DNA from: Paracoccaceae bacterium
Lineage (GTDB): Bacteria; Pseudomonadota; Alphaproteobacteria; Rhodobacterales; Rhodobacteraceae
NCBI GenBank assembly: GCA_016124615.1
Contig: WGNF01000007.1
Coordinates: forward strand, 1 to 64,000
Length of the DNA stretch: 64,000 nucleotides
Direction: 5' to 3'
Under the pieces are notes generated by a model. It was not told where the DNA came from. It ran no database searches and saw only the letters and a program-made list of their open reading frames with translations. The position numbers and the translations under genes were made by a program. Positions 1-64,000 of the stretch are shown here, one piece after another; the stretch's first letter is position 1, and every line of letters starts with the position of its first letter.

Positions 1-117
1 CTGCTACGTCACAACACCAAGCCAAAGCCCTTCGTTTGGTCCAAATCCGCCGAGGACATCATCACCCGAGAACGCCGCGCCCTGGACAAACTCGATGAAA
101 TCCGAGGGAACAGGTAA
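1..117 (+). mobile_element. C-terminal end of IS630-family transposase (partial)
   Basis: The reading frame is open from base 1 and stops at TAA 115-117, giving 38 residues. They include NTKPKPFVWSKSAEDII, which matches the C-terminal signature I know from IS630/Tc1-type DDE transposases (H-N-x-x-P-K-P-F-x-W-T-K-S-A-x-x-I). The catalytic DDE residues lie upstream of the window, so activity cannot be judged. The right end of the element (inverted repeat and TA target) should lie within a few tens of bases after the stop, but I cannot identify it from one end alone. Confidence 0.8.
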
Positions 118-173
118 TAAGCGTCAGACTCGGAACACTAGGTTTTCTCATCGGGGGAATCTTTGTCGGCGTA

Positions 174-890
174 TTGGGTAGTCTGCTGGATCACAGTTTT
201 TCCAGCGTTCTTAGCGCCACCAACCTCATAACTATCGCCACAACCGCTACAACTCTCATGGTCGGCGCGCTCGCATTAATGGGGACGATTCACACAATTG
301 AGAACCAGAATAATATATATCAGCAGAATCGCTTAAGAGACCTTGCAGCGGCCCGAGCCACCATGCCCCTCGCATTAAGAGAGCTTTCTCTGGCAGCGAA
401 AGTTGGGATCCGGACTGCGTCGCGCCCGTCTGACGCGAGCAGGCCGCCATACGAAGAAATCCGTAGCGACCTAAATGTTTCTGAAGACACCATCGAAACA
501 CTTCAGAAATGCATACGCTTCGCGGACGACCTCACATCCCAATGGCTAGCAATCATTATTTCTCACTACCAAATCTATTTGTCGCGAATGGATAGTTTCA
601 ATCCTGGCCCACCTATGGTCGACGGCAATGGACTAAGAAATCTTACAAACGGTCAAATCGAGGCAATTGTTGATTGGGCAACTTTGCATGCGTTGGTCGA
701 TCACCTATTTCCATTTGCGCGCGGAGCCAATTCAAACGCAGACAGATGTTTAGATGTTGGCCGCATCCGCTCGACGCTATTCATAGAAGATTATTCACTT
801 TCCATTGACCCTCAAATCAATGAGCGCCTAAAGGCGCGCGAGGCAACTCTTCAAGATGGTGACATCGATAAATTTAGACACTACATATAG
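174..890 (+). CDS. Hypothetical membrane protein, probably 5'-truncated next to IS630
   Basis: I do not recognise this family. The frame is open back to base 99, and codons 129-173 already encode a hydrophobic helix (LGTLGFLIGGIFVGVLGS). No ATG, GTG or CTG precedes the TTG at 174. A second hydrophobic segment follows (residues about 15-40, NLITIATTATTLMVGALALMG), then a soluble, partly helical domain with no motif I can name. Base composition is clearly more AT-rich than the rest of the window. The natural start is probably missing, removed or displaced by the IS630 copy just upstream, so the gene may be dead. Alternatively it is translated from TTG 174 or from a non-standard start. Confidence 0.5.
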   Translation: MGSLLDHSFSSVLSATNLITIATTATTLMVGALALMGTIHTIENQNNIYQQNRLRDLAAARATMPLALRELSLAAKVGIRTASRPSDASRPPYEEIRSDLNVSEDTIETLQKCIRFADDLTSQWLAIIISHYQIYLSRMDSFNPGPPMVDGNGLRNLTNGQIEAIVDWATLHALVDHLFPFARGANSNADRCLDVGRIRSTLFIEDYSLSIDPQINERLKAREATLQDGDIDKFRHYI

Positions 891-900
891 GAAATGGGGC

Positions 901-921
901 AAAAAAGGCGGCACTCCCGCC
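901..921 (-). terminator. Intrinsic terminator (minus strand)
   Basis: Read on the minus strand: a GGCGG/CCGCC stem (917-921 with 907-911), a 5-nt loop, then six T residues (906-901). It lies about 96 nt past the stop of the small minus-strand gene at 1018-1164 and just after the stop of the plus-strand gene ending at 890. Confidence 0.55.
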
Positions 922-1017
922 ACCTCACCGTGCTTATTTGACCTCGGCGCGGCCCGCATCCCATCCACAATCCAATGCGAGATGGTCGCCGACCGCTTCA
1001 AGCTTGGGAAAAGCCTC

Positions 1018-1164
1018 TCACCCCTTCGGCGCGTCCTTCGCCTTTACCGGGCGCTTGATACGCTGCGCGGCCACCAACGGGGGCAGGCTGCTTTCGAAAT
1101 AGCGGTCGTCCATCACCGAGACCGAAAAGTCCGTCGGCTCTGCCTTGGTGTCCTTGTCGGTCAT
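1018..1164 (-). CDS. Small conserved hypothetical protein (48 aa)
   Basis: Encodes a charged 48-residue protein beginning MTDKDTKAEPTDFSVSVMDD. The start ATG (1162-1164) has a good ribosome-binding site, AGGAG about 6 nt upstream, which is why I prefer it to the longer upstream ATG. It has no signal peptide, membrane helix or cysteine. The N-terminal half is acidic and the C-terminal half basic (RIKRPVKAKDAPKG). It sits downstream of epmA in the same direction, with a T-rich hairpin at 901-921 that would end the transcript. Function unknown; I read it as a real gene because of the RBS and the terminator. Confidence 0.6.
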   Translation of the reverse strand: MTDKDTKAEPTDFSVSVMDDRYFESSLPPLVAAQRIKRPVKAKDAPKG

Positions 1165-1275
1165 GGTGCTCTCCTGAAACGGGCGGCACGAAGGTGCGCC
1201 CTGATGACAGGTGAACCTTCGGAAGACCGAAGGCAATGGGCCTTGCGGGATATCTTCACGGCTCGCTGGCGCGGC

Positions 1276-2319
1276 TTACCCCGCCGGGGCCCACATCACG
1301 TCCTCCACCCGCGGCGCGCCGGTGGCCAGCATCACCAGCCGGTCGAAGCCCAGCGCGATGCCGCTGGCCGCGGGCATCTGTGCCAGCGCAGCAAGGAAAT
1401 CCTCGTCCAGCGGGTAGCGTTCGCCATAGACGCGCTCTTTCTCGTCCATCTCCAGCCCGAAGCGGCGGCGTTGTTCGGCGGGGTTGGTCAGCTCGCCGAA
1501 GCCGTTCGCCAGTTCCACCCCGCAGGCGTAAAGCTCGAAGCGTTCCGCCACGCGGGGGTCGTCGGCGGCGGGGCGAGCCAAGGCGGCCTCGGCGATCGGA
1601 TAGCGGTCGAGGATGGTCATGCGGCCGTGGCCGAGGTGGGGTTCCACCCGCGCCACCAGCACCCGGCTCAGCAGGTCCGACCAGGTATCCTCGGCCGTCG
1701 CCCGGATTCCAACGGCGGCGACCTGCGCGCGCAGGGCCATCGCATCAGGCACCCCCGCCGCATCCACCGTGGCCAGCAGGTCCAGCCCGGCATAGCGGGC
1801 AAAGGCGTCGGCGACCGACAGCCGTTCCGGCGCTGCAAACGGGTCGCAGGTGATCTCGCGATAGCGCAGCACGCTTGCCCCCGCCTCGCGCGCCGCCAAC
1901 CGCAACATCGCTGCGCAATCGTCCATCAGGTCGGTGTAATCCGCGCCGACCCGATACCATTCCAGCATGGTGAACTCGGGCGCGTGCAGCGCCCCGCGCT
2001 CGCGGTTGCGCCAGACATGGGCGAAGGCGGCGATCCGGGTCTCGCCCGCCGCCAGCAGCTTCTTCATCGCGAATTCGGGGCTGGTGTGCAGATACATCCG
2101 CCGCGGCACGCCGTCATTGCCGATGGCGTCGGTGGCGAAGCCGTGCAGATGCGCCTCGTTCCCCGGCGAGATCTGCAACGCCGCCGGATCGACCTCGGTG
2201 AAGCCTTCCCCGGCCAGCCACAGCCGCAACCCGGCCTGAATGCGGTTGCGCGCCAGCAGCAGCGGGCGGCGGTCGGCATGGCGGCGGGGCGCCCACCACG
2301 GCGTGTCGGTCTGGCTCAT
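1276..2319 (-). CDS. epmA: EF-P--(R)-beta-lysine/lysine ligase EpmA
   Basis: A class II lysyl-tRNA-synthetase-like enzyme of about 347 aa lacking the anticodon-binding domain, the size expected for EpmA/GenX/PoxA. It attaches (beta-)lysine to a conserved lysine of elongation factor P. Visible motifs: motif 2 around residues 98-123 (HVWRNRERGALHAPEFTMLE) and motif 3 near residues 319-331 (SGIALGFDRLVML). The gene is divergent from efp, its substrate, across about 100 bp, which supports the call. Start is uncertain: ATG 2319 (MSQTD) fits the conserved N-terminus, but in-frame ATGs at 2331 and 2346 exist and none has a strong RBS. The partner aminomutase epmB is not in this window. Confidence 0.9.
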   Translation of the reverse strand: MSQTDTPWWAPRRHADRRPLLLARNRIQAGLRLWLAGEGFTEVDPAALQISPGNEAHLHGFATDAIGNDGVPRRMYLHTSPEFAMKKLLAAGETRIAAFAHVWRNRERGALHAPEFTMLEWYRVGADYTDLMDDCAAMLRLAAREAGASVLRYREITCDPFAAPERLSVADAFARYAGLDLLATVDAAGVPDAMALRAQVAAVGIRATAEDTWSDLLSRVLVARVEPHLGHGRMTILDRYPIAEAALARPAADDPRVAERFELYACGVELANGFGELTNPAEQRRRFGLEMDEKERVYGERYPLDEDFLAALAQMPAASGIALGFDRLVMLATGAPRVEDVMWAPAG

Positions 2320-2421
2320 TGCGGCTTTCATCTGGCGAAATGGCAAAAGATGCGCTAGGGGCTGGCGTCAAATCCCGCGCCTGATATGTCAGGCGGCTTG
2401 CAGCTACAAGGAACACCTGTC

Positions 2422-2988
2422 GTGAAAGTCATCGCATCGAGCCTGCGCAAGGGCAATGTCGTCGAGCTGGAAGGCCGGCTCTACGTCGTTCTGACCGCGT
2501 CCAACTTCCACCCCGGCAAGGGCACGCCGACGACGCAGATCGACATGCGCCGCATCTCGGATGGGGTGAAGGTGTCGGAACGCTGGCGCACGACCGAACA
2601 GGTCGAAAAGGCCACCGTGGACGAACGCGAATACGACTTTCTGTATGAAGACGGCGAGGGCTTCCACTTCATGGAGCCGGTCAGCTACGACCAGATCGCC
2701 GTCTCGGCCGACGTGGTGGGCGATGGCAAAGTCTACCTTGGTGAAGGGATGCGGGTGTTCCTGAAGACCTACGAGGGCGTCGCCATCGCCATCGAGTTCC
2801 CGCAGAAGGTGACGGTGGAAATCATCGAGACCGAGCCGGTGGTGAAGGGGCAGACGGCGTCGTCGTCCTACAAGCCCGCGACCTGCACCAACGGGCTGCG
2901 CGTGATGGTGCCGCCGCATATCGGCGCGGGCACCCGGATCGTGATCAACACCGAAGACAACAGCTACGTCGAGCGCGCCAAGGACTGA
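2422..2988 (+). CDS. efp: Elongation factor P
   Basis: EF-P relieves ribosomes stalled at polyproline stretches. The 188-aa product has the standard three-domain length. I place the start at GTG 2422 ([11 protein letters not shown]), preceded by AAGGAA about 8 nt upstream; an upstream in-frame ATG would add a non-conserved N-terminus. The modification loop reads [10 protein letters not shown] with the acceptor lysine at about residue 33, and the C-terminus carries the conserved motif [20 protein letters not shown]. It is divergent from epmA, whose product is predicted to modify that lysine. Confidence 0.95.
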
Positions 2989-3001
2989 TCGGGGCGCATC
3001 G

Positions 3002-3021
3002 GGGGCCGGTCACCCGGCCCC
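3002..3021. terminator. GC-rich hairpin between efp and a convergent gene
   Basis: A perfect 8-bp stem (GGGGCCGG 3002-3009, CCGGCCCC 3014-3021) with a 4-nt loop starts 13 nt after the efp stop. No T tract follows, so termination efficiency is uncertain. It sits in the 42-bp gap between convergent genes and could serve both. Confidence 0.4.
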
Positions 3022-3030
3022 GCGCGGGCC

Positions 3031-3486
3031 TCAGGGCCGCTTGGGCGTCTGGATGCCGATGTAAGGGGCAAGGCCGGTGTTCGGGCTGAAGTCGATGCCA
3101 GCGGTCAGGTTGTTGCCGCTGGCCCCGGCGGTGAAGAAGCCGCCGCGCTGGCTGAAGCTGTAGCCGCCGCCCAGTTCGCCCTGCAGGTGAGCGCCGCCGT
3201 CCAGCGCCAGAATCTTGAACTTGCTGGGCATCATGCCCTGCACGAAATCCCAGTACAGCAACGCCTTGGCGCCGGAGTAATGGTCCGACGTGCTCTTGGA
3301 CGCATGCACCACCCCGGCGAAGATCTCGGGCGCGACCTTGGTGCCGAAGGTCATCTGGATCCCGACGATGCCCTTGGTGTTGTTGTCTGCCGTCACCGCC
3401 GAGGCGGTTCCGGCGGACGCCAGGGATGCGGCGGCGAGGGCGGCCAGAAGAACGGGCCGCAGCCCGGCGTATGTGGTGGGTGTCAT
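3031..3486 (-). CDS. Hypothetical secreted protein
   Basis: A 151-aa protein with a Sec-type signal peptide (positive start, hydrophobic core LLAALAAASLASAGTASA, likely cleavage near residue 30). The mature part is glycine-rich, lacks cysteines and has short alternating stretches (GGGYSFSQRGGFFTAGASG) that suggest a beta-rich fold, perhaps an outer-membrane or periplasmic barrel-like protein; this is inference. The start ATG at 3486 has GAGG upstream. I do not recognise the family. An array of four 11-bp repeats lies about 90-135 bp upstream (3577-3620) and could control this gene or the divergent CDGSH gene. Confidence 0.7.
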   Translation of the reverse strand: MTPTTYAGLRPVLLAALAAASLASAGTASAVTADNNTKGIVGIQMTFGTKVAPEIFAGVVHASKSTSDHYSGAKALLYWDFVQGMMPSKFKILALDGGAHLQGELGGGYSFSQRGGFFTAGASGNNLTAGIDFSPNTGLAPYIGIQTPKRP

Positions 3487-3576
3487 TGCTCATGCCTCAA
3501 GGTTTTGTGTGTTTTTCAGCAATTTAGCCCATCGCGGCGGGCCGTGCAACCGCGGCGGGGCGGGCTTGGCGGGCAA

Positions 3577-3620
3577 GCACCGATTTTGCACCGTTTTCAC
3601 ACCGACGTTACACCGACACC
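3577..3620 (+). repeat. Array 1: four tandem 11-bp repeats (RCACCGATTTY type)
   Basis: Units with exact 11-bp period: gcaccgatttt (3577), gcaccgttttc (3588), acaccgacgtt (3599), acaccgacacc (3610). The array lies in the divergent gap between the secreted protein (start 3486) and the CDGSH gene (start 3736). The same repeat with the same period recurs at 25712-25751 and 34147-34190. A period near one helical turn suggests cooperative binding by a protein to one face of the DNA. Confidence 0.7.
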
Positions 3621-3735
3621 CGGCCGCCCTGCGCCAGTGCACAGGGCCTCTGCGCGCCGGACCCTTATCGCGCCGTTGATCGGTCAAGGCGCCGCGGCAA
3701 CACTCGACCCACACCCTGCAACCGGAGAGATCGCG

Positions 3736-3984
3736 ATGACCGAGACCCCAGCCCCCCATATCGCCCAGAAAGCCCCCTTTGCCATCGAGCTTGAAGCGGG
3801 CAAGGCCTATTTCTGGTGCGCCTGCGGCCAAAGCAAGACGCAGCCGTTCTGCGACGGCAGCCACAAGGGCTCGGGCTTCGTGCCGAAAAAGTTCGAGGCG
3901 ACCGAGACCAAGACCGCCTACCTCTGCGGCTGCAAGCATTCAGCCAACGCGCCGTTCTGCGACGGCTCGCACAAGGCGCTGTAG
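3736..3984 (+). CDS. CDGSH iron-sulfur domain protein (tandem motifs)
   Basis: An 82-aa soluble protein carrying two complete CDGSH-type [2Fe-2S] motifs. The first has C28, C30, C39 and H43 (CACGQSKTQPFCDGSH); the second has C64, C66, C75 and H79 (CGCKHSANAPFCDGSH). Each motif should bind one cluster with 3Cys-1His ligation, as in mitoNEET-type proteins, with proposed roles in redox or Fe-S transfer. The start ATG at 3736 has GGAGA about 7 nt upstream. It stands alone between a divergent secreted-protein gene and a convergent DUF6455 gene. Confidence 0.9.
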   Translation: MTETPAPHIAQKAPFAIELEAGKAYFWCACGQSKTQPFCDGSHKGSGFVPKKFEATETKTAYLCGCKHSANAPFCDGSHKAL

Positions 3985-3988
3985 GCCT

Positions 3989-4264
3989 TCAGCGGGGCAA
4001 AGCCACCCGGCGCCGCAGCGCCTCCAGCGGCACCCGGTTTTCGCAATAACCCGGCAGCGCCGGGGCGCCCGAGGCATTGCGCCCCAGCCAAAGCAGACAA
4101 TCGGACGCATGGCCGCAGTCCTGACACCGCGCCACAAGGGTGTCGAGGTCGGCGCGGCTGAGGATACCGGCATGGATCGCCGCGCTGAGATTCACCCCCA
4201 GCGCCCGGGCCATGCCCTGGGTCAGCCAGTAATGCTGTGTCGTTGCCATATTGGTGTCGTACAT
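3989..4264 (-). CDS. DUF6455 family protein
   Basis: A 91-aa protein: MYDTNMATTQHYWLTQGMAR, then a helical region with three cysteines in a CQDCGHASDC pattern (about residues 45-56). This fits the small DUF6455 family seen in Rhodobacteraceae; role unknown, and the cysteine cluster could bind metal. I chose ATG 4264 because GGAGG lies 5 nt upstream; the frame stays open further up but without a better start. It is convergent with the CDGSH gene, 4 bp apart. Confidence 0.7.
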   Translation of the reverse strand: MYDTNMATTQHYWLTQGMARALGVNLSAAIHAGILSRADLDTLVARCQDCGHASDCLLWLGRNASGAPALPGYCENRVPLEALRRRVALPR

Positions 4265-4363
4265 TCCCGCCTCCCGCGTTGAGTGAAACCATCTGCCCCG
4301 GCCGCCCTCTGCGGCCCGTTGCAACACGGTCTCAAACCGCCGCGATTGCGACAATGACGCAGA

Positions 4364-5635
4364 TCAAATCCCCGCTGGGCCGACCCCGGCAGGGTCGCCG
4401 CGCACTGCGGCGTTGAGCGCGCGCAGGATGGCGCGATCCGCCTCGATCGTCAGCGCGGCCTCGGCGCGCGCCAGCGCCTCGTTGGACTGGCGCAGGGCGG
4501 CGCGGCCGAAATCGGCGTGGCTCAGGCGCGACAGCACGGCCAGCGCCTTGTGCAGCCGTATCTGCACCTCGACCAGCGCCGCGCCATCGCGGGCGATCGG
4601 CCGAAAGACATCGTCGAACAGATCCTCCACCCGGATCTCGGGCAGCCAGACCAGCGGGTGGCGCAGTTCCACCTCGCGCCGCTCGGCCCAGGGCGCCAGC
4701 AGCCGGACCGCCCGCCCGATGACGTCGATCGCCGTGCCGGGGTCGTTCACCGCCGGTGACAGCGCGCGCGAGGCGATTTCGGACAGCACCGACAGCGCGA
4801 AGCGCGGATCCTGATCGAAGCGCCGCACCGTGCCGATGGTGAAGGCCGCAGCGACCCGATCCAGTATGTCGGCCTCTGCCTGTCCCGCAACGAAGGCGAG
4901 CGGCCGACCGGGGTCGACAAAGCTGCCCGGCAGCGCCTCGACATGCACCTGCACCCCGGCCGCCGCCGCCACCCCCTGCAGCGCTGCACTGTCAAGATGC
5001 TGGACATAGCCCACCTTGCCCGGAAGCACCGCGGCTGCCCCGTGCGGCGGCGGCCCGCGGCGCGGATGGCAGCCCAGCGTGGGCGAGGCCATCCGCACCC
5101 GCAGCGCCCCCTCTGCCGCGCTCTCGACCCGGGCGATCACGTCCTGAATCCGGCCAAAATCGCTCAGATGCGCGATCCAGCGCAGCATGGTCAGCACGAT
5201 CATCGCCACGATCACCAGCGTGACGAGGAACAGCACCAGCCGCCCGCCCGCGCCGTAAAGGCCCGCCTTCAGCGCGATCAGGCCGACAAGGCTGTAAAGG
5301 AAGGTGCCCAGAAAGGTCGCCAGCACGTTCTGCGTGGTGCTGTCCTGCATCAGCAGCGCCACCGCCCGCGGCGTCGCGTTCTGCGACGCGCTGGCCAGCG
5401 CCGACACCATCGTGCCAAGCGAGAAGGTGGTGACCGCCAGCATCGACGACGCAAGGATGGTCAGGATCGTCTCGACCGACCCGGCGCCAAAGGTGCTGGC
5501 GGTGCCGGTGGGCAGCACCTTTTCGGCCCCGGCGGCGACCAGCGCAGTGACCACCCCCAGCAGCGCATACAGCGCCGCGCGAACCCAGAGCTTGCGGACC
5601 AGCGCGACAAGGTGCCATTTCCAGATCGAGATCAT
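4364..5635 (-). CDS. DUF2254 membrane protein
   Basis: A 423-aa predicted inner-membrane protein. About four transmembrane helices fill the first 150 residues (for example YALLGVVTALVAAGAEKVL, ILASSMLAVTTFSLGTMVSA and LVLFLVTLVIVAMIVLTML). A cytoplasmic C-terminal domain follows, with the conserved stretch FALSVLSEIASRALSPAVND and GTAIDVIGR that I associate with DUF2254. Molecular function is not known. The start at ATG 5635 (MISIWKWHLVALVRKLW) is backed by AAAGGGG upstream; a longer open frame reaching 5878 overlaps the divergent gene and is not needed. Confidence 0.8.
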   Translation of the reverse strand: MISIWKWHLVALVRKLWVRAALYALLGVVTALVAAGAEKVLPTGTASTFGAGSVETILTILASSMLAVTTFSLGTMVSALASASQNATPRAVALLMQDSTTQNVLATFLGTFLYSLVGLIALKAGLYGAGGRLVLFLVTLVIVAMIVLTMLRWIAHLSDFGRIQDVIARVESAAEGALRVRMASPTLGCHPRRGPPPHGAAAVLPGKVGYVQHLDSAALQGVAAAAGVQVHVEALPGSFVDPGRPLAFVAGQAEADILDRVAAAFTIGTVRRFDQDPRFALSVLSEIASRALSPAVNDPGTAIDVIGRAVRLLAPWAERREVELRHPLVWLPEIRVEDLFDDVFRPIARDGAALVEVQIRLHKALAVLSRLSHADFGRAALRQSNEALARAEAALTIEADRAILRALNAAVRGDPAGVGPAGI

Positions 5636-5707
5636 CGCGCCCCTTTCGCACCCCCGGCAGTGCCGCGGCGGCTTCCCTGCCCGGTCGCCGCGCGCTATCC
5701 TGCGGCC

Positions 5708-5944
5708 ATGTTTACCATCGAACACGATTTCGACGCGACCGTCATCACCCTCGTGGACGAGGGCGCTCCCCATCTGCAAGAGGATGTGACGGTACAGGCC
5801 TTCGAGGATTGCGTGACCGTCGAGCAATACGACACCCGCACCGATGCGATGGTCAGGATCACCTTGTCGCTGGCGCAACTGCGCGACCTTGGCGCGGCGC
5901 TGAACCTGCCCGAGGGGATCTACCGGCTGACGCCGAAGACCTGA
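5708..5944 (+). CDS. Conserved hypothetical protein (78 aa)
   Basis: Encodes MFTIEHDFDATVITLVDEGA and so on, an acidic soluble protein ending in IYRLTPKT. The pattern of short strands plus a helix (LSLAQLRDLGAAL) resembles small proteins common in Rhodobacteraceae, but I cannot name a domain. The start ATG at 5708 lies 72 bp from the divergent DUF2254 gene. The next gene is convergent, 5 bp away. Confidence 0.65.
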   Translation: MFTIEHDFDATVITLVDEGAPHLQEDVTVQAFEDCVTVEQYDTRTDAMVRITLSLAQLRDLGAALNLPEGIYRLTPKT

Positions 5945-5949
5945 GGCGC

Positions 5950-6204
5950 CTAGAGAATGCGGAACACCTTGTCGCGCGCCGTGGCGCCGCGCACCAGGTT
6001 CAGCCGCGATTTCGGCACCCCCAGCGCCTTGGCCAGCAGCTTGACCACCGCCGCCGTCGCCTTGCCATCCTCCGGCACCGTGGTGACATAGACCCGGATC
6101 ATGCCATCCTCGGCCACCACCGCGTTGCGCGCGGCTTTCGGCGTCACCCGCACCGCGATTTCGGCGCCGGTCAGGGCAAGGTGGCTCAGGTCGGGGTCGG
6201 GCAC
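5950..6204 (-). CDS. DUF167 (YggU-type) family protein
   Basis: Contains the family core ITPKA-like AVRVTPKAARNAVV, then VYVTTVPEDGKATAAVVKLLAKAL and a C-terminal strand, giving about 84 aa, the usual length for DUF167/UPF0235. Function is unknown. I prefer GTG 6204 (VPDPDLSHLALTG) because the longer start at 6288 would overlap the divergent deacetylase start at 6281. The two genes are divergent with a 76-bp gap. Confidence 0.8.
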   Translation of the reverse strand: MPDPDLSHLALTGAEIAVRVTPKAARNAVVAEDGMIRVYVTTVPEDGKATAAVVKLLAKALGVPKSRLNLVRGATARDKVFRIL

Positions 6205-6280
6205 GCGGGCCTCGGGTTTTTGGGCTGGTCCGGCCGCGATCCTGCCCCTAGGCTTGGCCCGGACGCAAGCGGAGACGACG

Positions 6281-7387
6281 ATGACCACCGCCTTCTTCTG
6301 GGATGAACGCTGCTTCTGGCACCACGGCGGCCACTATGCGCTGACGATGCCGGTGGGCGGGCTGGTGCAGCCGATGCCCTCGGGTCTGCCGGAAAACCCG
6401 GAAACCAAGCGGCGGCTGGTGAACCTGATGCAGGTCACCGGCCTTTTTGGCGCCCTGCGCACCGGCAGCGCGCCGCCCGCCGCATGGGCCGACCTTGCCC
6501 GCGTTCACCCCGAGGGATTTCTGAAACGCTTCAAGGCGCTGTCGGACGCGGGCGGGGGCGAGCTTGGGCTGCGCACCCCGTTTGGGCGCGGCGGCTTCGA
6601 AACGGCGGCGCTGTCGGCCGGGCTGGCCAAGGGCGCGCTGTTCGACGTGCTGACCGGCCGGGCCGAGAATGCCTATGCGCTGTCGCGCCCGCCCGGCCAC
6701 CACTGCCTGCCGGAGTTTCCGAACGGCTTCTGCCTCTTGGCCAATATCGCCATCGCCATCGAGGCCGCGCTGGCCGAGGGGCTGACCGAGCGCATCGCGG
6801 TGGTGGATTGGGACGTGCACCACGGCAACGGCACCGAGGCGATCTTCTACGACCGGGCCGAGGTGCTGACGATCTCGCTGCATCAGGAGCGCAACTACCC
6901 GATGGACAGCGGCGACGTGGCCGACCGTGGCGCGGGCGCGGGGCTTGGCGCCAACATGAACATCCCCCTGCCCCCCGGCACCGGCCACGCCGGGTATATC
7001 GAGGCGATGGAGCGGCTGGTGCTGCCCGCGCTCTACGCCTTCCAGCCCGATGCGATCGTGGTCGCCTGCGGCTATGACGCCGCCGCCGTCGATCCGCTGT
7101 CGCGCATGATGGCCAGTGCCGACACCTTCCGCCAACTGACCCGCATGGCGATGGAGGCGGCGCGCGACCTCTGCGAGGGCCGCCTGACGCTGGTGCACGA
7201 GGGCGGCTATTCCGAGGCCTACGTGCCGTTCTGCGGCCATGCCGTGCTGGAGGAGCTGTCACAAAGCCGCATCACCGCCCCCGACCCGCTGGCCGAAACC
7301 CTTGCCCTGCGCCAGCCGGGGCCGCGGTTCGATGCCTTCGTCTCCAGCCTGATCGGCGAGATGGAGGCGATGTTCTTTCCCGGCTGA
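6281..7387 (+). CDS. Histone deacetylase family protein
   Basis: A 368-aa zinc-dependent amidohydrolase of the histone deacetylase/acetoin-utilisation/acetylpolyamine amidohydrolase superfamily. Visible catalytic features: tandem histidines H140-H141 (SRPPGHHCLPEFPNGF), zinc ligands D178 and H180 in DWDVHHGNGTEAIFY, and D266 in ACGYDAAAVDPL. Bacterial members deacetylate polyamines or protein lysines; the natural substrate cannot be read from sequence. The start ATG at 6281 has GGAGACGACG directly upstream. Downstream (7401-7450) is one of the dispersed hairpin elements. Confidence 0.9.
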   Translation: MTTAFFWDERCFWHHGGHYALTMPVGGLVQPMPSGLPENPETKRRLVNLMQVTGLFGALRTGSAPPAAWADLARVHPEGFLKRFKALSDAGGGELGLRTPFGRGGFETAALSAGLAKGALFDVLTGRAENAYALSRPPGHHCLPEFPNGFCLLANIAIAIEAALAEGLTERIAVVDWDVHHGNGTEAIFYDRAEVLTISLHQERNYPMDSGDVADRGAGAGLGANMNIPLPPGTGHAGYIEAMERLVLPALYAFQPDAIVVACGYDAAAVDPLSRMMASADTFRQLTRMAMEAARDLCEGRLTLVHEGGYSEAYVPFCGHAVLEELSQSRITAPDPLAETLALRQPGPRFDAFVSSLIGEMEAMFFPG

Positions 7388-7400
7388 GCCTGCCGCGGCA

Positions 7401-7450
7401 TTCTTGCTGGCAAAAATATCCCGGGGGTCCGGGGGCTGGCCCCCGGCCTT
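7401..7450 (+). repeat. Dispersed AAATAT/GGGGGC hairpin element, copy A
   Basis: Reads ttcttgctggcaaaaatatc, then a GC-rich hairpin (7429-7446, stem CCGGGGG/CCCCCGG). It follows the deacetylase stop by 13 nt. Related copies are at 31415-31470, 36154-36213, 41714-41740 (decayed) and 58521-58580. The position at gene ends suggests a terminator or RNA-stability role. Confidence 0.6.
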
Positions 7451-7507
7451 GACCCCGGCGACCGCAACCCCGACATCCAACCCGACCCTCGCCGCGAAAG
7501 GCCGCCC

Positions 7508-8083
7508 ATGCCCGCCAACTCCTCTGCGCTCGACTTCCTGCTGACCCGCCGGTCACGCCCGGCCAAGACCCTGCGCGCGCCCGCGCCCGACCGGGCGGCG
7601 CTGACCCCGCTCTTGACCGCCGCGCTGCGCGTGCCTGACCACGGCAAGCTGGAGCCCTGGCGGCTGATCGTGCTGGAACGCACGGCGCTGGACCGGCTTG
7701 CCGCGCTCGCCGAGGCCCGTGCCGGGGCGCTTGGCCTTGCCGCCGATCAGGCCGCCAAGGGCATCTCGCAATTCACCGAGTCGCCGCTGGCCGTCGCCGT
7801 CGTCTCGGCGCCGGTGGCGTCGGAAAAGATCCCGGCGATCGAACAGGCGCGGTCGGCCGCCTGCGTGGCGCTGTCGCTCCTGAATGCGGCGCTGGCGGCG
7901 GGCTGGGGCGCGGCCTGGCTGACCGGCTGGCCCGCCTATGACCGTGGGTTCCTTGCAACCGGGCTTGGCCTTGCCCCCGGCGAAAGCCTTGTGGGCTTCG
8001 TCCACATCGGCAGCGAAAGCGCCGCCCCGCCCGAGCGGCCGCGCCCGGACCTTGCCGCCCGCGTCAGTTGGGCCGAGGCATGA
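7508..8083 (+). CDS. Nitroreductase family protein
   Basis: A 191-aa flavin-dependent oxidoreductase-fold protein. The N-terminal motif LLTRRSRPAKTLRAPAPDRA and the PDHGKLEPWRLIVLE stretch are typical of the nitroreductase family, where RRS residues contact FMN phosphate. The later segment LNAALAAGWGAAWLTGWPAY and GFVHIGS also fit. Substrate unknown. Its stop overlaps the start of the next gene by 4 bp (ATGA), implying translational coupling. Confidence 0.85.
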   Translation: MPANSSALDFLLTRRSRPAKTLRAPAPDRAALTPLLTAALRVPDHGKLEPWRLIVLERTALDRLAALAEARAGALGLAADQAAKGISQFTESPLAVAVVSAPVASEKIPAIEQARSAACVALSLLNAALAAGWGAAWLTGWPAYDRGFLATGLGLAPGESLVGFVHIGSESAAPPERPRPDLAARVSWAEA

Positions 8084-8805
8084 TCCTGACCGACCTTCTG
8101 CGTGCAGCGGGTCAGTTCGGCGACCCGCGCTTTCAGTCGGTACTCTGGCGCGGCATCGGGTTGACGGTGCTGTTGCTCGCGCTGGCCACGGTGGCGACAC
8201 TCTGGGGCGTCAACCACCTGATCCCGGCGCATCTGACGCTGCCGTGGATCGGCGCGGTCGGCGGGCTGCATCTGCTGGCGGGCGGCGCGGCGATCCTGGT
8301 GCTGCTGCTGATGTCGAGTTTCCTGATGGTGCCGGTCGCCGCCAGCTTCACCGGGCTTTTCCTCGACGAGGTCGCCACCGCGGTCGAGGCGCAGCATTAC
8401 CCCGGCCTGCCCCCGGCGCGGCCGCAGCCCTGGGGCGAACTGCTGGGCGACGGGCTGCGGCTGGCGCTGCTCAGCCTCGGGGTGAACCTGATCGCGCTGG
8501 TGGCGTATCTCATCTCTGGTCCGTTCGCGCCGCTGCTGTTCTGGGCGGTGAACGGCTATCTGCTGGGCCGCGAATATGCGCAGGCCGCCGCGTCACGCCG
8601 TCTGGCCGCGGCCGAGGCGCGCGCGCTGTGCCGCCGCAACCTTGGGCCGATCTGGGCGATGGGCACGCTACTGGCGGTGCCGCTGACAATCCCGCTGGTC
8701 AACCTTGCCGTGCCGATCCTTGCCGCGGCGGCCTTCACCCACCTGATGCGGCGGCTGGCAGTTCCGGTGCCATCGGCACGTCCTCCAGCGATGGGCCGTG
8801 GATAA
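8080..8805 (+). CDS. EI24/CysZ-like membrane protein
   Basis: A 241-aa integral membrane protein with four or more long hydrophobic segments (GLTVLLLALATVATLWGV, LLAGGAAILVLLLMSSFLMV, LLSLGVNLIALVAYLIS, GTLLAVPLTIPLVNLAVP). The arrangement and the FLDEVATAVEA segment resemble the EI24 domain family, which includes the sulfate transporter CysZ. No sulfur-assimilation genes are nearby, so transport of sulfate is not implied. The start ATG at 8080 overlaps the nitroreductase stop. The 3' end overlaps the convergent DUF1467 gene by 71 bp. Confidence 0.75.
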   Translation: MILTDLLRAAGQFGDPRFQSVLWRGIGLTVLLLALATVATLWGVNHLIPAHLTLPWIGAVGGLHLLAGGAAILVLLLMSSFLMVPVAASFTGLFLDEVATAVEAQHYPGLPPARPQPWGELLGDGLRLALLSLGVNLIALVAYLISGPFAPLLFWAVNGYLLGREYAQAAASRRLAAAEARALCRRNLGPIWAMGTLLAVPLTIPLVNLAVPILAAAAFTHLMRRLAVPVPSARPPAMGRG

Positions 8806-9028
8806 GCCCAAGCTCGATCACCGCCCAGGCGCAGGCGAACAGCACCACCGCCACCGCCGTGGTAAAGCGCGCGCGGCGGCCAAGGTTGACCTTGGACGGC
8901 GCCGAGGACGGCGTGCCCGGCACCACATCGCCCGCCTCGCCCTGCGTGCGGAACGGCATCGCCAGCGCGACGAAGAAGACCAGAAACCAGATCATCGTGA
9001 ACAGCAGGATGGCGTTGGCAACCGACAT
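8735..9028 (-). CDS. DUF1467 membrane protein
   Basis: A 97-aa protein with two transmembrane helices (ILLFTMIWFLVFFVALAMPF and AVAVVLFACAWAVIELGL) flanking the conserved motif FRTQGEAGDVVPGTPSSAP, diagnostic of DUF1467. The family is alphaproteobacterial and typically follows the methylmalonyl-CoA epimerase gene, as here (5-bp gap). Function unknown. Its 3' end overlaps the convergent EI24 gene. Confidence 0.85.
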   Translation of the reverse strand: MSVANAILLFTMIWFLVFFVALAMPFRTQGEAGDVVPGTPSSAPSKVNLGRRARFTTAVAVVLFACAWAVIELGLIHGPSLEDVPMAPELPAAASGG

Positions 9029-9033
9029 CTGCG

Positions 9034-9438
9034 TTACACCTGTTCCAGCTCGACCAGGCAGCCGTTGAAATCCTTCGGATGCAGGAACAGCACCGGCTTG
9101 CCATGCGCGCCGATCTTTGGCTCGCCGGATCCCAGCACCCGCGCGCCCGCGGCGGTCAACCGGTCGCGCGCGGCGAGGATATCATCGACCTCGTAGCAAA
9201 GGTGGTGGATGCCGCCGGCCGGGTTCTTTTCCAGAAACCCGGCGATGGGCGAGCCCGCGCCCAGCGGATGCAACAGCTCGATCTTGGTGTTCGGCAATTC
9301 GATGAAGACGACCGTCACGCCATGCGCGGGTTCATCCCGCGGCGCGCCGACCGTGGCGCCCAGCGTATCGCGGTATTGCGCGGCGGCGGCCTCCAGATCG
9401 GGGACGGCGATGGCGACATGGTTCAGGCGGCCGATCAT
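9034..9438 (-). CDS. mce: Methylmalonyl-CoA epimerase
   Basis: A 134-aa vicinal-oxygen-chelate protein. It interconverts the 2R and 2S epimers of methylmalonyl-CoA in propionate assimilation. The metal ligands expected for the family are visible: H7 (RLNHVAIAV), a histidine in GGIHHLCYEV (residue 78 or 79) and E130 (CLVELEQV). The FLEKNPAGGIHH and GEPKIGAHGKPVLFLHPKDF motifs are typical. It is co-directional with the DUF1467 gene downstream and probably co-transcribed. Confidence 0.92.
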   Translation of the reverse strand: MIGRLNHVAIAVPDLEAAAAQYRDTLGATVGAPRDEPAHGVTVVFIELPNTKIELLHPLGAGSPIAGFLEKNPAGGIHHLCYEVDDILAARDRLTAAGARVLGSGEPKIGAHGKPVLFLHPKDFNGCLVELEQV

Positions 9439-9602
9439 ACGGGCTTTCCTCCGGACACGGGGGCGTTATGCGGCGCGCGCCGCAGCGGCGCAAGAGGCGG
9501 TGGTGCCGCAGCCGACCGGGCCGCCAAGTTTACCCCCTGTTCACCAGTCTCGCGCTTCAATGCGACTCGCGCCCCCTGCCGCCCGCTTGAAAGGATCCCG
9601 CG

Positions 9603-10361
9603 ATGCCCGATGCCCCCGTCGATTTCCTGCTGACCCGCCTGCCCACGCCGGATCGCCCGCTGGCCGGGCTGACCGTGCTGGTGGTCGAAGACAGCCGCTA
9701 TGCCTGCGAGGCGCTGCGGCTGATGTGCCAGCATTCCGGCGCGCGGTTGCGCCGGGCCGATTGCCTTGCCGCCGCGCGCCGCCACCTGCGGGTCTATCGC
9801 CCCGATGTGCTGATCGTCGATCTGGGCCTGCCCGACGGGCCGGGGGAGGAGTTGATCGCCGACCTTGCACCACGGCCGCAGCGGCCCACGGTGATGCTGG
9901 CCACCAGCGGCGACCCGCTGCTGGCCGCCGCCGCGCTTGCCGCCGGGGCGGACGGGTTTCTCGACAAGCCGCTGGCCAGCCTCGGGCGGTTCCAGCGCGC
10001 GATCCTCGACCGGTTGAACGGCCCGGCGCAGACCCCGGCGCCCCGCACGACCGGCACCGATGCCGAAATGCGCCCGGACCCGATCGCGCTGCGCGACGAT
10101 CTGGCCCATGCCGAGGGGATGCTGGCCGACGCCCCCGATGCGGTGACGCGGGCCTATCTGTCGCGGTTCCTTGCCGGGATCGCCCGCAGCGCGCGGGACC
10201 CGCAACTGGCCGATGCGGCGGCGGGCCTTGGCCGGGCCGGGCCGGGGCGCGAGGCGGCGGTGGGCCATGTCGCCACGCTGGTGCGCGCGCGGCTGGCCGC
10301 CGGCGCGCCGATCTGGACGGCGCCGCCCGGCGGCACCGGTTGCGTGGTGCCGCTGCGGTAG
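9603..10361 (+). CDS. Response regulator with atypical C-terminal extension
   Basis: A receiver domain occupies residues 22-135: acidic pocket VVEDS (E29-D30), phospho-acceptor D73 in DVLIVDLGLPDG, T101 in MLATSGD and K122 in FLDKP. The remaining ~120 residues show no helix-turn-helix, kinase or GGDEF motif. They form an alanine-rich helical region (LAHAEGMLADAPDAVTRAYL, then FLAGIARSARDPQLADAA) that I do not recognise. No sensor kinase is adjacent. It may act by protein-protein interaction. Confidence 0.85.
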   Translation: MPDAPVDFLLTRLPTPDRPLAGLTVLVVEDSRYACEALRLMCQHSGARLRRADCLAAARRHLRVYRPDVLIVDLGLPDGPGEELIADLAPRPQRPTVMLATSGDPLLAAAALAAGADGFLDKPLASLGRFQRAILDRLNGPAQTPAPRTTGTDAEMRPDPIALRDDLAHAEGMLADAPDAVTRAYLSRFLAGIARSARDPQLADAAAGLGRAGPGREAAVGHVATLVRARLAAGAPIWTAPPGGTGCVVPLR

Positions 10362-10365
10362 CGCC

Positions 10366-11085
10366 TCAGCTGCGCAGCGCCGGGTCGTCTGCCGCGCGCA
10401 CAAGGCGGGTCAGGTCCGACAGGCTTTCGATCTGGCGGCCCGCCACGTCGAAGTTCGACTCGGCCAGCCAGGCCTCGTAGGCGACCTTCAGCGCGGGCCA
10501 TTCCTTGTCGATCGCGGCGAACCATGCGGTGTCGCGGTTGCGGCCCTTGACGATGGTGGCCTGGCGAAAGATGCCCTCGTAGCTGAAGCCCAGCCGCTGC
10601 GCCGCCCGGCGCGACGGCAGGTTCAGCGCGTCACACTTCCATTCATAGCGACGATAACCCGCCTCGAACGCCCAGCGCATCATCAGATACATCGCCTCGG
10701 TCGCGGCGCGGGTGTGCTGCAACTCGGGCGCGTAGTTGATGTGGCCAACCTCGATCGTGCCCGCCTCGGGGGTGATGCGCAGATAGCTGGCCACGCCGCA
10801 CCAGTGCCCACTGGACAGGTCGCGGATCGCGTAGAAGACCGGATCGGCCAGCCCCGCCATGTCGCGCGCCCAGCGGTGATAGGCCGAGGCGGACAGGAAC
10901 GGGCCGTAGGGCAGGTAATCCCAGATCTCGTCGCTGGCGGTGTTGGCGCGGTGAATGTCACCGGCGTGCTGATCGGCGTCGAGCCGTTCAAGCCGCGCAT
11001 AGCGCCCCTCCAGCGCCGGCGAATCGGGGCGCCGTGGTGGTGCCCAATCTTTCACCGGCCAGCCTCGTTTCCGTTCTCCCGCCAT
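10366..11085 (-). CDS. GNAT family N-acetyltransferase
   Basis: About 239 aa, RimJ/RimL-like. Segments match the acetyltransferase_3 pattern: LEGRYARLERLD at the N-terminus, GVASYLRITPEAGTIEVGHI in the core strand, THRAATEAMYLMMRWAFEAG-type acetyl-CoA region (TRAATEAMYLMMRWAFEAGY), RYEWKCDALNLPSRRAAQRL and GFSYEGIFRQ. It probably acetylates a protein N-terminus or small amine; substrate unknown. I use ATG 11085 (GGGACG just upstream); earlier in-frame ATGs at 11112 and 11133 are possible. It is convergent with the response regulator, 4 bp apart. Confidence 0.85.
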   Translation of the reverse strand: MAGERKRGWPVKDWAPPRRPDSPALEGRYARLERLDADQHAGDIHRANTASDEIWDYLPYGPFLSASAYHRWARDMAGLADPVFYAIRDLSSGHWCGVASYLRITPEAGTIEVGHINYAPELQHTRAATEAMYLMMRWAFEAGYRRYEWKCDALNLPSRRAAQRLGFSYEGIFRQATIVKGRNRDTAWFAAIDKEWPALKVAYEAWLAESNFDVAGRQIESLSDLTRLVRAADDPALRS

Positions 11086-11170
11086 CGTCCCGGCCCCGCG
11101 TTTTCCCTGCATTGTCGCCGTTATGCGCGGCAATCACCCGCAGGACAATCGAGTATTTCGCAGGTGGAAA

Positions 11171-11202
11171 CAAAGCCAAAAACGCATCTTGATTTGGCTT
11201 TG
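11171..11202. promoter_or_regulatory. Inverted repeat CAAAGCCAAA-N12-TTTGGCTTTG
   Basis: Perfect 10-bp arms (11171-11180 and 11193-11202) separated by 12 bp. It lies in the 214-bp divergent gap between the GNAT gene (start about 11085) and the small Flp-like gene (start 11300). No T tract follows, so an operator is more likely than a terminator; the regulator is unknown. Confidence 0.45.
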
Positions 11203-11299
11203 AGATGGGCCAGAGCGCGCCGTAATTCTTTACTAATACGGTTCATCGTCGTGTCCGGCCCCGGAGGCCCCCGTACCAAGTGTTCTTGCGAGGTTAGCC

Positions 11300-11500
11300 A
11301 TGAAAGTGCTCATCAGACGGTTCCTGATCGCCGAAGACGGCGCAGCCCTGTATGACTGGGTTCTTCTTGGCGCGAGCCTTGCCACGCTGCTGATCGTCGC
11401 CGTCGGCACCGCGACCGGCAGCTTTGCCACCGTCCACCCCGCCGCGGCCCCGGCCGATGCCGCCGTCAGCCTGCCCGCGCCGGACGGTCTGGGCAGCTAG
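11300..11500 (+). CDS. Small Flp-pilin-like membrane protein
   Basis: A 66-aa protein: MKVLIRRFLIAEDGAALYDW, followed by a single hydrophobic helix (VLLGASLATLLIVAVGTATG) and a proline/alanine-rich tail. The layout F-x-x-(D/E)-E-D-G-A-x-x-x-[D/E]-W/Y then a helix is that of Flp-type pilins and related TadE/F-like small proteins. Here the fifth-position residue after the GA is aspartate rather than the usual glutamate. No tad genes are in the window, so a pilus role is only a suggestion. Confidence 0.55.
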   Translation: MKVLIRRFLIAEDGAALYDWVLLGASLATLLIVAVGTATGSFATVHPAAAPADAAVSLPAPDGLGS

Positions 11501-11511
11501 GCCGCCCGCCC

Positions 11512-12747
11512 CTACAGCAGCAGCCCCGGATCGGCCCCCATGTCGAGCCCCGGAAAGATCGTCTTTTCCAGCACCCCGGAATCGAGCCCGTAAAGCCCGC
11601 GCATCGCCCAAGCGGCATAGCTGCGCACGTCGGCGGTGGGCAGCAGGTCGCGCTGTTCGAACAGGGCGGCATCGTCCAGCCCCGGCCAGCGGCCGTAGAT
11701 CTTGCCGCCGCGCACCGCGCCGCCCGCCATCAGCATCACGCCGCCGGTGCCGTGATCGGTGCCGCCGGTGCCATTTTCGCGCGCGGTGCGGCCGAATTCG
11801 GTCATCGCCAGCACGGTCGTCTTTTTCCAGACCGGCCCCAGATCTGCCTTCAGCGTCAGGATGGTGTTCGACAGCGTCGCCAGCGCCCGCTTCAGCGCCG
11901 CGCGCTGCCCGTTGTGGGTATCCCAGCCGTTGATCGAGAAGGCGGCGATCCGCGTCGCCTGCTTCAACTGGTCGGCCGCAAAGGCCGCGATCTTGTCGGG
12001 TTGCGCCTTGCCACCCGGATCGGCCACCGGCGCCGCCATCCCGGCCATGCCGCCCGCCTTGTCCGGCGCCTCGGCCATCATCCGGTCGCTCAGGTCCATC
12101 GCCTCCATCGAGGCGGCGTGAAACAGCGGGTCGGCCTCATAGACCTTGCCCAGCAGCCGCCGGCTTTGCGCCGACAACACCAGCTTGGCGTCGGGCGCCC
12201 AGGCGGCATGGGGCGCCGGGCCGATCAGCACCTTCATCTCGTCCCGGCCGACGGCAAAGGCGGTTTCGGCCGTCATCCCCGGCACGCCTTGCAACATCCG
12301 GTTCAGCCAGCCATCGCGCACCGAAGGCTCTGGCACGTCAAGGCCGGTCCCGGCCTCAAGGATGTCCTGGCCGTCGAAATGGCTGCGCTTGTCGCGGTAG
12401 GGGGTGGACACGGCATGGGCAAAGCCCAGCTCGCCCGCCTTCCACAGCGGCATCAGATCGCCCAGATCGGGATGCAGCGCGAACATGTCGGTCAGCGGCA
12501 GCGCCGGATCGCCAGTCAGCAGCGTCGGCCGGTAGGCGGCATAGGCCGGGTCGCCGACCGGGCGCACCACGTCAAGCCCGTCCATCGCGCCGCGCAGGAT
12601 GATGACGACCAGCCGCTGATCCCACGGCGCGGCGGCCAGCGTGACCGAGGTCAGGAACGGCGTCGCAGCCAGTGAACAGCCGACCAGCGCGCTGCCCTTC
12701 AGGAACAACCGCCGCGACATCGGCCCATCCAAGCGAATCCGGGTCAT
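11512..12747 (-). CDS. DUF1501 domain protein, Tat-exported
   Basis: A 411-aa protein of the DUF1501 (sulfatase-like, COG4102) family. The N-terminus has a twin-arginine signal (SRRLFLKGSALVGCSLAATPF), so it is probably exported folded to the periplasm. Family stretches are visible: LVVIILRGAMDGLDVVRP, HFDGQDILEAGTG, FSINGWDTHNGQ, AMTEFGRTARENGTGGTDHG. Function is unknown. ATG 12747 is preceded by AGGAGG. It is co-transcribed with the DUF1800 gene upstream (9-bp gap); this pairing is common for the two families. Confidence 0.88.
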   Translation of the reverse strand: MTRIRLDGPMSRRLFLKGSALVGCSLAATPFLTSVTLAAAPWDQRLVVIILRGAMDGLDVVRPVGDPAYAAYRPTLLTGDPALPLTDMFALHPDLGDLMPLWKAGELGFAHAVSTPYRDKRSHFDGQDILEAGTGLDVPEPSVRDGWLNRMLQGVPGMTAETAFAVGRDEMKVLIGPAPHAAWAPDAKLVLSAQSRRLLGKVYEADPLFHAASMEAMDLSDRMMAEAPDKAGGMAGMAAPVADPGGKAQPDKIAAFAADQLKQATRIAAFSINGWDTHNGQRAALKRALATLSNTILTLKADLGPVWKKTTVLAMTEFGRTARENGTGGTDHGTGGVMLMAGGAVRGGKIYGRWPGLDDAALFEQRDLLPTADVRSYAAWAMRGLYGLDSGVLEKTIFPGLDMGADPGLLL

Positions 12748-12756
12748 GCTTGCCTC

Positions 12757-14118
12757 CTATCGGCGGTTGAAATCGGATGAGGCGAGGATGATCCCCACCC
12801 CGGCGCGCCGGGTTTCGGCCTGTGCTGCGGCTGTCACCAGCGCGGGCCCGGCGGCATCGGCCAGCGCCGTCCTGACGAAATCGCGCGGGTCGGGCAGGTC
12901 GGGCATCACCGCCGCGGGCACCGCCATCGCCCACTGGATGCGCGCGGCCAGCATTTGCGGCTGCACCCAGGCCTGCGCCGCCTCGGGCCAGCCGTTCGGC
13001 TCTGGTTGCTTTTCGAAGGGTTGCCCCATCAGTTGCAGCGGCCCCAGGATCAGCTTGCGCTGGTCATGCGGTGACAGGTCGGAAAGCGTCTGCGGCGCCA
13101 CGCCCAGCGCGCGCAGCCCGGCCACCAGATAGTCATAGGGCAGCCGCACCTTCTGATACGGCAGCGCCCAGGCGGCCGGATGATCCAGCATCGCGGCATA
13201 GACCTTGCCCAACTCGCCGCCGCTGGCGCTGTAGGCCGCCGTCATGTGCTGGACAAGGTCGGCATCGGGCGTATCGGCGACGAAATGAGTGGCGAGTTTC
13301 AGGCAAAGGTGGTGCGCCGTCTCGGGCCGCACCGCGATATCGTCCAGCGCGGCATAGATCGTCTCCAGCCGCGGCGGGCCATCGTAGGTCTTGCCCAGCA
13401 CCGTCTTCGGCCCCGGCTCGGCCCAGTTCGCGCGGAACACGAAGCCTGTCTTTGGATCGAAGCCAAGCCCGGTCAGAAGTTTGGCCAACTGGCGCACATC
13501 GGTCTGGGTATAGGGCGCGCCAACGCCCAGCGTGTGCAGTTCCATCAACTCGCGGCCAAGGTTCTCGTTCAGCCCCTTGCCGGTGCGCTGGCCGAAGACA
13601 GATTTCGGCCCCACCGAGCTGACCTGATCAAGGTAGACCAGCATCATCGGATGGGTCACGACGGCGCGCAGCATGGTGGCAAAGCTTGCCGTCAGGTTCG
13701 GGCGCAGCGCCTCGTCGGCGAAGGCGGCGGGGCCCGAGGGATAGGTGCCGGTCTTGTTCACCACGGTGAAATGGTTGGCCCAGAACGCCTGCAACCGTTC
13801 ACGAAAGCCGATCGGCGCGGCAACCCCGCGCTGCATGAAGCTGACCAGCCCCGCCACCTCACGCTCGGCCACCGCGGCGCGGGCCGCCTTCACGCGCGCC
13901 ACCGCCCCCGGTTCGTTCTGCTGGCGCGCGCGGCGCAACGCCTTGACCGCCAGCGCCTGCGACCAGACCTCGGTCGAGGGCATCACCGGAAAAGCCGCGA
14001 TCTGCGCATCCGGCGCCGCAAGTTCCGCCATCAGCGCGGCGGCGTCGGCCTGCGCCCCCGACACGGGCGACAGGCCCGCCCCGAACCGGATCGCCGCGAT
14101 TGTCGGATCATTCGCCAT
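12757..14118 (-). CDS. DUF1800 domain protein
   Basis: A 453-aa protein starting MANDPTIAAIRFGAGLSPVS. It contains the DUF1800 (COG5267) blocks FRERLQAFWANHFTV, LNENLGRELMELHTLGVGAP, YTQTDVRQLAKLLTGLGFD and RPETAHHLCLKLATHFVADT. The family has no established activity but is consistently paired with DUF1501, as here. I prefer ATG 14118 to the upstream ATG 14139 because of AGGGTGG upstream and the conserved N-terminus. Confidence 0.88.
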   Translation of the reverse strand: MANDPTIAAIRFGAGLSPVSGAQADAAALMAELAAPDAQIAAFPVMPSTEVWSQALAVKALRRARQQNEPGAVARVKAARAAVAEREVAGLVSFMQRGVAAPIGFRERLQAFWANHFTVVNKTGTYPSGPAAFADEALRPNLTASFATMLRAVVTHPMMLVYLDQVSSVGPKSVFGQRTGKGLNENLGRELMELHTLGVGAPYTQTDVRQLAKLLTGLGFDPKTGFVFRANWAEPGPKTVLGKTYDGPPRLETIYAALDDIAVRPETAHHLCLKLATHFVADTPDADLVQHMTAAYSASGGELGKVYAAMLDHPAAWALPYQKVRLPYDYLVAGLRALGVAPQTLSDLSPHDQRKLILGPLQLMGQPFEKQPEPNGWPEAAQAWVQPQMLAARIQWAMAVPAAVMPDLPDPRDFVRTALADAAGPALVTAAAQAETRRAGVGIILASSDFNRR

Positions 14119-14234
14119 CCAGGCCACCCTGCGTGTCACCGGACGCTCTGACGCCCGACGAGCGCGGTATAGCAGAGCGCCCCGGCGAAATCATGGCGGC
14201 GCGGGGCCCTCGCGAAAAGTTGCGGCGGCGTGGC

Positions 14235-16124
14235 CTATTCCTTCGGCACCACCCGCAGCCCCAGTTCGCGCAGTTGCGCGTTCGTCGGCTCGCTCGGCGC
14301 GTTCATCAGCAGGTCTTCGGCGCGCTGGTTCATCGGGAACATGATGACCTCGCGGATGTTCGCCTCATCCGCCAGCAGCATCACGATACGGTCGATGCCG
14401 GCCGCGCAGCCGCCGTGCGGCGGGGCGCCGTAGCGGAACGCCTTGACCATGCCACCGAAGCGCTTTTCAACCTCGTCCTTCGGATAGCCCGCCAGTTCGA
14501 AAGCCTTGAACATGATTTCCGGCTTGTGGTTGCGGATGCCGCCGGAAATCAGTTCATACCCATTGCACGCAAGGTCGTACTGGTAGGCGTAAACCTTCAG
14601 CGGATCGCCCATCAGCGCCTCAAGCCCGCCCTGCGGCATCGAGAACGGGTTGTGAGAGAAGTCGATCTTGCCCTCGTCGGTCTTCTCGTACATCGGGAAA
14701 TCGACGATCCAGGCGAATTTGAAGCAGTTTTCTTCAGTCAGCTTCAGCTCGCGCCCGATCTCGTTGCGGGCCCGGCCGGCGACCGCCTCGAACTGCTCCG
14801 GCTTGCCGCCGAGGAAGAAGGCGGCGTCGCCAACTTTAAGCTTGAGCATTCGGCGCAGCATTTCCGTTCGGAGAGGTCCGATGTTCTTGGCCAATGGACC
14901 AGCCCCTTCCGGCACCGTCAGCCACGTGTTGTCAGCGTCTTCGACTTCGTAGATGCCGATCTTCTTACATAGTTCAACATACTGAGGATCTGCATCCTCG
15001 AAGATGTTCGTCTTGTTCTGCTCGGCGGTGCGGAACTCATCACGCCAGAAGATATACCCCATCCCCGGCAGCCCCTGCGCCTGCGCAAACGCATTCATCC
15101 GGTCGCAGAACTTGCGGCTGCCGCCGCCCGGCGCCGGGATGGCGCGCACCTCGGTGCCCTCATTCTCCAGCAGTTTCGCAAAAATCGCGAAACCCGAGCC
15201 CGCGAAATGTTCGCTGACGATCTGCATCCTGATCGGGTTGCGCAGGTCGGGCTTGTCGGAGCCGTACCACAAGAGCGAGTCGCGGTAAGCGATCTGCGTC
15301 CAGTCGGAATAGACCTTTTTGCCCGGCGCGAACTCCTCGAAAATCCCCTGAATGACCGGCTGCACGGCGGCGAAGACGTCTTCCTGCTCGACAAAGCTCA
15401 TCTCGACATCCAACTGATAGAAGTCGGTGGGCGAGCGGTCGGCGCGGGGGTCTTCGTCGCGGAAGCAGGGCGCGATCTGGAAATAGCGGTCGAAGCCCGC
15501 CACCATGATCAGCTGCTTGAACTGCTGCGGCGCCTGCGGCAGGGCGTAGAACTTGCCGGGGTGCAGCCGCGAGGGCACCAGAAAGTCGCGCGCGCCTTCG
15601 GGCGACGAGGCGGTGATGATCGGCGTCTGGAATTCGTTGAAACCCTGATCCCACATCCGGTTGCGGATCGAGCGCACGACGTTCGACCGCAGCATCATCT
15701 TGCGGTGCAGCCCCTCGCGGCGCAGGTCGAGGAAGCGGTAGGTCAGACGGGTTTCCTCGGGGTATTCAGTCTCGCCGAACACCGGCAGCGGCAATTCGCC
15801 ATCGACCGCGCCGAGCACGTCAAGCTTGCGGATATAGACCTCGACCGCCCCGGTCGGCAGCTTGGGGTTCACCAGCGCGGCATCGCGGGCCTTCACCTCG
15901 CCCTCGATCCGCACCACCCATTCGGCGCGCACGGCCTCGACATCCTTGAAGGCGGGGCTGTCGGGGTCGGCCAGCACCTGGGTGATGCCGTAATGGTCGC
16001 GCAGGTCGATGAACAGGATGCCGCCGTGGTCGCGGACGCGGTGGACCCAGCCCGAAAGCCGCACCGTCTGCCCGACGTGGGAGGTGTTGAGGTCGGCGCA
16101 GGTATGGCTGCGGTAGGCGTGCAT
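14235..16124 (-). CDS. aspS: Aspartyl-tRNA synthetase (probably non-discriminating)
   Basis: A 629-aa class IIb synthetase charging tRNA with aspartate. An OB-fold anticodon domain (residues 1-105) is followed by the catalytic core with motif 1 ([20 protein letters not shown]), motif 2 ([20 protein letters not shown]), the bacterial GAD insert and motif 3 ([20 protein letters not shown]). The anticodon-domain motif RVRDHGG has histidine (H33), the state associated with non-discriminating AspRS in bacteria that make Asn-tRNA by transamidation; that is inference. The start ATG 16124 ([12 protein letters not shown]) was chosen from family conservation. Confidence 0.95.
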
Positions 16125-16288
16125 GGTCGTCCCCTTGAAAACGAGGCAGAATGGTTCGCGCCGATACACTCTGCCCGGCCGGGGAAGTCAAGCACCGGCC
16201 GGGCGGGCGCCCTGCCCGTTCCGTGCCCGCCAGAGGCGTTTCAAGGCAGTTCGGTGACATTCGCGGCCGGAAAAGCCGCCCCTTCCCC

Positions 16289-16329
16289 TTTTCGCGCGAC
16301 TTTCGTAAGCTAGGTTACGAAGTCGCGAA
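16289..16329. promoter_or_regulatory. Imperfect inverted repeat upstream of cfa
   Basis: Arms TTTCGCGCGACTTTCGTAA (16289-16307) and TTACGAAGTCGCGAAA (16314-16329) pair almost completely, with small bulges around a 6-nt spacer. It ends 41 bp before the cfa ATG. It could be an operator overlapping the promoter or a stem in the leader RNA. No T tract follows. Confidence 0.45.
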
Positions 16330-16370
16330 ACGGCTCCGGGACGGGAGCCCGCACGAAACGGAGGCCCGCC

Positions 16371-17597
16371 ATGTGGATTAACATACTCAACGGGATGCTG
16401 CAGCGCCTGATGCGGCATGGAAGCCTGCTGATCATTTACCCGGATGGAACGCAGCGGCGCTATGGCGACGGTACCGGCACGGAAATCGCCGTGCATCTGA
16501 AGGATCCGGCGCTGCCGCGCCGTCTGGTGCTGAACCCCGATCTGGCGCTGGGTGAAGCCTACATGGACGAGACCATGACGATCGGGGGCGACGATCTGGC
16601 CGGGTTTCTGGCGCTGGCGATGACCAACCTCAACGATCAGCCGACGAACTGGCGCGACCGGCTTTTGCACCTGCGCAAGTTTTTCCACCGCTACGAGCAG
16701 TTCAACCCGATGGGCCGCGCGCGCGCCAACGTGGCGCACCATTATGACCTGTCGGGCAAGCTCTACGACCTCTTCCTCGATGAAGACCGGCAATATTCCT
16801 GCGCCTATTTCGCCGACCCCGGCCTGACGCTGGACGAGGCGCAGCGGGCCAAGAAGGCCCATATCGCCGGCAAGCTGCTGCTGGAACCCGGCATGACGGT
16901 GCTGGATATCGGCTGCGGCTGGGGCGGGCTTGCCCTGACGCTGGCGCGCGACTACGGCGCCCGCGTGGTCGGCGTCACGCTCAGCGAAGAGCAGTACAAG
17001 ATCGCCACCCGCCGCGCCGCCGAGGCGGGGCTGGCCGACCGGGTGGAATTCCGGCTGACCGACTACCGCACGGTGACGGAAACCTTCGACCGCGTCGTGT
17101 CGGTCGGCATGTTCGAGCATGTCGGCACGCCGCATTACCGCGAGTATTTCCGCAACGTGCATCAGCGGCTGGGGCCGGATGGCGTGGCGCTGATCCACAC
17201 CATCGGCCGTGTCAGCCCGCCCGGCAGCACCAGCCCGTGGATCACCAAATACATCTTTCCCGGCGGCTATATCCCGGCGCTGTCCGAGATGATGGCCGCG
17301 GTCGAGAAAGAGGGCTTCTGGTCGACCGATGTCGAGGTCTGGCGCCTGCACTACGCCGAAACGCTGCGCCACTGGCACAGCCGTTTCATGGCCAACTGCG
17401 ACAAGGCCCGCGCGCTTTACGATGAACGCTTCTGCCGGATGTGGCGCTACTACCTGCTGGCCTCGGAAATGACCTTCCGCCACTACGGCCAGGTGGTGTT
17501 TCAGGTGCAGCTTGCGCACCGGCAGGACGCGGTGCCGCTGACGCGCGCCTATCTTTACCCCGACGGGCAACAGGCCGCCGCGCGCGCCGCCGAATAG
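16371..17597 (+). CDS. cfa: Cyclopropane-fatty-acyl-phospholipid synthase family methyltransferase
   Basis: A 408-aa SAM-dependent enzyme that would methylenate unsaturated acyl chains of membrane phospholipids. The N-terminal lipid-binding region contains LNPDLALGEAYMDETMTIGG; the SAM-binding motif VLDIGCGWGG is at residues 177-186; VSVGMFEHVG (carrying the conserved glutamate) and YIFPGGYIPALSEM follow. Length and motif order match Cfa. It is divergent from aspS with a 246-bp gap holding an inverted repeat, and ends at a strong hairpin (17622-17648). Related paralogues can modify other fatty-acid positions, so the exact product is not certain. Confidence 0.9.
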   Translation: MWINILNGMLQRLMRHGSLLIIYPDGTQRRYGDGTGTEIAVHLKDPALPRRLVLNPDLALGEAYMDETMTIGGDDLAGFLALAMTNLNDQPTNWRDRLLHLRKFFHRYEQFNPMGRARANVAHHYDLSGKLYDLFLDEDRQYSCAYFADPGLTLDEAQRAKKAHIAGKLLLEPGMTVLDIGCGWGGLALTLARDYGARVVGVTLSEEQYKIATRRAAEAGLADRVEFRLTDYRTVTETFDRVVSVGMFEHVGTPHYREYFRNVHQRLGPDGVALIHTIGRVSPPGSTSPWITKYIFPGGYIPALSEMMAAVEKEGFWSTDVEVWRLHYAETLRHWHSRFMANCDKARALYDERFCRMWRYYLLASEMTFRHYGQVVFQVQLAHRQDAVPLTRAYLYPDGQQAAARAAE

Positions 17598-17621
17598 CCC
17601 CCTCTGCAAACCCGCATTGCC

Positions 17622-17648
17622 GGAACAGGCGCCCCGCGCGCCTGTTCC
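17622..17648 (+). terminator. Hairpin terminator after cfa
   Basis: A perfect 11-bp stem, GGAACAGGCGC (17622-17632) with GCGCCTGTTCC (17638-17648), loop of 5 nt, begins 24 nt after the cfa stop. The following bases are not T-rich (GCCTGTTTC), so it may be only partly efficient. Confidence 0.55.
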
Positions 17649-17801
17649 GCCTGTTTCGCGGGCATTTGGCGCGGCAAGCCTATGAAACAATCATTACAAA
17701 GCTTGCCACACTGAAAAAATCATGCCCAAATTGCGGCGACGGGCGAAGACTCCCGTGCAGGACAGGGACATAGACACGCAAAACGGTTCGGAGAAACCAT
17801 T

Positions 17802-19373
17802 ATGCCAATGGACGACTACACGGACGAACACCGCAAGGAGGACATCAAGGTCCTTCACGGCATGGGTTACGCGCAGGAACTCTCGCGAAGCATGAGCAAG
17901 TTCTCGAACTTCGCGATCTCTTTCTCGATCATCTGCATCCTTTCAGGCGGTATCAACTCGTTCTCGCAGTCGATCGGGTCGATCGGCGGCGCCGGTGCGG
18001 GCATCGGCTGGATCGTCGGCTGCGCGGTCTCGGCCATGTTCGCGCTCGCGATGGCACAGATCGCCTCGGCCTTCCCGACCGCGGGCGGGCTTTATCACTG
18101 GGGCTCGATCCTCGGGAACCGGTTCTGGGGCTGGCTGACCGCCTGGCTGAACCTGCTGGGCCTGATCACCGTGCTCGGCGCCATCAACCTTGGCACCGCC
18201 TTCTACTTTCAGGGCACCTTCGGCGGCCTGATCGGGATGACGGCCGATGCCGAACCGATCGTGATCTTCGTGGTTCTCATCACCGTCGTGCAGGCGCTGT
18301 TCAACGCCCTCGGGATCAAGGTCACCACCTTCCTGACCGATATCTCGGGCTACATCATCTTCGCGACCACGGCCGTTCTGGTGCTCGCCTGCCTGTTCCT
18401 GGCGCCGCACCTCGATATCTCGCGGCTCTGGACCTTCACCAACTACTCCGGCGACGCCGGCGGCGGGGTGTTCCCGCAATCAGGCAACATGGGCTACCTG
18501 TTCCTGCTGTGCCTCTTGCTGCCGGTCTACACGATCACCGGTTATGACGCCTCGGCCCACACCTCGGAAGAAACCGAGAAAGCCGCGCATTCGGTGCCGG
18601 AAGGCATCGTCACCTCGGTGATGTGGTCGTCGCTGATCGGCTGGGTCATGGTCTCCGCGATCATGCTGGCGATCCCCGACATGGCGGCGGGCGCCAAATC
18701 CGGCGTCAACGTCTTCTTCGGCACGATGGACGCGATCCTGCCGTTCTGGCTGAAAGAACTGATCTATGTCGGTATCCTCGTGGCGCAGTTCCTCTGCGGT
18801 CTTGCCACGGTGACCTCGGCCAGCCGGATGCTGTTTGCCTTCTCGCGCGACGGCGGCATGCCAATCGGGTCGAAGGCGCTGGCCAAGGTTTCGCCGAAAT
18901 ACCGCACCCCGGTCACCGCGATCTGGACGGCAACGGCGATCTGCCTGCTTTATGTGATCCTCGTCAGCTTCATCCCGGTGCAGGGCGGCTCGGCCTTCTC
19001 GCTGTACTTCATGGTGGTGAACTCGACGCTGGTGTTCCTGTTCCTCTCGTTCACCATCCCGCTGTTTGCCGGCATGCTGGCCTATGGCGGGGCGAAGTGG
19101 CCGCATCCGGGCCCCTGGGCGATGAGCGCCGGGCTCTACAAACTGGTGACCCTGCTCGCGATGGTTGGCATGATCGTGATCTTCTTCATCGCCGTGCAAC
19201 CGCCGAACGAGGGCGTGCTCTGGATCGTGCTGGCGTTCCTCGCGCTCGCGCTGATCATCTGGGTGGTGTTCGAAAACCGCCGCTTCCAGGGCCCGCCGAT
19301 CGGCGACGAAGCCATCGCCAAGCGCAAGGCCGCGATTGCCGCCGCCGAACGCGCGGTGGGCGAAACCGCCTGA
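17802..19373 (+). CDS. APC-superfamily amino acid permease
   Basis: A 523-aa inner-membrane transporter with about 12 hydrophobic helices. The first transmembrane region FSNFAISFSIICILSGGINS and the AQIASAFPTAGGLYHWGSIL motif are typical of the amino acid/choline and GABA permease branch of the APC superfamily. ITGYDASAHTSEETEKAAHS (helix 6-7 loop) is another hallmark. Substrate is probably an amino acid, GABA or amine but cannot be fixed from sequence. It is monocistronic, with a 204-bp leader after the cfa terminator and a 12-bp hairpin downstream. Confidence 0.88.
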   Translation: MPMDDYTDEHRKEDIKVLHGMGYAQELSRSMSKFSNFAISFSIICILSGGINSFSQSIGSIGGAGAGIGWIVGCAVSAMFALAMAQIASAFPTAGGLYHWGSILGNRFWGWLTAWLNLLGLITVLGAINLGTAFYFQGTFGGLIGMTADAEPIVIFVVLITVVQALFNALGIKVTTFLTDISGYIIFATTAVLVLACLFLAPHLDISRLWTFTNYSGDAGGGVFPQSGNMGYLFLLCLLLPVYTITGYDASAHTSEETEKAAHSVPEGIVTSVMWSSLIGWVMVSAIMLAIPDMAAGAKSGVNVFFGTMDAILPFWLKELIYVGILVAQFLCGLATVTSASRMLFAFSRDGGMPIGSKALAKVSPKYRTPVTAIWTATAICLLYVILVSFIPVQGGSAFSLYFMVVNSTLVFLFLSFTIPLFAGMLAYGGAKWPHPGPWAMSAGLYKLVTLLAMVGMIVIFFIAVQPPNEGVLWIVLAFLALALIIWVVFENRRFQGPPIGDEAIAKRKAAIAAAERAVGETA

Positions 19374-19392
19374 TCGGGCGATCCCGTGAACC

Positions 19393-19422
19393 GACGGCGG
19401 CCGGATCATCCCGGCCGCCGTC
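19393..19422. terminator. Bidirectional hairpin between permease and CPBP protease
   Basis: A perfect 12-bp stem, GACGGCGGCCGG (19393-19404) with CCGGCCGCCGTC (19411-19422), loop ATCATC. It lies between convergent genes (stops at 19373 and 19440) and has no strong T tract on either side. Confidence 0.55.
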
Positions 19423-19439
19423 TGCAGTTCCGGCCAGCG

Positions 19440-20063
19440 TCAGAACTGCGGCGTGGGGTGGCCAAGGTAGAACAGCACCCCCAGCCCCATGCCGAAGATC
19501 GCCCAGCCCGCCACCGCATGCAGCGCCACCGCCAGCGGAAAGCTGCCGCGCCGTTCGTAGGCCCAGGCGAAGACGATGCCGCCGGCAAAGGTCATCGCGG
19601 CCACCACCCAACTGTGGAACATCAGATGCGCCAGCGCGAAGATGGCGCCGTTCAGCGCAAGGCCCGGCCAGCCGCCCGGCAGCATCGCCCCATAGCGGCG
19701 AAAATACAGCACGCGGAACAGCAGTTCCTGCGGCAGTGCCGACAGGATCGGGTAAAGCACCACGATCACCCCGAAAAAGGCCGGGTTGTGCTGCACCAGC
19801 CCCAGAAAGGCCGCCGGCGCCACCGCCTCGACCACGCCGGCCGACAGCGCGGCCACCCCCAGCGCGAACCCCGCCACCAGCCAGGTCGGCACCGCCCCAC
19901 GGCGCAGGTCGTGCCAGCGGAACCCCTCGGTCCGGGCCAATAGCCACAGCCCCACCGCCGTCATCGCGAACAGCACCGGGAACAGCGCCCGGTCGGGCAT
20001 CCACCGCGTCAGCACCACCGGCAACGCGACATAGAACGCAACAAACTCCACCCAACGCCGCAC
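19440..20063 (-). CDS. CPBP-family intramembrane metalloprotease
   Basis: A 207-aa multi-spanning protein with the CPBP (CAAX protease and bacteriocin-processing, ABI) motifs. Motif 1 is PQELLFRVLYFRR (E113, R117; the first acidic residue of the usual EExxxR is Q112 here), motif 2 FALAH (F142, H146) and motif 3 HAVAGW (H182). The family cleaves within or near membranes; substrates are unknown. I chose GTG 20063 because GGGAGG lies upstream; the longer frame to 20141 is not needed. It is divergent from carB. Confidence 0.82.
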   Translation of the reverse strand: MRRWVEFVAFYVALPVVLTRWMPDRALFPVLFAMTAVGLWLLARTEGFRWHDLRRGAVPTWLVAGFALGVAALSAGVVEAVAPAAFLGLVQHNPAFFGVIVVLYPILSALPQELLFRVLYFRRYGAMLPGGWPGLALNGAIFALAHLMFHSWVVAAMTFAGGIVFAWAYERRGSFPLAVALHAVAGWAIFGMGLGVLFYLGHPTPQF

Positions 20064-20218
20064 CGCGCACCTCCCCAGCAACCGCACCTGCCCTTTGGCA
20101 GATAGGGGCCGCGAAGAGCCGCGCGCAAGGCCCGCGCGCACCCTGCCGCCCCGAACAGGGCTTGCGCCGCGCCCCTGCCCCGCTATAACCCGGTCGATTT
20201 TCGATGGGGGCCGGGACG

Positions 20219-23200
20219 ATGCCGAAGAGAACCGATATCAAGTCGATCATGATCATCGGGGCCGGGCCCATCGTCATCGGTCAGGCCTGCGAGTTCGACT
20301 ACTCTGGCGCGCAGGCCTGCAAGGCGCTGAGGGAAGAGGGTTACCGGGTCATTCTGGTGAACTCCAACCCCGCCACCATCATGACCGACCCCGGCCTTGC
20401 CGACGCGACCTACATCGAGCCGATCACCCCCGAGGTCGTCGCCCGTATCATCGAAAAGGAACGCCCCGACGCGCTGCTGCCGACGATGGGCGGGCAGACC
20501 GGGCTGAACACCAGCCTCGCGCTGGCCGACATGGGCGTGCTTGACCGCTTCAACGTGCAACTGATCGGCGCCAACCGGCAGGCGATCGAGATGGCCGAAG
20601 ACCGCAAGCTGTTCCGCGAGGCGATGGACCGGATCGGGCTGGAAAACCCCAAGGCCACCATCATCGCCGCGCCGAAGCTGCCGAACGGCAAGTATGACCT
20701 CAAGGCCGGGGTGCAAGAGGCGCTGGACGCCATCGAATACGTCGGCCTGCCCGCCATCATCCGCCCCGCCTTTACCCTTGGCGGCACCGGCGGCGGCGTC
20801 GCCTACAACCGCGACGACTTCGAACGCATCGTGCGCTCGGGCCTCGACGCCTCGCCGGTGGCGCAGGTGCTGATCGACGAGTCGCTGCTGGGCTGGAAGG
20901 AATACGAGATGGAGGTGGTGCGCGACCGCGCCGACAACGCCATCATCGTCTGCGCCATCGAAAACGTCGACCCGATGGGCGTGCATACCGGTGACAGCAT
21001 CACCGTTGCCCCGGCCCTGACGCTGACCGACAAGGAATACCAGATCATGCGCAACGGCTCGATCGCCGTGCTGCGCGAGATCGGGGTGGAAACCGGCGGC
21101 TCGAACGTGCAGTGGGCGATCAACCCGGCCGACGGCCGCATGGTGGTGATCGAGATGAACCCGCGCGTGTCGCGCTCTTCGGCGCTGGCGTCGAAGGCGA
21201 CGGGCTTTCCGATTGCGAAAATCGCCGCGAAACTGGCGGTGGGCTACACGCTGGACGAGCTGGACAACGACATCACCAAGGTGACGCCCGCCAGCTTCGA
21301 GCCGACCATCGACTATGTCGTGACCAAGATCCCCCGCTTCGCCTTCGAGAAGTTCCCCGGATCAAAGCCCGACCTGACCACCGCGATGAAATCGGTGGGC
21401 GAGGCGATGGCCATCGGCCGCACCATCCACGAGTCGCTGCAAAAGGCGCTGGCGAGCCTTGAAACCGGGCTGACCGGCTTCGACGAGATCGCCATCCCCG
21501 GCGTCGCAGACGCCAAATCCGAGGTCGCCGCGCCCGAGAAATCGGCGATCATCAAGGCGCTGTCGGCCGCCACCCCCGACCGGCTGCGGGTGATCGCCCA
21601 GGCGATGCGCCACGGCCTGTCCGATGACGAGATCAACGCCGTCACCGCCTTCGACCCCTGGTTCCTCGCCCGCATCCGCGAGATCATCGAGGCCGAAGAA
21701 ATCATCCGCCGCGACGGCCTGCCGCTGGCCGCAGAGGGCCTGCGTCGGCTGAAGATGATGGGCTTCACCGATGCCCGTCTGGCGAAACTGACCGGCCGCG
21801 ACGAGGGTCAGGTGCGCCGCGCCCGCACCCGGCTTGGCGTTACCGCCGTCTTCAAGCGCATCGACACCTGCGGCGCCGAATTCGAAGCCCAGACGCCCTA
21901 CATGTATTCGACCTACGAAAGTCCGGCGATGGGCGATGTCGAATGCGAGGCGCGGCCCTCGGACCGCAAGAAGATCGTGATCCTCGGCGGCGGCCCCAAC
22001 CGGATCGGCCAAGGCATCGAGTTCGATTACTGCTGCTGCCATGCCTGCTACGCGCTGACCGACGCGGGCTATGAAACCATCATGATCAACTGCAACCCGG
22101 AAACGGTCTCGACCGACTACGACACCTCGGACCGGCTGTATTTCGAGCCGCTGACGCTGGAACATGTCCTCGAAATCCTGCGGGTCGAGCAGGACAACGG
22201 CACCCTGCACGGCGTCATCGTGCAGTTCGGCGGCCAGACGCCCTTGAAACTGGCCGATGCGCTTTACGCCGAAGGCATCCCGATCCTCGGGACCACCCCC
22301 GACGCCATCGACCTTGCCGAAGACCGCGAGCGATTCCAGCAGCTTCTGCACAAGCTCGGCCTGAACCAGCCCGTCAACGGCCTCGCCCATTCGCGCGATG
22401 AAGCCTTCGCCGTGGCCGCCCGCGTCGGGTATCCGCTGGTGATCCGCCCCAGCTACGTGCTCGGCGGCCGGGCGATGGAGATCATCCGCGACGATGCCCA
22501 GTTGGAGCGTTACATCCGCGAGGCGGTGCAGGTTTCCGGCAAGAACCCCGTACTGCTCGACAGCTACCTGACCAACGCGATCGAGGTTGATGTCGATGCG
22601 CTGTGCGACGGCACCACCGTCCATGTCGCGGGCATCATGGAGCATATCGAGGAGGCGGGCGTCCACTCCGGCGACTCTGCCTGCTGCCTGCCGCCCCACT
22701 CCCTCTCCGACGAAACCGTGGCCGAATTGAAACGCCAGACCGCGCTGATGGCGAAGGGCCTGAACGTCGTCGGCCTGATGAACGTGCAATTCGCGATCAA
22801 GGACGGCACCATCTACGTGCTGGAGGTGAACCCGCGCGCTTCCCGCACCGTGCCCTTCGTCGCCAAGGCCACCGACTCTGCCATCGCCAGCATCGCCGCC
22901 CGCGTCATGGCGGGCGAGCCCTTGTCGAACTTCCCGATGCGCGCGCCCTACCCGGTCGGCGTCGGCCCCGATACCGCGCTGCCCTTGGCCGACCCGCTGA
23001 CCCTCGCCGACCCGAAAACCCCGTGGTTCTCGGTCAAGGAAGCCGTCATGCCCTTCGCCCGGTTCCCCGGCGTCGATACCCTGCTCGGCCCCGAAATGCG
23101 CTCCACCGGCGAGGTCATGGGCTGGGACCGCACCTTCCCGCTCGCCTTCCTGAAGGCGCAGATGGGCGCCGGCACCCACCTGCCAACCGAGGGCCGCGTC

Positions 23201-23578
23201 TTCGTCTCGATCCAGGACAGCGACAAGACCGAGGCGCTGGCCGAGGCCTGCCGCGATCTGGTCGCGATGGGGTTCGAACTGGTCGCGACGCGCGGCACCG
23301 CCGCCTTCCTGCAAGCCGCCAACGCCCCCTGTTCATTGGTCAACAAGGTCTATGAAGGCCGCCCGAACATCGTCGACCGCCTGAAAGACGGCGACATCGC
23401 GCTCGTCTTCAACACCACCGAGGGCGTGCAGGCGATCAACGACAGCCGCGAAATCCGCGCCGTCGCGCTTTACGACAAGATCCCGTACTTCACCACCGCC
23501 GCCGCCAGCATCGCCTCGGTACAGGCGATGAAGGCCCGGCTGGAAGGGGAGATCGGGGTGCGGACGCTGCAGGGGTGA
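20219..23578 (+). CDS. carB: Carbamoyl-phosphate synthase large subunit
   Basis: A 1119-aa enzyme, the normal length, making carbamoyl phosphate from glutamine-derived ammonia, bicarbonate and two ATP for arginine and pyrimidine synthesis. Both homologous halves are visible: the first starts [20 protein letters not shown] and the second [19 protein letters not shown], each followed by an ATP-grasp domain. The oligomerisation domain lies between them (about 405-550) and the MGS-like regulatory domain is at the C-terminus ([20 protein letters not shown]). ATG 20219 ([11 protein letters not shown]) fits the family start. carA is not in the window. Confidence 0.97.
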
Positions 23579-23662
23579 GGTGCTGCGCGCTTGCCATGCA
23601 TCAGTCATTTGTAGTAGGTTTGACTATGTGCCCAACATGTAGCTTCTTCTCGAAAGAAACAG

Positions 23663-24604
23663 ATGACGGCCGAAATTGCTATTCTTAACAAAAGCGCTGT
23701 CGCATTGGCTACGGACAGCGCAGTGACAATTTCCTCCGGAAACTCACATCAGAAAGTTTTTGATACTGCAGACAAGCTCTTTGAGTTGTCAAAGAAGCAA
23801 CCCATCGGGATTATGATTTACAACGGGATGCAATTCTCCGGTATCCCTATTCAAGACTTGATCAAGGAATTCAGATCAAACTGCAATATGTTTGAAACAA
23901 TTAGCGATGCCTCCACCAGCTTTCTTACCTTCCTGAATGAAATTGGGCGAGCCGCGCCAGAAACCGAGAAGAAGGCAGTTATCTTTAATATCGTTAATCC
24001 ATTTTTGGATCTTATAGATCAAAGAATTGGTGAGGCCTTTCGGAAGGCGGCTCTTCAGAAGCGCGCCGATGAAGGAAGCGAGTCGAAATTCATGCTCGAC
24101 GAGGTTGTCGAGACAGTGGTTTCGGTAATGGAGCGGGTCACCGAGAGATTCCAGATGGGGAATTTCTTCAAGGCGACAAGCACGCCTAGGCTGTTGAAAG
24201 TAGAGAAAGAAGCAATTGTTGAATTTGTAGCCGAACGTTTTCAATATTTACCTGGCGAAGTACAATCAAGAATATCAGCCTGCGCAAGGACTTTGGTGCT
24301 TTCCGACCGACTTTCAAATAGTAAAACTGGCGTCGTCATAGCTGGATTTGGCAATAGAGAGAGATTCCCAACTCTAATTTCAATCGAGCTAGAAGGCGTA
24401 ATTGCTGGAAGACTAAAGTTTGTTCAGACGTCAAAGTGTGCAATAGATCGAAATGGAAACAGGGCATTTGTCAGGCCATTTGCACAAAAGGAAATGGTCG
24501 CGCGCTTTCTCTATGGATTGGACGATGACATTCAGCGCGAAATTGTCGATTTTTTGCAAAGAAACGGTCGGCGGTATATCGAAGGAGATATTCGACAGGG
24601 TTAA
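23663..24604 (+). CDS. Proteasome-like N-terminal-threonine (Ntn-hydrolase) protein, N-terminal part; frameshifted
   Basis: The protein begins M-TAEIAILNKSAVALATDSAV. After Met removal, T1, D17 and a lysine followed by LF (K37, DKLFEL) line up with the T1/(D,E)17/K33-L-F catalytic pattern of proteasome beta subunits, HslV and Anbu; the intervening strand pattern AVALATD..VT also matches. I infer an Ntn-hydrolase fold, possibly an autonomous peptidase. The frame stops at 24604, but coding continues in the +1 frame to 24995 with conserved-looking sequence, so a 1-nt shift is likely, best placed in T6 at 24550-24555. The region is much more AT-rich than its neighbours and sits directly downstream of carB, which indicates transfer. 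No known name. Confidence 0.7.
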   Translation: MTAEIAILNKSAVALATDSAVTISSGNSHQKVFDTADKLFELSKKQPIGIMIYNGMQFSGIPIQDLIKEFRSNCNMFETISDASTSFLTFLNEIGRAAPETEKKAVIFNIVNPFLDLIDQRIGEAFRKAALQKRADEGSESKFMLDEVVETVVSVMERVTERFQMGNFFKATSTPRLLKVEKEAIVEFVAERFQYLPGEVQSRISACARTLVLSDRLSNSKTGVVIAGFGNRERFPTLISIELEGVIAGRLKFVQTSKCAIDRNGNRAFVRPFAQKEMVARFLYGLDDDIQREIVDFLQRNGRRYIEGDIRQG

Positions 24605-24995
24605 TTTTTCAGCGGACGAAGACAGAGATGAACTCATGGGCAAAACGCAGGCTGCCGAGGACGCTTTTTTACAAAGTCTAAAGGAAAAGGCGTTTAGAGT
24701 CATCGAGGAACGTTCAAGACGCGAAATTGAAGACATGATCCAGTTCATGCCGAAGCCGGAGTTGGCAAAGATGGCGGAAGCGCCGATCGATCTTACTTCC
24801 ATGAAACGGAAGGTGACCGTGGGGGTAGAGACCGTTGGAGGCCCAGTCGACGTCGCGGTGATATCAAAATCTGAAGGGTTCGTTTGGGTCAAAAGGAAGC
24901 ACTACTTCCCACCGGACTTGAACAGTGGTTACTTCAATCGGATAAATGTTCAATCGCTTGGGAGGGTGGACAATGCAAAACCGGAATCTCGTTGA
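24453..24995 (+). pseudogene. C-terminal part of the proteasome-like protein in the +1 frame
   Basis: This frame continues the 23663 gene after an apparent single-base insertion. From about 24556 it reads CKETVGGISKEIFDRVNFSA and a helical segment (LMGKTQAAEDAFLQSLKEKA), then MAEAPIDLTSMKRKVTVGVE, TVGGPVDVAVISKSEGFVWV and KRKHYFPPDLNSGYF, which looks like the proper C-terminus of the same protein. The residues encoded before ~24550 in this frame are not meaningful. The gene is either inactivated, read by slippage at T6, or affected by a base-calling error. It overlaps the next small gene by 23 bp. Confidence 0.55.
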
Positions 24996-25155
24996 CGACA
25001 GCATCATAGACGAAGTGATGAACATCGAGGGCGAGCGGGCAAGTAGGCGCCCGCGCGACCCGCAACTTCTTGAAGCAATTCGCAATACTCGCGAGGAAAT
25101 TGCTCGCGCGTTCGGGGACAAGCGTACATTGGTGGCCAGTCTGACCCGCACTTGA
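24973..25155 (+). CDS. Small hypothetical protein (60 aa) paired with the proteasome-like gene
   Basis: Encodes MQNRNLVDDSIIDEVMNIEG followed by a charged helical C-terminus (LLEAIRNTREEIARAFGDKR). No known domain. ATG 24973 is preceded by GGAGGG at good spacing, and the start overlaps the end of the preceding reading frame, so the two are probably translationally coupled. Composition is intermediate. It could be a partner, regulator or substrate of the Ntn-hydrolase-like protein; this is inference from position only. Confidence 0.6.
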   Translation: MQNRNLVDDSIIDEVMNIEGERASRRPRDPQLLEAIRNTREEIARAFGDKRTLVASLTRT

Positions 25156-25204
25156 TTGATCTTGCATCAGCTTCTTCCGTTCACTGAGTCTGATCGCGCC
25201 CCCC

Positions 25205-25639
25205 TCAATAAATCGACCCCCCTCGACCAAAGCTCTTCACGATCTCGATCAGCTTGTCGTCGCCGTCCATCGCGTCCTCCCAGCGCGGCTTCTCGGTGGC
25301 GAAGAGGCCATCCGGCCCGAACAGTTCGTTCTTGTCCGGGCCGTGGATCAGGTGGTTCAAACGCCCGTACATCCAGATTTTCAGCACGTCGTTGATGCGC
25401 CGGTGCGTGCCGCGCCCCATCTGGCGGAAGAACTTCATCACATTGGCGTCGAGGTACAGCGTCACCTTCTCGCGCTTCGTGTCCTTCGAGGTCAGCGCGA
25501 CCTCGTGCCACTCGGCGGGCAGGCCCCAGCCTTTCCACAGCGTGTTGGCAATGTCCCATTCCACCCGCTTCTGGGCGACCTGCATGAAGTAGTAGTGTTC
25601 CAGCCGGCGCGGGCTCATCTTCGGCGGTTCGTGGGGCAT
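25205..25639 (-). CDS. BrnA-like antitoxin-family (ribbon-helix-helix) protein without BrnT
   Basis: A 144-aa protein whose central part REKVTLYLDANVMKFFRQMG and RGTHRRINDVLKIWM matches the BrnA/DUF4415 C-terminal ribbon-helix-helix, the DNA-binding and toxin-neutralising module of type II BrnT-BrnA systems. The N-terminal 60 residues (MSPRRLEHYYFMQVAQKRVE) and a 45-residue C-terminal extension are unlike a compact BrnA. No BrnT toxin gene is adjacent on either side, so it is an orphan, more likely a stand-alone regulator. ATG 25639 has AAGGAG upstream. Array 2 of the 11-bp repeats lies 73 bp upstream. Confidence 0.65.
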   Translation of the reverse strand: MPHEPPKMSPRRLEHYYFMQVAQKRVEWDIANTLWKGWGLPAEWHEVALTSKDTKREKVTLYLDANVMKFFRQMGRGTHRRINDVLKIWMYGRLNHLIHGPDKNELFGPDGLFATEKPRWEDAMDGDDKLIEIVKSFGRGGSIY

Positions 25640-25711
25640 CGCGGTCTCCTTGCTCACACCCTCAGGCTGGCGCGAAAGGGCTAACATCGCGTCAACGCGG
25701 CGCGCGCGCGA

Positions 25712-25751
25712 GCGGTGCGAAATCGGTGTCAAATCGGTGCGAAAACGGTGC
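25712..25751 (-). repeat. Array 2: tandem 11-bp repeats (RCACCGATTTY type)
   Basis: On the plus strand: partial gcggtgc (25712-25718), gaaatcggtgt (25719), caaatcggtgc (25730), gaaaacggtgc (25741). Read on the minus strand these are the same GCACCGATTT-type units, with exact 11-bp period, as at 3577-3620 and 34147-34190. The array lies between the divergent BrnA-like gene (start 25639) and the rhodanese gene (start 25824). Confidence 0.7.
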
Positions 25752-25823
25752 CCCGGTTTCGTCGCCCCTTGTCACATGCACGTTTCAGAATATAGGCTGG
25801 ATCCAGCGAACAGGAGACCCGAC

Positions 25824-26216
25824 ATGCCCGCAACCGTGAAAGACATGATGGCCGCCGCCAACGCCGCCGTGCCCCGCATCAGTGCCGCCGAAGCCCGCGA
25901 GATGATCGCGGCGGGGGCCCTGGTGGTCGACGTGCGCGATGGGCCCGAGGTGGAGAAATCCGGCAAGGTGGCGGGGGCGCTGCACGTCTCTCGCGGCATG
26001 CTGGAGTTTCGGGCCGACCCCGCAACCCCTTACCACGACACGCAATTCCAGATGGATCGCCCGGTCATCGTCTATTGCGCCTCGGGCGGGCGCTCGGCGC
26101 TGGCGGGCAAGGTTCTGATGGACATGGGCTACCGGACAGTGTGCAATCTCGGCGCGTTCAAGGACTGGGCCGAGGCTGGCGGCGCCGTCGAGCAGCCGCT
26201 CGATCCGGGCATGTAG
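25824..26216 (+). CDS. Rhodanese-like domain protein
   Basis: A 130-aa single-domain rhodanese. The active-site loop is YCASGGRSALAGKVL with the catalytic cysteine at C85, and the N-terminal motif VVDVRDGPEVEKSGKVAGAL is the conserved CH2-type substrate-binding region. It probably transfers sulfane sulfur in the cytoplasm (no signal peptide). Donor and acceptor are unknown. ATG 25824 has CAGGAG upstream. It is followed by the independently promoted cold-shock gene. Confidence 0.88.
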   Translation: MPATVKDMMAAANAAVPRISAAEAREMIAAGALVVDVRDGPEVEKSGKVAGALHVSRGMLEFRADPATPYHDTQFQMDRPVIVYCASGGRSALAGKVLMDMGYRTVCNLGAFKDWAEAGGAVEQPLDPGM

Positions 26217-26238
26217 GGCGGGGGCCGCCCGAATCCCC

Positions 26239-26267
26239 TTGATTTTAGGGCCTGCCGCGCGCATAAA
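26239..26267 (+). promoter_or_regulatory. Predicted sigma-70-type promoter of the cold-shock gene
   Basis: TTGATT (26239-26244) and CATAAA (26262-26267) separated by 17 bp. Transcription would start near 26274, giving a 5' leader of about 117 nt before the csp ATG; a long leader is typical of cold-shock genes. Confidence 0.5.
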
Positions 26268-26390
26268 GCGGACTGCGACGTTATTCTCTGATCGACTCTG
26301 TTCTCCGTCACTGGCCACAGTCTTCGATGCTGATACTGACTGAGCCGGGCCGCCGCACTCCGCGGGCGGCGACTGATAGGAGATATCACG

Positions 26391-26597
26391 ATGGCCAATG
26401 GCACCGTGAAATGGTTCAACGCCACCAAGGGCTTCGGCTTCATCCAGCCCGATGGCGGCTCGAAGGACGTGTTCGTTCACATCACCGCTCTTGAGCGTGC
26501 CGGTCTGCGTGGCCTGAACGACGGTCAGAAAGTGACCTTCGATCTGGAAACCAGCCGCGATGGCCGCCAGTCGGCGACGAACCTCGCGCTGGCCTGA
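26391..26597 (+). CDS. cspA: Cold-shock protein (CspA family)
   Basis: A 68-aa single cold-shock domain that binds single-stranded nucleic acid, acting as an RNA chaperone. RNP1 is [10 protein letters not shown] and RNP2 is DVFVHITAL; the aromatic patch (W8, F15, F17, F27) is intact. ATG 26391 has AGGAGA about 9 nt upstream. The gene has its own promoter, a long leader and a clear intrinsic terminator, so it is monocistronic. Whether it is cold-induced cannot be told from sequence. Confidence 0.95.
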
Positions 26598-26624
26598 TCC
26601 TTCCCGGATCACCAGAACACCGGA

Positions 26625-26649
26625 AGGGGCGGTTATCCGCCCCTTTTTC
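26625..26649 (+). terminator. Intrinsic terminator of the cold-shock gene
   Basis: A stem AAGGGGCGG (26625-26633) with CCGCCCCTT (26638-26646), loop TTAT, running into T residues (26645-26649). It is 28 nt after the csp stop and before the convergent GMC gene. Confidence 0.85.
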
Positions 26650-26665
26650 TATTTGAATCAATGCG

Positions 26666-28285
26666 TTACGGCGCGGCATCGGCCAGGATGATCGCGGCCC
26701 CCTTCCAGCCCACCATCATCGCCGCCGCGTTCGTGTTGCCCGAAACCAGGTTCGGAAACACCGAAGCGTCGCAGACCCGCAAGCCGCCGACCCCATGCAC
26801 CCGCAGCCGCGCATCCACCACCGATGTCGCAGCCTCCGGCCCCATCCGGCAAGTGCCGGACGGGTGATAGACCGTGCCCGAACGGCGCCGGAAATCCTCG
26901 ATCAGCGCCGCGTCGGTCGTCACCTCGGGCCCCGGCCGCAGTTCCTCGGTGATCAGCCGGGCTAGCGGAGCCTGCGCCGCAATGCGGCGCAAGTATTTGA
27001 CCGCTAACAGCATTTCCTGAACGTCATGATCCGTCGTGAAGGCGTTGGCGATCATCTTCGGCGCCGCCAAAGGGTCCGGCGTGCCAAGCCAGACCCGCCC
27101 CCGGCTGGTCGGCCGACAGTTCGACAGACCCAGCGACATGCCCGGAAACGGGTCCGGGCTCAGCACCGGCCGCTCGCCCTCGCGCGGCAGCAGGGTGGAA
27201 AACGCCTGCATGTAAAGCTGCATGTTTGGCCGGTCGAGGTCGGGCGAGGTGCGGAAGAACCCGCCGCCGTGGTTGATCGACTTCGACAGCGGCCCCCGCC
27301 CGCCAAGGAAATACTGCATCCCGGCGCGCAGCTTGCCCCACCAGGGCCGAAGCTCTTCGTTGTAGGTCGGCACCTTCATGCGCCAGGTGTAGTTGATGCC
27401 CTGATGGTCGCTCAGATGATCGCCTACGTTGGCATTGTCGCGCGCGACGGCCAAGCCCAGTGACTGCAACAGCGCGCCCGGCCCGATCCCCGAAAGTTGC
27501 AGCAATTGCGGGGAGTTGATGGCGCCACCCGACAGGATCACTTCGCGCCGCGCCCGCAGCGTCAGCGTCTCGGCACCACGCCGGTACTCCACCCCCACCG
27601 CGCGCCCCGCCTCGATCAGCACCCGCGTCGCCTGCGCGCCGGTGATCACCCGCAGGTTCGCCCGCTTCATCGCCGGGCGCAGAAAGGCCCGCGCGGCCGA
27701 GTTCCGCCGGGCGCCATGGATCGTCATCTGATAGTTCCCGGCCCCCTCTTGCGTGGCCCCGTTGAAGTCGGGGTTGCGGGGCAGCCCAGCCGCCGCGCAG
27801 GCCGCAAAGTAGTCCTGCACCAGCGGATGCAATCCCGTGCGGTTGGCCGAGATGAAAAGCGGGCCACCCGCGCCGCGAAAGGCATCCGCCCCCTCTTCGT
27901 TGTCCTCCAGCGCGCGGTAGGCCGGCAGCACGTCATCCCAACCCCAGCCGGGGTTTCCGGCCGCCGCCCAGTCGTCATAATCGGCGCGATGGCCGCGAAT
28001 GTAGACCATCGCGTTGATCGAGGACGAACCGCCCAGCAGCTTGCCGCGCGGCCAGTGGTCGCGCTGGCCCAGCAAACCGGGTTCCGGTTCGGTTTTGAAC
28101 ATCCAATTCACGGCGGGGTTGTAGAAAAGCTTGCCGTAACCCAATGGCATCTGGACGAAAAGCCGCCGATCTGTGCCACCCGCTTCCAGCAGGGTGACAC
28201 GATATTTGCCAGATTCCGACAAGCGGTTGGCCAGCACGCATCCGGCAGAGCCGGCGCCGACAATGATGAAGTCCGACTCTTCCAT
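26666..28285 (-). CDS. GMC-family FAD oxidoreductase (choline dehydrogenase-like)
   Basis: A 539-aa flavoprotein. FAD-binding motif DFIIVGAGSAGCVLANRLSE is at the N-terminus, followed by the GMC signature GKLLGGSSSINAMVYIRGHR, the second signature SGGAINSPQLLQLSGIG and the active-site histidine in GTVYHPSGTCRMG. GMC enzymes oxidise primary alcohols; choline dehydrogenase is the closest familiar member. The gene ends the carnitine/betaine operon (76 bp after the CaiD-like gene), so a quaternary-amine alcohol such as choline is a reasonable guess, but no substrate is proven. It is convergent with the csp gene. Confidence 0.88.
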   Translation of the reverse strand: MEESDFIIVGAGSAGCVLANRLSESGKYRVTLLEAGGTDRRLFVQMPLGYGKLFYNPAVNWMFKTEPEPGLLGQRDHWPRGKLLGGSSSINAMVYIRGHRADYDDWAAAGNPGWGWDDVLPAYRALEDNEEGADAFRGAGGPLFISANRTGLHPLVQDYFAACAAAGLPRNPDFNGATQEGAGNYQMTIHGARRNSAARAFLRPAMKRANLRVITGAQATRVLIEAGRAVGVEYRRGAETLTLRARREVILSGGAINSPQLLQLSGIGPGALLQSLGLAVARDNANVGDHLSDHQGINYTWRMKVPTYNEELRPWWGKLRAGMQYFLGGRGPLSKSINHGGGFFRTSPDLDRPNMQLYMQAFSTLLPREGERPVLSPDPFPGMSLGLSNCRPTSRGRVWLGTPDPLAAPKMIANAFTTDHDVQEMLLAVKYLRRIAAQAPLARLITEELRPGPEVTTDAALIEDFRRRSGTVYHPSGTCRMGPEAATSVVDARLRVHGVGGLRVCDASVFPNLVSGNTNAAAMMVGWKGAAIILADAAP

Positions 28286-28361
28286 CCTGCACCCCCGGCG
28301 TCACCCTACCCGGCGGCATCGGATCGTCCTGCCCGCGCGCGACAGGACTACGTCGCTTTTG

Positions 28362-29159
28362 TCAGCGGCCCTTCCAGACCGGATCACGCTTTTCGGCAAA
28401 GGCGCGCGCGCCTTCGAGGTTGTCCTCGCTGGCGTAAAGCCGGTCGACCGTTGCCATCTGCCGCTTCGTCACCCGGTTCAGCGCGTCCTGAAACCGCAGC
28501 GCCTCGGCCTCGCGCACGACCTCCTTGATCGCGGCGTAAACCAGCGGCGGCCCACTTTCCAGCAACCGCGCCAGATCCCAGGCCTTGGGCAACAGATCCG
28601 CGGGGGTCGTGACCTCGCGCAGCAGCCCCCAGCGCAGCGCCTCGTCGGCATCGAACCAGCGGCCGGTCAGCAGAAGGTCCATCGCCACATGGTAGGGAAT
28701 CCGCTTGGGCAGCTTGATCGAGGCGGCGTCGGCCACCGTGCCGGAGCGGATTTCGGGCAGCGCGAAGGTGGCATTGGCCGAGGCGAGGATCAGGTCGCAG
28801 CTCAGCGCCAGTTCCAGCCCGCCGCCGCAGCAGATGCCATTGACCGCCGCGATCACCGGCTTGTTCAGGTTCGGCAATTCCTGCAAGCCGCCGAAGCCGC
28901 CCACGCCATAGTCGCCGTCAACGGCGTCGCCCGCAGCTGCGGCCTTCAAGTCCCAGCCGGGGCAGAAGAATTTCTCGCCCGCGGCGCGCAGGATGCAGAC
29001 CCTGAGCGTGTCGTCGTCGCGAAACGCGCGAAACGTCTGCCCCATGATCCGGCTGGTCACCAGGTCGATGGCGTTGGCCTTTGGCCGATCCAGCGTCACC
29101 TCCAGAATGGCGCCCTCGCGGCGGGTCTTGATCGGGCCTTCGGCACGGTCCCAGGTCAT
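28362..29159 (-). CDS. caiD: CaiD-like enoyl-CoA hydratase (carnitinyl-CoA dehydratase)
   Basis: A 265-aa crotonase-fold enzyme. The oxyanion-hole segments are LRAAGEKFFCPGWDLKAAAA and NGICCGGGLELALSCDLILA, with the conserved ALPEIRSG region and C-terminal EKRDPVWKGR. In the CaiD role it hydrates crotonobetainyl-CoA to carnitinyl-CoA. Context (CaiA-like dehydrogenase, acyl-CoA ligase, carnitine dehydrogenase nearby) favours this over generic beta-oxidation. Its ATG overlaps the stop of the upstream synthetase gene by 4 bp. Confidence 0.8.
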   Translation of the reverse strand: MTWDRAEGPIKTRREGAILEVTLDRPKANAIDLVTSRIMGQTFRAFRDDDTLRVCILRAAGEKFFCPGWDLKAAAAGDAVDGDYGVGGFGGLQELPNLNKPVIAAVNGICCGGGLELALSCDLILASANATFALPEIRSGTVADAASIKLPKRIPYHVAMDLLLTGRWFDADEALRWGLLREVTTPADLLPKAWDLARLLESGPPLVYAAIKEVVREAEALRFQDALNRVTKRQMATVDRLYASEDNLEGARAFAEKRDPVWKGR

Positions 29160-31156
29160 GGCATCTCCTCCCAGATCACGGCGTCCACCGCCACCGCGCC
29201 TTTTTCACGCAAGATCAGCGGGTTGATCTCTATCTCTTCAAGCGCCGGGCGGGCCACGAAAGCGGCCTGCAGCGCCATGGCGGCCGCCACCGCCGCCGCC
29301 ACGTCGGCCTTTGGCCGACCCCGATAGCCGTCCAGCAGCGGCCAAAGCCGCAGCTTTTGCAGCGCCGCGCCGATCTCTTCCGCCGTGACCGGCAGCACCA
29401 GCGTCACGGTATCGGCCAGCAGTTCCGCCGTCACCCCGCCCATGCCCAGCGTCAGCGTCGCGCCATAGACCGGATCGCGGCGCAGGCCGATCAGCAACTC
29501 GGCGACCGCCCCCGTCACCATCTCCTCGGCCAGATACCCCGTGGCGCCCGGCATCGCGGCCTGCCCGGCGAGGGACGCGAGGCCCAGCCGCACCGCCCCA
29601 GCCTCGGTCTTGTGCGCAAAGCCCAGGCCTTTCAGCGCCAGCGGTGGCGCAAGATCCGCGGCCAGCGGTTCAAGCGCCGACAGGGTCGACGCGCTGACAC
29701 CCTTCGGCACCGCCACCCCGGCCGCCGCAAGCCGCTCCTTGGCCGCGCCTTCCGGCAGCATGTGCAAGCTGCGCGCCGGCACCGCCGCGAGCGGCCGCCA
29801 CCCCGCGCGGCCCGGTTCGGTCGTCGCGGCCGACAAGGCGCCAAGGGCCGTTTCCAGCCCCATCAGCGGCGCGAGCCCCTGCGCCATCATCGCGATGGCG
29901 AGGTCTTCGTCAAAATTCTCGGGCAGCGAGGCAACCGGAAAGGCCGGCTTGCCAGTCGCCCGGCCCGCCGAAACGATGGCGTCGAGCGCGGGCTGGAACG
30001 AGGACGGATCGCAACGATCCGGCCGAGGCGGGTCGATCACGAAGATACCCGCGTCGTAGCCAGCCAGCATCGTGGTGAACACATCGGTCGTGCGGGGCCC
30101 GTCCCCCCAGATGAACGTGTGGTAATCCAACGGGTTGGCGATCGCGACGATAGGGCCGAGGATCTCGCCCAACCGCTGCCGCTGCGCGTCGGACGGGGCC
30201 GGGAAGCTCAGGTCGTGGCGGGCCGAAAGGTCGGCAACCAGCCCCGCCTCGCCCCCCGAACAGGACAGCGAGCAGAACCGCCGCCCGGTCAGCGGACCGT
30301 TGACGTGATAGACCTTCAGCGTCTCGACCAGTTCCGACAGCGTCGCGACCTCGGCCACGCCCGCCTGCCGCAGAAAGGCCGACGACGCCGCCCCGCCGCC
30401 AGCCAGGGCCGCGGTATGCGAGGCCGCCGCCGACCGCCCGGCCTCGGTCTTGCCGGCCTTGACGGCGACGATGCCCTTGCCTGCCGCCCGCGCCGCCGCG
30501 GCCAGCGCGGCGAAGGCGGGGGCATCGTCGATACCCTCGACATAGAGCCCGAGCGCCGTCACCCGGTCATCCGCCAGCAGCGCCGCCGCCAGTTCGGCCA
30601 GCCCGACCTGCGCCGCATTACCCAGACAGGCGACATAGGCGACCGGCAGCCCGCGCGCCTGCATCGTCAGGTTGATGACGATGTTGGAGGACTGGCTGAG
30701 CAGCGCCACCCCACGGTCGACCCGCCGCCCGCCATGCTGATCCGGCCACAGCAGCGCGCCGTCGAGGTAGTTGATGACGCCGTAGCAGTTCGGCCCCAGA
30801 ATCGGCATAGCGCCCGCCGCGGCCACCAACCCGGCCTGCAATTCCGGCTCGCCCGCCTCGGTCCAGCCCGAGGCGAAGCAGATCGCGCCACCGGCTCCCA
30901 TCGCCGCCAGGTCGCGGACCACCTCTACCGTGGCGTGCCGGTTCACGCCGATGAAGGTCGCATCCGGCGCCGCGGGCAGCGCGGCGAGCGACGCATAGGT
31001 CGGCAAGCCGCCGATGGTCGCCTTGCTCGGATGCACAGGCCAGACCGGCCCGTCAAACCCCATCTTGCGGCACTGGGCTATGACGTTCTCGGCCCAGACA
31101 GATCCGAGCACCGCAATGGATCGCGGGCGCAGCAGACGAGAGAGATCGCGGGTCAT
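29156..31156 (-). CDS. ADP-forming acyl-CoA synthetase (acetate--CoA ligase family)
   Basis: A 666-aa protein with the fused architecture of NDP-forming acyl-CoA synthetases. A CoA-binding Rossmann domain (PRSIAVLGSVWAENVIAQCR) is followed by succinyl-CoA-synthetase-like flavodoxin domains (ILGPNCYGVIN, ASHTAALAGGGAASSAFLRQ) and a C-terminal ATP-grasp domain (LKGLGFAHKTEAGAVRLGL, then ALEEIEINPLILREKGAVAV). It probably activates the quaternary-ammonium acid (gamma-butyrobetaine, crotonobetaine or carnitine) to its CoA thioester, replacing the AMP-forming CaiC of enterobacteria; that is inferred from position. It is coupled to the CaiD-like gene downstream. Confidence 0.85.
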   Translation of the reverse strand: MTRDLSRLLRPRSIAVLGSVWAENVIAQCRKMGFDGPVWPVHPSKATIGGLPTYASLAALPAAPDATFIGVNRHATVEVVRDLAAMGAGGAICFASGWTEAGEPELQAGLVAAAGAMPILGPNCYGVINYLDGALLWPDQHGGRRVDRGVALLSQSSNIVINLTMQARGLPVAYVACLGNAAQVGLAELAAALLADDRVTALGLYVEGIDDAPAFAALAAAARAAGKGIVAVKAGKTEAGRSAAASHTAALAGGGAASSAFLRQAGVAEVATLSELVETLKVYHVNGPLTGRRFCSLSCSGGEAGLVADLSARHDLSFPAPSDAQRQRLGEILGPIVAIANPLDYHTFIWGDGPRTTDVFTTMLAGYDAGIFVIDPPRPDRCDPSSFQPALDAIVSAGRATGKPAFPVASLPENFDEDLAIAMMAQGLAPLMGLETALGALSAATTEPGRAGWRPLAAVPARSLHMLPEGAAKERLAAAGVAVPKGVSASTLSALEPLAADLAPPLALKGLGFAHKTEAGAVRLGLASLAGQAAMPGATGYLAEEMVTGAVAELLIGLRRDPVYGATLTLGMGGVTAELLADTVTLVLPVTAEEIGAALQKLRLWPLLDGYRGRPKADVAAAVAAAMALQAAFVARPALEEIEINPLILREKGAVAVDAVIWEEMP

Positions 31157-31488
31157 CGGCCGCCCCCGCGCCGCACGGAGAACCGGCCGGTGCGCTGCCC
31201 CCCGGCCCGCCCACGGTTCGGGTGATCTTCGCGGGAAATCCTGCCCCGAAGGATTTCCGCACGCTCATCACGCCGGGACATTTCAGACCGGAAGAAATTG
31301 AGCGGAAGAGCGGCCCCCTGCCTTGCCGCATTGGGCAGGAGGCCTTCTCCCGTTCCGGTCATCGGCGTCCCAGCCTGTACCGTGAGGCCAGCATCCGAGG
31401 GAATTCTTAACATTTCGTTTCTTCCGTTCCCAAATATCGCCGGGGGCGTTCGAGGGGGCAGATAGCCCCCTTGGACGGCGCGCGCCGG
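31157..31488. other. 332-bp gap with hairpin and dispersed element, no gene seen
   Basis: Between the synthetase start and the stop of the CaiA-like gene I see no convincing gene. It contains a perfect 9-bp hairpin GGAAATCCT/AGGATTTCC (31234-31242, 31250-31258) about 80-100 bp upstream of the synthetase ATG and a dispersed GGGGGC element (31415-31470). The gap may split the minus-strand cluster into two transcripts. Confidence 0.5.
31415..31470 (+). repeat. Dispersed AAATAT/GGGGGC hairpin element, copy B
   Basis: Contains cttccgttcccaaatatcgc, then a hairpin GGGGGC (31454-31459), loop AGATA, GCCCCC (31465-31470). It ends 18 nt before the stop of the convergently read CaiA-like gene. Same family as 7401, 36154, 41714 and 58521. 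Confidence 0.6.
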
Positions 31489-32652
31489 TCACCCGCCATA
31501 GGGCCGCAGCAACTCCCGGCTGATGATATGCCGTTGAATCTCCGAGGTTCCTTCCCAGATCCGCTCCACCCGCGCGTCGCGCCAGATGCGTTCCAGCGGC
31601 AACTCGTCCATCAGCCCCATGCCGCCGTGGATCTGGATCGCCTCGTCGGCCACCATTGCCAGCACTTCGGTCGCCTTCAGCTTGGCCATCGACATGTCGG
31701 CTTCGGTCACCGTGCCCTGATCGAACTTCCAGGCCGCCTCCCAGGTCAGCAGGTTTGCCGCCTTCAGCTCCATCGCCATGTCGGCGAGCTTGAAGCTGAC
31801 GCCCTGGAACTTGCCGATGGCTTGCCCGAATTGCTTGCGCTCGGCCGCGTAGGCCACCGCATGGCCCAGCGCGCGCTCGGCCCGGCCAAGGCAGGTCGCG
31901 GCAACCTGAAGACGGGTGGCGCCAAGCCAGGTGTTGGCCACCTCGAAGCCCTTGTGCACCTCGCCAAGGATCGCCGAGGCGGGCAGGCGGCAATCGTCGA
32001 ACTCCAGCACCGCGTTGGTATAGCCGCGGTGGCTGACGTTGCGGTAGCCGTCGCGGACGGTGAAGCCCGGCGTGCCCTTGTCGACGAAGAAGGCGGTGAT
32101 GCGCTTTTTCGGCCCGCGGGGGGTGTCTTCCTCGCCGGTCGCCATGAAGACGATGGCAAAGTCGGCAAGGTCGGCATGGCTGATGAAGTGCTTGGTGCCG
32201 TTCAGAATCCAGTCATCGCCATCCGGCCGGGCCGTGGCTTTCATGCCGCGCAGATCAGAGCCCGCACCGGGCTCCGTCATCGCAAGGCAATCCCACTTTT
32301 CCCCGCGGATACAAGGGAATAGATAGCGTTCCTTCTGTTCCGGCGTGCCAGCCAGCAGGATGTTGGACGGCCGCGCGACACAGGTCCAGTGCAGCGCGTA
32401 GTTGGCCTTGCCCAGCTCTTTTTCGTAGAGCAGCCAGGTCAGCGTATCGAGCCCAGCGCCGCCCACCTCTTCCGGCATGTTTGCCGCGTAAAGACCCGTA
32501 TCGATTGCTTTTTTCTGAATCTCGCGGATCAGCTCAGGGCGCAGGTGGCCAGTACGCTCGACCTCGGCTTCATGGGGAAAAAGTTCCGCCTCGACGAAGG
32601 CTCGCGTCGTCTCGATGATCAGCCGTTGTTCGTCCGTCAGCCCGAAGTCCAT
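31489..32652 (-). CDS. caiA: CaiA-like acyl-CoA dehydrogenase
   Basis: A 387-aa FAD-dependent acyl-CoA dehydrogenase. Visible are the family segments CLAMTEPGAGSDLRGMKATA and ILNGTKHFISHADLADFAIV (flavin and substrate loop), FGQAIGKFQGVSFKLADMAM and IHGGMGLMDELPLERIWRDA. The catalytic base is expected in the C-terminal WEGTSEIQRHIISREL region. Context suggests it acts on gamma-butyrobetainyl-CoA or crotonobetainyl-CoA; generic short-chain activity is an alternative. I use ATG 32652, which overlaps the lcdH stop (TGATG); GTG 32655 is adjacent and possible. Confidence 0.82.
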   Translation of the reverse strand: MDFGLTDEQRLIIETTRAFVEAELFPHEAEVERTGHLRPELIREIQKKAIDTGLYAANMPEEVGGAGLDTLTWLLYEKELGKANYALHWTCVARPSNILLAGTPEQKERYLFPCIRGEKWDCLAMTEPGAGSDLRGMKATARPDGDDWILNGTKHFISHADLADFAIVFMATGEEDTPRGPKKRITAFFVDKGTPGFTVRDGYRNVSHRGYTNAVLEFDDCRLPASAILGEVHKGFEVANTWLGATRLQVAATCLGRAERALGHAVAYAAERKQFGQAIGKFQGVSFKLADMAMELKAANLLTWEAAWKFDQGTVTEADMSMAKLKATEVLAMVADEAIQIHGGMGLMDELPLERIWRDARVERIWEGTSEIQRHIISRELLRPYGG

Positions 32653-34112
32653 CACGCTTTCCTTTGCCCGACATGGCGCCCGGCGCCCTCCGGCCGGGGC
32701 AGCGCCTTGTGTGCCTCGGCGATGGGCAGCAACCGGGCCAGAACCTCGGGGGCGGCGGGGCAGGTTTTTCCGGCGGCCATGTCGACGTGCAGCAGCATTT
32801 GTTCGATTGTTGCAACTGGCGCATCATCCTTCAGGATGCGGATGAAGATGTGCAGCCGCTTTTCGTCGGCGCCCAGCACCTGCACGGTGCCGGTCAGCGC
32901 GTCGCCCAGCTTGCCTTCGCCCAGGTGCAGGATGTGGCTTTCCGCGGTATAGTAGCTGTGCCCACCCGCGACATAGGCGAGGTCGGCGCCGATCAGGCGC
33001 AGGAAGGCGTCGGAGGCTTCCGAAGCGGCGAAGAGATAGCGGCTTTCGGTCATGTGGCCGTTGTAGTCGATCCAGCCCGGCAGCACGCGCATGTGCGCCA
33101 TCGGCATCGGCGCGGCAGTTTCGGGGGTCGGGTCGGGCATCGCGGCGCGGCGGCGGGCGTCGTGGTCCTTCAGCACCTTTCCGGCGCCCCAGTCACGGTC
33201 TTTCAGCACGCGCAGAAAGCCGATCAGGTTGCTGTCGCGGATGCGTTCCAGCTCGCGGATCGTGTGGTGGCCGGATTGCGCGTCGGACTGGCCCGCGATC
33301 AGATCGACCAGTTCGTCATTGAATTCAGGCACATCCATCAGCTTTGTCCAGGGCCAGCTGAGGCAGGGCCCGAACTGCGCCATGAAGTGCTTCATGCCGG
33401 CCTCGCCACCCGCCACGCGGTAGGTCTCGAACAGGCCCATCTGGCCCCAGCGCAGGCCAAAGCCCATGCGGATCGCCTCGTCGATTTCCTCGGTGGTGGC
33501 GACGCCGTCCTTCACCAGCCACAGCGCCTCGCGCCACACCGCCTCAAGGAAGCGGTCGGCAATATGGGCGTCAATTTCCTTGCGGATGTGCAGCGGGAAC
33601 ATCCCGATCGAACGCAGCGTTTCCTTGGCCGCCTCGATCAGCGCCGGGTCGGACTGGACCGAGGGCACAACCTCGGCCAGCGGCAACAGGTAGACCGGGT
33701 TGAACGGGTGGGCCACGAAGATCGTCGCCGGGTTTGCGGCATTCTGCTGCAATTCCGAAGGCTTGAAGCCGGACGTTGACGAACCGATCGGGGTATCGGG
33801 CGCCACCTGCTGGATTTGCGCGAACACGCGATGCTTCAAATCCAGCCGTTCCGAGACGGATTCCTGAATGTAATCGGCGCCCTGCACGGCTTCGGTGAGG
33901 GTTCCGACAAAGCTCAGCTGTCCCTCGGGCGGCATCGGCACGTCGGACAGGGCGGGCAATGCGGCGCGGGCGTTGGCCAGCACTTCGCCGACCTTGCGCG
34001 GCGCTTCGGGATCGGGATCGAAGACCCGGACGTTCCATCCGTTCAGCAGAAAGCGCGCGGCCCAGCCGCCGCCGATGACACCGCCGCCGATGATTGCCGC
34101 TGTTTGGGTCAT
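32652..34112 (-). CDS. lcdH: L-carnitine dehydrogenase fused to a hotdog thioesterase
   Basis: A 486-aa two-domain protein. Residues 1-~320 are a 3-hydroxyacyl-CoA-dehydrogenase-like NAD enzyme: nucleotide motif IIGGGVIGGGWAARF at 7-21, SSTSGFKPSELQQNA, and AHPFNPVYLLPLAEVV carrying the conserved histidine. This group oxidises L-carnitine to 3-dehydrocarnitine. From about 340 a thioesterase-like hotdog domain follows (RVLPGWIDYNGHMTESRYLF), expected to hydrolyse betainyl-CoA. The two functions are separate genes (cdhA, cdhB) in pseudomonads. ATG 34112 has CAGGATAA upstream. Array 3 of the 11-bp repeats lies 35 bp upstream of the start. Confidence 0.88.
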   Translation of the reverse strand: MTQTAAIIGGGVIGGGWAARFLLNGWNVRVFDPDPEAPRKVGEVLANARAALPALSDVPMPPEGQLSFVGTLTEAVQGADYIQESVSERLDLKHRVFAQIQQVAPDTPIGSSTSGFKPSELQQNAANPATIFVAHPFNPVYLLPLAEVVPSVQSDPALIEAAKETLRSIGMFPLHIRKEIDAHIADRFLEAVWREALWLVKDGVATTEEIDEAIRMGFGLRWGQMGLFETYRVAGGEAGMKHFMAQFGPCLSWPWTKLMDVPEFNDELVDLIAGQSDAQSGHHTIRELERIRDSNLIGFLRVLKDRDWGAGKVLKDHDARRRAAMPDPTPETAAPMPMAHMRVLPGWIDYNGHMTESRYLFAASEASDAFLRLIGADLAYVAGGHSYYTAESHILHLGEGKLGDALTGTVQVLGADEKRLHIFIRILKDDAPVATIEQMLLHVDMAAGKTCPAAPEVLARLLPIAEAHKALPRPEGAGRHVGQRKA

Positions 34113-34146
34113 GTTCGATTTATCCTGTTCTGACGGGGAAACGGCC

Positions 34147-34190
34147 ACACCGATTTCGCACCGATTTTCTACCGCTTTTACACCGATACG
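34147..34190 (+). repeat. Array 3: four tandem 11-bp repeats (RCACCGATTTY type)
   Basis: Units: acaccgatttc (34147), gcaccgatttt (34158), ctaccgctttt (34169), acaccgatacg (34180), exact 11-bp period. It fills the 83-bp gap between the cdhC stop (34196) and the lcdH start (34112), placing it where a promoter or attenuator for lcdH-caiA would be. Same family as 3577 and 25712. Confidence 0.7.
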
Positions 34191-34195
34191 ACCCC

Positions 34196-35113
34196 TTAGC
34201 GGGCGCGCGGCGCCCGCTTCACCAGCCCCAGCTTTTCACGTACCTCGGCCGGGCCGATCACCCGCGCCCCCATGCGCTCGATGATGCCCACGGCGCGTTC
34301 CACCAGTTGCGCATTGGTGGCCAGCACCCCCTTGTCGAGCCAGAGGTTATCCTCCAGCCCCACGCGCACGTTGCCACCCGCCAGCACGGCGGCGGCGACA
34401 TAGGCCATTTCATTGCGCCCGATCGAGAAGGCCGACCAGTACCAGTCCTCCGGCACGTTGTTGACCATCGCCATGAAGGTGTTCAGGTCGTCCGGCGCGC
34501 CCCACGGCACGCCCATGCAAAGCTGCACCAGCGCCGGGCCCTTCAGCACGCCTTCCTTCACCAGTTCCTTGGCGAACCACAGGTGGCCGGTGTCGAAGGC
34601 CTCGATCTCTGGTCGCACGCCCAGTTCGGTCATCATGCCGCCCATCGCGCGCAGCATGCCGGGGGTGTTGGTCATCACGTAGTCGGCTTCGTTGAAGTTC
34701 ATCGTGCCGCAGTCGAGCGTGCAAATCTCCGGCAGGCACTCGGCCACGTGCAGCATGCGTTCGGCCGCGCCGACCATGTCGGTGCCGACCGGGTTCACCG
34801 GCAGCGGCCGCTCGGTGGGCCCGAAGACGATGTCGCCGCCCATCCCGGCGGTCAGGTTCAGGACCACGTCCACCTCCGACTCGCGGATGCGGTCGGTGAC
34901 TTCGCGGTACAGCTTCGGATCGCGCGAGGGCTTGCCGGTTTCAGGGTCGCGGACGTGGCAATGCACCACGGCAGCGCCTGCCCGCGCCGCGGCGATGGCG
35001 CTTTCGGCGATCTGCGCCGGGCTGCGCGGCACATGCGGGCTGCGGTCCTGTGTGCCGCCCGAGCCGGTGACGGCACAGGTGATGAAGACCTCGCGATTCA
35101 TGGACAGCGGCAT
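34196..35113 (-). CDS. cdhC: Beta-keto acid cleavage enzyme (BKACE, 3-dehydrocarnitine cleavage)
   Basis: A 305-aa TIM-barrel, zinc-dependent enzyme of the DUF849/BKACE family. The metal-binding motif [15 protein letters not shown] (H51, H53) is present, with [28 protein letters not shown] and [17 protein letters not shown]. It condenses 3-dehydrocarnitine with acetyl-CoA and splits it to betainyl-CoA and acetoacetate, the step after LcdH. The start at 35113 has AGGGAG upstream. The divergent GlxA-type regulator starts 69 bp away, as in known carnitine loci. Confidence 0.88.
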
Positions 35114-35182
35114 GGTGTTCTCCCTTTTGGCGGTGACTATAGCGGCCTTGCGCCGCACCATTTCACACTTTACGAAGGGAAT
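35114..35182. promoter_or_regulatory. Divergent promoter region of the carnitine locus
   Basis: A 69-bp gap between the divergent starts of cdhC and the cdhR-like regulator. It must hold both promoters; I see no convincing palindrome. Regulation by the adjacent GlxA-type activator is inferred from position. Confidence 0.4.
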
Positions 35183-36148
35183 ATGGCACAAAGCGAAACC
35201 ATTTTCGTCCCGGCACGCGACGCGCTGACAATCGCCCTGCTGGTGCTGCCGCAGGCGTCAATCCTTGAGGTCGCCTCGACCCTCGACCCCTTGCGCAGCG
35301 CCAACCGGCATCTGGGGCGCGAGGCGTTTCGTTGGCGCGTCGTCTCGCCCGAGGGGCGGGCGGTGGCGCTGACCTGCGGGCTGGAACTGCCCGCGGCGGG
35401 CGCGCTGCCGCAGGCCGAAGGGGCCGATGCGCTGATCGTGATCGCGGGCTTCCGGCAGGCCGAGGTGGCGACGCGGCCGCTGATCCGCGACCTGCGCCGG
35501 ATTGCGCCACGGTTTCGCGCGGTGGGCGGCATCGACGCGGGCGCCTGGGTGCTGGCGCGGGCCGGGCTGCTGGATGGCCACCGCGCCACCGTGCATTGGG
35601 AGGATCTGGAGGATTTCGCCGCCGCCCATCCGGCCGTCGATGTGGTGCCGGATCGCTTCGTGATCTCGGGCACGCGGATCACCGCGGGCGGCGCGGCCCC
35701 GGCGCTCGACCTGATGCTGCACCTGATCCGGGCGCGCCACGGTGCGGCGGCGGCCCTGCAGGTGGCGGGCAGCTTCATCACCGCCGCCCGGGCCGGGGCA
35801 GAGCCGCAGGTTGCCGCCCCCGCCCCCGGCCGCGATCCCCGCGTCGCCGCCGCCATCGCCCGGATGGAGGCGCGGCTGGACGCGCCGGAACCGACCGCCG
35901 CCACCGCGCGCGCCCTTGGCCTGACCGCGCGGCGGCTGGAAACGCTGTTCCGCGCCGAACTGGGCATGGGCCCCGGCGCCTACGGGCGCGACCTGCGGCT
36001 ACAAGCGGCGCGGCGCATGGTGACGGATACCCGCCATCCGCTGAACGAGGTTGCGCTGCGCGCGGGCTTCGCCTCGCAGGGCGCCTTCAGCCGCGCGTTC
36101 CGGCACCGCTTCGGGATCAGCGCCTCCGGGTTGCGCCGGGCGCCCTGA
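35183..36148 (+). CDS. cdhR: GlxA-family AraC-type regulator (CdhR-like)
   Basis: A 321-aa regulator with an N-terminal DJ-1/PfpI-like (class I amidotransferase fold) domain (residues ~15-190; [20 protein letters not shown], then [18 protein letters not shown]) and a C-terminal AraC/XylS DNA-binding domain with two helix-turn-helices ([40 protein letters not shown]). This is the architecture of CdhR, GbdR and GlxA regulators of quaternary-amine metabolism. The catalytic cysteine of DJ-1 enzymes is replaced (DAGAW), consistent with a ligand-sensing role. Probably activates the divergent operon with carnitine. AAGGGA precedes ATG 35183. Confidence 0.85.
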
Positions 36149-36153
36149 ACCTG

Positions 36154-36213
36154 AGTTTCTTTCTGGCGCAAATACTCTCGGGGGGTGCGGGGGGCAGACG
36201 GCCCCCCGCCCTT
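36154..36213 (+). repeat. Dispersed AAATAT/GGGGGC hairpin element, copy C
   Basis: Reads gtttctttctggcgcaaata, then a perfect 9-bp hairpin GCGGGGGGC (36187-36195), loop AGACG, GCCCCCCGC (36201-36209). It fills the gap between convergent genes ending at 36148 and 36220, so a bidirectional terminator function is likely. Confidence 0.65.
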
Positions 36214-36219
36214 GCCGCC

Positions 36220-37011
36220 TTACGCCACCTTGGACGGCAACCGCCGTTCCAGCCCGCGGAAGATCAGCACGATGATGCCGGTGATCGCCATATAGACCAG
36301 CGCCAGCAGGATCAGCGGTTCATACACGATGAAGGTGTCGTGGCGGATGCGGTCGCTGACCTGATAGATGTCGATGACCGAGATGGTGGCAACCAGCGGC
36401 GTCGCCTTCAGTTGCAGCACGGTCTCGCCGCCCAGCGTCGGCAGCGCGCGCTGGATCGCCTGCGGCAGCCAGATCCGGCGCAGGATGGTGAAGCGCGACA
36501 TGCCGAAGGCACGCGCGCATTCCAGCTGGCCGTGCGGCACGCCGAGGAAGGCGCCGCGCATCACCTCGCCCTCATAGCCGGCAAAGCTGAGCGTCAGCGT
36601 CAGCGCGGCATAGGGCCAGGCCTGCCGCAGGATCGGCCACAGTTCGGAATGGCGGATCCAGGGGAATTGCGGGAAGAGCGAGCCGAGGCCGTAGTAGAGC
36701 ATCCAGAGTTGCAACAGCAGCGGGGTGCCGCGGATCACCGAGCAATAGCCCTTGGCCGGCAGCGCCAGCCACCACGGCCCCGCCGCCTGTGCAAGGCCAA
36801 GCCAGACCGCGAGGAAAAGGCCGATCGCCCAGCTCAGAACAAGCAGCCAGATCGTCGTCCAGAGCCCCTCCAGGATCAGGCCGGAGTTCCAGTAGGTCGG
36901 CACCCAGCTCCAGTCGAGGTAATAGGCGCAGGCGCCGACCACGATCAGCGCGATCGCCAGCATCACCAGCCGGTGCGTCTTCATCATCGGGCGCAGGAAG
37001 GCGGGGATCAT
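36220..37011 (-). CDS. ABC transporter permease (polar amino acid type, second subunit)
   Basis: A 263-aa inner-membrane permease of the HisM/GlnP class. The EAA-type loop GAFLGVPHGQLECARAFGMS near residue 185 contacts the ATPase. Helices include LVMLAIALIVVGACAYYL and ILEGLWTTIWLLVLSWAIGL. Start ATG 37011 overlaps the stop of the first permease by 4 bp. It forms one importer with the three genes upstream on the minus strand. Basic amino acids or opine-like guanidino compounds are the probable substrate class, by subunit similarity and neighbours. Confidence 0.88.
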   Translation of the reverse strand: MIPAFLRPMMKTHRLVMLAIALIVVGACAYYLDWSWVPTYWNSGLILEGLWTTIWLLVLSWAIGLFLAVWLGLAQAAGPWWLALPAKGYCSVIRGTPLLLQLWMLYYGLGSLFPQFPWIRHSELWPILRQAWPYAALTLTLSFAGYEGEVMRGAFLGVPHGQLECARAFGMSRFTILRRIWLPQAIQRALPTLGGETVLQLKATPLVATISVIDIYQVSDRIRHDTFIVYEPLILLALVYMAITGIIVLIFRGLERRLPSKVA

Positions 37012-37763
37012 ATGCCGCCCCTTTCGATCTTGCGCTGACCGCGCCGGGCCCAGCGTTCCAGCACGGCGAAGAAGCGGCCGGAGATCATCGAGATGCACAT
37101 GTAGATCACCATCGCCGCGACGAAGAACAGGAAATAGGCCTTGGTCGTTCCGGCGGCCTGCTTGGTGTTCAGCGTCAGTTCGGAAAAGCCGATGACGGCC
37201 AGCAGCGCGGTATCCTTGGTGCAGTTCAGCCAGAGGTTGGCCATGCCGGGGATCGCATTCGACATCATCTGCGGAAAGGTGATGCGGCGGGCCAGCAGCA
37301 GCGACGACATGCCATAGGCGCGCGCCGCCTCGATCTGGCCGTGCGGCACGGCAAGGATGGCGCCGCGCAGCACCTCTGTCATGTAGGCGCCCAGCACGAC
37401 ACCAAGCACGATGGTGCCGACCAGCAGCGGCGGCATCGCGATGCGGCCGAAACCGGCGTTGAGCAGGATCTCGTTCACGATGCTGGGGACGGCGTAGTAG
37501 AGGAACAGGATTTCCACCAGTTCCGGCACCGCCCGCACCACGGTGGTGTACAGCGCGAAAAGGTCACGCGTGACCTCGCCGCCGTAAAGCTTGCCGAAGG
37601 CGCCGCAGATGCCGATGGCAAGGCCCACGGCATAGGCGCCGAAGGCAATCTCCATCGTGGCGATCAGGCCGGTAACAAGTGTCCCCCCCCAGCCGGGGGG
37701 GGAGAGGGCAAGGAGCCCGAGCGCGTGGCCGGGCGCGAAGAGGGTGGTGATCGCGTCCAGCAC
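37008..37763 (-). CDS. ABC transporter permease (polar amino acid type, first subunit)
   Basis: A 251-aa permease of the HisQ/OccQ class with five hydrophobic segments and the loop GAILAVPHGQIEAARAYGMS. It pairs with the 36220 gene. Near the N-terminus the DNA contains C8 and G8 runs separated by 4 bp (37683-37702, encoding SPPGWGG), a strong potential hairpin and an indel-prone site, but the frame is intact. It follows the binding-protein gene by 9 bp. Confidence 0.88.
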   Translation of the reverse strand: MLDAITTLFAPGHALGLLALSPPGWGGTLVTGLIATMEIAFGAYAVGLAIGICGAFGKLYGGEVTRDLFALYTTVVRAVPELVEILFLYYAVPSIVNEILLNAGFGRIAMPPLLVGTIVLGVVLGAYMTEVLRGAILAVPHGQIEAARAYGMSSLLLARRITFPQMMSNAIPGMANLWLNCTKDTALLAVIGFSELTLNTKQAAGTTKAYFLFFVAAMVIYMCISMISGRFFAVLERWARRGQRKIERGGI

Positions 37764-37772
37764 AGGGCGGCC

Positions 37773-38543
37773 TTATTCGCCGTAGATGTTGAAGTCGAAG
37801 TACTTCTTCGAGATCGTGTCATAGGTGCCGTTGGCGCGGATGTCGGCGATCCCCTTGTTGAACTGATCGCGCAGCGCGGTGTCGCTCTTGCGGAACCCGG
37901 CGCCGATGCCGTCGCCCAGCGTTTCCTTGTCATAGGGCAGCACGGTCTGCTTGCAGCAGGCCTTGCCCTGATCGGTGGCCAGGAAGCCCTGCAGCGCCAT
38001 CTCGTCGCCCACCACGGCATCGACGCGGCCGGCGGCCAGGTCTTGCGTCGCTTCGTCGGCGGTCGGGTAGACCTTGATCGTCGATTTCGCGGCGAAGAAC
38101 TTGCGGGCATAGGCCTCGTTGGTCGATGAGGTTTCGACGCCGATCACCTTGCCGGCCAGCGCGTCGGCGGTGATGCCGAAGGTCGCGTCCTTGGCGGTCG
38201 CCAGCGAGGCGGGGGTTTCATAGTACTTGTCCGAGAAGTCGATGACTTTTTTCCGCGCGTCGGTGATCGACATCGACGACAGGATCAGGTCGATCTGCCC
38301 GCCGGTCAGCGCCGGGATGATGCCGTCCCAGGCGGTAGGGGTGATCACGCAGTCGAGCTTCTGGTCGGCGCAGATCGCGTCGAGAATGTCGACTTCCCAG
38401 CCCGACCACTTGCCCGAGGCATCGGGAACGGTGAAGGGCGGATAGGGCTCGGCGGCAACGCCAACCTTCAGCGCCGCCGCGGTCGCCACGGTGCCAAGGC
38501 TCATCGCGGCAACGGCCGCCAGTGCCAGAAGTTTCGTTTTCAT
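37773..38543 (-). CDS. Periplasmic amino-acid-binding protein
   Basis: A 256-aa solute-binding protein (SBP family 3). A signal peptide (LLALAAVAAMSLGTVATAAA) is followed by KVGVAAEPYPPFTVPDASGK, GWEVDILDAICADQKLDCVI, WDGIIPALTGGQIDLILSSM, ITDARKKVIDFSDKYY and C-terminal FNKGIADIRANGTYDTISKK. The A-x-E-x-x-Y-P-P-F pattern is typical of lysine/arginine/ornithine and octopine binding proteins. It delivers substrate to the downstream permeases. Confidence 0.88.
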   Translation of the reverse strand: MKTKLLALAAVAAMSLGTVATAAALKVGVAAEPYPPFTVPDASGKWSGWEVDILDAICADQKLDCVITPTAWDGIIPALTGGQIDLILSSMSITDARKKVIDFSDKYYETPASLATAKDATFGITADALAGKVIGVETSSTNEAYARKFFAAKSTIKVYPTADEATQDLAAGRVDAVVGDEMALQGFLATDQGKACCKQTVLPYDKETLGDGIGAGFRKSDTALRDQFNKGIADIRANGTYDTISKKYFDFNIYGE

Positions 38544-38572
38544 GGATAGTCCTCTCTGCTGGATTTTCCGTG

Positions 38573-39364
38573 TTAGCCCACGGATTTGATGAACTGTTTG
38601 AGCCGCTCCGACTTCGGATCGCCGAACAGGGCCTCGGGCGGCCCCTCTTCCTCGATCACGCCGTTGTGGAGGTAGATCACATGGCTCGAGACCTCGCGCG
38701 CGAATTTCATCTCATGCGTCACAAGGATCATGGTTCGGCCTTCGTCGGCAAGGCCGCGGATCACGTTCAGCACTTCGCCCACCAGTTCGGGGTCAAGCGC
38801 CGATGTGGGTTCGTCGAACAGCATCGCGCGCGGCTCGATCGCCAGCGCGCGGGCGATGGCGGCGCGCTGCTGCTGGCCGCCCGACATGAAGGCCGGATAG
38901 ACCCCGGCCTTTTCCGACAGGCCAACCCGGGCCAGAAGCTTTTCGGCGCGCTCGATCGCCTCGGCCTTGGGCACGCCCAGCACATGCACCGGAACCTCGA
39001 TCAGGTTCTCCAGCACGGTCTTGTGGCTCCACAGGTTGAAGGACTGGAACACCATGCCCAGACGGCGGCGGCACTGTTCGATCTGCTTGCGGCTGGCGGG
39101 CGTGCCATCCGGGCGCAGCGCGATTTCCTCGTTGCCGATGACGATCTTGCCGCTGGTCGGGGTTTCCAGAAAGTTGATGCAGCGCAGCATCGTCGATTTG
39201 CCCGATCCGGACCCGCCGATGATCGCCACCACATCGCCTTCGCGCGCGGTCAACGACACGCCCTTCAGCACTTCAAGCGGGCCAAAGGATTTGTGCAGGT
39301 TCTCGATGCGGATGGCATCGGGGCGCTGGGGCGGCGCGGCGCCCTGGGTCGCGGCGGCTGGCAT
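38573..39364 (-). CDS. ABC transporter ATP-binding protein (polar amino acid type)
   Basis: A 263-aa ATPase. Walker A GGSGSGKST, Q-loop VFQSFNLW, signature MSGGQQQRAAIARALA, Walker B MLFDEPTSALDPE and H-loop ILVTHEMKFA are intact. First gene of the importer operon; the start ATG 39364 has GGAGACG about 9 nt upstream. The open frame extends further upstream but through the promoter region. It is divergent from the TetR gene, with two direct repeats in the 124-bp gap. Confidence 0.92.
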   Translation of the reverse strand: MPAAATQGAAPPQRPDAIRIENLHKSFGPLEVLKGVSLTAREGDVVAIIGGSGSGKSTMLRCINFLETPTSGKIVIGNEEIALRPDGTPASRKQIEQCRRRLGMVFQSFNLWSHKTVLENLIEVPVHVLGVPKAEAIERAEKLLARVGLSEKAGVYPAFMSGGQQQRAAIARALAIEPRAMLFDEPTSALDPELVGEVLNVIRGLADEGRTMILVTHEMKFAREVSSHVIYLHNGVIEEEGPPEALFGDPKSERLKQFIKSVG

Positions 39365-39421
39365 TCCGGCATCGTCTCCGTCACAATTCGGTTGTATTAA
39401 CACCCGGTCCCGGTAATTCTG

Positions 39422-39469
39422 CAAGCGTATAATTAGTTGCGCCGTTAAATTCCACAAACGTATAACTAG
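39422..39469. promoter_or_regulatory. Paired direct repeats, putative TetR operator
   Basis: CAAGCGTATAATTAG (39422-39436) and CAAACGTATAACTAG (39455-39469) match at 13 of 15 bases, 33 bp apart (three helical turns). The first contains TATAAT. They sit in the divergent gap between the importer operon and the TetR gene, where an autoregulatory operator would be expected. Confidence 0.5.
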
Positions 39470-39488
39470 AGCCGTGACGAGGGGACGG

Positions 39489-40139
39489 ATGTCGGGCACA
39501 CGCCGCAGGTTCAGACGCGAAGGCGAGGCGCAACGGCAGGGCGACCTGATCGCCGCCGCACTTGACCTGATCGCCGCGGGCGGGCCGCAGGCGGCCACGG
39601 TGCGCGCCATCGCCGAACGCGCCGGGGTGACGCCGGGGCTGATCCGCCACTACTTTCACACCAAGGAAGACCTGATCGCCGCCGCCTACGCCAGCTTTGT
39701 CGAACAGATGACGGCAGACCACCGCGCCACGCTCGACGGCACCACCCTCGACCCGATGGCGCGACTGGCGCGGTTCGTGTCGCTATCGCTGTCGCCGCCG
39801 CTGACGGATGCGCGCACAGTCGGCCTCTGGGCCGGATTCATCCATCTGGTGCAGCGTGACCAGCATATGCGGGCGATACATGAACGCGGCTATCATGCCT
39901 TCCGCGACGAGTTGCAGATGCTGATCGCCGATGCGCTGGCCGCAGCGGGCCGCCCGGCCGAGCCTGCGCGGCTGCGCGCCGAGGCGATCGCCTGCAATGC
40001 GCTGATCGACGGGCTGTGGCTGGAGGGCAGCGTGTTGCCCGAGGATTTCGCGCCGGGCGAGTTGTCCCGGCTGGGGCTGGAAAAGATCGGCGCCCTGCTG
40101 GGGCTGCCGCTCAGGGATCATGCGGAGGCTGACGGATGA
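39489..40139 (+). CDS. TetR/AcrR-family regulator (BetI-like)
   Basis: A 216-aa repressor-type protein. The N-terminal helix-turn-helix is TVRAIAERAGVTPGLIRHYF followed by HTKEDLIAAAYASF, the BetI-type pattern; the C-terminal ligand domain has the WAGFIHLVQRD and NALIDGLWLEGSV segments. It likely controls both the divergent ABC importer and the catabolic genes downstream. Its stop overlaps the start of the decarboxylase gene by 4 bp, so it is the first gene of that operon. Ligand unknown. Confidence 0.88.
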   Translation: MSGTRRRFRREGEAQRQGDLIAAALDLIAAGGPQAATVRAIAERAGVTPGLIRHYFHTKEDLIAAAYASFVEQMTADHRATLDGTTLDPMARLARFVSLSLSPPLTDARTVGLWAGFIHLVQRDQHMRAIHERGYHAFRDELQMLIADALAAAGRPAEPARLRAEAIACNALIDGLWLEGSVLPEDFAPGELSRLGLEKIGALLGLPLRDHAEADG

Positions 40140-41704
40140 CGAGCATTGGCGAGGCTTTGGTGCAGGGGCTGAAAGCGCGCGGGGTGGAGGTCGTGTTCGG
40201 CATCCCCGGCGTGCACACGATCGAGCTTTATCGCGGCCTGCCGAACTCTGGCCTGCGCCATGTGACACCGCGTCACGAAGGCGCGGCTGCCTTCATGGCA
40301 GACGGCTATGCCCGGATTTCAGGCAAACCGGGGATCGCCTTCGTGATCACCGGGCCGGGCGTGGCCAACACGCTGACGCCGATGGGGCAGGCGCGCGCCG
40401 ATTCGGTGCCGGTGCTGGTGATCGCGGGCGCGAACGTCGTCGCCTCGCAGGGGCAGGGCCTCGGGCTGCTGCATGAGTTGCCTGACCAGCTGGCGATGGC
40501 CAGCACGGTCGCGCTGCTCGCCGAAGAGATCGGCACGGCTGCCGACCTGACCCCCGCGCTCGATGCGGCCTTTGCCGTGCTGACGGCGGGCCGGGGCGGC
40601 CCGGTGCTGTTGCAGGTGCCCACCAACGTGATGCCGCGCCCCTGCCCCGCGCTGGCGGCGCCCGCGCCCTTCCCCACCACGCCGCGGCCCGACCCCGCCG
40701 CGCTGGCGGCGATGGCCGAGCGGCTGATCCGCGCCCGCCGCCCGGTGATCCTTGCCGGTGGCGGCGCAAAACGGGCCGATGTTGCCCTGCGCGCGGTGGC
40801 AGAAGCGCTGGATGCGCCGGTGATCCAGACCACGAACGCCCGCGGCCTGATGCACGGCCATCCGCTGACCGTGCCCGCCAGCCCCAGCCTGATGGCGGTG
40901 CGCGACCTGATCGCCGACGCCGACGCGATTCTTGCCGTCGGCACCGAATTCGGGCCGACCGACTACGACATGTACAGCCGCGGCAACTTCCCCGACATCT
41001 CGGCGATGATGCGCATCGACATCGACGCCGACCAGTTGTCGCGCCACCCCGCCGCGCTGGCCGTTGCCGCCGATGCGGGCCCGGCCCTCGCCGCCTTGGC
41101 GCCGCTGCTGGGGGTCCGCAAGGGCGACGGCGCCACCCGCGCCGCCACCACCCGCGCCGCCGCGCGGGCCGAACTGGTCCCCGCCATACAGCAGCAGGTG
41201 ACGATGCTCGAGGCGATCCGCAGCGCCCTGCCCGGCTGCATCATCGCGGGCGACAGCACCCAACCGGTCTATGCCGGAAACCTTTACTACGATCACGACC
41301 GGCCGGGCGGCTGGTTCAATGCCGCCACCGGCTTCGGCGCGCTCGGTTATGGCGCGCCAGCCGCGATCGGCGCCGCCATCGCGGCCCCCGGCACCCCGGT
41401 CGTCTGCCTGACCGGCGACGGCGGGTTGCAGTTCTCGCTGGCGGAACTGCTGACCGCGATGGATGAGGGCGTCGATGTTACCTTCCTGGTCTGGAACAAC
41501 GCGGGCTATCGCGAAATCGCCGAGGCGATGGAAGCGGCCGGCACCGATGTGATCGGCTGCGATCCGACGCCGCCCCTGTTCGCGCCGCTTGCCGCCGCGG
41601 TCCGGATGCCGTTCGAAAGCGTCGAGGCCACGCCCGAGGCCCTCGCCGCCGCGCTACGCGCGCCGCGCCAAGGCCCGCGAATGATCGAGGTGCGGGTGAA
41701 CTGA
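40136..41704 (+). CDS. aruI: Thiamine-diphosphate 2-oxo acid decarboxylase, AruI-like (5-guanidino-2-oxopentanoate decarboxylase)
   Basis: A 522-aa ThDP enzyme of the acetolactate-synthase/decarboxylase superfamily. The activating glutamate is E48 in TPRHEGAAAFMADG, and the ThDP-Mg motif GDGGLQFSLAELLTAMDEGV runs to NNAGY. The N-terminus VFGIPGVHTIELYRGLPNSG is, to my knowledge, characteristic of AruI, which decarboxylates 2-ketoarginine to 4-guanidinobutyraldehyde in the arginine transaminase pathway. The neighbouring aminotransferase and basic-amino-acid importer fit this. A different 2-oxo acid is possible. Confidence 0.75.
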   Translation: MTSIGEALVQGLKARGVEVVFGIPGVHTIELYRGLPNSGLRHVTPRHEGAAAFMADGYARISGKPGIAFVITGPGVANTLTPMGQARADSVPVLVIAGANVVASQGQGLGLLHELPDQLAMASTVALLAEEIGTAADLTPALDAAFAVLTAGRGGPVLLQVPTNVMPRPCPALAAPAPFPTTPRPDPAALAAMAERLIRARRPVILAGGGAKRADVALRAVAEALDAPVIQTTNARGLMHGHPLTVPASPSLMAVRDLIADADAILAVGTEFGPTDYDMYSRGNFPDISAMMRIDIDADQLSRHPAALAVAADAGPALAALAPLLGVRKGDGATRAATTRAAARAELVPAIQQQVTMLEAIRSALPGCIIAGDSTQPVYAGNLYYDHDRPGGWFNAATGFGALGYGAPAAIGAAIAAPGTPVVCLTGDGGLQFSLAELLTAMDEGVDVTFLVWNNAGYREIAEAMEAAGTDVIGCDPTPPLFAPLAAAVRMPFESVEATPEALAAALRAPRQGPRMIEVRVN

Positions 41705-41713
41705 CCCCACCCC

Positions 41714-41740
41714 GTTTCTTTCTGGCGAAAATACTCTCTA
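41714..41740 (+). repeat. Dispersed AAATAT element, copy D (decayed, no hairpin)
   Basis: gtttctttctggcgaaaata matches copy C over its first 20 bases almost exactly, but the GGGGGC hairpin is absent. It begins 10 nt after the aruI-like stop. Confidence 0.5.
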
Positions 41741-41834
41741 TGCCGGGCGGCAGCAGTCGCCGCGCGGAACCGATGGACGCCCCCGCGTCCGCGGCCTATG
41801 AAGACGCGGACCAAAGATCACACTCCGGTGACAT

Positions 41835-43208
41835 ATGGATGACAGCTCCCCCCTGATCGCCGGCGTGCCCCAGGCCCGCATCGACCTGCTCGCCCGGCGC
41901 GAGGCGCTGCGGTTCCGCACCGCCCGCCCGCGCACCGCCGCCGCGCTGGCCGAGGGCGCGGGCGCCTTCCTCGACGGCGTGCCGATGCATTGGATGAAGG
42001 ACTGGCCGATGCCCTTCCCGATGCTGGTGGCCGAGGCGAAGGGCGCCACGATCACCGACATCGACGGTTTCGCGCTGGACGATTTCTGTCTCGGCGACAC
42101 CGGCTCGATGTTCGGCCATTCGCCGGTGCCGGTCGCCCGCGCGATCCGCCAGCAGGCCCGCCACGGGCTGACCTACATGCTGCCGACCGAGGCCGCGCTG
42201 GAGGCCGGGCGGCTATTGACCGAACGCTTCGGCGATTTCCGCTGGCAGATTGCCACCACCGCCACCGATGCCAACCGTTTCGCCCTGCGCGTCGCCCGCG
42301 CGGTGACGGGGCGCCGCAAGGTGCTGGTGTTCAACGGCTGCTACCACGGCACCGTCGATGACACGATGGTGGCGCTGCAAGATGGCCGCACCGTCGCCCG
42401 CCCCGGTCTGGTCGGGCAGGTCGCCGACCTGACCGAAACCGCCGTGGCGGTGGAGTTCAACGATCTGGCAGCGGTGGAACGGGCGCTGAAAACCGGCGAA
42501 GTTGCCGCGATCCTGACCGAGCCGGTGATGACCAACTCCTGCATGGTGCTGCCGCGCGCCGATTTCCTTGCCGGTCTGCGCACTCTGACGCGGGCGCATG
42601 GCGCGCTGCTGATCATCGACGAAACCCATACACTGTCCTCGGGCCTCGGCGGCTATACGGCGGTGCATGGGCTCGACCCCGACATTTTCGTGGTCGGCAA
42701 ATGCGTGGCGGGGGGCATGCCCACCGCCGTCTGGGGCCTGCGCCCCGACCTTGCCGACCGCTTCGCCGCCTATGACGCGACGCGCCCCGTCGGCCATTCC
42801 GGCATGGGCACCACGCTGTCGGCCAACCCGATGCAGTTCACCTGCCTGCGCGCCACGCTGGCCGAGGTGATGACCCCGAAGGCCTATGCCACGATGGAAC
42901 GCGGGGCCGAACGGCTGTCGCGCGGCCTTGCCCGCGTGATCCGCGATCACGGCGCGCCCTGGCATGTGGTGCGGGTCGGCGCGCGGGTGGAATTCATCTG
43001 CGCCCCGGCGCCCCTGAAGAACGGCACCGAGGCCGCCGCCGCGCACCAGCCCGCGCTGGAGGCGGCGATCCATGTGGCGCTGGTGAACCGCGGCTGCCTG
43101 ATCGCGCCGTTCCACAACATGATGCTGATCAGCCCCGCCACGCGCCCGTTGCAGATCGACCGCCTGATCCTTGCCTTCGACGAGATCCTGACCGAGCTTT
43201 TTGCCTGA
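41835..43208 (+). CDS. Class III (omega-type) aminotransferase
   Basis: A 457-aa PLP enzyme. PLP lysine K289 lies in DIFVVGKCVAGGMPTAVWG; D262 in LLIIDETHTLSSG should bind the pyridine nitrogen; GCYHGTVDDT and GHSGMGTTLSANPMQFTC are typical of the subgroup related to glutamate-1-semialdehyde aminotransferase. It likely transfers an amino group from a diamine, omega-amino acid or 2-amino acid; in this locus, arginine, agmatine or a polyamine derivative are candidates. It follows the aruI-like gene by 130 bp and precedes the GS-like gene by 7 bp. Confidence 0.85.
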   Translation: MDDSSPLIAGVPQARIDLLARREALRFRTARPRTAAALAEGAGAFLDGVPMHWMKDWPMPFPMLVAEAKGATITDIDGFALDDFCLGDTGSMFGHSPVPVARAIRQQARHGLTYMLPTEAALEAGRLLTERFGDFRWQIATTATDANRFALRVARAVTGRRKVLVFNGCYHGTVDDTMVALQDGRTVARPGLVGQVADLTETAVAVEFNDLAAVERALKTGEVAAILTEPVMTNSCMVLPRADFLAGLRTLTRAHGALLIIDETHTLSSGLGGYTAVHGLDPDIFVVGKCVAGGMPTAVWGLRPDLADRFAAYDATRPVGHSGMGTTLSANPMQFTCLRATLAEVMTPKAYATMERGAERLSRGLARVIRDHGAPWHVVRVGARVEFICAPAPLKNGTEAAAAHQPALEAAIHVALVNRGCLIAPFHNMMLISPATRPLQIDRLILAFDEILTELFA

Positions 43209-43215
43209 GAGTATC

Positions 43216-44607
43216 ATGATCCAGACCAGCCCCTCGGGCTCGACCCCCGCCGAAGCCGAAGCCTTCCTTGCCGCCCACCCGGAAATCGAGGCCTTCGACA
43301 TCGTGCTGCACGACGCCAACGGCATCGGTCGCGGCAAGATCATCCGCCGCCACGAACTGCTGCCGTTCTATACCGGCGGTCGGCACCTGCCGATCTCGAT
43401 CCTCGGGCTCGACATCTGCGGCGAGGATGTGCACGAAACCGGCCTGATCTGGGATCAGGGCGATGGCGACCTGCGCGCCTGGCCGATCCCCGGCACACTG
43501 GGGCCGCTGCATGGCACCGTGCCGCCGCGCGGCGAGGTGTTCATGTCGCTGTATCACCTCGACGGCGCCAGGATGACCTCTGATCCCCGGCACGCGCTGC
43601 AACGCCAGGCCGATGCGCTGGCGGCCGAGGGGCTGCACGCCTCCGCCGCGTTCGAGCTGGAGTTCTTCCTGCTCGCTAACGACCGTGGCCCCGATGGCCG
43701 GGTGCAGCCCGCCCGCGACGTGCTCGACGGCCGCCCCTCGACCAAGACCGAGGTTTATTCGGTCGATCACCTGCACGGCATGGTGCCGCTTTTCGCCGAT
43801 GTCTATGCCGCGGCCGAAAAGGCCGGGGTGAAGGCGGAAACGCTGATTTCCGAATATGCGCCGGGGCAGTACGAACTGACGCTGCATTACCGCGATGACG
43901 TGATGCAGGCGGCCGACGACCTGATGCGGCTGAAACGCATCGTGCGGCTGCAGGCGCGGCTGCATGGCGTCACCGCCTGCTTCATGGCGAAACCGGTCGA
44001 GCAATACGCGGGCTCGGGGATGCATTTCCACGTCTCGCTGCGCGATGGCGCGGGCCAGAACATCTTCGCCGAGGCGGAGGAGGGTCGATGGAACGACCCG
44101 ATCCGCCACGCACTGGGCGGCCTGCGCGAAACGATGGGCGAGTCGATGCTGGTCTTCGCCCCCCATGCCAATTCCTGGCGCCGCTTCGCCAACCAGAGCT
44201 ATGCGCCGGTCTCGCCCAGCTGGGGCGTCAACAACCGCTCGGTCGCGCTGCGCATCCCGGCCGGGTCGCGCGCCGCGCGCCGGATCGAGCATCGCCCGGC
44301 CGGGGTGGACGCGAACCCCTACCTCGTCGCCGCGACCGTTCTGGCCGGTGTCCGCCACGGGTTCAGGCACCGGATCGACCCCGGACCGGAAACCACCGGC
44401 AACGGTTATGCGGCTGAAGACGAGGCGCTGCCGATCCCGGTCGACTGGCGATCGGCCATCGCGGCGGCGAAAGCGTCGGCCTTCCTGACGGATGCGCTCG
44501 GCCCCGACATGCACCGGACCTTCACCGCCATCAAATCCGCCGAATACGCCCGCGTCGCCCGCACCATCGCGGATGTGGATTACGACCTTTACCTGCATAC
44601 GGTGTAG
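43216..44607 (+). CDS. Glutamine-synthetase-family ligase (gamma-glutamylpolyamine type)
   Basis: A 463-aa member of the GS superfamily. Metal and glutamate-binding motifs are present (FELEFFLL, EYAPGQYELTLHYRDDVMQA, GSGMHFHVSL, NNRSVALRIP, RIEHRPAGVDANPYL). It lacks the adenylylation-site region of housekeeping GlnA and resembles PuuA/GlnA3-type enzymes that glutamylate amines. With the preceding aminotransferase it suggests a gamma-glutamylation route for amine catabolism. ATG 43216 chosen over TTG 43201, which would overlap the upstream stop. Confidence 0.85.
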   Translation: MIQTSPSGSTPAEAEAFLAAHPEIEAFDIVLHDANGIGRGKIIRRHELLPFYTGGRHLPISILGLDICGEDVHETGLIWDQGDGDLRAWPIPGTLGPLHGTVPPRGEVFMSLYHLDGARMTSDPRHALQRQADALAAEGLHASAAFELEFFLLANDRGPDGRVQPARDVLDGRPSTKTEVYSVDHLHGMVPLFADVYAAAEKAGVKAETLISEYAPGQYELTLHYRDDVMQAADDLMRLKRIVRLQARLHGVTACFMAKPVEQYAGSGMHFHVSLRDGAGQNIFAEAEEGRWNDPIRHALGGLRETMGESMLVFAPHANSWRRFANQSYAPVSPSWGVNNRSVALRIPAGSRAARRIEHRPAGVDANPYLVAATVLAGVRHGFRHRIDPGPETTGNGYAAEDEALPIPVDWRSAIAAAKASAFLTDALGPDMHRTFTAIKSAEYARVARTIADVDYDLYLHTV

Positions 44608-44714
44608 GTCGGCCCCTCGGCCTTGCGGTTTGCGCCAGATCAACGCGCCCGCACCCGGCACTGGATTTCATGCCGCCAAACGGGAATGATGGCCCCGCAA
44701 GGAGGAAGACGCCG

Positions 44715-45641
44715 ATGAGCAGCGATCCCTATGTCGCCTTGGGCGTGAAGAAGACGGCGACCGAGGCCGAGATCAAGCGGGCCTACAAGAAGCTGGTGCG
44801 CGAAAGCCACCCCGACCTCAATCCTGGCGACGCCGGGGCCGAGGCGCGGTTCAAGGCAGCGGCGGCGGCCTATGACCTCTTGAAAGACCCCGCGACCCGG
44901 GCCCGCTTCGACGCCGGAGAGATTGACGAGACCGGGCAGGAACGGCCGCAGCGGCAGTATTACCGCGACTTCGCCGGGGCCGAGGGCAACGCCTACCAGC
45001 AAGGCCGCGGCTTTTCCAGCGAGGTTGATCCGGCCGACATCTTTGCCGAATTCCTGCGCCATCGCGGCGGTGCCACGGGCGGCGGCGGTCATGGCTTCAG
45101 CGCGCCGGGCCCGGACGCGCGCTACAGCCTCGACGTGGCCTTTCTTGATGCCGCGCGCGGGGCGCGGGTGCCGATCACCCTGCCCGGCGGCGACACGCTG
45201 GAGGTGCAGATCCCGCCCGGCGCGGGCGACGGGCAGACGCTGCGGCTGCGCGGCAAGGGCGGCGCGGGCTTTGGCGGCGGCGCGCCCGGCGATGCGCTGA
45301 TCACGCTGGTGGTGCGCGCCCATCCGATCTTCCGGCGCGAGGGCGCCGACATCCTGCTGACGCTGCCGATCACCATCGACGAGGCGGTGCTGGGCGCCAA
45401 GGTCGAGGCACCAACGATTGATGGCCCGGTCAGCCTGACGGTGCCGAAGGGGGCCAGCAGCGGCCGCGTGTTGCGGCTGCGCGGGCGCGGCACCGCGAAA
45501 CCCGGCAGCGCCGAGCGTGGCGACCAGCTGGTGACGCTGTCCATCGTCGCGCCGCCGCACCCCGACGCGGCGCTGACCGAGTTTCTGGAGGGCTGGCGCA
45601 AGACGCAGACCCACGATCCGCGCAAGGGGATGAAGCCATGA
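44715..45641 (+). CDS. cbpA: DnaJ-family co-chaperone (CbpA-like)
   Basis: A 308-aa J-protein. The J-domain (residues 4-70) has H32-P33-D34 and helix II KRAYKKLVRE. It has a glycine-rich linker (GGATGGGGHGF), no zinc finger, and a C-terminal substrate-binding domain starting YSLDVAFLDAARGARVPITL. That is the type II/CbpA layout. It stimulates DnaK ATPase. ATG 44715 has AAGGAGG about 9 nt upstream. It is coupled to the CbpM gene by a 4-bp overlap. Confidence 0.9.
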   Translation: MSSDPYVALGVKKTATEAEIKRAYKKLVRESHPDLNPGDAGAEARFKAAAAAYDLLKDPATRARFDAGEIDETGQERPQRQYYRDFAGAEGNAYQQGRGFSSEVDPADIFAEFLRHRGGATGGGGHGFSAPGPDARYSLDVAFLDAARGARVPITLPGGDTLEVQIPPGAGDGQTLRLRGKGGAGFGGGAPGDALITLVVRAHPIFRREGADILLTLPITIDEAVLGAKVEAPTIDGPVSLTVPKGASSGRVLRLRGRGTAKPGSAERGDQLVTLSIVAPPHPDAALTEFLEGWRKTQTHDPRKGMKP

Positions 45642-45964
45642 CCCAGCATCTGAGCGAAGACGAAACCCTTGCCGCCGTGCCGCCTTTGACGCGCACAAGG
45701 CTGACCGCCTGGATCGCCGCTGAGGTGGTCACACCGGAACACACACCCGGCGGCCCGGCGTTCCGCGATCTTGACGTGGCGCGGCTGGCGCTGGCTTGCG
45801 AACTGGCCGACGCCTACGACCTTGCCGCCGACGCGCTGGCGCTGGTGCTGACGCTGGTCGACCGGCTGCACCGGGCCGAGGCCGATCTGGCCACGCTGAG
45901 CCGCGCGCTGGCGGCCGAACCCGAAGATATCCGCCGCCGGGTCGGGGCGGGCCTGCGCCGCTAG
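45638..45964 (+). CDS. cbpM: Chaperone modulator CbpM
   Basis: A 108-aa helical protein of the MerR-like CbpM family, which binds the J-domain of CbpA and inhibits its action with DnaK. Typical features: an N-terminal LTRTRLTAWIAAEVVTPEHT, a charged FRDLDVARLALACELADAYD helix and a long C-terminal helix (LALVLTLVDRLHRAEADLAT). Identification is strongly supported by the overlap with the cbpA-like gene. Confidence 0.85.
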   Translation: MTQHLSEDETLAAVPPLTRTRLTAWIAAEVVTPEHTPGGPAFRDLDVARLALACELADAYDLAADALALVLTLVDRLHRAEADLATLSRALAAEPEDIRRRVGAGLRR

Positions 45965-46012
45965 GCGCCGCGCGCGCCCGTCGCCAGAAATTCGTGCGGC
46001 TGTAACGCGGCT

Positions 46013-46054
46013 GTCGCATTCGCTTCCTATCACTGCAGCCGTAGCGAATCCGAC
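46013..46054. promoter_or_regulatory. Inverted repeat upstream of the RpiR regulator
   Basis: GTCGCATTCGCT (46013-46024) and AGCGAATCCGAC (46043-46054) pair at 11 of 12 positions over an 18-bp spacer. It ends 12 bp before the regulator start codon, a plausible autoregulatory operator. Confidence 0.4.
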
Positions 46055-46066
46055 GCGGACGGCAGG

Positions 46067-46993
46067 ATGCAGGTGGACATTTCAGCGCAGACCGATCCGG
46101 GCCAGCGGCCGGGCTTTGCCGCGCGCATCACCGCCGCGCTGGACCGGCTGACCCCGGCCGAGGCGCGGATGGCGCAGTTCTTCCTGTCGCAGCGCAGCAC
46201 CGTGCTGCTTGGCTCGGCCGCGCAGATCGGTCAGGCGGCGGGCGCCAGCGACGCCACCGTGGTGCGCACCGCCCGCACGCTGGGCTATGAAAGCCTTGCC
46301 GCGCTGCGCGAGGATATCCTGGCCGATCTGACCGGCGCCCCCTCGCCCGGACGTCTTCTGACCCGCACGCTGGACGAAACCGGGGGCGACCCCGCCCGCG
46401 TGCTGAACCATGTCGCGGAATTGCAGGAAAGCGCCGTGGCCGCGCTGCGCGACCCCGCGATGGCCGCCGCCTTCGGCCGCGCGCTGGACCTGCTGGCGGC
46501 GGGCACGGTGCGGCATGTCTTCGGCATCGGCCCCTCGGGGGCGCTAGCCAGCTATGCGGCGCTGCAGATGAACCGGGTTGGCCTTCGGTCGCAGGCGGTG
46601 ACCGCCTCGGGCGTGGGTCTGGCCGATCCGCTGATGGCCTTCGCCCCCGGCGACGTGGTGCTGATGCTGGCCTATGCGCCGCTTTACCGCGAAGTCAGCC
46701 AGACGCTGGAGCGGGCCGAAGCGGTCGGCGCGCCGGTGGTGCTGATTTCCGACAGCCTCGGGCCGCTGGTGGCCGACAGCGTCGCCGAAGTGCTGCCGAT
46801 GCCGCGCGGCCGGGCCGAACATCTGGCCACCCATTCCGGAACGATGGCGCTGATCGAGGCGCTGATCCTTGGCCTTGCCGCGCGCGACCGCGACGAGGCC
46901 GTCGATGCCCTCGACCGGCTCAGCACACTGCGCAGCCAGATCGACCGCGACTGGCTGAAACGCGGCACCCGAAAACCCCGCGAGGGGCGCTGA
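46067..46993 (+). CDS. MurR/RpiR-family transcriptional regulator
   Basis: A 308-aa regulator with an N-terminal HTH_6 domain (LTPAEARMAQFFLSQRSTVL then IGQAAGASDATVVRTARTLG) and a C-terminal SIS (sugar isomerase) domain (FGIGPSGALASYAALQMNRV, VVLISDSLGPL). SIS domains bind phosphosugars; many of these regulators control adjacent transporters. It precedes a COG1840-type importer by 39 bp and probably regulates it. Confidence 0.88.
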   Translation: MQVDISAQTDPGQRPGFAARITAALDRLTPAEARMAQFFLSQRSTVLLGSAAQIGQAAGASDATVVRTARTLGYESLAALREDILADLTGAPSPGRLLTRTLDETGGDPARVLNHVAELQESAVAALRDPAMAAAFGRALDLLAAGTVRHVFGIGPSGALASYAALQMNRVGLRSQAVTASGVGLADPLMAFAPGDVVLMLAYAPLYREVSQTLERAEAVGAPVVLISDSLGPLVADSVAEVLPMPRGRAEHLATHSGTMALIEALILGLAARDRDEAVDALDRLSTLRSQIDRDWLKRGTRKPREGR

Positions 46994-47032
46994 AGCCCCC
47001 GCTTTCCTCCACCCCCACATGGGAGACGACCG

Positions 47033-48037
47033 ATGCAGACCCGCCACCTTCTTGCCCTGACCCTTCTTGCCGGAACCACGGCCCTGTCGGCCCCGGCCTT
47101 CGCCGCCGATCTGGTGATGTATGACGCGCTCGACTTTGCGGGCACCGTCGCCAAGGCGTTCACCGCCAAGACCGGCATCACCGTTGACGTGGTCGAGCCC
47201 GGCTCGACCGGCGAAACGCTGGGCAAGATCGCCGCCGAGGGCGACAATCCGCAGTTCGACATCCTCTGGGTCGACGGTTCGGCCGTGTTCGAGCGCATGC
47301 TGCAGAACAAGGTCGTTCAGCCGGTGCCGCAGGCCGCCTTTGACACCGCCAAGTTCAACGCGCTCGGCACCTCGGTGATCCCGGCCGACCATGCCTTCCT
47401 GCCGACCGGCGCCTCGACCACCGCGATCGAGGTGAACACCAAGAAAGTCGCCGCCGACAAGATGCCGAAGTCCTGGGCCGACCTGACCGCCTTCGCCGGT
47501 CACGTCGCCGCGAAAGACCCGAACCTGTCGGGCCCGTCCTACCAGTGGCTGGCCGGCTTCTTCCAGACCGAGGGCGGCGTCGATGCAGGCAAGAAACTGC
47601 TCGGCGAGATCCTGACCAACAAGAAGATCTCGGGCTTCCCGTCGGGCGGCAAGGTGAACAAGGAAGTGCTGGCCGGTGACGCCGTGGTTGGCATCAACCA
47701 GGACAGCTCGATCATCTCCAAGCAGGTCGCGGGCGAGCCGGTCGTGGCCGTCTACCCGACCGAAGGCTCTGTCGCGCTGCCCGAGGGGCTGGGCATCTCG
47801 TCCAAGACCAAGCACATGGACAACGTGATGAAGTTCATCGACTTCGTGTTGAGCCCCGAAGGCCAGGCCGCGATGCAGAACGGCGACGACACCGACTACT
47901 ACTTCCTGCCGGTCATCGAGGGCGTGAAAGCCAAGGCGAACCGCCCCGCGATCAACTTCATCGTGCTCGACGACAAGACCGCCTCGGCGCACGAGACCGA
48001 GTGGAAGCAGTGGTACCGCGACACCTTCGTTCAATAA
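47033..48037 (+). CDS. Extracellular solute-binding protein (COG1840, Fe(III)/2-aminoethylphosphonate type)
   Basis: A 334-aa periplasmic protein with signal peptide ending near A24 (ALSAPAFA). The mature part reads LVMYDALDFAGTVAKAFTAK, then TVDVVEPGSTGETLGKIAAE and FDILWVDGS, the family-1/COG1840 pattern shared by ferric-iron, thiamine and 2-aminoethylphosphonate binders. A C-terminal Tyr-Tyr pair (DTDYYFLPVIEGV) resembles the adjacent tyrosines that bind Fe(III), but its position is later than in FbpA, so substrate is open. Confidence 0.82.
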   Translation: MQTRHLLALTLLAGTTALSAPAFAADLVMYDALDFAGTVAKAFTAKTGITVDVVEPGSTGETLGKIAAEGDNPQFDILWVDGSAVFERMLQNKVVQPVPQAAFDTAKFNALGTSVIPADHAFLPTGASTTAIEVNTKKVAADKMPKSWADLTAFAGHVAAKDPNLSGPSYQWLAGFFQTEGGVDAGKKLLGEILTNKKISGFPSGGKVNKEVLAGDAVVGINQDSSIISKQVAGEPVVAVYPTEGSVALPEGLGISSKTKHMDNVMKFIDFVLSPEGQAAMQNGDDTDYYFLPVIEGVKAKANRPAINFIVLDDKTASAHETEWKQWYRDTFVQ

Positions 48038-48076
48038 GGCCATGACCTTGCAACGGGATAGCGGTGGGACACCGGT

Positions 48077-49870
48077 ATGAGCCTGACCCTTCCCTCTGGC
48101 GCCGCGGTGGATAACCGCGGCGCCTCTTCCGGCACGCGGTGGCATCGCCGCGTGCTGACGGGGCTGGCCGCGCAGAGCGGCAACGGCCTGATCTATCTTG
48201 TCTTTCTGGTGCTGATCGGGTTGCCGCTGTCGACCGTGCTGCTGCAATCGGTGCTGCCGTGGCTGTTCGATCCGGTCCATCCCAGCTTCCGGTTCGACGC
48301 CAGCGCTCTGTTGCGCGCGTTCTCGACGCCGCGCGTCGCGGTCTCGATCCTGCATTCGCTGGAACTCGGCGGCACGGTGGCGATCACCGCGACAGTGCTG
48401 GGCGGCGGCTTCGCGGTGCTGACGCAACGGTTCAGCCTGCCGCTGCGCCGTCTGGTGGCACCGGTGCCGTGGCTGGTGTTCCTGACCCCGTCTTACCTCA
48501 AGGCGCTGGCCTGGGTGCTGCTGATGGCGCCGCAAGGCTATCTGGCGCAACTCGGGCTGCTGCCGCGGGCGGCGTCGGATGCGTTCTTCGGCCTTGGCGG
48601 GCTGGTTTTCGTGCACACCATCGGCCTCTTTCCGTTGGCGAGCTTCATCATCGGCGGCGCGCTTGCAGGCCTTGGCACCGACCTTGAGGATGCCGCCCGG
48701 CTGGCCGGGGCCCGGCCCTGGCGCATCTGGCTGAAGGTCACCCTGCCGCTCTTGGCCCCCGCCATTGCGCTGTCTTGCATCGCCACCTTCGCCGAGGTGC
48801 TTTCCGATTTCGGGCTGGCAGCCACCATCGCGCGGCAGTCGCATTTCGGGCTGCTGACCTACGGCATCTATGTCGCCGCGTCCGACTATCCGATCGACTT
48901 CCCGATGGCGGGGGCACAGGCGTTCATCCTGCTGCTGCTGATCCTGACCGTGGTCTTTGCCGACCGCCTGCTGCGCCGACAGACCGAGGCGCGGCTGATC
49001 TCGGGACGCGCGCGCGGCACCAGGGTGTCGGATGCCGGCCGCTGGCGATGGTCCGCCGCAACCCTTGGGCTGCTGGTCGCCATCCTCGCGCTTTACCTGC
49101 CGATGACGGCGATCGTGCTGCGCGCCTTCACCGCGACGCTGGGTTATGGGTTGGAAACCGCGAACTTCACCCTCGCGCATCTCGCTGCGGCGATCTCGCC
49201 CGGCACCGACGCCGGTGCGGCGCTGCTGCGCTCGCTTGTCTACGCGGGCATCACCGCCGTCATCGGCACCTCGGTCGCGCTGCTGCTGGCGGCGCGCGTT
49301 GATGCGGCCAGCAAGTCGGTGCGCGCTGCCGTGGTCGGCCTGTCGCTGGGCACCGTCGCCATCCCCGGCATCGTGCTGGGCTTTGGCTACATTCTGGTCT
49401 GGAACCGCCTGCCCGGCTTTGTCGACTGGCCGTTTCCGCATTACGGCGACGCTTCGCTGCTGGTCACCGGCTATGTCGCGACCGCGATGCCTTACTGCCT
49501 TGTGGTGATCCTGTCGGCGGTGGGCCAGCTTGCCCCTAGCCTCGGCGATGCCGCGCGGCTGCACGGCCACGGGCGGCTGACCCGCCTTCTGCGCATCACC
49601 CTGCCGCTGGTGCTGCTGAGCGTGGTCACAGCATTCCTTTTGACCTTCATCCGCACGATGTTTGAACTTCCCGTCTCGCAACTCTTGATCCCGCAAGTCG
49701 GCAGCCCGTTGCCGCCCTTCGTGGTGCGGCTGGCCAACCATGACGAAGACGGTGCCGCCGCCGCGCTGTCGCTGGTCTCGATGGTGGCGGCGGGCGGCAT
49801 CGCCGGCCTTGTCTGGACCCTTGTGAAACGCCGCATCACCTTCGGTGGCGCACTGAAAGGCACCCGATGA
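48077..49870 (+). CDS. ABC transporter permease, fused two-domain (FbpB type)
   Basis: A 597-aa permease with two homologous binding-protein-dependent transport domains, as in FbpB/ThiP-type proteins. EAA-like loops are DAARLAGARPWRIWLKVTLP in the first half and DAARLHGHGRLTRLLRITLP in the second. About 12 transmembrane helices. It overlaps the ATPase gene by 4 bp. A 39-bp gap follows the binding-protein gene. Confidence 0.88.
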   Translation: MSLTLPSGAAVDNRGASSGTRWHRRVLTGLAAQSGNGLIYLVFLVLIGLPLSTVLLQSVLPWLFDPVHPSFRFDASALLRAFSTPRVAVSILHSLELGGTVAITATVLGGGFAVLTQRFSLPLRRLVAPVPWLVFLTPSYLKALAWVLLMAPQGYLAQLGLLPRAASDAFFGLGGLVFVHTIGLFPLASFIIGGALAGLGTDLEDAARLAGARPWRIWLKVTLPLLAPAIALSCIATFAEVLSDFGLAATIARQSHFGLLTYGIYVAASDYPIDFPMAGAQAFILLLLILTVVFADRLLRRQTEARLISGRARGTRVSDAGRWRWSAATLGLLVAILALYLPMTAIVLRAFTATLGYGLETANFTLAHLAAAISPGTDAGAALLRSLVYAGITAVIGTSVALLLAARVDAASKSVRAAVVGLSLGTVAIPGIVLGFGYILVWNRLPGFVDWPFPHYGDASLLVTGYVATAMPYCLVVILSAVGQLAPSLGDAARLHGHGRLTRLLRITLPLVLLSVVTAFLLTFIRTMFELPVSQLLIPQVGSPLPPFVVRLANHDEDGAAAALSLVSMVAAGGIAGLVWTLVKRRITFGGALKGTR

Positions 49871-50907
49871 CAACCGCACTGACCTGTACCGCGATCACCA
49901 AGACGCTCGGCGGCAAGCCGATCCTGAAGGCGCTGAACCTTGACGTGCGGCCGTCCGAGGTGGTCTCGCTGCTCGGCGCGTCGGGCTCGGGCAAGACCAC
50001 GCTGTTGCGCATCATCGCCGGGCTGATGATGCCGGACGCGGGGCGCATCACGCTGGATGACCGGGTGATCTGGTCGCCCGAGAGCGTGGTGCCGCCCGAA
50101 CGCCGCCGCATCGGCATGGTGTTTCAGGATTACGCGCTCTGGCCGCACATGACGGTAGAGGGTAATCTGGCCTTCGGGTTGAAGGCGCAGAAACTGCCCG
50201 CCGCCGAGGCCAAGGCCCGCATCGACCACGCGCTGGAGGTGGCCCGCCTTGGCCCCTATCGCGACCGGCTGCCCGCCGCGCTGTCGGGTGGCCAGCAGCA
50301 GCGCGTCGCCATCGCCCGCTGCCTTGCCGCCCGCCCGGCGCTGATGCTGTTCGACGAGCCGCTGTCCAATCTGGATGCCGCGCTGCGCGAGGACATGCGC
50401 ACCGAGATGATGGATCTGGTGCGCCGCGAGGGCATCACCGTCGTCTACGTCACCCACGATCAGGCCGAGGCGATGGCCGTCACCGACCGCATCGCCGTGA
50501 TGCGGGAAGGCACCATCGCCCAGTTCGACACGCCCGAGCGGATCTACGAGGCCCCTGCCGATCCGTTCGTCGCCAGCTTCATCGGCGGGTTTTCCCTGCT
50601 GGAAGGCCGCATCGAAGCCGGTCATTTCCGCCCCGCGGCGGAAGCGGCCACCCTCTGCACCCCCAGCCCGCTGAACGGCCCCGGTGTGCTGGTGATCCGC
50701 CCCGAGGATGCCCGCGCCGCCCATGCCCACCCCGAAACCCGGCTGAGCGGCCGTGTCGCCTCGGCCGCCTATCAGGGTCGCTGCTGGCGGCTGGGGCTCG
50801 AAATCGGCGGCGCCCGCATCCGGCTGGACTGGCCCGAGCGCGTCAACCCTGGCGAAACGCTGGCCTTTTCCCTGCCACCCGACCGCTGCGTTGTGCTTGC
50901 CGCGTGA
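49867..50907 (+). CDS. ABC transporter ATP-binding protein (FbpC/PotA type)
   Basis: A 346-aa ATPase. Walker [18 protein letters not shown]-loop [10 protein letters not shown], signature [16 protein letters not shown], Walker [19 protein letters not shown]-loop [11 protein letters not shown]. The C-terminal ~100 residues form a TOBE-like domain ([20 protein letters not shown]). It completes the importer of the two preceding genes. Confidence 0.92.
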
Positions 50908-50946
50908 TGCGTTAAACCAGAGTTTTCCGGAAGGCTTCCCCGACTC

Positions 50947-51693
50947 ATGAACACAACCGCCCTCATCTCTACCGTCACCGCCTCGTTCCTCGGCTCGTTC
51001 GTCGAGGTGGTCGAGGCGTTCACCATCGTGCTGGCCGTGGCGCTGACCCGCAGTTGGCGGCCCGCGCTGACCGGCTCTGCCGCGGCGCTGGCCGTGCTGG
51101 TCGTGCTGGTCCTGATCTTCGGGCCGCTGTTCGCGCTGATCCCGATCGAGGTCTTGCAGTTCGTCGTCGGCGTGCTCTTGATCCTGTTCGGCATGCGCTG
51201 GCTGCGCAAGGCGATCTTGCGCGCCTCGGGCTATATCGCGCTGCATGACGAGGCCGCAGCCTTCGCCAAGGAAACCGACGCGCTGAAACGTCAGGCCGCC
51301 GACAAGCGGGCCGACTGGCTGGCCGGAATGGCCGCCTTCAAGGCGGTGCTGCTGGAAGGGGTCGAGGTCGTGTTCATCGTCATCGCCGTGGGCGCCGCGC
51401 ACGGGCTGACGCTTTACGCGGGCCTTGGCGCGCTGGCCGCCGTGATCGTGGTGCTGCTGATCGGCGTGCTGGTTCACAAGCCGCTTTCGCAGGTGCCGGA
51501 AAACGCGCTGAAATTCGCTGTCGGCCTGATGCTGACCGCGTTCGGCATCTTCTGGACCGGTGAAGGGCTGGGCGCCGCTTGGCCGGGGGCTGACCTGTCG
51601 CTGCTGGGCCTGCTGGTCATCCTTGCCGTCTTCGCCTTCGCCGCCGTCACCGTGATGACCGCCGCCCGTGCCAAACTGGGAGCCGCAGAATGA
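50947..51693 (+). CDS. COG4280-type multi-spanning membrane protein
   Basis: A 248-aa protein with about six to seven helices. Two copies of an acidic intramembrane motif are visible: GSFVEVVEAFTIVLAV near the start and LLEGVEVVFIVIAVG in the middle. This internal duplication with glutamates inside helices recalls cation transporters such as the FTR1 and GDT1/UPF0016 families, though I do not claim homology. I know this as COG4280 with no assigned function. It overlaps the next small gene by 4 bp. Confidence 0.7.
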   Translation: MNTTALISTVTASFLGSFVEVVEAFTIVLAVALTRSWRPALTGSAAALAVLVVLVLIFGPLFALIPIEVLQFVVGVLLILFGMRWLRKAILRASGYIALHDEAAAFAKETDALKRQAADKRADWLAGMAAFKAVLLEGVEVVFIVIAVGAAHGLTLYAGLGALAAVIVVLLIGVLVHKPLSQVPENALKFAVGLMLTAFGIFWTGEGLGAAWPGADLSLLGLLVILAVFAFAAVTVMTAARAKLGAAE

Positions 51694-51896
51694 GCTTCAT
51701 CACATCCGTCTTCAAGGAACTCGTCGGCCTTTTCGTCGATGACGGCAATCTGGCGCTGCAGGTGGTTGCCCTGATCGCCGCCGTCACCGTGCTGGTGAAG
51801 GGCCTCGCCGTGCCCGGCATCTGGGGGGCGGCGCTGCTGTTGCTGGGCTGCCTTGCCATCCTCACGCTCAGCCTGCGGCGGATGCTCAAGCGTTAG
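51690..51896 (+). CDS. Small two-helix membrane protein
   Basis: A 68-aa protein: an amphipathic start (MSFITSVFKELVGLFVDDGN), then two hydrophobic helices (LALQVVALIAAVTVLVKGLA and GIWGAALLLLGCLAILTLSL) and a basic tail RRMLKR. No known domain. Its start overlaps the COG4280 stop, so it is likely a partner subunit of that protein. Confidence 0.65.
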   Translation: MSFITSVFKELVGLFVDDGNLALQVVALIAAVTVLVKGLAVPGIWGAALLLLGCLAILTLSLRRMLKR

Positions 51897-51936
51897 GGGT
51901 GGCAGGTCCGGCAAGGGACCGACCCAACCAAAGGAA

Positions 51937-51967
51937 ACGCCACCGAAGCGCAAGGCTCCGGTGGCGT
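51937..51967 (-). terminator. Hairpin terminator for the glycine-zipper lipoprotein gene
   Basis: A 9-bp stem ACGCCACCG (51937-51945) with CGGTGGCGT (51959-51967), extended inward by AGC/GCT. Read on the minus strand it runs into TTTCCTTT, 24 nt after the lipoprotein stop. It may also serve the convergent operon ending at 51896. Confidence 0.6.
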
Positions 51968-51990
51968 CATTGGTCAGATCTGGCGGCGGG

Positions 51991-52230
51991 TCAGTGGTAC
52001 ATGCGGTAATGGCCGTGGCCGTCGTTGCGACAGCCCGGCACGCTGAGGTCGTGGCACACCGCCCCGGCAACGCCGCCAACGACGGCCCCGGCGAGCATGT
52101 CGCCCCCCAGCGCGCCCGCGACCAGTGCGCCACCGGCAGCACCGGCAACACCGCGCTGGGTATTGTTTTCAAGACAACCGGCCAGCGCGACGACAAGCGC
52201 CAGACCGGCCGCAAATTTGATGAATCGCAT
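51991..52230 (-). CDS. Glycine-zipper lipoprotein
   Basis: A 79-aa lipoprotein. Lipobox ALAGC with the acylated cysteine at C19; the mature part has a glycine-zipper transmembrane-like segment (GAAGGALVAGALGGDMLAGA then VVGGVAGAVCH) and a His-rich C-terminus (GHGHYRMYH). Similar small lipoproteins are found in the outer membrane of proteobacteria; role unknown. ATG 52230 has GGAG at 9 nt upstream. Confidence 0.75.
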   Translation of the reverse strand: MRFIKFAAGLALVVALAGCLENNTQRGVAGAAGGALVAGALGGDMLAGAVVGGVAGAVCHDLSVPGCRNDGHGHYRMYH

Positions 52231-52501
52231 GTCGCGTTCACTCCGATAAGGTTGGTTCCCATCGGGCACCCGGAGGCGCCCATACCTACCCGTGCAATAT
52301 GGCAAGGCAGCCCAGCCTGTCGATGGCAGGGCCAGAATCTCGGCCGGTTCCCGCCCGTTTCGCTTGACCCGCGCACAGATCCGCCGACCGGGGCGGCTTG
52401 GGCGCGCGGCAGATCGGCAACGCCGGGCCCGCGCGTCGGGGCTGGACGCGGAACGCGGCGACGCGCAAGGTTCGCGCACCGAACCAGCCCCGAGATCGAG
52501 C

Positions 52502-53404
52502 ATGTCAGCCACCTCCCGAATGACCGCGCCGGATATTGCCCGGGCGGTCGGCGTCGCACTGATCTGGGGCATGGGTTTCGTCGTCGCCAAGGGCGGCACC
52601 GAGAATTTTCCGCCGATCCTGATGCAGGCGCTGCGCTTTGTCGTTACCTCGCTGGCGCTGGTGGCCTTCCTGCCGCGACCGCGGGGCAACCTGCGCTGGT
52701 TGCTGCTGGCGACCTTCGTCGGCGCCACCGTGCAATATGCGCTGACTTTTACCGGCCTGACCGGGCTTGGCGCCGGGCTCGCAGCGCTTGTCGTGCAGAC
52801 CGAAGTGCCGTTTCTCGTGCTTCTTGGCGCGCTGCTGCTAGGCGAGCGGCCGACCTATCGCAAATGGGCGGGCATCGCGATCGCCTTCGTCGGTGTGGCA
52901 GAGATTGCGGGGGTCGGGCAAATCCGCGGCTCGCTCGGTTCCATCCTGCTGGTGCTTGGCGGCGCGTTCACCTGGGCGCTGGGGCAGGTGATGGTGCGCA
53001 GGCTGCGTGGCCTTGACGGCCGCGCCGTCACCGGCTGGATCGCCGTGCTTGCGGTGCCGCAGTTGTTCCTGTGTTCGTTCCTGTTCGAAACCGGCCAGCG
53101 CGAGGCCCTGCTGTCGGCCGGACCACGGGTCTGGCTGACGGTGCTTTACCTTGGCCTGATCATGCAGGCGCTCGGCTATGCGTGGTGGAATGCGCTGCTG
53201 GTGCGCCACGAGGTCGGGCAGGTCGCGCCCTTCCTGCTGCTGCTGCCGGTCTTCACGGTGCTGGGCGGCATCGTGTTTCTGGGCGAACGGCTTGACCCCA
53301 CCCACCTTGTCGGCGGCGCCATCATCCTGGCCGGTGTGGCGCTGATCACCACCGACCGCCGCCGCCCCACCCCCATCGCGCCAGTGCAGACCCTGGCCGA
53401 ATGA
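52502..53404 (+). CDS. DMT-superfamily transporter (EamA type)
   Basis: A 300-aa membrane protein with ten hydrophobic helices in two EamA repeats (ARAVGVALIWGMGFVVAKGG; GSILLVLGGAFTWALGQVMV). The conserved GEXP-type turns read LLLGERPTYRKWAGIAIAFV and FLGERLDPTHLVGGAIILAG. Members export amino acids or other metabolites. Start at ATG 52502 (ATG 52520 also possible); the RBS is weak. A 271-bp gap upstream separates it from the divergent lipoprotein gene, in which I see no gene. Confidence 0.85.
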   Translation: MSATSRMTAPDIARAVGVALIWGMGFVVAKGGTENFPPILMQALRFVVTSLALVAFLPRPRGNLRWLLLATFVGATVQYALTFTGLTGLGAGLAALVVQTEVPFLVLLGALLLGERPTYRKWAGIAIAFVGVAEIAGVGQIRGSLGSILLVLGGAFTWALGQVMVRRLRGLDGRAVTGWIAVLAVPQLFLCSFLFETGQREALLSAGPRVWLTVLYLGLIMQALGYAWWNALLVRHEVGQVAPFLLLLPVFTVLGGIVFLGERLDPTHLVGGAIILAGVALITTDRRRPTPIAPVQTLAE

Positions 53405-53452
53405 CCGGCCGATGGCGCGGAAAAGTCCGGCATCGTTTTCAAAGAGTTGAAG

Positions 53453-53527
53453 TGGTGCCCGGGGGCGGAATTGAACCACCGACACGAGGATTTTCAATCC
53501 ACTGCTCTACCCCTGAGCTACCCGGGC
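53453..53527 (-). tRNA. tRNA-Phe (anticodon GAA)
   Basis: Minus strand: acceptor GCCCGGG pairs with CCCGGGC, followed by A73 and an encoded CCA (53455-53453). D-arm GCTCAGGGGTAGAGC, anticodon loop TTGAAAA with GAA, T-loop GGTTCAATTCC. 75 nt including CCA. Confidence 0.95.
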
Positions 53528-53627
53528 ACGGGTGGATCGCAGCGGCGATCCGGGTTGCGGTGTATTAGAAGAGCGGTCCGGCACTGTCCAGAGGGATTTG
53601 GCAAAAATCCCGCCGCGGCAGGGGCGG

Positions 53628-53813
53628 TCAGTGCGGGCGGCCGGGGCTGTCGTCGGGGCCGCCCTCGGGGGCGTCGTCGCGTTCTTCCAGCGCCTCGCCG
53701 GGAATGACGTAGCTGCCCTTCAGCCAGCGGCCAAGGTCGATGTCGGCGCAGCGGCGCGAACAGAACGGGCGGTACTTCGCCTCCGCCGGTTTGCCGCAAA
53801 TCGGGCAGCTCAT
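53628..53813 (-). CDS. yacG: DNA gyrase inhibitor YacG (zinc-ribbon)
   Basis: A 61-aa protein with the YacG zinc site [20 protein letters not shown] (C3, C6, C18, C22) followed by [20 protein letters not shown] and an acidic tail. The E. coli protein binds GyrB and inhibits supercoiling. It overlaps the RNase E/G-like gene by 4 bp and ends that operon, 100 bp from tRNA-Phe. Confidence 0.92.
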
Positions 53814-54853
53814 GCCAGCGCATCCCGCAGCGGCAGCCGGTCGCGCTTGCGCTGCAATTCGTAGTTTCCAAGCGGGGTCCAGCCCGCCAGGCTCGACTCG
53901 GCGCCTTCGTGGCGGAAGGCGGCTTTCAGCACCTGATCCAGCGCGGCGCGGTCTTTCTTGGGCATCGGCGCGAAGTCGATTACCACCTGCCCGCCAAGGC
54001 CGCGCAGCCGCAACTGCCGTGGCAGGTCGCGGGCGGCGGCGATGTTGGCCTTGAGGCTCGCGGCGGGCGAGGTATCGGCGCCGGTGTTCACATCCACCGC
54101 GATCAGCGCGCGCGTCGGCTCGATCACCAGCGAGCCGCCCCCGGGCAGCGCGACGACCGGCGACAGCAACGCGTCGATCATTTCCACCACGCCAAGGTCG
54201 TTGAAGGCGCCGTCGCCCTCCATCACCTCGTCGGGCGCGGGTTCGGCCCAGTCGCGCCAGGCCGACAGGGCGGCATCGGGCGCATCCACCAGCAGCTCTG
54301 GCGGGCCGTCCAGATCGGCCAGCACGGCCTCGGCCAAGGCGCGAACCGAGGCGATATCGTCCGTCACCTCTTCCGGCGTGGCGGCGGCGGCGGCAGAGCG
54401 CACGATCAGCCCGAGGTCGGGCGCAGAGGCGACCATCGCCTCGGCGGCCACATCGCCCAGCCAGGCGCGCGTTTCCTCATCCCGGATGCTGCGCGAGATG
54501 TTCAGGCCCGGCGCGCCTGGGGTGACGATGGCGTGGCGGCTGCGGAACAACAGCCGCAGCGTCACCGGCAGCGCCTTGCCCGGCTCGGCCGGGCCGGTCA
54601 CCTGCACCAGCACGCGCTGGCCGGGGGCCAGACCCTGCGCCTGCTTCAGAAAACCCATCAGGCCGGGCAGTTTGACGAAGACGCCGCCCTGCCCCTTCAC
54701 CGGCCGGTCCACCACGGCGCGAAAGATCGCGCCCGGTCCAGGCGCCGCATTCTCGGGCGGGTCGATCAGCAGGTCTTCCAGCCGCCCGTCAACGATCAGC
54801 GCGGCCGCGCCATGCCCGGCGATCCGGTCGATGGCAACCACTCGGCCCTTCAT
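53810..54853 (-). CDS. Short ribonuclease E/G family protein
   Basis: A 347-aa RNase E/G-like protein, much shorter than RNase G (about 490 aa). An S1-like N-terminus ([20 protein letters not shown]), the 5'-sensor/RNase H region and the DNase I-like catalytic domain are present: metal-binding D254 in [10 protein letters not shown] and D293 in [10 protein letters not shown]. The sequence ends shortly after, without the Zn-link cysteines and small domain needed for tetramer formation in RNase E. It may act as monomer or dimer. The short form followed by yacG is, as far as I know, common in this family. Start ATG 54853 overlaps maf. Confidence 0.85.
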
Positions 54854-55428
54854 GCCTGCCCCCCATGCACGGGATAGCCCGCGGCCGTCAGCATCGCGGC
54901 GGTCTCCGCGACCGGCAGGCCGACCACGCCGGTGAAAGAGCCGGCAATCCACGGGATGAAGGCCCCGGCCCGGCCCTGAATGCCGTAAGCCCCGGCCTTG
55001 CCCCGCCATTCGTCGCTGGCGAGGTAGTCGTTCAGTTCGATATCCGAAAGCCGTTTCATCTTCACCGCCGTCACCACCTCACGTTGCCACAGCCGGTCGC
55101 CGCGTTTCACCGCCACCGCCGTGATCACCTGATGCCGCCGCCCGCCCAGGGCCACGAGGAACGCTGCCGCCTCGCCCGCGTCGCGCGGCTTGCCAAGGAT
55201 GCGGCGGCCCAGCGCCACGGTGGTATCGGCGCACAGCACGATATCCTCTGGCCCGGCTGCAATCGCCGCCGCCTTTTCGCGCGCCATGCGGGCGCAATAG
55301 GGGCGCGGCAACTCGTTCCGGGCAGGGTCTTCGTCGATGTCGGGGGCAAGGATCGCATCGGGGGTCACCCCGAGCTGCGCCAGAAGTTCCCTCCGGCGCG
55401 GGGAGGCAGAGCCGAGGATCAGCCTCAC
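54850..55428 (-). CDS. maf: Maf family nucleoside-triphosphate pyrophosphatase
   Basis: A 192-aa house-cleaning pyrophosphatase. The N-terminal signature [18 protein letters not shown], the catalytic-aspartate region [12 protein letters not shown] and [20 protein letters not shown] are present. Maf proteins hydrolyse non-canonical or (d)TTP/UTP nucleotides. It sits between infA and the RNase gene, overlapping both by 4 bp. Confidence 0.92.
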
Positions 55429-55643
55429 TTGAAGCGGTAGTTGATGCGCCCCTTCGACAGGTCGTAGGGCGTCATTTCCACCTGTACCTTGTCGCCCGCC
55501 AGAACCCGGATGCGGTTCTTGCGCATCTTGCCTGCCATCGTCGCGATCAGTTCATGGCCGTTGTCCAGCTCGACCCTGAATGTCGCGTTCGGCAGGAGTT
55601 CCTTGACGACACCGGGAAATTCGAGCGTGTCTTCCTTGGCCAT
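55425..55643 (-). CDS. infA: Translation initiation factor IF-1
   Basis: A 72-aa S1/OB-fold protein: [40 protein letters not shown] and a C-terminal [12 protein letters not shown], matching bacterial IF-1 in length and motifs. First gene of infA-maf-RNase-yacG. ATG 55643 chosen by homology; the open frame extends 7 codons upstream. Confidence 0.97.
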
Positions 55644-55868
55644 GGTCACTCCGTCTTGGATCACCCGCAGACGTCGCGGGCGCGCACTAAATGCTCCTGA
55701 AAGATGCGCGTTTCAAGGCCAAAGTGCCGGATGCGACCAAGCCGCATCCGGACAGCGCCACGGCACATTCCCGTCATCCTTCCCACGGCGCGGTTGCGCA
55801 TATGGGCGGAACGGTTCCAGACTGGCCCCGGCCCGCACCGGACGGGCACATCCCCGAGGAGGACGACA

Positions 55869-56177
55869 ATGGCAAAGCTGGTTGCGATGTACAAGCATCC
55901 GAAGGACACCGCCGCATTCGACGCCTACTACATGTCAAAGCATCTGCCGCTGGCCAAGACGGTCCCTGGCCTGCGCGGCTACGACATTTCGACCGGCCCG
56001 GTGGCCGCGCCCGGCGGCGATAGCGGCTATTATCTGATCGCCACGCTGCACTTCGACTCGCTCGCCGTGATCGAGGCGGCGCTTGGCTCGCCCGAGGGGC
56101 AGGCGACGGCGGGCGATCTTGCCAACTTCGCCGATGGCGGCGTCGAGATCGTGATGTTCGACGCCAAAGACGTCTGA
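55869..56177 (+). CDS. EthD-family protein
   Basis: A 102-aa ferredoxin-like dimeric alpha-beta-barrel protein: KLVAMYKHPKDTAAFDAYYM, SKHLPLAKTVPGLRGYDIST. The H-x-P-L-A-K pattern is typical of EthD-domain proteins, first linked to ethyl tert-butyl ether degradation but of unknown role in most bacteria. ATG 55869 has GAGGAGG upstream. It is the only plus-strand gene inside the otherwise minus-strand murA-to-yacG block, so it may be a later insertion. Confidence 0.85.
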   Translation: MAKLVAMYKHPKDTAAFDAYYMSKHLPLAKTVPGLRGYDISTGPVAAPGGDSGYYLIATLHFDSLAVIEAALGSPEGQATAGDLANFADGGVEIVMFDAKDV

Positions 56178-56190
56178 ACCGCCCGCCGGC

Positions 56191-56646
56191 TCAGGCCGCC
56201 GAGGGCGGCCCGAACCGCGCCTCGATCCGGGCGATGATCTGGTCGCGGGTCTGCCGGTAAGAGGCAAGTTTGGCCTCGCGCGTTTCGCCAAGGCCGGTCG
56301 GGTCGAGGATCGGCCAATATTCCACCTCGAGGTGGAAATAGCGGGTGAACTCCAGCGCCATGCGCTGGCTGGCGGGCGACAGGGCGACGATCAGGTCGAA
56401 CCCCGACAAATCGTCGCCCCATTGCTTCATCTCTTCGAAACTGCGCGACCGGTGGCGGGCCAGTTCCACCCCGATCTCGTGGCAGACCGCCACCGCGAAA
56501 CTGTCGATCTCCATATCGTTCTTGACGCCCGCCGACTGCACATAGGCGGCATGACCGTGGAACTTCTTCATCAGCCCTTCCGCCATTGGCGAGCGCACGG
56601 CGTTGTGGTCGCAGCAGAACAGCACCGATGAGGGAAGCTTGCCCAA
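56191..56646 (-). CDS. Low-molecular-weight phosphotyrosine phosphatase-like protein
   Basis: A 151-aa protein with the CX5R loop CDHNAVRS (C12, R18) at the N-terminus and a DP motif (WPILDPTGLG) that supplies the general acid. The loop is closer to the arsenate-reductase/LMW-PTP group of alphaproteobacteria than to classical PTPs. Possible roles: protein-tyrosine dephosphorylation or arsenate reduction. It follows the UPF0262 gene by 6 bp. Confidence 0.85.
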   Translation of the reverse strand: MGKLPSSVLFCCDHNAVRSPMAEGLMKKFHGHAAYVQSAGVKNDMEIDSFAVAVCHEIGVELARHRSRSFEEMKQWGDDLSGFDLIVALSPASQRMALEFTRYFHLEVEYWPILDPTGLGETREAKLASYRQTRDQIIARIEARFGPPSAA

Positions 56647-56652
56647 GATGGA

Positions 56653-57132
56653 TCAGCCCCAGTGCAGGACGCAGATCAATGTGAAAAGTCGCCGGGCGGT
56701 GTCGATGTCCACCACCGCCTTGCCGTCCAGCCGTTCCTGCAACACCCGCGCGCCCTCGTTGTGGATGCCGCGCCGGGCCATGTCGATCGCTTCGATCTGG
56801 CTGGGCGGCAGGCGCTTGACCGCCTCGAAGTAACTTTCGCAGATCTGGAAATAGTCCTTCACCACCTGCCGGAACGGCCCCAGCGACAGATGGAACGCCC
56901 CCACCCGCTCTTTGGCCTCGGTCGCGATCTCGAACACCAGCCGCCCCTCGCGGATGGCAAGGTCAAGCCGGTATGGCCCGGCCGGGATGGCCCGATCCTC
57001 GCGCGGCGGCAGCGCGAAAGAGTTGTCTTCCAGCAGATCGAAGATCGCGACCTTGCGTTCCTGCTCGATCTGCGGCGTCGGCGGAACAAGGCCGGTATCG
57101 TCGATGGCGATATGACAGATGCGGTCGGTCAT
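56653..57132 (-). CDS. UPF0262 family protein
   Basis: A 159-aa alphaproteobacterial protein of unknown function: IAIDDTGLVPPTPQIEQERK, VAIFDLLEDNSFALP and SLGPFRQVVKDYFQICESYF, ending RRLFTLICVLHWG. It overlaps hisD by 4 bp and is followed closely by the phosphatase gene, the standard order in this family of bacteria. Confidence 0.9.
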   Translation of the reverse strand: MTDRICHIAIDDTGLVPPTPQIEQERKVAIFDLLEDNSFALPPREDRAIPAGPYRLDLAIREGRLVFEIATEAKERVGAFHLSLGPFRQVVKDYFQICESYFEAVKRLPPSQIEAIDMARRGIHNEGARVLQERLDGKAVVDIDTARRLFTLICVLHWG

Positions 57133-58442
57133 TGCCCGCCCTCCCGGTTCAGCCGGTCGAGCCGCGCACGCACGCTCAGCCCATGCGCCTCAAGACTTTC
57201 CGAGATCGCCAGCCGTTCCGCCGCAGGCCCGATGGCGGCCAGCGCCGCGGGGCTCATGCGGGCCAGCGTGGTGCGCTTGAGAAAATCCATCACCGAAAGC
57301 CCGGATGAAAACCGGGCCGAGCGCGCCGTCGGCAGCACATGGTTCGGCCCGCCGACATAATCGCCGATCGCCTCCGGCGTCCAGGCGCCAAGGAAGATCG
57401 CGCCGGCATGGGTGATCCGCCCGGCCAGCGCCTCGGGGTCGGCCACGCAAAGCTCCAGATGCTCCGGCGCCACCCGGTTCGACAGTTCCGCCGCCTCGGC
57501 CAGATCGCGCACCACGATCACCGCGCCATAGTCGCGCCAGCTGGCGCCGGCGATGGCGCGCCGTGCCAGCGTTTCCAGCCGCGCCTCGACGGCCGCGACG
57601 ACGGCATGGGCAAATTTCGCGTCGGTCGTGATCAGGATCGCCTGCGCGCTTTCGTCATGTTCCGCCTGACTCAACAGGTCCAGCGCCACCCAGTCGGGAT
57701 CGTTGTCGGCATCGGCGATCACCAGAATCTCCGACGGACCGGCAATCATGTCGATGCCAACACGCCCGAACACCCGCCGCTTGGCCGCCGCCACATAGGC
57801 GTTGCCCGGCCCGGTGATCTTATCCACCGGCGCGATCGTCTCGGTGCCGTAGGCCAGCGCCGCAATCGCCTGTGCGCCGCCGATGCGGTAGACCGTCTCG
57901 ACCCCGGCGAGCCGCGCCGCCAGCAGCACCAGCGGATTGGCCACACCATCAGGCGTCGGCGCACAGATCACCAGCCGCTCCACCCCCGCCACCCGCGCCG
58001 GAATCGCGTTCATCAAGACCGAGGACGGATAGGACGCCAGCCCCCCGGGCACATAAAGCCCGGCGGCCGAAACCGGCGTCCAGCGCCAGCCAAGGCTCGC
58101 GCCCTCGGGGTCGGTCCAGCGCTGATCGTCCGGCATCTGGCGGACGTGATAGGCCCGGATCCGTTCGGCCGCGAGTTCCAGCGCCGCGCGGTCCTCGGCG
58201 CTGACTTTCGCGCATTCCGCCTCGATCTCGGCCGCCGAAAAGGCCAGTGTCGCGGGCGTCAGTTCCAGCCGGTCAAAGCGCGTTGTCAGCTCGATCACCG
58301 CCGCATCGCCGCGTGCGCGCACGTCGGCGATGATCCCGGCCACCGCCGCATCCACATCCGGCGCGTCCTCGCGCTTCATCGCCAGCAGAGCGCGGAAGGC
58401 GGTCTCGAAGCCGGTCTCGGCGGCGGTAAGGAAAACGGGCAT
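57129..58442 (-). CDS. hisD: Histidinol dehydrogenase
   Basis: A 437-aa zinc enzyme that oxidises L-histidinol to histidine using two NAD. Motifs include GWRWTPVSAAGLYVPGGLAS, IGGAQAIAALAYGTETI, DMIAGPSEILVIADADNDP, DLLSQAEHDESAQAILIT and the catalytic ELSNRVAPEHLEL glutamate-histidine pair. Start ATG 58442 (MPVFLTAAETGF) has AGGAG upstream. It lies between DUF2948 and UPF0262 in the murA operon. Confidence 0.95.
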   Translation of the reverse strand: MPVFLTAAETGFETAFRALLAMKREDAPDVDAAVAGIIADVRARGDAAVIELTTRFDRLELTPATLAFSAAEIEAECAKVSAEDRAALELAAERIRAYHVRQMPDDQRWTDPEGASLGWRWTPVSAAGLYVPGGLASYPSSVLMNAIPARVAGVERLVICAPTPDGVANPLVLLAARLAGVETVYRIGGAQAIAALAYGTETIAPVDKITGPGNAYVAAAKRRVFGRVGIDMIAGPSEILVIADADNDPDWVALDLLSQAEHDESAQAILITTDAKFAHAVVAAVEARLETLARRAIAGASWRDYGAVIVVRDLAEAAELSNRVAPEHLELCVADPEALAGRITHAGAIFLGAWTPEAIGDYVGGPNHVLPTARSARFSSGLSVMDFLKRTTLARMSPAALAAIGPAAERLAISESLEAHGLSVRARLDRLNREGGQ

Positions 58443-58520
58443 CGGCGGCACTCCTGACACGGGTGTTGCATACCCTGCCCGCCCCGCCGTCGCAACCGCG
58501 CCCCGTGCGGGTGCGGGCGC

Positions 58521-58580
58521 GCATTCACATTGGCCCAAATATCCTGGGGGAGGCCGAAGGCCGGGGGCAAAGCCCCCTCT
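58521..58580 (+). repeat. Dispersed AAATAT/GGGGGC hairpin element, copy E
   Basis: Contains cacattggcccaaatatcct, then a hairpin GGGGGC (58563-58568), loop AAA, GCCCCC (58572-58577) followed by TCTT. It lies between the DUF2948 stop (58589) and the hisD start (58442). Confidence 0.6.
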
Positions 58581-58588
58581 TGCCTGCG

Positions 58589-59065
58589 TTATTCCGGGTG
58601 TTCCGGCGCCCGGTGCGCAGGCGCCGCATAGGGGCGTGTGACGTCTTTCAGCGTCACGTCCAGCGCCTCCACCTCCAGCGCCACGGCGCCGTCGCCCGCC
58701 AGCGTCAACAGCACCCGGCCGGTGCCATCCGGGCCGGGCGCGAAGCTCAGATCCAGCAGCGACAGCACCATATCGCGGTCGGCCCGGTCGATGCCCTGCG
58801 TGGTCACCCGCGTCACCTCGCCCACCACCAGCAGCGCGCGCACCCGTTCATAAGCGCGCCCCGCCCGGTCGGCGGCATCGCGGTCTTCCCAGCGGAACCG
58901 GTTCAGCAGCAGCGCGAACCGCCTCAGCTTGGGTTGCCAGCGCATTTCGGTGACCGGAAAAACCGCGTCCTGCACCAGCGCCGCGATCACCGTCAGGTCG
59001 TCCGGCTCCAGCGCCGCCAGATACAGCGGCGCCTCCTGCCCGTCCTCGAACCGCGCATCCGCCAT
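58589..59065 (-). CDS. DUF2948 family protein
   Basis: A 158-aa protein of unknown function, conserved next to murA in Rhodobacteraceae: DGQEAPLYLAALEPDDLTVI, FPVTEMRWQPKLRRFALLLN, then a beta-rich C-terminus (GRVLLTLAGDGAVALEVEAL). ATG 59065 overlaps the murA stop (TGATG), indicating coupling. Confidence 0.88.
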   Translation of the reverse strand: MADARFEDGQEAPLYLAALEPDDLTVIAALVQDAVFPVTEMRWQPKLRRFALLLNRFRWEDRDAADRAGRAYERVRALLVVGEVTRVTTQGIDRADRDMVLSLLDLSFAPGPDGTGRVLLTLAGDGAVALEVEALDVTLKDVTRPYAAPAHRAPEHPE

Positions 59066-60330
59066 CAGCTGCTCACCCGTTCGATCGAGGCGCCACAAGC
59101 GCCCAGTTTTTCCTCGACCCGCTCATAGCCGCGGTCGAGGTGATAAACCCGGCTGACCACGGTTTCGCCCTCGGCCGCGAGGGCCGCGAGGATCAGCGAC
59201 ACCGAGGCGCGCAGGTCGGTGGCCATCACGCGGGCGCCGCGCAGCTTCTCGACGCCGGTCACCGTGGCCTGCCCGCCGTGCACGTCGATCTTCGCACCCA
59301 TCCGGATCAGTTCGGGCGCATGCATGAAACGGTTCTCGAAAATCCGTTCCTCCAGCACGCTCACCCCCTCGGCGGTGCAGAGCAGCGCCATCATCTGCGC
59401 CTGCAGATCGGTCGGAAAACCGGGGAACGGCGCGGTGATCACGTCGACGGCGTTCACCCGGCCGTTCTTGCGTTTCACCTTCAGCCCGCGTTCGGTCTCG
59501 GACACCGAAATACCGGCCGCGTCGAGCTTTTCGCAAAAGGCGCCGACAAGGTCGATCCGGCCGCCGAGAAACTCCACCTCGCCGCCACAGATCGCCGGGG
59601 CCAGCATGTAGGTGCCCAGCTCGATCCGGTCGGTGACCACCGGATGCGTCGTGCCGGTCAACCGGTCCACGCCCTCGATGGTGATCGTTGATGTCCCCTC
59701 GCCCTCGATCCGCGCGCCCATCTTGCGCAGACAGCGGGCCAGATCGACGATCTCGGGCTCGCGCGCGGCGTTGCGCAACTCGGTCGTGCCCTTGGCCAGC
59801 GTCGCCGCCATCAGCGCGTTTTCCGTGGCGCCGACCGAGACCAGCGGGAAATCGAACACCGCACCCTTCAGGCCGCCCTTGGCCTCGGCATAGACATAGC
59901 CGTCGCGCAGTTCCAGCGTGGCGCCCAGCGCCTCCATCGCCTTCAGGTGCAAATCCACCGGCCGCGCCCCGATGGCGCAGCCGCCCGGCAGCGACACCAC
60001 CGCCCGCCCCGCCCGGGCCAGCATCGGCCCGAGCACCAGGAACGAGGCGCGCATCTTGCGCACGATGTCATAATCGGCGGTCAGGTTGCTCAGGTCGTGC
60101 GACGACATCGCCAGCACCTTGCCATCCTGCAGGCTGGTCACCTCGGCCCCCAGCGATTGCAGAAGCTGCGTCATCGTCTTGATGTCGCTCAGCCGCGGCG
60201 CGTTGGTCAGCGTCAGCGGCTCGTCGCTCAACAATGTCGCGGGCATCAGCGCCAGACAGGCGTTCTTCGCCCCGGCAATCGGAATCACCCCGTTCAGCTC
60301 TGCGCCACCGCGCACCAGTATCGAATCCAT
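59065..60330 (-). CDS. murA: UDP-N-acetylglucosamine 1-carboxyvinyltransferase
   Basis: A 421-aa enzyme for the first committed step of peptidoglycan synthesis, transferring enolpyruvate from PEP to UDP-GlcNAc. N-terminal [20 protein letters not shown], catalytic cysteine C118 in [20 protein letters not shown] (the fosfomycin target, present here), and [18 protein letters not shown] in the C-terminal half. It heads the conserved block, preceded by a 54-aa gene 9 bp upstream. Confidence 0.97.
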
Positions 60331-60339
60331 CGGCCTGCC

Positions 60340-60504
60340 CTACTCTTCTTTGTTCTCGCCGGTGTCGTCCCCCGGCGCGTCCTGCCGCGCCCGCGCTTGC
60401 GCCTTGCGCCGCGCGATGTTCGCCTTCAGCGCCGCCTTCAGCCGCGCATCCCGGCTGGTCTCGGCGCGCGGCGCGGCGGCCGGTTTCGGGGGCGTCCTGT
60501 CCAT
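60340..60504 (-). CDS. Small basic conserved protein upstream of murA (54 aa)
   Basis: Minus-strand frame from ATG 60504 to TAG 60342-60340: MDRTPPKPAAAPRAETSRDA then RLKAALKANIARRKAQARAR and an acidic end DDTGENKEE. A proline/alanine-rich start and a strongly basic helix suggest nucleic-acid or membrane association; no known domain. I recall similar short genes directly ahead of murA in this family, and the 9-bp gap implies co-transcription. Confidence 0.65.
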   Translation of the reverse strand: MDRTPPKPAAAPRAETSRDARLKAALKANIARRKAQARARQDAPGDDTGENKEE

Positions 60505-60592
60505 GCGCCCTCTCTACCCCACCCGGCGCGGAGGGTCCATATTGCGCTTGCGTCCCGCAACCTTTCCGTCTAATCAGCCGCCCACAACGGAC

Positions 60593-60667
60593 GCTGCAGT
60601 AGCTCAGTGGTAGAGCACACCCTTGGTAAGGGTGAGGTCGAGAGTTCAATCCTCTCTTGCAGCACCA
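60593..60667 (+). tRNA. tRNA-Thr (anticodon GGT)
   Basis: Acceptor GCTGCAG pairs with TTGCAGC (one wobble-type mismatch at the end of the stem), D-arm GCTCAGTGGTAGAGC, anticodon loop TTGGTAA with GGT, T-arm GAGAGTTCAATCCTCTC, encoded CCA at 60665-60667. Length 75 nt. Confidence 0.93.
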
Positions 60668-60680
60668 CCTATCCCCTTGA
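60663..60680 (+). repeat. Direct repeat at tRNA-Thr 3' end (putative att-like copy 1)
   Basis: CACCACCTATCCCCTTGA, starting in the tRNA 3' end. CACCACTATCCCCTTGA recurs at 62628-62644 (one base missing), and a second block, TTGCAAAGAGAG here and TTGCAAGAGAG there, follows both in the same order. This could mark the ends of an old integration or a local duplication. Confidence 0.45.
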
Positions 60681-61210
60681 TTGCAAAGAGAGCCCTGGCC
60701 CCATTGGGGTTTGTTCAACTCCTTGTTCCAGAACGAGGTTGGCGATTGGGCCAAGCGGCGTCATGGGAAGGCGAAGGATGGTCGGTTCGACGCGCGTATC
60801 GCCGTTCCGAAGCCGCTTGTGGTGCGCCAGCGCCGCGCGGGGCCTCTCGCCGCGGGCCGCGACCGGGCGACCGTACTTGCGGGGTGGTGGGGCTTCGGGC
60901 CCAAGGCCGTAGCTCGTGCAGGCTCGTGGCCATCGCGATCATGATTGCTTCGACCGAAAGCATGGGCGTGCCCCAGACGTCTTGAAGTCTCTCCTCGCAA
61001 CCTCTGCATCGTGACGGCCGGGCTCCCGGGAGCCTTGCGCCCGGATGTGCCACGGGTGGCAGTGATCACGGTTGCGTGATCGTCCGATGCTCCCTACCGT
61101 TTGCCCCGGCCGCTGCCCTGACGGGGTCGGCCCTGAATCATATTGACCGACGATATCTCCGGAAATCTGGGCCGACCTGCATCGGCCACACTCCCGAAAG
61201 GTTCCATTTC
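60681..61210. other. 530-bp stretch without a recognisable gene
   Basis: Open frames exist on both strands but none has a convincing RBS, composition or recognisable protein. The sequence has the look of decayed coding DNA: a plus-strand frame near 60740-60940 and a minus-strand frame starting near 60990 both peter out. It lies just after tRNA-Thr, a typical spot for integration scars. Confidence 0.4.
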
Positions 61211-62539
61211 ATGTCCTCCTCCTCCCGATTCCGGCTCATCACCGCAGGGCTTCTGTCCGCAGCGATGCTCTTGCCGGGCGCTCTTTTGGCCGCGGGCACC
61301 GGCCAGGTGAATCTCACCGAAATCGGCAAGTCCGGCGCCTGGACGCTGCGCCGGGCCACGACCGGCGGCAAGGTTCTGATGTGCGACGCCTATGAGATCA
61401 CCGGCTCGGAACAGGCCCTGCGCATTCAGGTGGGCTACGGCGACGCCCGGATTGCCTTCATGGGCTACGCCACGGCGATGAACGACCGGCCGATGCGGGT
61501 CAAGCTGTGGTGGGACAACAACCGCGCGCAGTCCCAGGTGGTGCAAATGACGCTGGAACCGGACCCGACCGGCGAGATGTGGCGGACCTACCACGCGGCG
61601 ACGGACGAGCCGGACGGGAATTTCGATGCCCTCGCCAACCTCTCGGTGATCCATTTCACCTATGCCGTGCCGGGCGAAGGCGAGTTCACCCAGTCCTTCC
61701 CGCTTGGCGGCTCGAACGCGGTGGTGAAAACCCTCTCGGCCTGCGCCTTCCCGCAGGATGTCGGCGAGACGGGCGGCACCGCGACCGAGACCGCCGACGC
61801 CAGCGCCACCGCCTCGACCATTCCCGCCGATTGCGAGCTGACCGTGCGCGGCCGGACCTACATCAACGGCCGCTGCACTTATCACCCCGGCGATGGCGGC
61901 TCGTTCCAGATCGATGGCGGCGACTACTTTGCCCAGCTCGACGTCACCTCACGCGGCCAGGGCGAGGCCCATTGGAACGGCACGCCCGGCTCTACCCATG
62001 CACAGGATTACCTTGGTCCGGTCACGCGGCAGGGCGCCTGCTGGACTGGCCCAGGGGTGCGGATCTGCGCCCGTGCGCTCTCGGTCGCGGCGACTGCGGC
62101 GGCGGTTGCGGCCCAGCCGAACGGCATGATGATGAACCCCGACTTCGCGCCGAATACCTGCGTCGGGGTCGAGGGCGAACTGACGGACGGGGCGACCCCG
62201 GTCCTGCACAACTGCCAAATTCCCGGCGACCTGATCTTCCTGACCACGCCCGACGGGACGCTGTCGATCGACAAGCACCCCGAGTTGTGCATCGACCTCG
62301 AGGCGCCGGGGATGATGAAACCGGCGCAACTGGTCCTGACCACCTGCTCGAGCGCCACGCAGCGCTGGCACTGGCTCGGGCAGAGCCCCAACGGCGGCAT
62401 GGTCCGTTCGGACAACGGAACCTGCTGGACGATTCCGCAGCTGGACACGGACCCCAACTTCCCCTTCCCTTGGGTGATCAACGTGGCGCCGTGCACCACG
62501 GCGGCGGGCGGGGTTTCGTTCTCTCTGAGCAGGGACTGA
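61211..62539 (+). CDS. Secreted protein with C-terminal R-type (ricin-like) lectin region
   Basis: A 442-aa protein with signal peptide (FRLITAGLLSAAMLLPGALLAA). The N-terminal ~150 residues (SGAWTLRRATTGGKVLMCDA, HFTYAVPGEGEFTQSF) resemble periplasmic invasion-associated-locus-B-like beta proteins, which is tentative. After a Thr/Ala-rich linker there is a cysteine-containing domain, then TCVGVEGELTDGATPVLHNC, ELCIDLEAPG, LVLTTCSSATQRWHW, the C-x-D and Q-x-W pattern of a ricin-type beta-trefoil, about two of three repeats. It may bind glycans outside the cell. I start at ATG 61211 because the longer frame adds a non-signal N-terminus. Confidence 0.65.
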   Translation: MSSSSRFRLITAGLLSAAMLLPGALLAAGTGQVNLTEIGKSGAWTLRRATTGGKVLMCDAYEITGSEQALRIQVGYGDARIAFMGYATAMNDRPMRVKLWWDNNRAQSQVVQMTLEPDPTGEMWRTYHAATDEPDGNFDALANLSVIHFTYAVPGEGEFTQSFPLGGSNAVVKTLSACAFPQDVGETGGTATETADASATASTIPADCELTVRGRTYINGRCTYHPGDGGSFQIDGGDYFAQLDVTSRGQGEAHWNGTPGSTHAQDYLGPVTRQGACWTGPGVRICARALSVAATAAAVAAQPNGMMMNPDFAPNTCVGVEGELTDGATPVLHNCQIPGDLIFLTTPDGTLSIDKHPELCIDLEAPGMMKPAQLVLTTCSSATQRWHWLGQSPNGGMVRSDNGTCWTIPQLDTDPNFPFPWVINVAPCTTAAGGVSFSLSRD

Positions 62540-62627
62540 GATCAAAGCCCGGCGGCGGCAGCGTCGTCGGGCAACTCCGCGCGGACGGTGGATTGGGTCA
62601 GCAGGACGCGCCGCTCGCGTTGATCAT

Positions 62628-62644
62628 CACCACTATCCCCTTGA
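62628..62644 (+). repeat. Direct repeat copy 2 of the tRNA-Thr 3' flank
   Basis: CACCACTATCCCCTTGA, matching 60663-60680 with one deleted base; TTGCAAGAGAG follows at 62661-62670 within a palindrome CTCTTGCAAGAG (62657-62668). The rest of the gap 62540-62750 shows no gene. Confidence 0.45.
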
Positions 62645-62750
62645 AAAAAATATGATCTCTTGCAAGAGAGTGGCGCACTCGTTTCCGCTTGCGCGAGGGG
62701 CCGTGCCGGCCGCCGGTCGCCCCCTACAACCCGTCCGGCTGGGCCAGCGC

Positions 62751-63506
62751 CTACCTGAGCACCCGCTTCAGCTCGGCCTGAATCCGCAGCATCGGCGGCA
62801 GGTAGGTCGCGACGAGATCGTCCACCGCCTCGCCGCGCACGGGCAGGCCGAAGTTGAGCGCCGCCACGACCTTGTTGCGCATGTTGACCAGCGGAATCGC
62901 GATGGACCGCAGGCCGATCTCGACCTCCTGATCAATCAGGGCGTAGCCTTGGGCGCGGATGCGGGCGAGTTCCGAGAGGATGGCGTTGACGTCGGTCAGC
63001 GTATGGGGCGTGCGGGCTGGCAAGGGCCTTTGCCGCAGGATCGGTTCCGCCTCTGGCAGCGCGGCCAGCATCACCCGCCCCATCGAGGTGCAATAGGCGG
63101 GCAGGCGCGAGCCGGGCATCAGCGCGATCGACATCACCTTTCGCTGTGCGGCGCGGGCGACATAGACGATCTCGTCGCCATCGAGGATCGCCACGGAAGA
63201 GCTTTCGCCCATCCGGTCGGAAATCTCGTCCAGCAACGGCTGCACCATCTGCGGCAGCGGCATGGTCGCAAGGCAGGCGCTGCCCAGCCGCAGGACCCGC
63301 GGGGTCAGGGCGAAGAACTTGCCGTCGTAATCGGCATAGCCCTGATGGGCCAGCGTCAGCAGGCAGCGCCGCGCGGTGGCACGGTCGAGGCCCGAGGTGG
63401 CGGCGACCTCGGCAATCGACTGGCGCGGGCGGTCGGCGGTGAAGGTCTCGATCACCAAGAGGCCCTTGGCCAACCCGCCCATGATGTCGCGTTCGGCGAT
63501 GGTCAT
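62751..63506 (-). CDS. IclR-family regulator (PcaR/PcaU/PobR-like)
   Basis: A 251-aa regulator. N-terminal winged helix: GGLAKGLLVIETFTADRPRQ, SIAEVAATSGLDRATARRCL. C-terminal effector domain: SSSVAILDGDEIVYVARAAQ, RLPAYCTSMGRVMLAALP, QEVEIGLRSIAIPLVNMRNK. Divergent from a CoA-transferase subunit A gene, the classic arrangement for regulators of the beta-ketoadipate (protocatechuate) pathway. Effector is probably beta-ketoadipate or a related aromatic-derived acid, by analogy. Confidence 0.88.
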   Translation of the reverse strand: MTIAERDIMGGLAKGLLVIETFTADRPRQSIAEVAATSGLDRATARRCLLTLAHQGYADYDGKFFALTPRVLRLGSACLATMPLPQMVQPLLDEISDRMGESSSVAILDGDEIVYVARAAQRKVMSIALMPGSRLPAYCTSMGRVMLAALPEAEPILRQRPLPARTPHTLTDVNAILSELARIRAQGYALIDQEVEIGLRSIAIPLVNMRNKVVAALNFGLPVRGEAVDDLVATYLPPMLRIQAELKRVLR

Positions 63507-63514
63507 GGCAATCC

Positions 63515-63547
63515 GTGCGATATGTCAACAAAGATTGCATAGCGCAC
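63515..63547. promoter_or_regulatory. Inverted repeat, putative IclR operator
   Basis: GTGCGATATG (63515-63524) and CATAGCGCAC (63538-63547) pair at 9 of 10 positions with a 13-bp spacer. It lies in the 105-bp gap between the divergent regulator (start 63506) and the CoA-transferase gene (start 63612), where a dual-control operator would be placed. Confidence 0.5.
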
Positions 63548-63611
63548 AAACCGCATGGACGCAAACTCCCGCCCGGCCTATCCCGGCACCGATACGAGAT
63601 GGAGGTTCGGG

Positions 63612-64000
63612 ATGGACAAGACGATTCCCACGTTGGCCGAGGCCGTCGCTGGAATTGGCGACGGCGCGGTGGTGATGATCGGCGGCTTCGGCGGATCAGG
63701 CGCGCCGATCGAGTTGATTCATGCGCTGATCGACCGGTTCCGCGCGACGGGGCATCCGGCCGGGCTGACGGTCGTGAACAACAACGCCGGGAACGGCCAT
63801 ATCGGGCTTGCGGCGCTGATCGAGGCCGGGATGGTGCGCAAACTCATTTGCTCGTTCCCGCGCTCTGCTGATCCGGTGGTCTTTACCCGGATGTACCTCG
63901 CCGGGCAGATCGAGCTGGAACTGGTGCCGCAGGGCACCCTGGCCGAGCGGATCCGGGCCGGAGGGGCAGGTATTCCCGCCTTCTACACGCCAACCAGTTT
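63612..64000 (+). CDS. pcaI: 3-oxoacid CoA-transferase subunit A (partial at window end)
   Basis: The frame runs from ATG 63612 (GGAGG about 7 nt upstream) to the window edge, 129 codons without a stop. The N-terminus MDKTIPTLAEAVAGIGDGAV is followed by VMIGGFGGSGAPIELIHALI (the CoA-transferase family I glycine-rich signature), LTVVNNNAGNGHIGLAALIE and ELELVPQGTLAERIRAGGAG. Subunit A of beta-ketoadipate:succinyl-CoA transferase (PcaI) is favoured by the divergent PcaR-like regulator; an acetoacetate-type transferase (ScoA) is an alternative. Confidence 0.85.
   Translation, partial: MDKTIPTLAEAVAGIGDGAVVMIGGFGGSGAPIELIHALIDRFRATGHPAGLTVVNNNAGNGHIGLAALIEAGMVRKLICSFPRSADPVVFTRMYLAGQIELELVPQGTLAERIRAGGAGIPAFYTPTS

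Follow-up and report, generated by a model that had tools for sequence, protein, structure and literature searches.

Fuchs, Alva and Lupas described 22 new proteasome-like families in 2021, with few clues to their function (PMC8665760). Their article, which is cited in turn by PMC13022661, describes the Proteasome homologs with Multiple Insertions (PMI) computationally and without a function (PMC8665760). In PMI-4, insertions follow H1/H2 and lie between H3 and H4, and 501 sequences at nr90 come from Proteobacteria, Firmicutes, other phyla and phages; the article reports neither a genomic context nor a co-occurrence that would hint at function (PMC8665760). What is new here is a two-gene module, in which an enzyme of this kind is accompanied by a small partner that is under selection and sometimes fused to it.

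The module lies behind carB in the window, by which we mean the whole stretch of 64,000 nucleotides of Paracoccaceae DNA that was analysed. Its features and their surroundings are as follows.

20204-23578: carB, so named by the earlier reader from sequence alone
about 23580-25220 (no strand assigned): low-GC insert of about 1.6 kb, holding the two-gene module, delimited by GC contrast and by the sister genome G1055
23663-24604 (+ strand): upstream portion (5') of the gene for the proteasome-like Ntn hydrolase, 313 aa in frame 0; phrog_5990 columns 1-299, E 8e-52 (alignment A1)
23666-23668 (+ strand): second codon, encoding Thr1, the predicted N-terminal nucleophile; Thr in 122/123 homologues, Ser in 1/123
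23714-23716 (+ strand): codon of Asp17; conserved in 123/123 homologues
23774-23776 (+ strand): codon of the Lys that corresponds to proteasome Lys33 (by count Lys37), before LF; conserved in 123/123 homologues
24453-24995 (+ strand): ORF with the 3' part of the enzyme gene from about 24560; frame +1; phrog_5990 columns 292-426, E 9e-36
24540-24575 (+ strand): frame-change stretch; both frames match consecutive parts of one family
24960-24966 (+ strand): Shine-Dalgarno-like GGGAGGG for the partner, read directly, inside the 3' end of the enzyme gene
24973-25155 (+ strand): gene of the 60-aa partner, its start lying within the end of the enzyme gene; similar to 9/9 partners tested
25205-25732 (- strand): gene to the right of the insert, presumably BrnA-type antitoxin-like

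A low-GC insert after carB, carried on mobile DNA, had been proposed from the sequence, and both parts of the proposal held. The GC content of the insert is 47.4% as against 67.4% elsewhere, the minimum for any stretch of equal length in the window. In the sister genome G1055, carB is followed by about 200-236 bp and then by the same gene that the window has beyond the insert; the edges of the insert were set where they are because these two genes sit so close together there, and the right edge is placed to within tens of bases. In genome G1057, carB is adjoined by the second gene to the right of the window's insert. Insert DNA was detected in one of seven genomes of the genus, the window's own, one of the other genomes being 70% complete; the family model, too, gave no match in G191. 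The insert holds the enzyme gene and the small partner gene and no other gene, and homologues of the enzyme are found on phages, satellites and plasmids. No integrase or transposase gene was found within the insert, and no target duplication was spotted there by eye. Nor does the insert have room for a gene of an alpha subunit or ATPase, the absence of which nearby had been noted from the sequence. A promoter scan gave three sites against 1.2 in shuffles, a result that carries no weight.

The gene at 25205-25732 is kept in G1055, and of 61 family genomes 20 have relatives of it at E ≤0.001, many of them weak. At 25712-25760, upstream of a gene that we take to be rhodanese-like, lies a repeat of about 40-50 bp (of the GTGCGAAATCGGTG type); repeats of this type are present in many copies across this genome and in some others of its genus.

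The enzyme gene is broken as sequenced. Its two ORFs match consecutive parts of phrog_5990, a 427-position family to which PHROGs v4 assigns no function, and we therefore place a frame change inside one gene of about 440 codons, the halves of which together cover columns 1-426/427 of the family. The final residues of the first ORF fall past the frame change, and the conserved C-terminal strand of the enzyme, ETVGGPVDVAVIS, is encoded in the second. Among non-redundant copies of at least 300 aa, 123/126 reach at least 380 aa in one frame, the exceptions being the window copy, L199 and L359. Six distinct broken copies (window, G330, L199, L359, L063 and L352) have their breaks at differing places, which argues against a programmed frameshift; in view also of the 123 intact copies, we rejected one. 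The breaks suggest that copies are often lost or that assemblies err here. In the window, either a real mutation or an assembly error would account for the break, and the copy may be inactive. The broken copy at G330:C2:386508-387759 (L139), in another alphaproteobacterium, has its break elsewhere than the window's.

Homologues were drawn from genome contigs (20 loci), phages (13 records), plasmids (10), viral contigs (54, 78 and 80 loci, the last two sets overlapping and taken from the best 80 of 137 and the best 80 of 163) and whole genomes. Matches in whole genomes numbered 9/292, 17/385 and 10/398, with the window's own genome and some short relatives counted and the sets partly overlapping; occurrence among genomes is sporadic. 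In all, 282 copies were located, many of them redundant, and 126 non-redundant copies remained at ≥300 aa and 123 at ≥380 aa, mostly of 400-459 aa.

Direct reading bears out the start M-T-A-E-I-A-I-L-N-K from 23663, and by count T1, D17 and K37 before LF fall where the sequence-only reading had put them (alignment A1). The proteasome-type catalytic layout that it saw in these three residues is shared by all 123 homologues, a single serine in place of Thr1 apart. The weak spot is the oxyanion glycine (Gly47 of the proteasome): where a counterpart was sought, at alignment columns 40-62 of the 123 homologues, no glycine is ≥93% conserved. Short relatives of about 275-300 aa (L083 880-1698, L084 841-1686 and G368:C19:26281-27105), two of which begin MTVCV, share the Thr1/Asp/Lys layout without the long helical insertion, and the two that were scanned had no Pfam match. 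In L003 (at 8001; also in L131 at 9325) the conserved start is ATT, and the stretch upstream as far as the nearest stop has no ATG, GTG or TTG; judging from these codons, the L003 homologue probably uses an ATT start.

For the structure, an intact homologue, L009, was modelled instead of the broken window copy, using AlphaFold2 with 20 sequences (pLDDT 81.5, pTM 0.77). A Foldseek search of the PDB with this model gave eight matches at E ≤0.001, all of them 20S proteasome chains. The best alignment in VIA-align was with 5l5b_K (Z 15.7, 3.3 Å, 181 residues), and 4qv8_K gave Z 15.6 over 182 residues; the register sets model residue 2 on chain residue 1, that is, Thr1 on Thr1. Both entries are yeast 20S proteasomes, 5l5b with a human beta5i part and 4qv8 with a beta5 mutant, and chain K is presumably beta5 in each. 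As modelled, the enzyme has a proteasome-beta-like Ntn fold, as had been expected in the sequence-only reading, which tied its proposal to this fold and to the conservation of the three residues; neither outcome that would have refuted it was seen. Helices 63-73 and 80-96 of the model were assigned here as H1 and H2. Insertion 1 consists of helices at 100-213, between H2 and the strand 223-229, and insertion 2 of helices 289-313 and 318-360, between 277-285 and 364-385 (the helix naming is that of this analysis).

By sequence alone, kinship to proteasomes appears faint but in register. Archaeal beta subunits were the three best matches of a first profile against the PDB (E 0.095-0.1) and ranked 2nd, 4th and 5th with a deeper profile (E 0.01), where designed helical proteins scored alike and one of them, aligned to the helical insertion, ranked first. 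Comparison with HslV by hhalign gave E 0.17 and 0.012. In the first profile, the C-terminal strand GGPiDVavis aligned with GGMIDVAVIT of the archaeal beta subunit, and the two thus have the strand GG-IDVavI-dG in common.

Searches of Pfam, NCBIfam and PADLOC gave no convincing match for the enzyme gene, and PADLOC 2.0 matched neither enzyme half nor the partner up to E 10. Comparison with the proteasome model PF00227, suggested earlier as a check, came out negative for two window fragments, three homologues and two short relatives. The same model found two other proteins in the window's own genome, one that size and score liken to HslV and one that they liken to Anbu. HslV and Anbu share with the enzyme an Ntn core without alpha subunits, but they are recognised by PF00227 and measure about 175-250 aa, neither of which is true of the enzyme. 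With the 20S beta subunit (PF00227) it shares the fold over 181 residues and the N-terminal Thr register, yet it is about twice as long, has no propeptide and goes unrecognised by PF00227; its modelled insertions should, moreover, hinder stacked rings. PPH and AAH are also proteasome-like genes borne by phages, but PPH measures about 140 residues, and AAH and other group I proteins are compact and lack insertions, in contrast to an enzyme of about 440 codons (PMC8665760).

PMI-4 and the enzyme have in common the Thr1/Asp17/Lys33 layout, both helical insertions and the lack of an unfoldase, together with a broad distribution that includes Firmicutes and phages, unlike that of PMI-3 (Table 1, PMC8665760). 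Both insertions are present in the model, and the distribution agrees with PMI-4 and not with PMI-3; judged by described architecture and distribution, the enzyme is most likely a member of PMI-4 (the representative of which is HDY66466.1). The small partner gene and one fusion, seen for the window family, set it apart from PMI-4 as described. The view of the protein as uncharacterised therefore stands as far as function goes, whereas its kind had already been described computationally in 2021 (PMC8665760).

The coupled 60-aa gene noticed earlier in the window turned out to be one of many. In a neighbourhood survey of the kind proposed from the window, an ORF of 45-90 aa was present at the enzyme stop in 91/116 homologues versus 138/643 control genes (Fisher p 5e-32), an excess that is significant in each of three GC classes. 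Starts up to +25 of the stop were admitted in this larger set, and seven of the 123 homologues had too little downstream DNA and were left out; the search found no partner in the other 25/116. In a first set, 63/66 non-redundant copies had such an ORF starting -35 to +20 of the stop, compared with 81/362 long ORFs in the same loci. Partners have a median length of 61 aa and a median start 1 base after the enzyme stop. They are too diverged for a single alignment, and scans of Pfam, NCBIfam, PADLOC and PHROGs lent no support to the partner as a member of a known family. In L206, a partner-sized ORF of 49 aa is unannotated.

The partner is under purifying selection, with pN/pS <1 in 23/23 independent pairs (pooled 0.42). 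Its pN/pS is above that of the enzyme in 21/23 pairs (one equal, one lower), and hence it evolves faster than the enzyme. Absence of a partner is clustered on a FastTree tree that has several long branches (13 changes versus 23 in shuffles; 0/500 as low). The window protein belongs to a 33-row clade in which a separate partner is scored as absent only for L126 and L142; in L126, which is genome G040, enzyme and partner are fused in one 506-codon ORF, the tail of which matches the L009 partner (42% over 43 residues, E 4e-8). This fusion is one of the two tree rows nearest the window protein. The window partner scored above shuffles against 9/9 clade relatives (p 0.001-0.018) and is predicted to form two helices, with residues 30-48 confident and bearing a conserved I..T...I..AF pattern. 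Because it is usually co-encoded, evolves fast and can be fused, the partner is best read as an inhibitor, sensor or adaptor that binds the enzyme.

Phage copies of the enzyme gene occupy cargo-like positions. Six of nine Streptococcus records were viewed: in five of them, among which is Javan85 with the gene after the lysin, the gene is last or next-to-last, and in the sixth, the satellite Javan421, it lies in the last third. Directly upstream of it in Streptococcus satellites and one viral contig (L090, L091, L203-L205, L051) are two conserved small genes, one of 121 aa and one of 98 aa that is annotated as a putative transcription regulator. In the four E. coli prophages viewed, the gene has one of two places: in antisense, with the antiterminator Q on one side and a DNA methyltransferase plus a small gene on the other, or directly after a helix-turn-helix repressor. 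In E. coli and Stenotrophomonas phages its neighbours lie on the other strand, and in Providencia and Stenotrophomonas phages lysis genes stand beside it. The repressor (RacR-like, a label of this analysis) precedes the gene on the same strand, at a distance of 145-275 bp, in eight distinct records, two of them from E. coli; the distances were taken from BLAST match ends, and the repressors are 64-100% identical to the query. A place directly after the repressor is the classic place of superinfection-exclusion genes such as rexAB of lambda, and the likeness of these eight records to the rexAB type is one of position. Taking 40 non-redundant viral loci, 28 of the 36 with both neighbours have at least one on the opposite strand, a count made without a control. 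Repressors, integrases and endolysins lead among the families listed for 150 neighbours (25 of 203; counts may overlap).

Counter-examples are a Porphyromonas phage, in which the gene stands among structural genes, and a Pantoea plasmid, in which it is within a block of phage genes. On an Enterococcus plasmid, a recombinase lies about 3 kb from it. Copies in bacterial genomes are mostly among housekeeping genes. The gene's placement behind repressors and at phage and satellite ends suggests that the lysogen gains from it, most plausibly because competing phages are excluded.

Our preferred reading, held tentatively at a little short of an even chance, is that the pair encodes a stand-alone, partner-controlled protease carried as cargo by temperate phages, and that its most likely benefit is to exclude competing phages or elements. 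Once Met1 is removed, Thr1 would become the nucleophile, which Lys and Asp17 would activate for attack on amide bonds; these steps are taken over from established Ntn chemistry. The two large helical insertions would replace the contacts with a ring and an ATPase, and the small, mostly helical partner would bind the enzyme and either hold it inactive or aim it at a target. The pair would travel as accessory cargo on phages and their satellites, on plasmids and in lone chromosomal cassettes, and its genes would probably be expressed in the lysogen. The balance between partner and enzyme would be upset by a rival phage or element, whereupon the enzyme would cut a single specific protein of virus or host. 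What the computation establishes is the fold, the conserved catalytic residues, a coupled partner under selection, one fusion, the cargo-like positions and the insertion; that the enzyme is an active hydrolase, that the partner binds and controls it, that the pair is expressed and that it protects the host are steps that we infer here.

As to assembly, Fuchs et al. argue that insertions should hinder proteasome-like double rings (PMC8665760), and a monomer or small assembly is likely for that reason; as to the self-compartmentalising enzyme suggested from the sequence, the large helical insertions of the single-chain model speak against a proteasome-like double ring. The antiviral benefit taken by itself is a hypothesis that we place anywhere from doubtful to not quite even. 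That the module should stand for an undescribed anti-phage or inter-element immune class, a monomeric threonine protease checked by a 60-residue inhibitor or sensor and released by infection, without unfoldase or ring and in rexAB-like and other cargo positions, is the more doubtful end of that range and on the whole unlikely.

A main rival to the antiviral reading is that the enzyme controls lysogeny by cutting a regulator, be it the prophage's own repressor or another, while the small protein serves as adaptor or timer, much as the ImmA protease acts on the ImmR repressor. The eight records in which the gene is directly downstream of a RacR-like repressor on the same strand would fit this, as would the rank of repressor families as the commonest named neighbours among those listed; yet the same place is also classic for superinfection-exclusion genes, and the pair is found too without any adjoining phage gene, as after carB, and in satellites, in lysis regions and among structural genes. 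We consider control of lysogeny improbable. It is comparably improbable, if by a hair less so, that the enzyme is an Ntn enzyme other than a protease, either a connectase-like protein ligase or a small-molecule amidase. Other Ntn hydrolases do act on non-protein amides, and the enzyme family has no invariant oxyanion glycine at columns 40-62, but the best structural neighbours are 20S proteasome subunits. Connectase itself has the same core and ligates, yet it lacks helices H1 and H2 (PMC8665760), whereas the L009 model has helices 63-73 and 80-96.

Should the small gene be only an assembly helper, or a propeptide in trans, the enzyme might degrade damaged protein generally, like an uncapped proteasome. 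Proteasome propeptides assist assembly (PMC8665760), the enzyme begins directly at Met-Thr without one, and the partner has a fitting size and helicity. Against this reading, which seems to us quite improbable, the sporadic occurrence of the enzyme and the faster divergence of the partner are unlike housekeeping, and two PF00227 proteins are already present in the window's own genome. A degradation tag like Pup, which stands beside the actinobacterial proteasome and has the C-terminal motif GG[EQ], is also brought to mind by a protein of 60 residues, helical in part, whose gene is coupled to a proteasome-like one, as is an enzyme acting downstream of ubiquitin-like conjugation. Four Rhizobiales plasmids (L096, L199, L200 and L201) do have the enzyme near multiubiquitin, ThiF and DUF6527-like genes, and three of them also near a ClpP gene. 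By BLAST, however, these are the only loci among those compared with multiubiquitin/ThiF relatives, three of them near-identical in order and the Mesorhizobium locus ordered otherwise, and a Pup-type GG[EQ] C-terminus is present in 0/91 partners. A tag therefore strikes us as very improbable.

The preferred reading, that of a partner-controlled protease carried as phage cargo, takes up the defence role suggested from the sequence, which fits the positions on phages and satellites but finds no echo in the surroundings of bacterial copies. We scanned 184 neighbours, 100-1200 aa long and no more than 7.5 kb away, of 17 whole-genome copies, at least two of the copies on plasmids, together with 184 of 223 control proteins from the same genomes (PADLOC E up to 1e-8). 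Known defence families were not in excess, with 8 + 35 PADLOC families around the 17 copies versus 54 + 7 in the controls, where matches were, among the families listed, partly to housekeeping helicases; a single protein may match many families. In Pfam, the case sets gave, among the matches listed, mostly housekeeping genes and two of GmrSD type. A defence island around the bacterial copies was accordingly rejected, and the defence role stays conjectural. A literature search for a proteasome-like or Ntn phage-defence gene found none by title or start of the abstract among the matches listed, bioRxiv being outside its scope.

The partner gene and the repeated phage cargo positions give a functional lead for what is probably the largest of the 22 families and, if the role is antiviral, this would be a new use of the proteasome fold. 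Copies in E. coli prophages make the function of the enzyme a question for the bench; at least 22 of 5,426 E. coli genomes have a homologue, a lower bound from partial DNA matches. In one E. coli copy (L207 10786-12189), the annotation begins 33 codons upstream of the conserved Met-Thr, a start that would hide the nucleophile.
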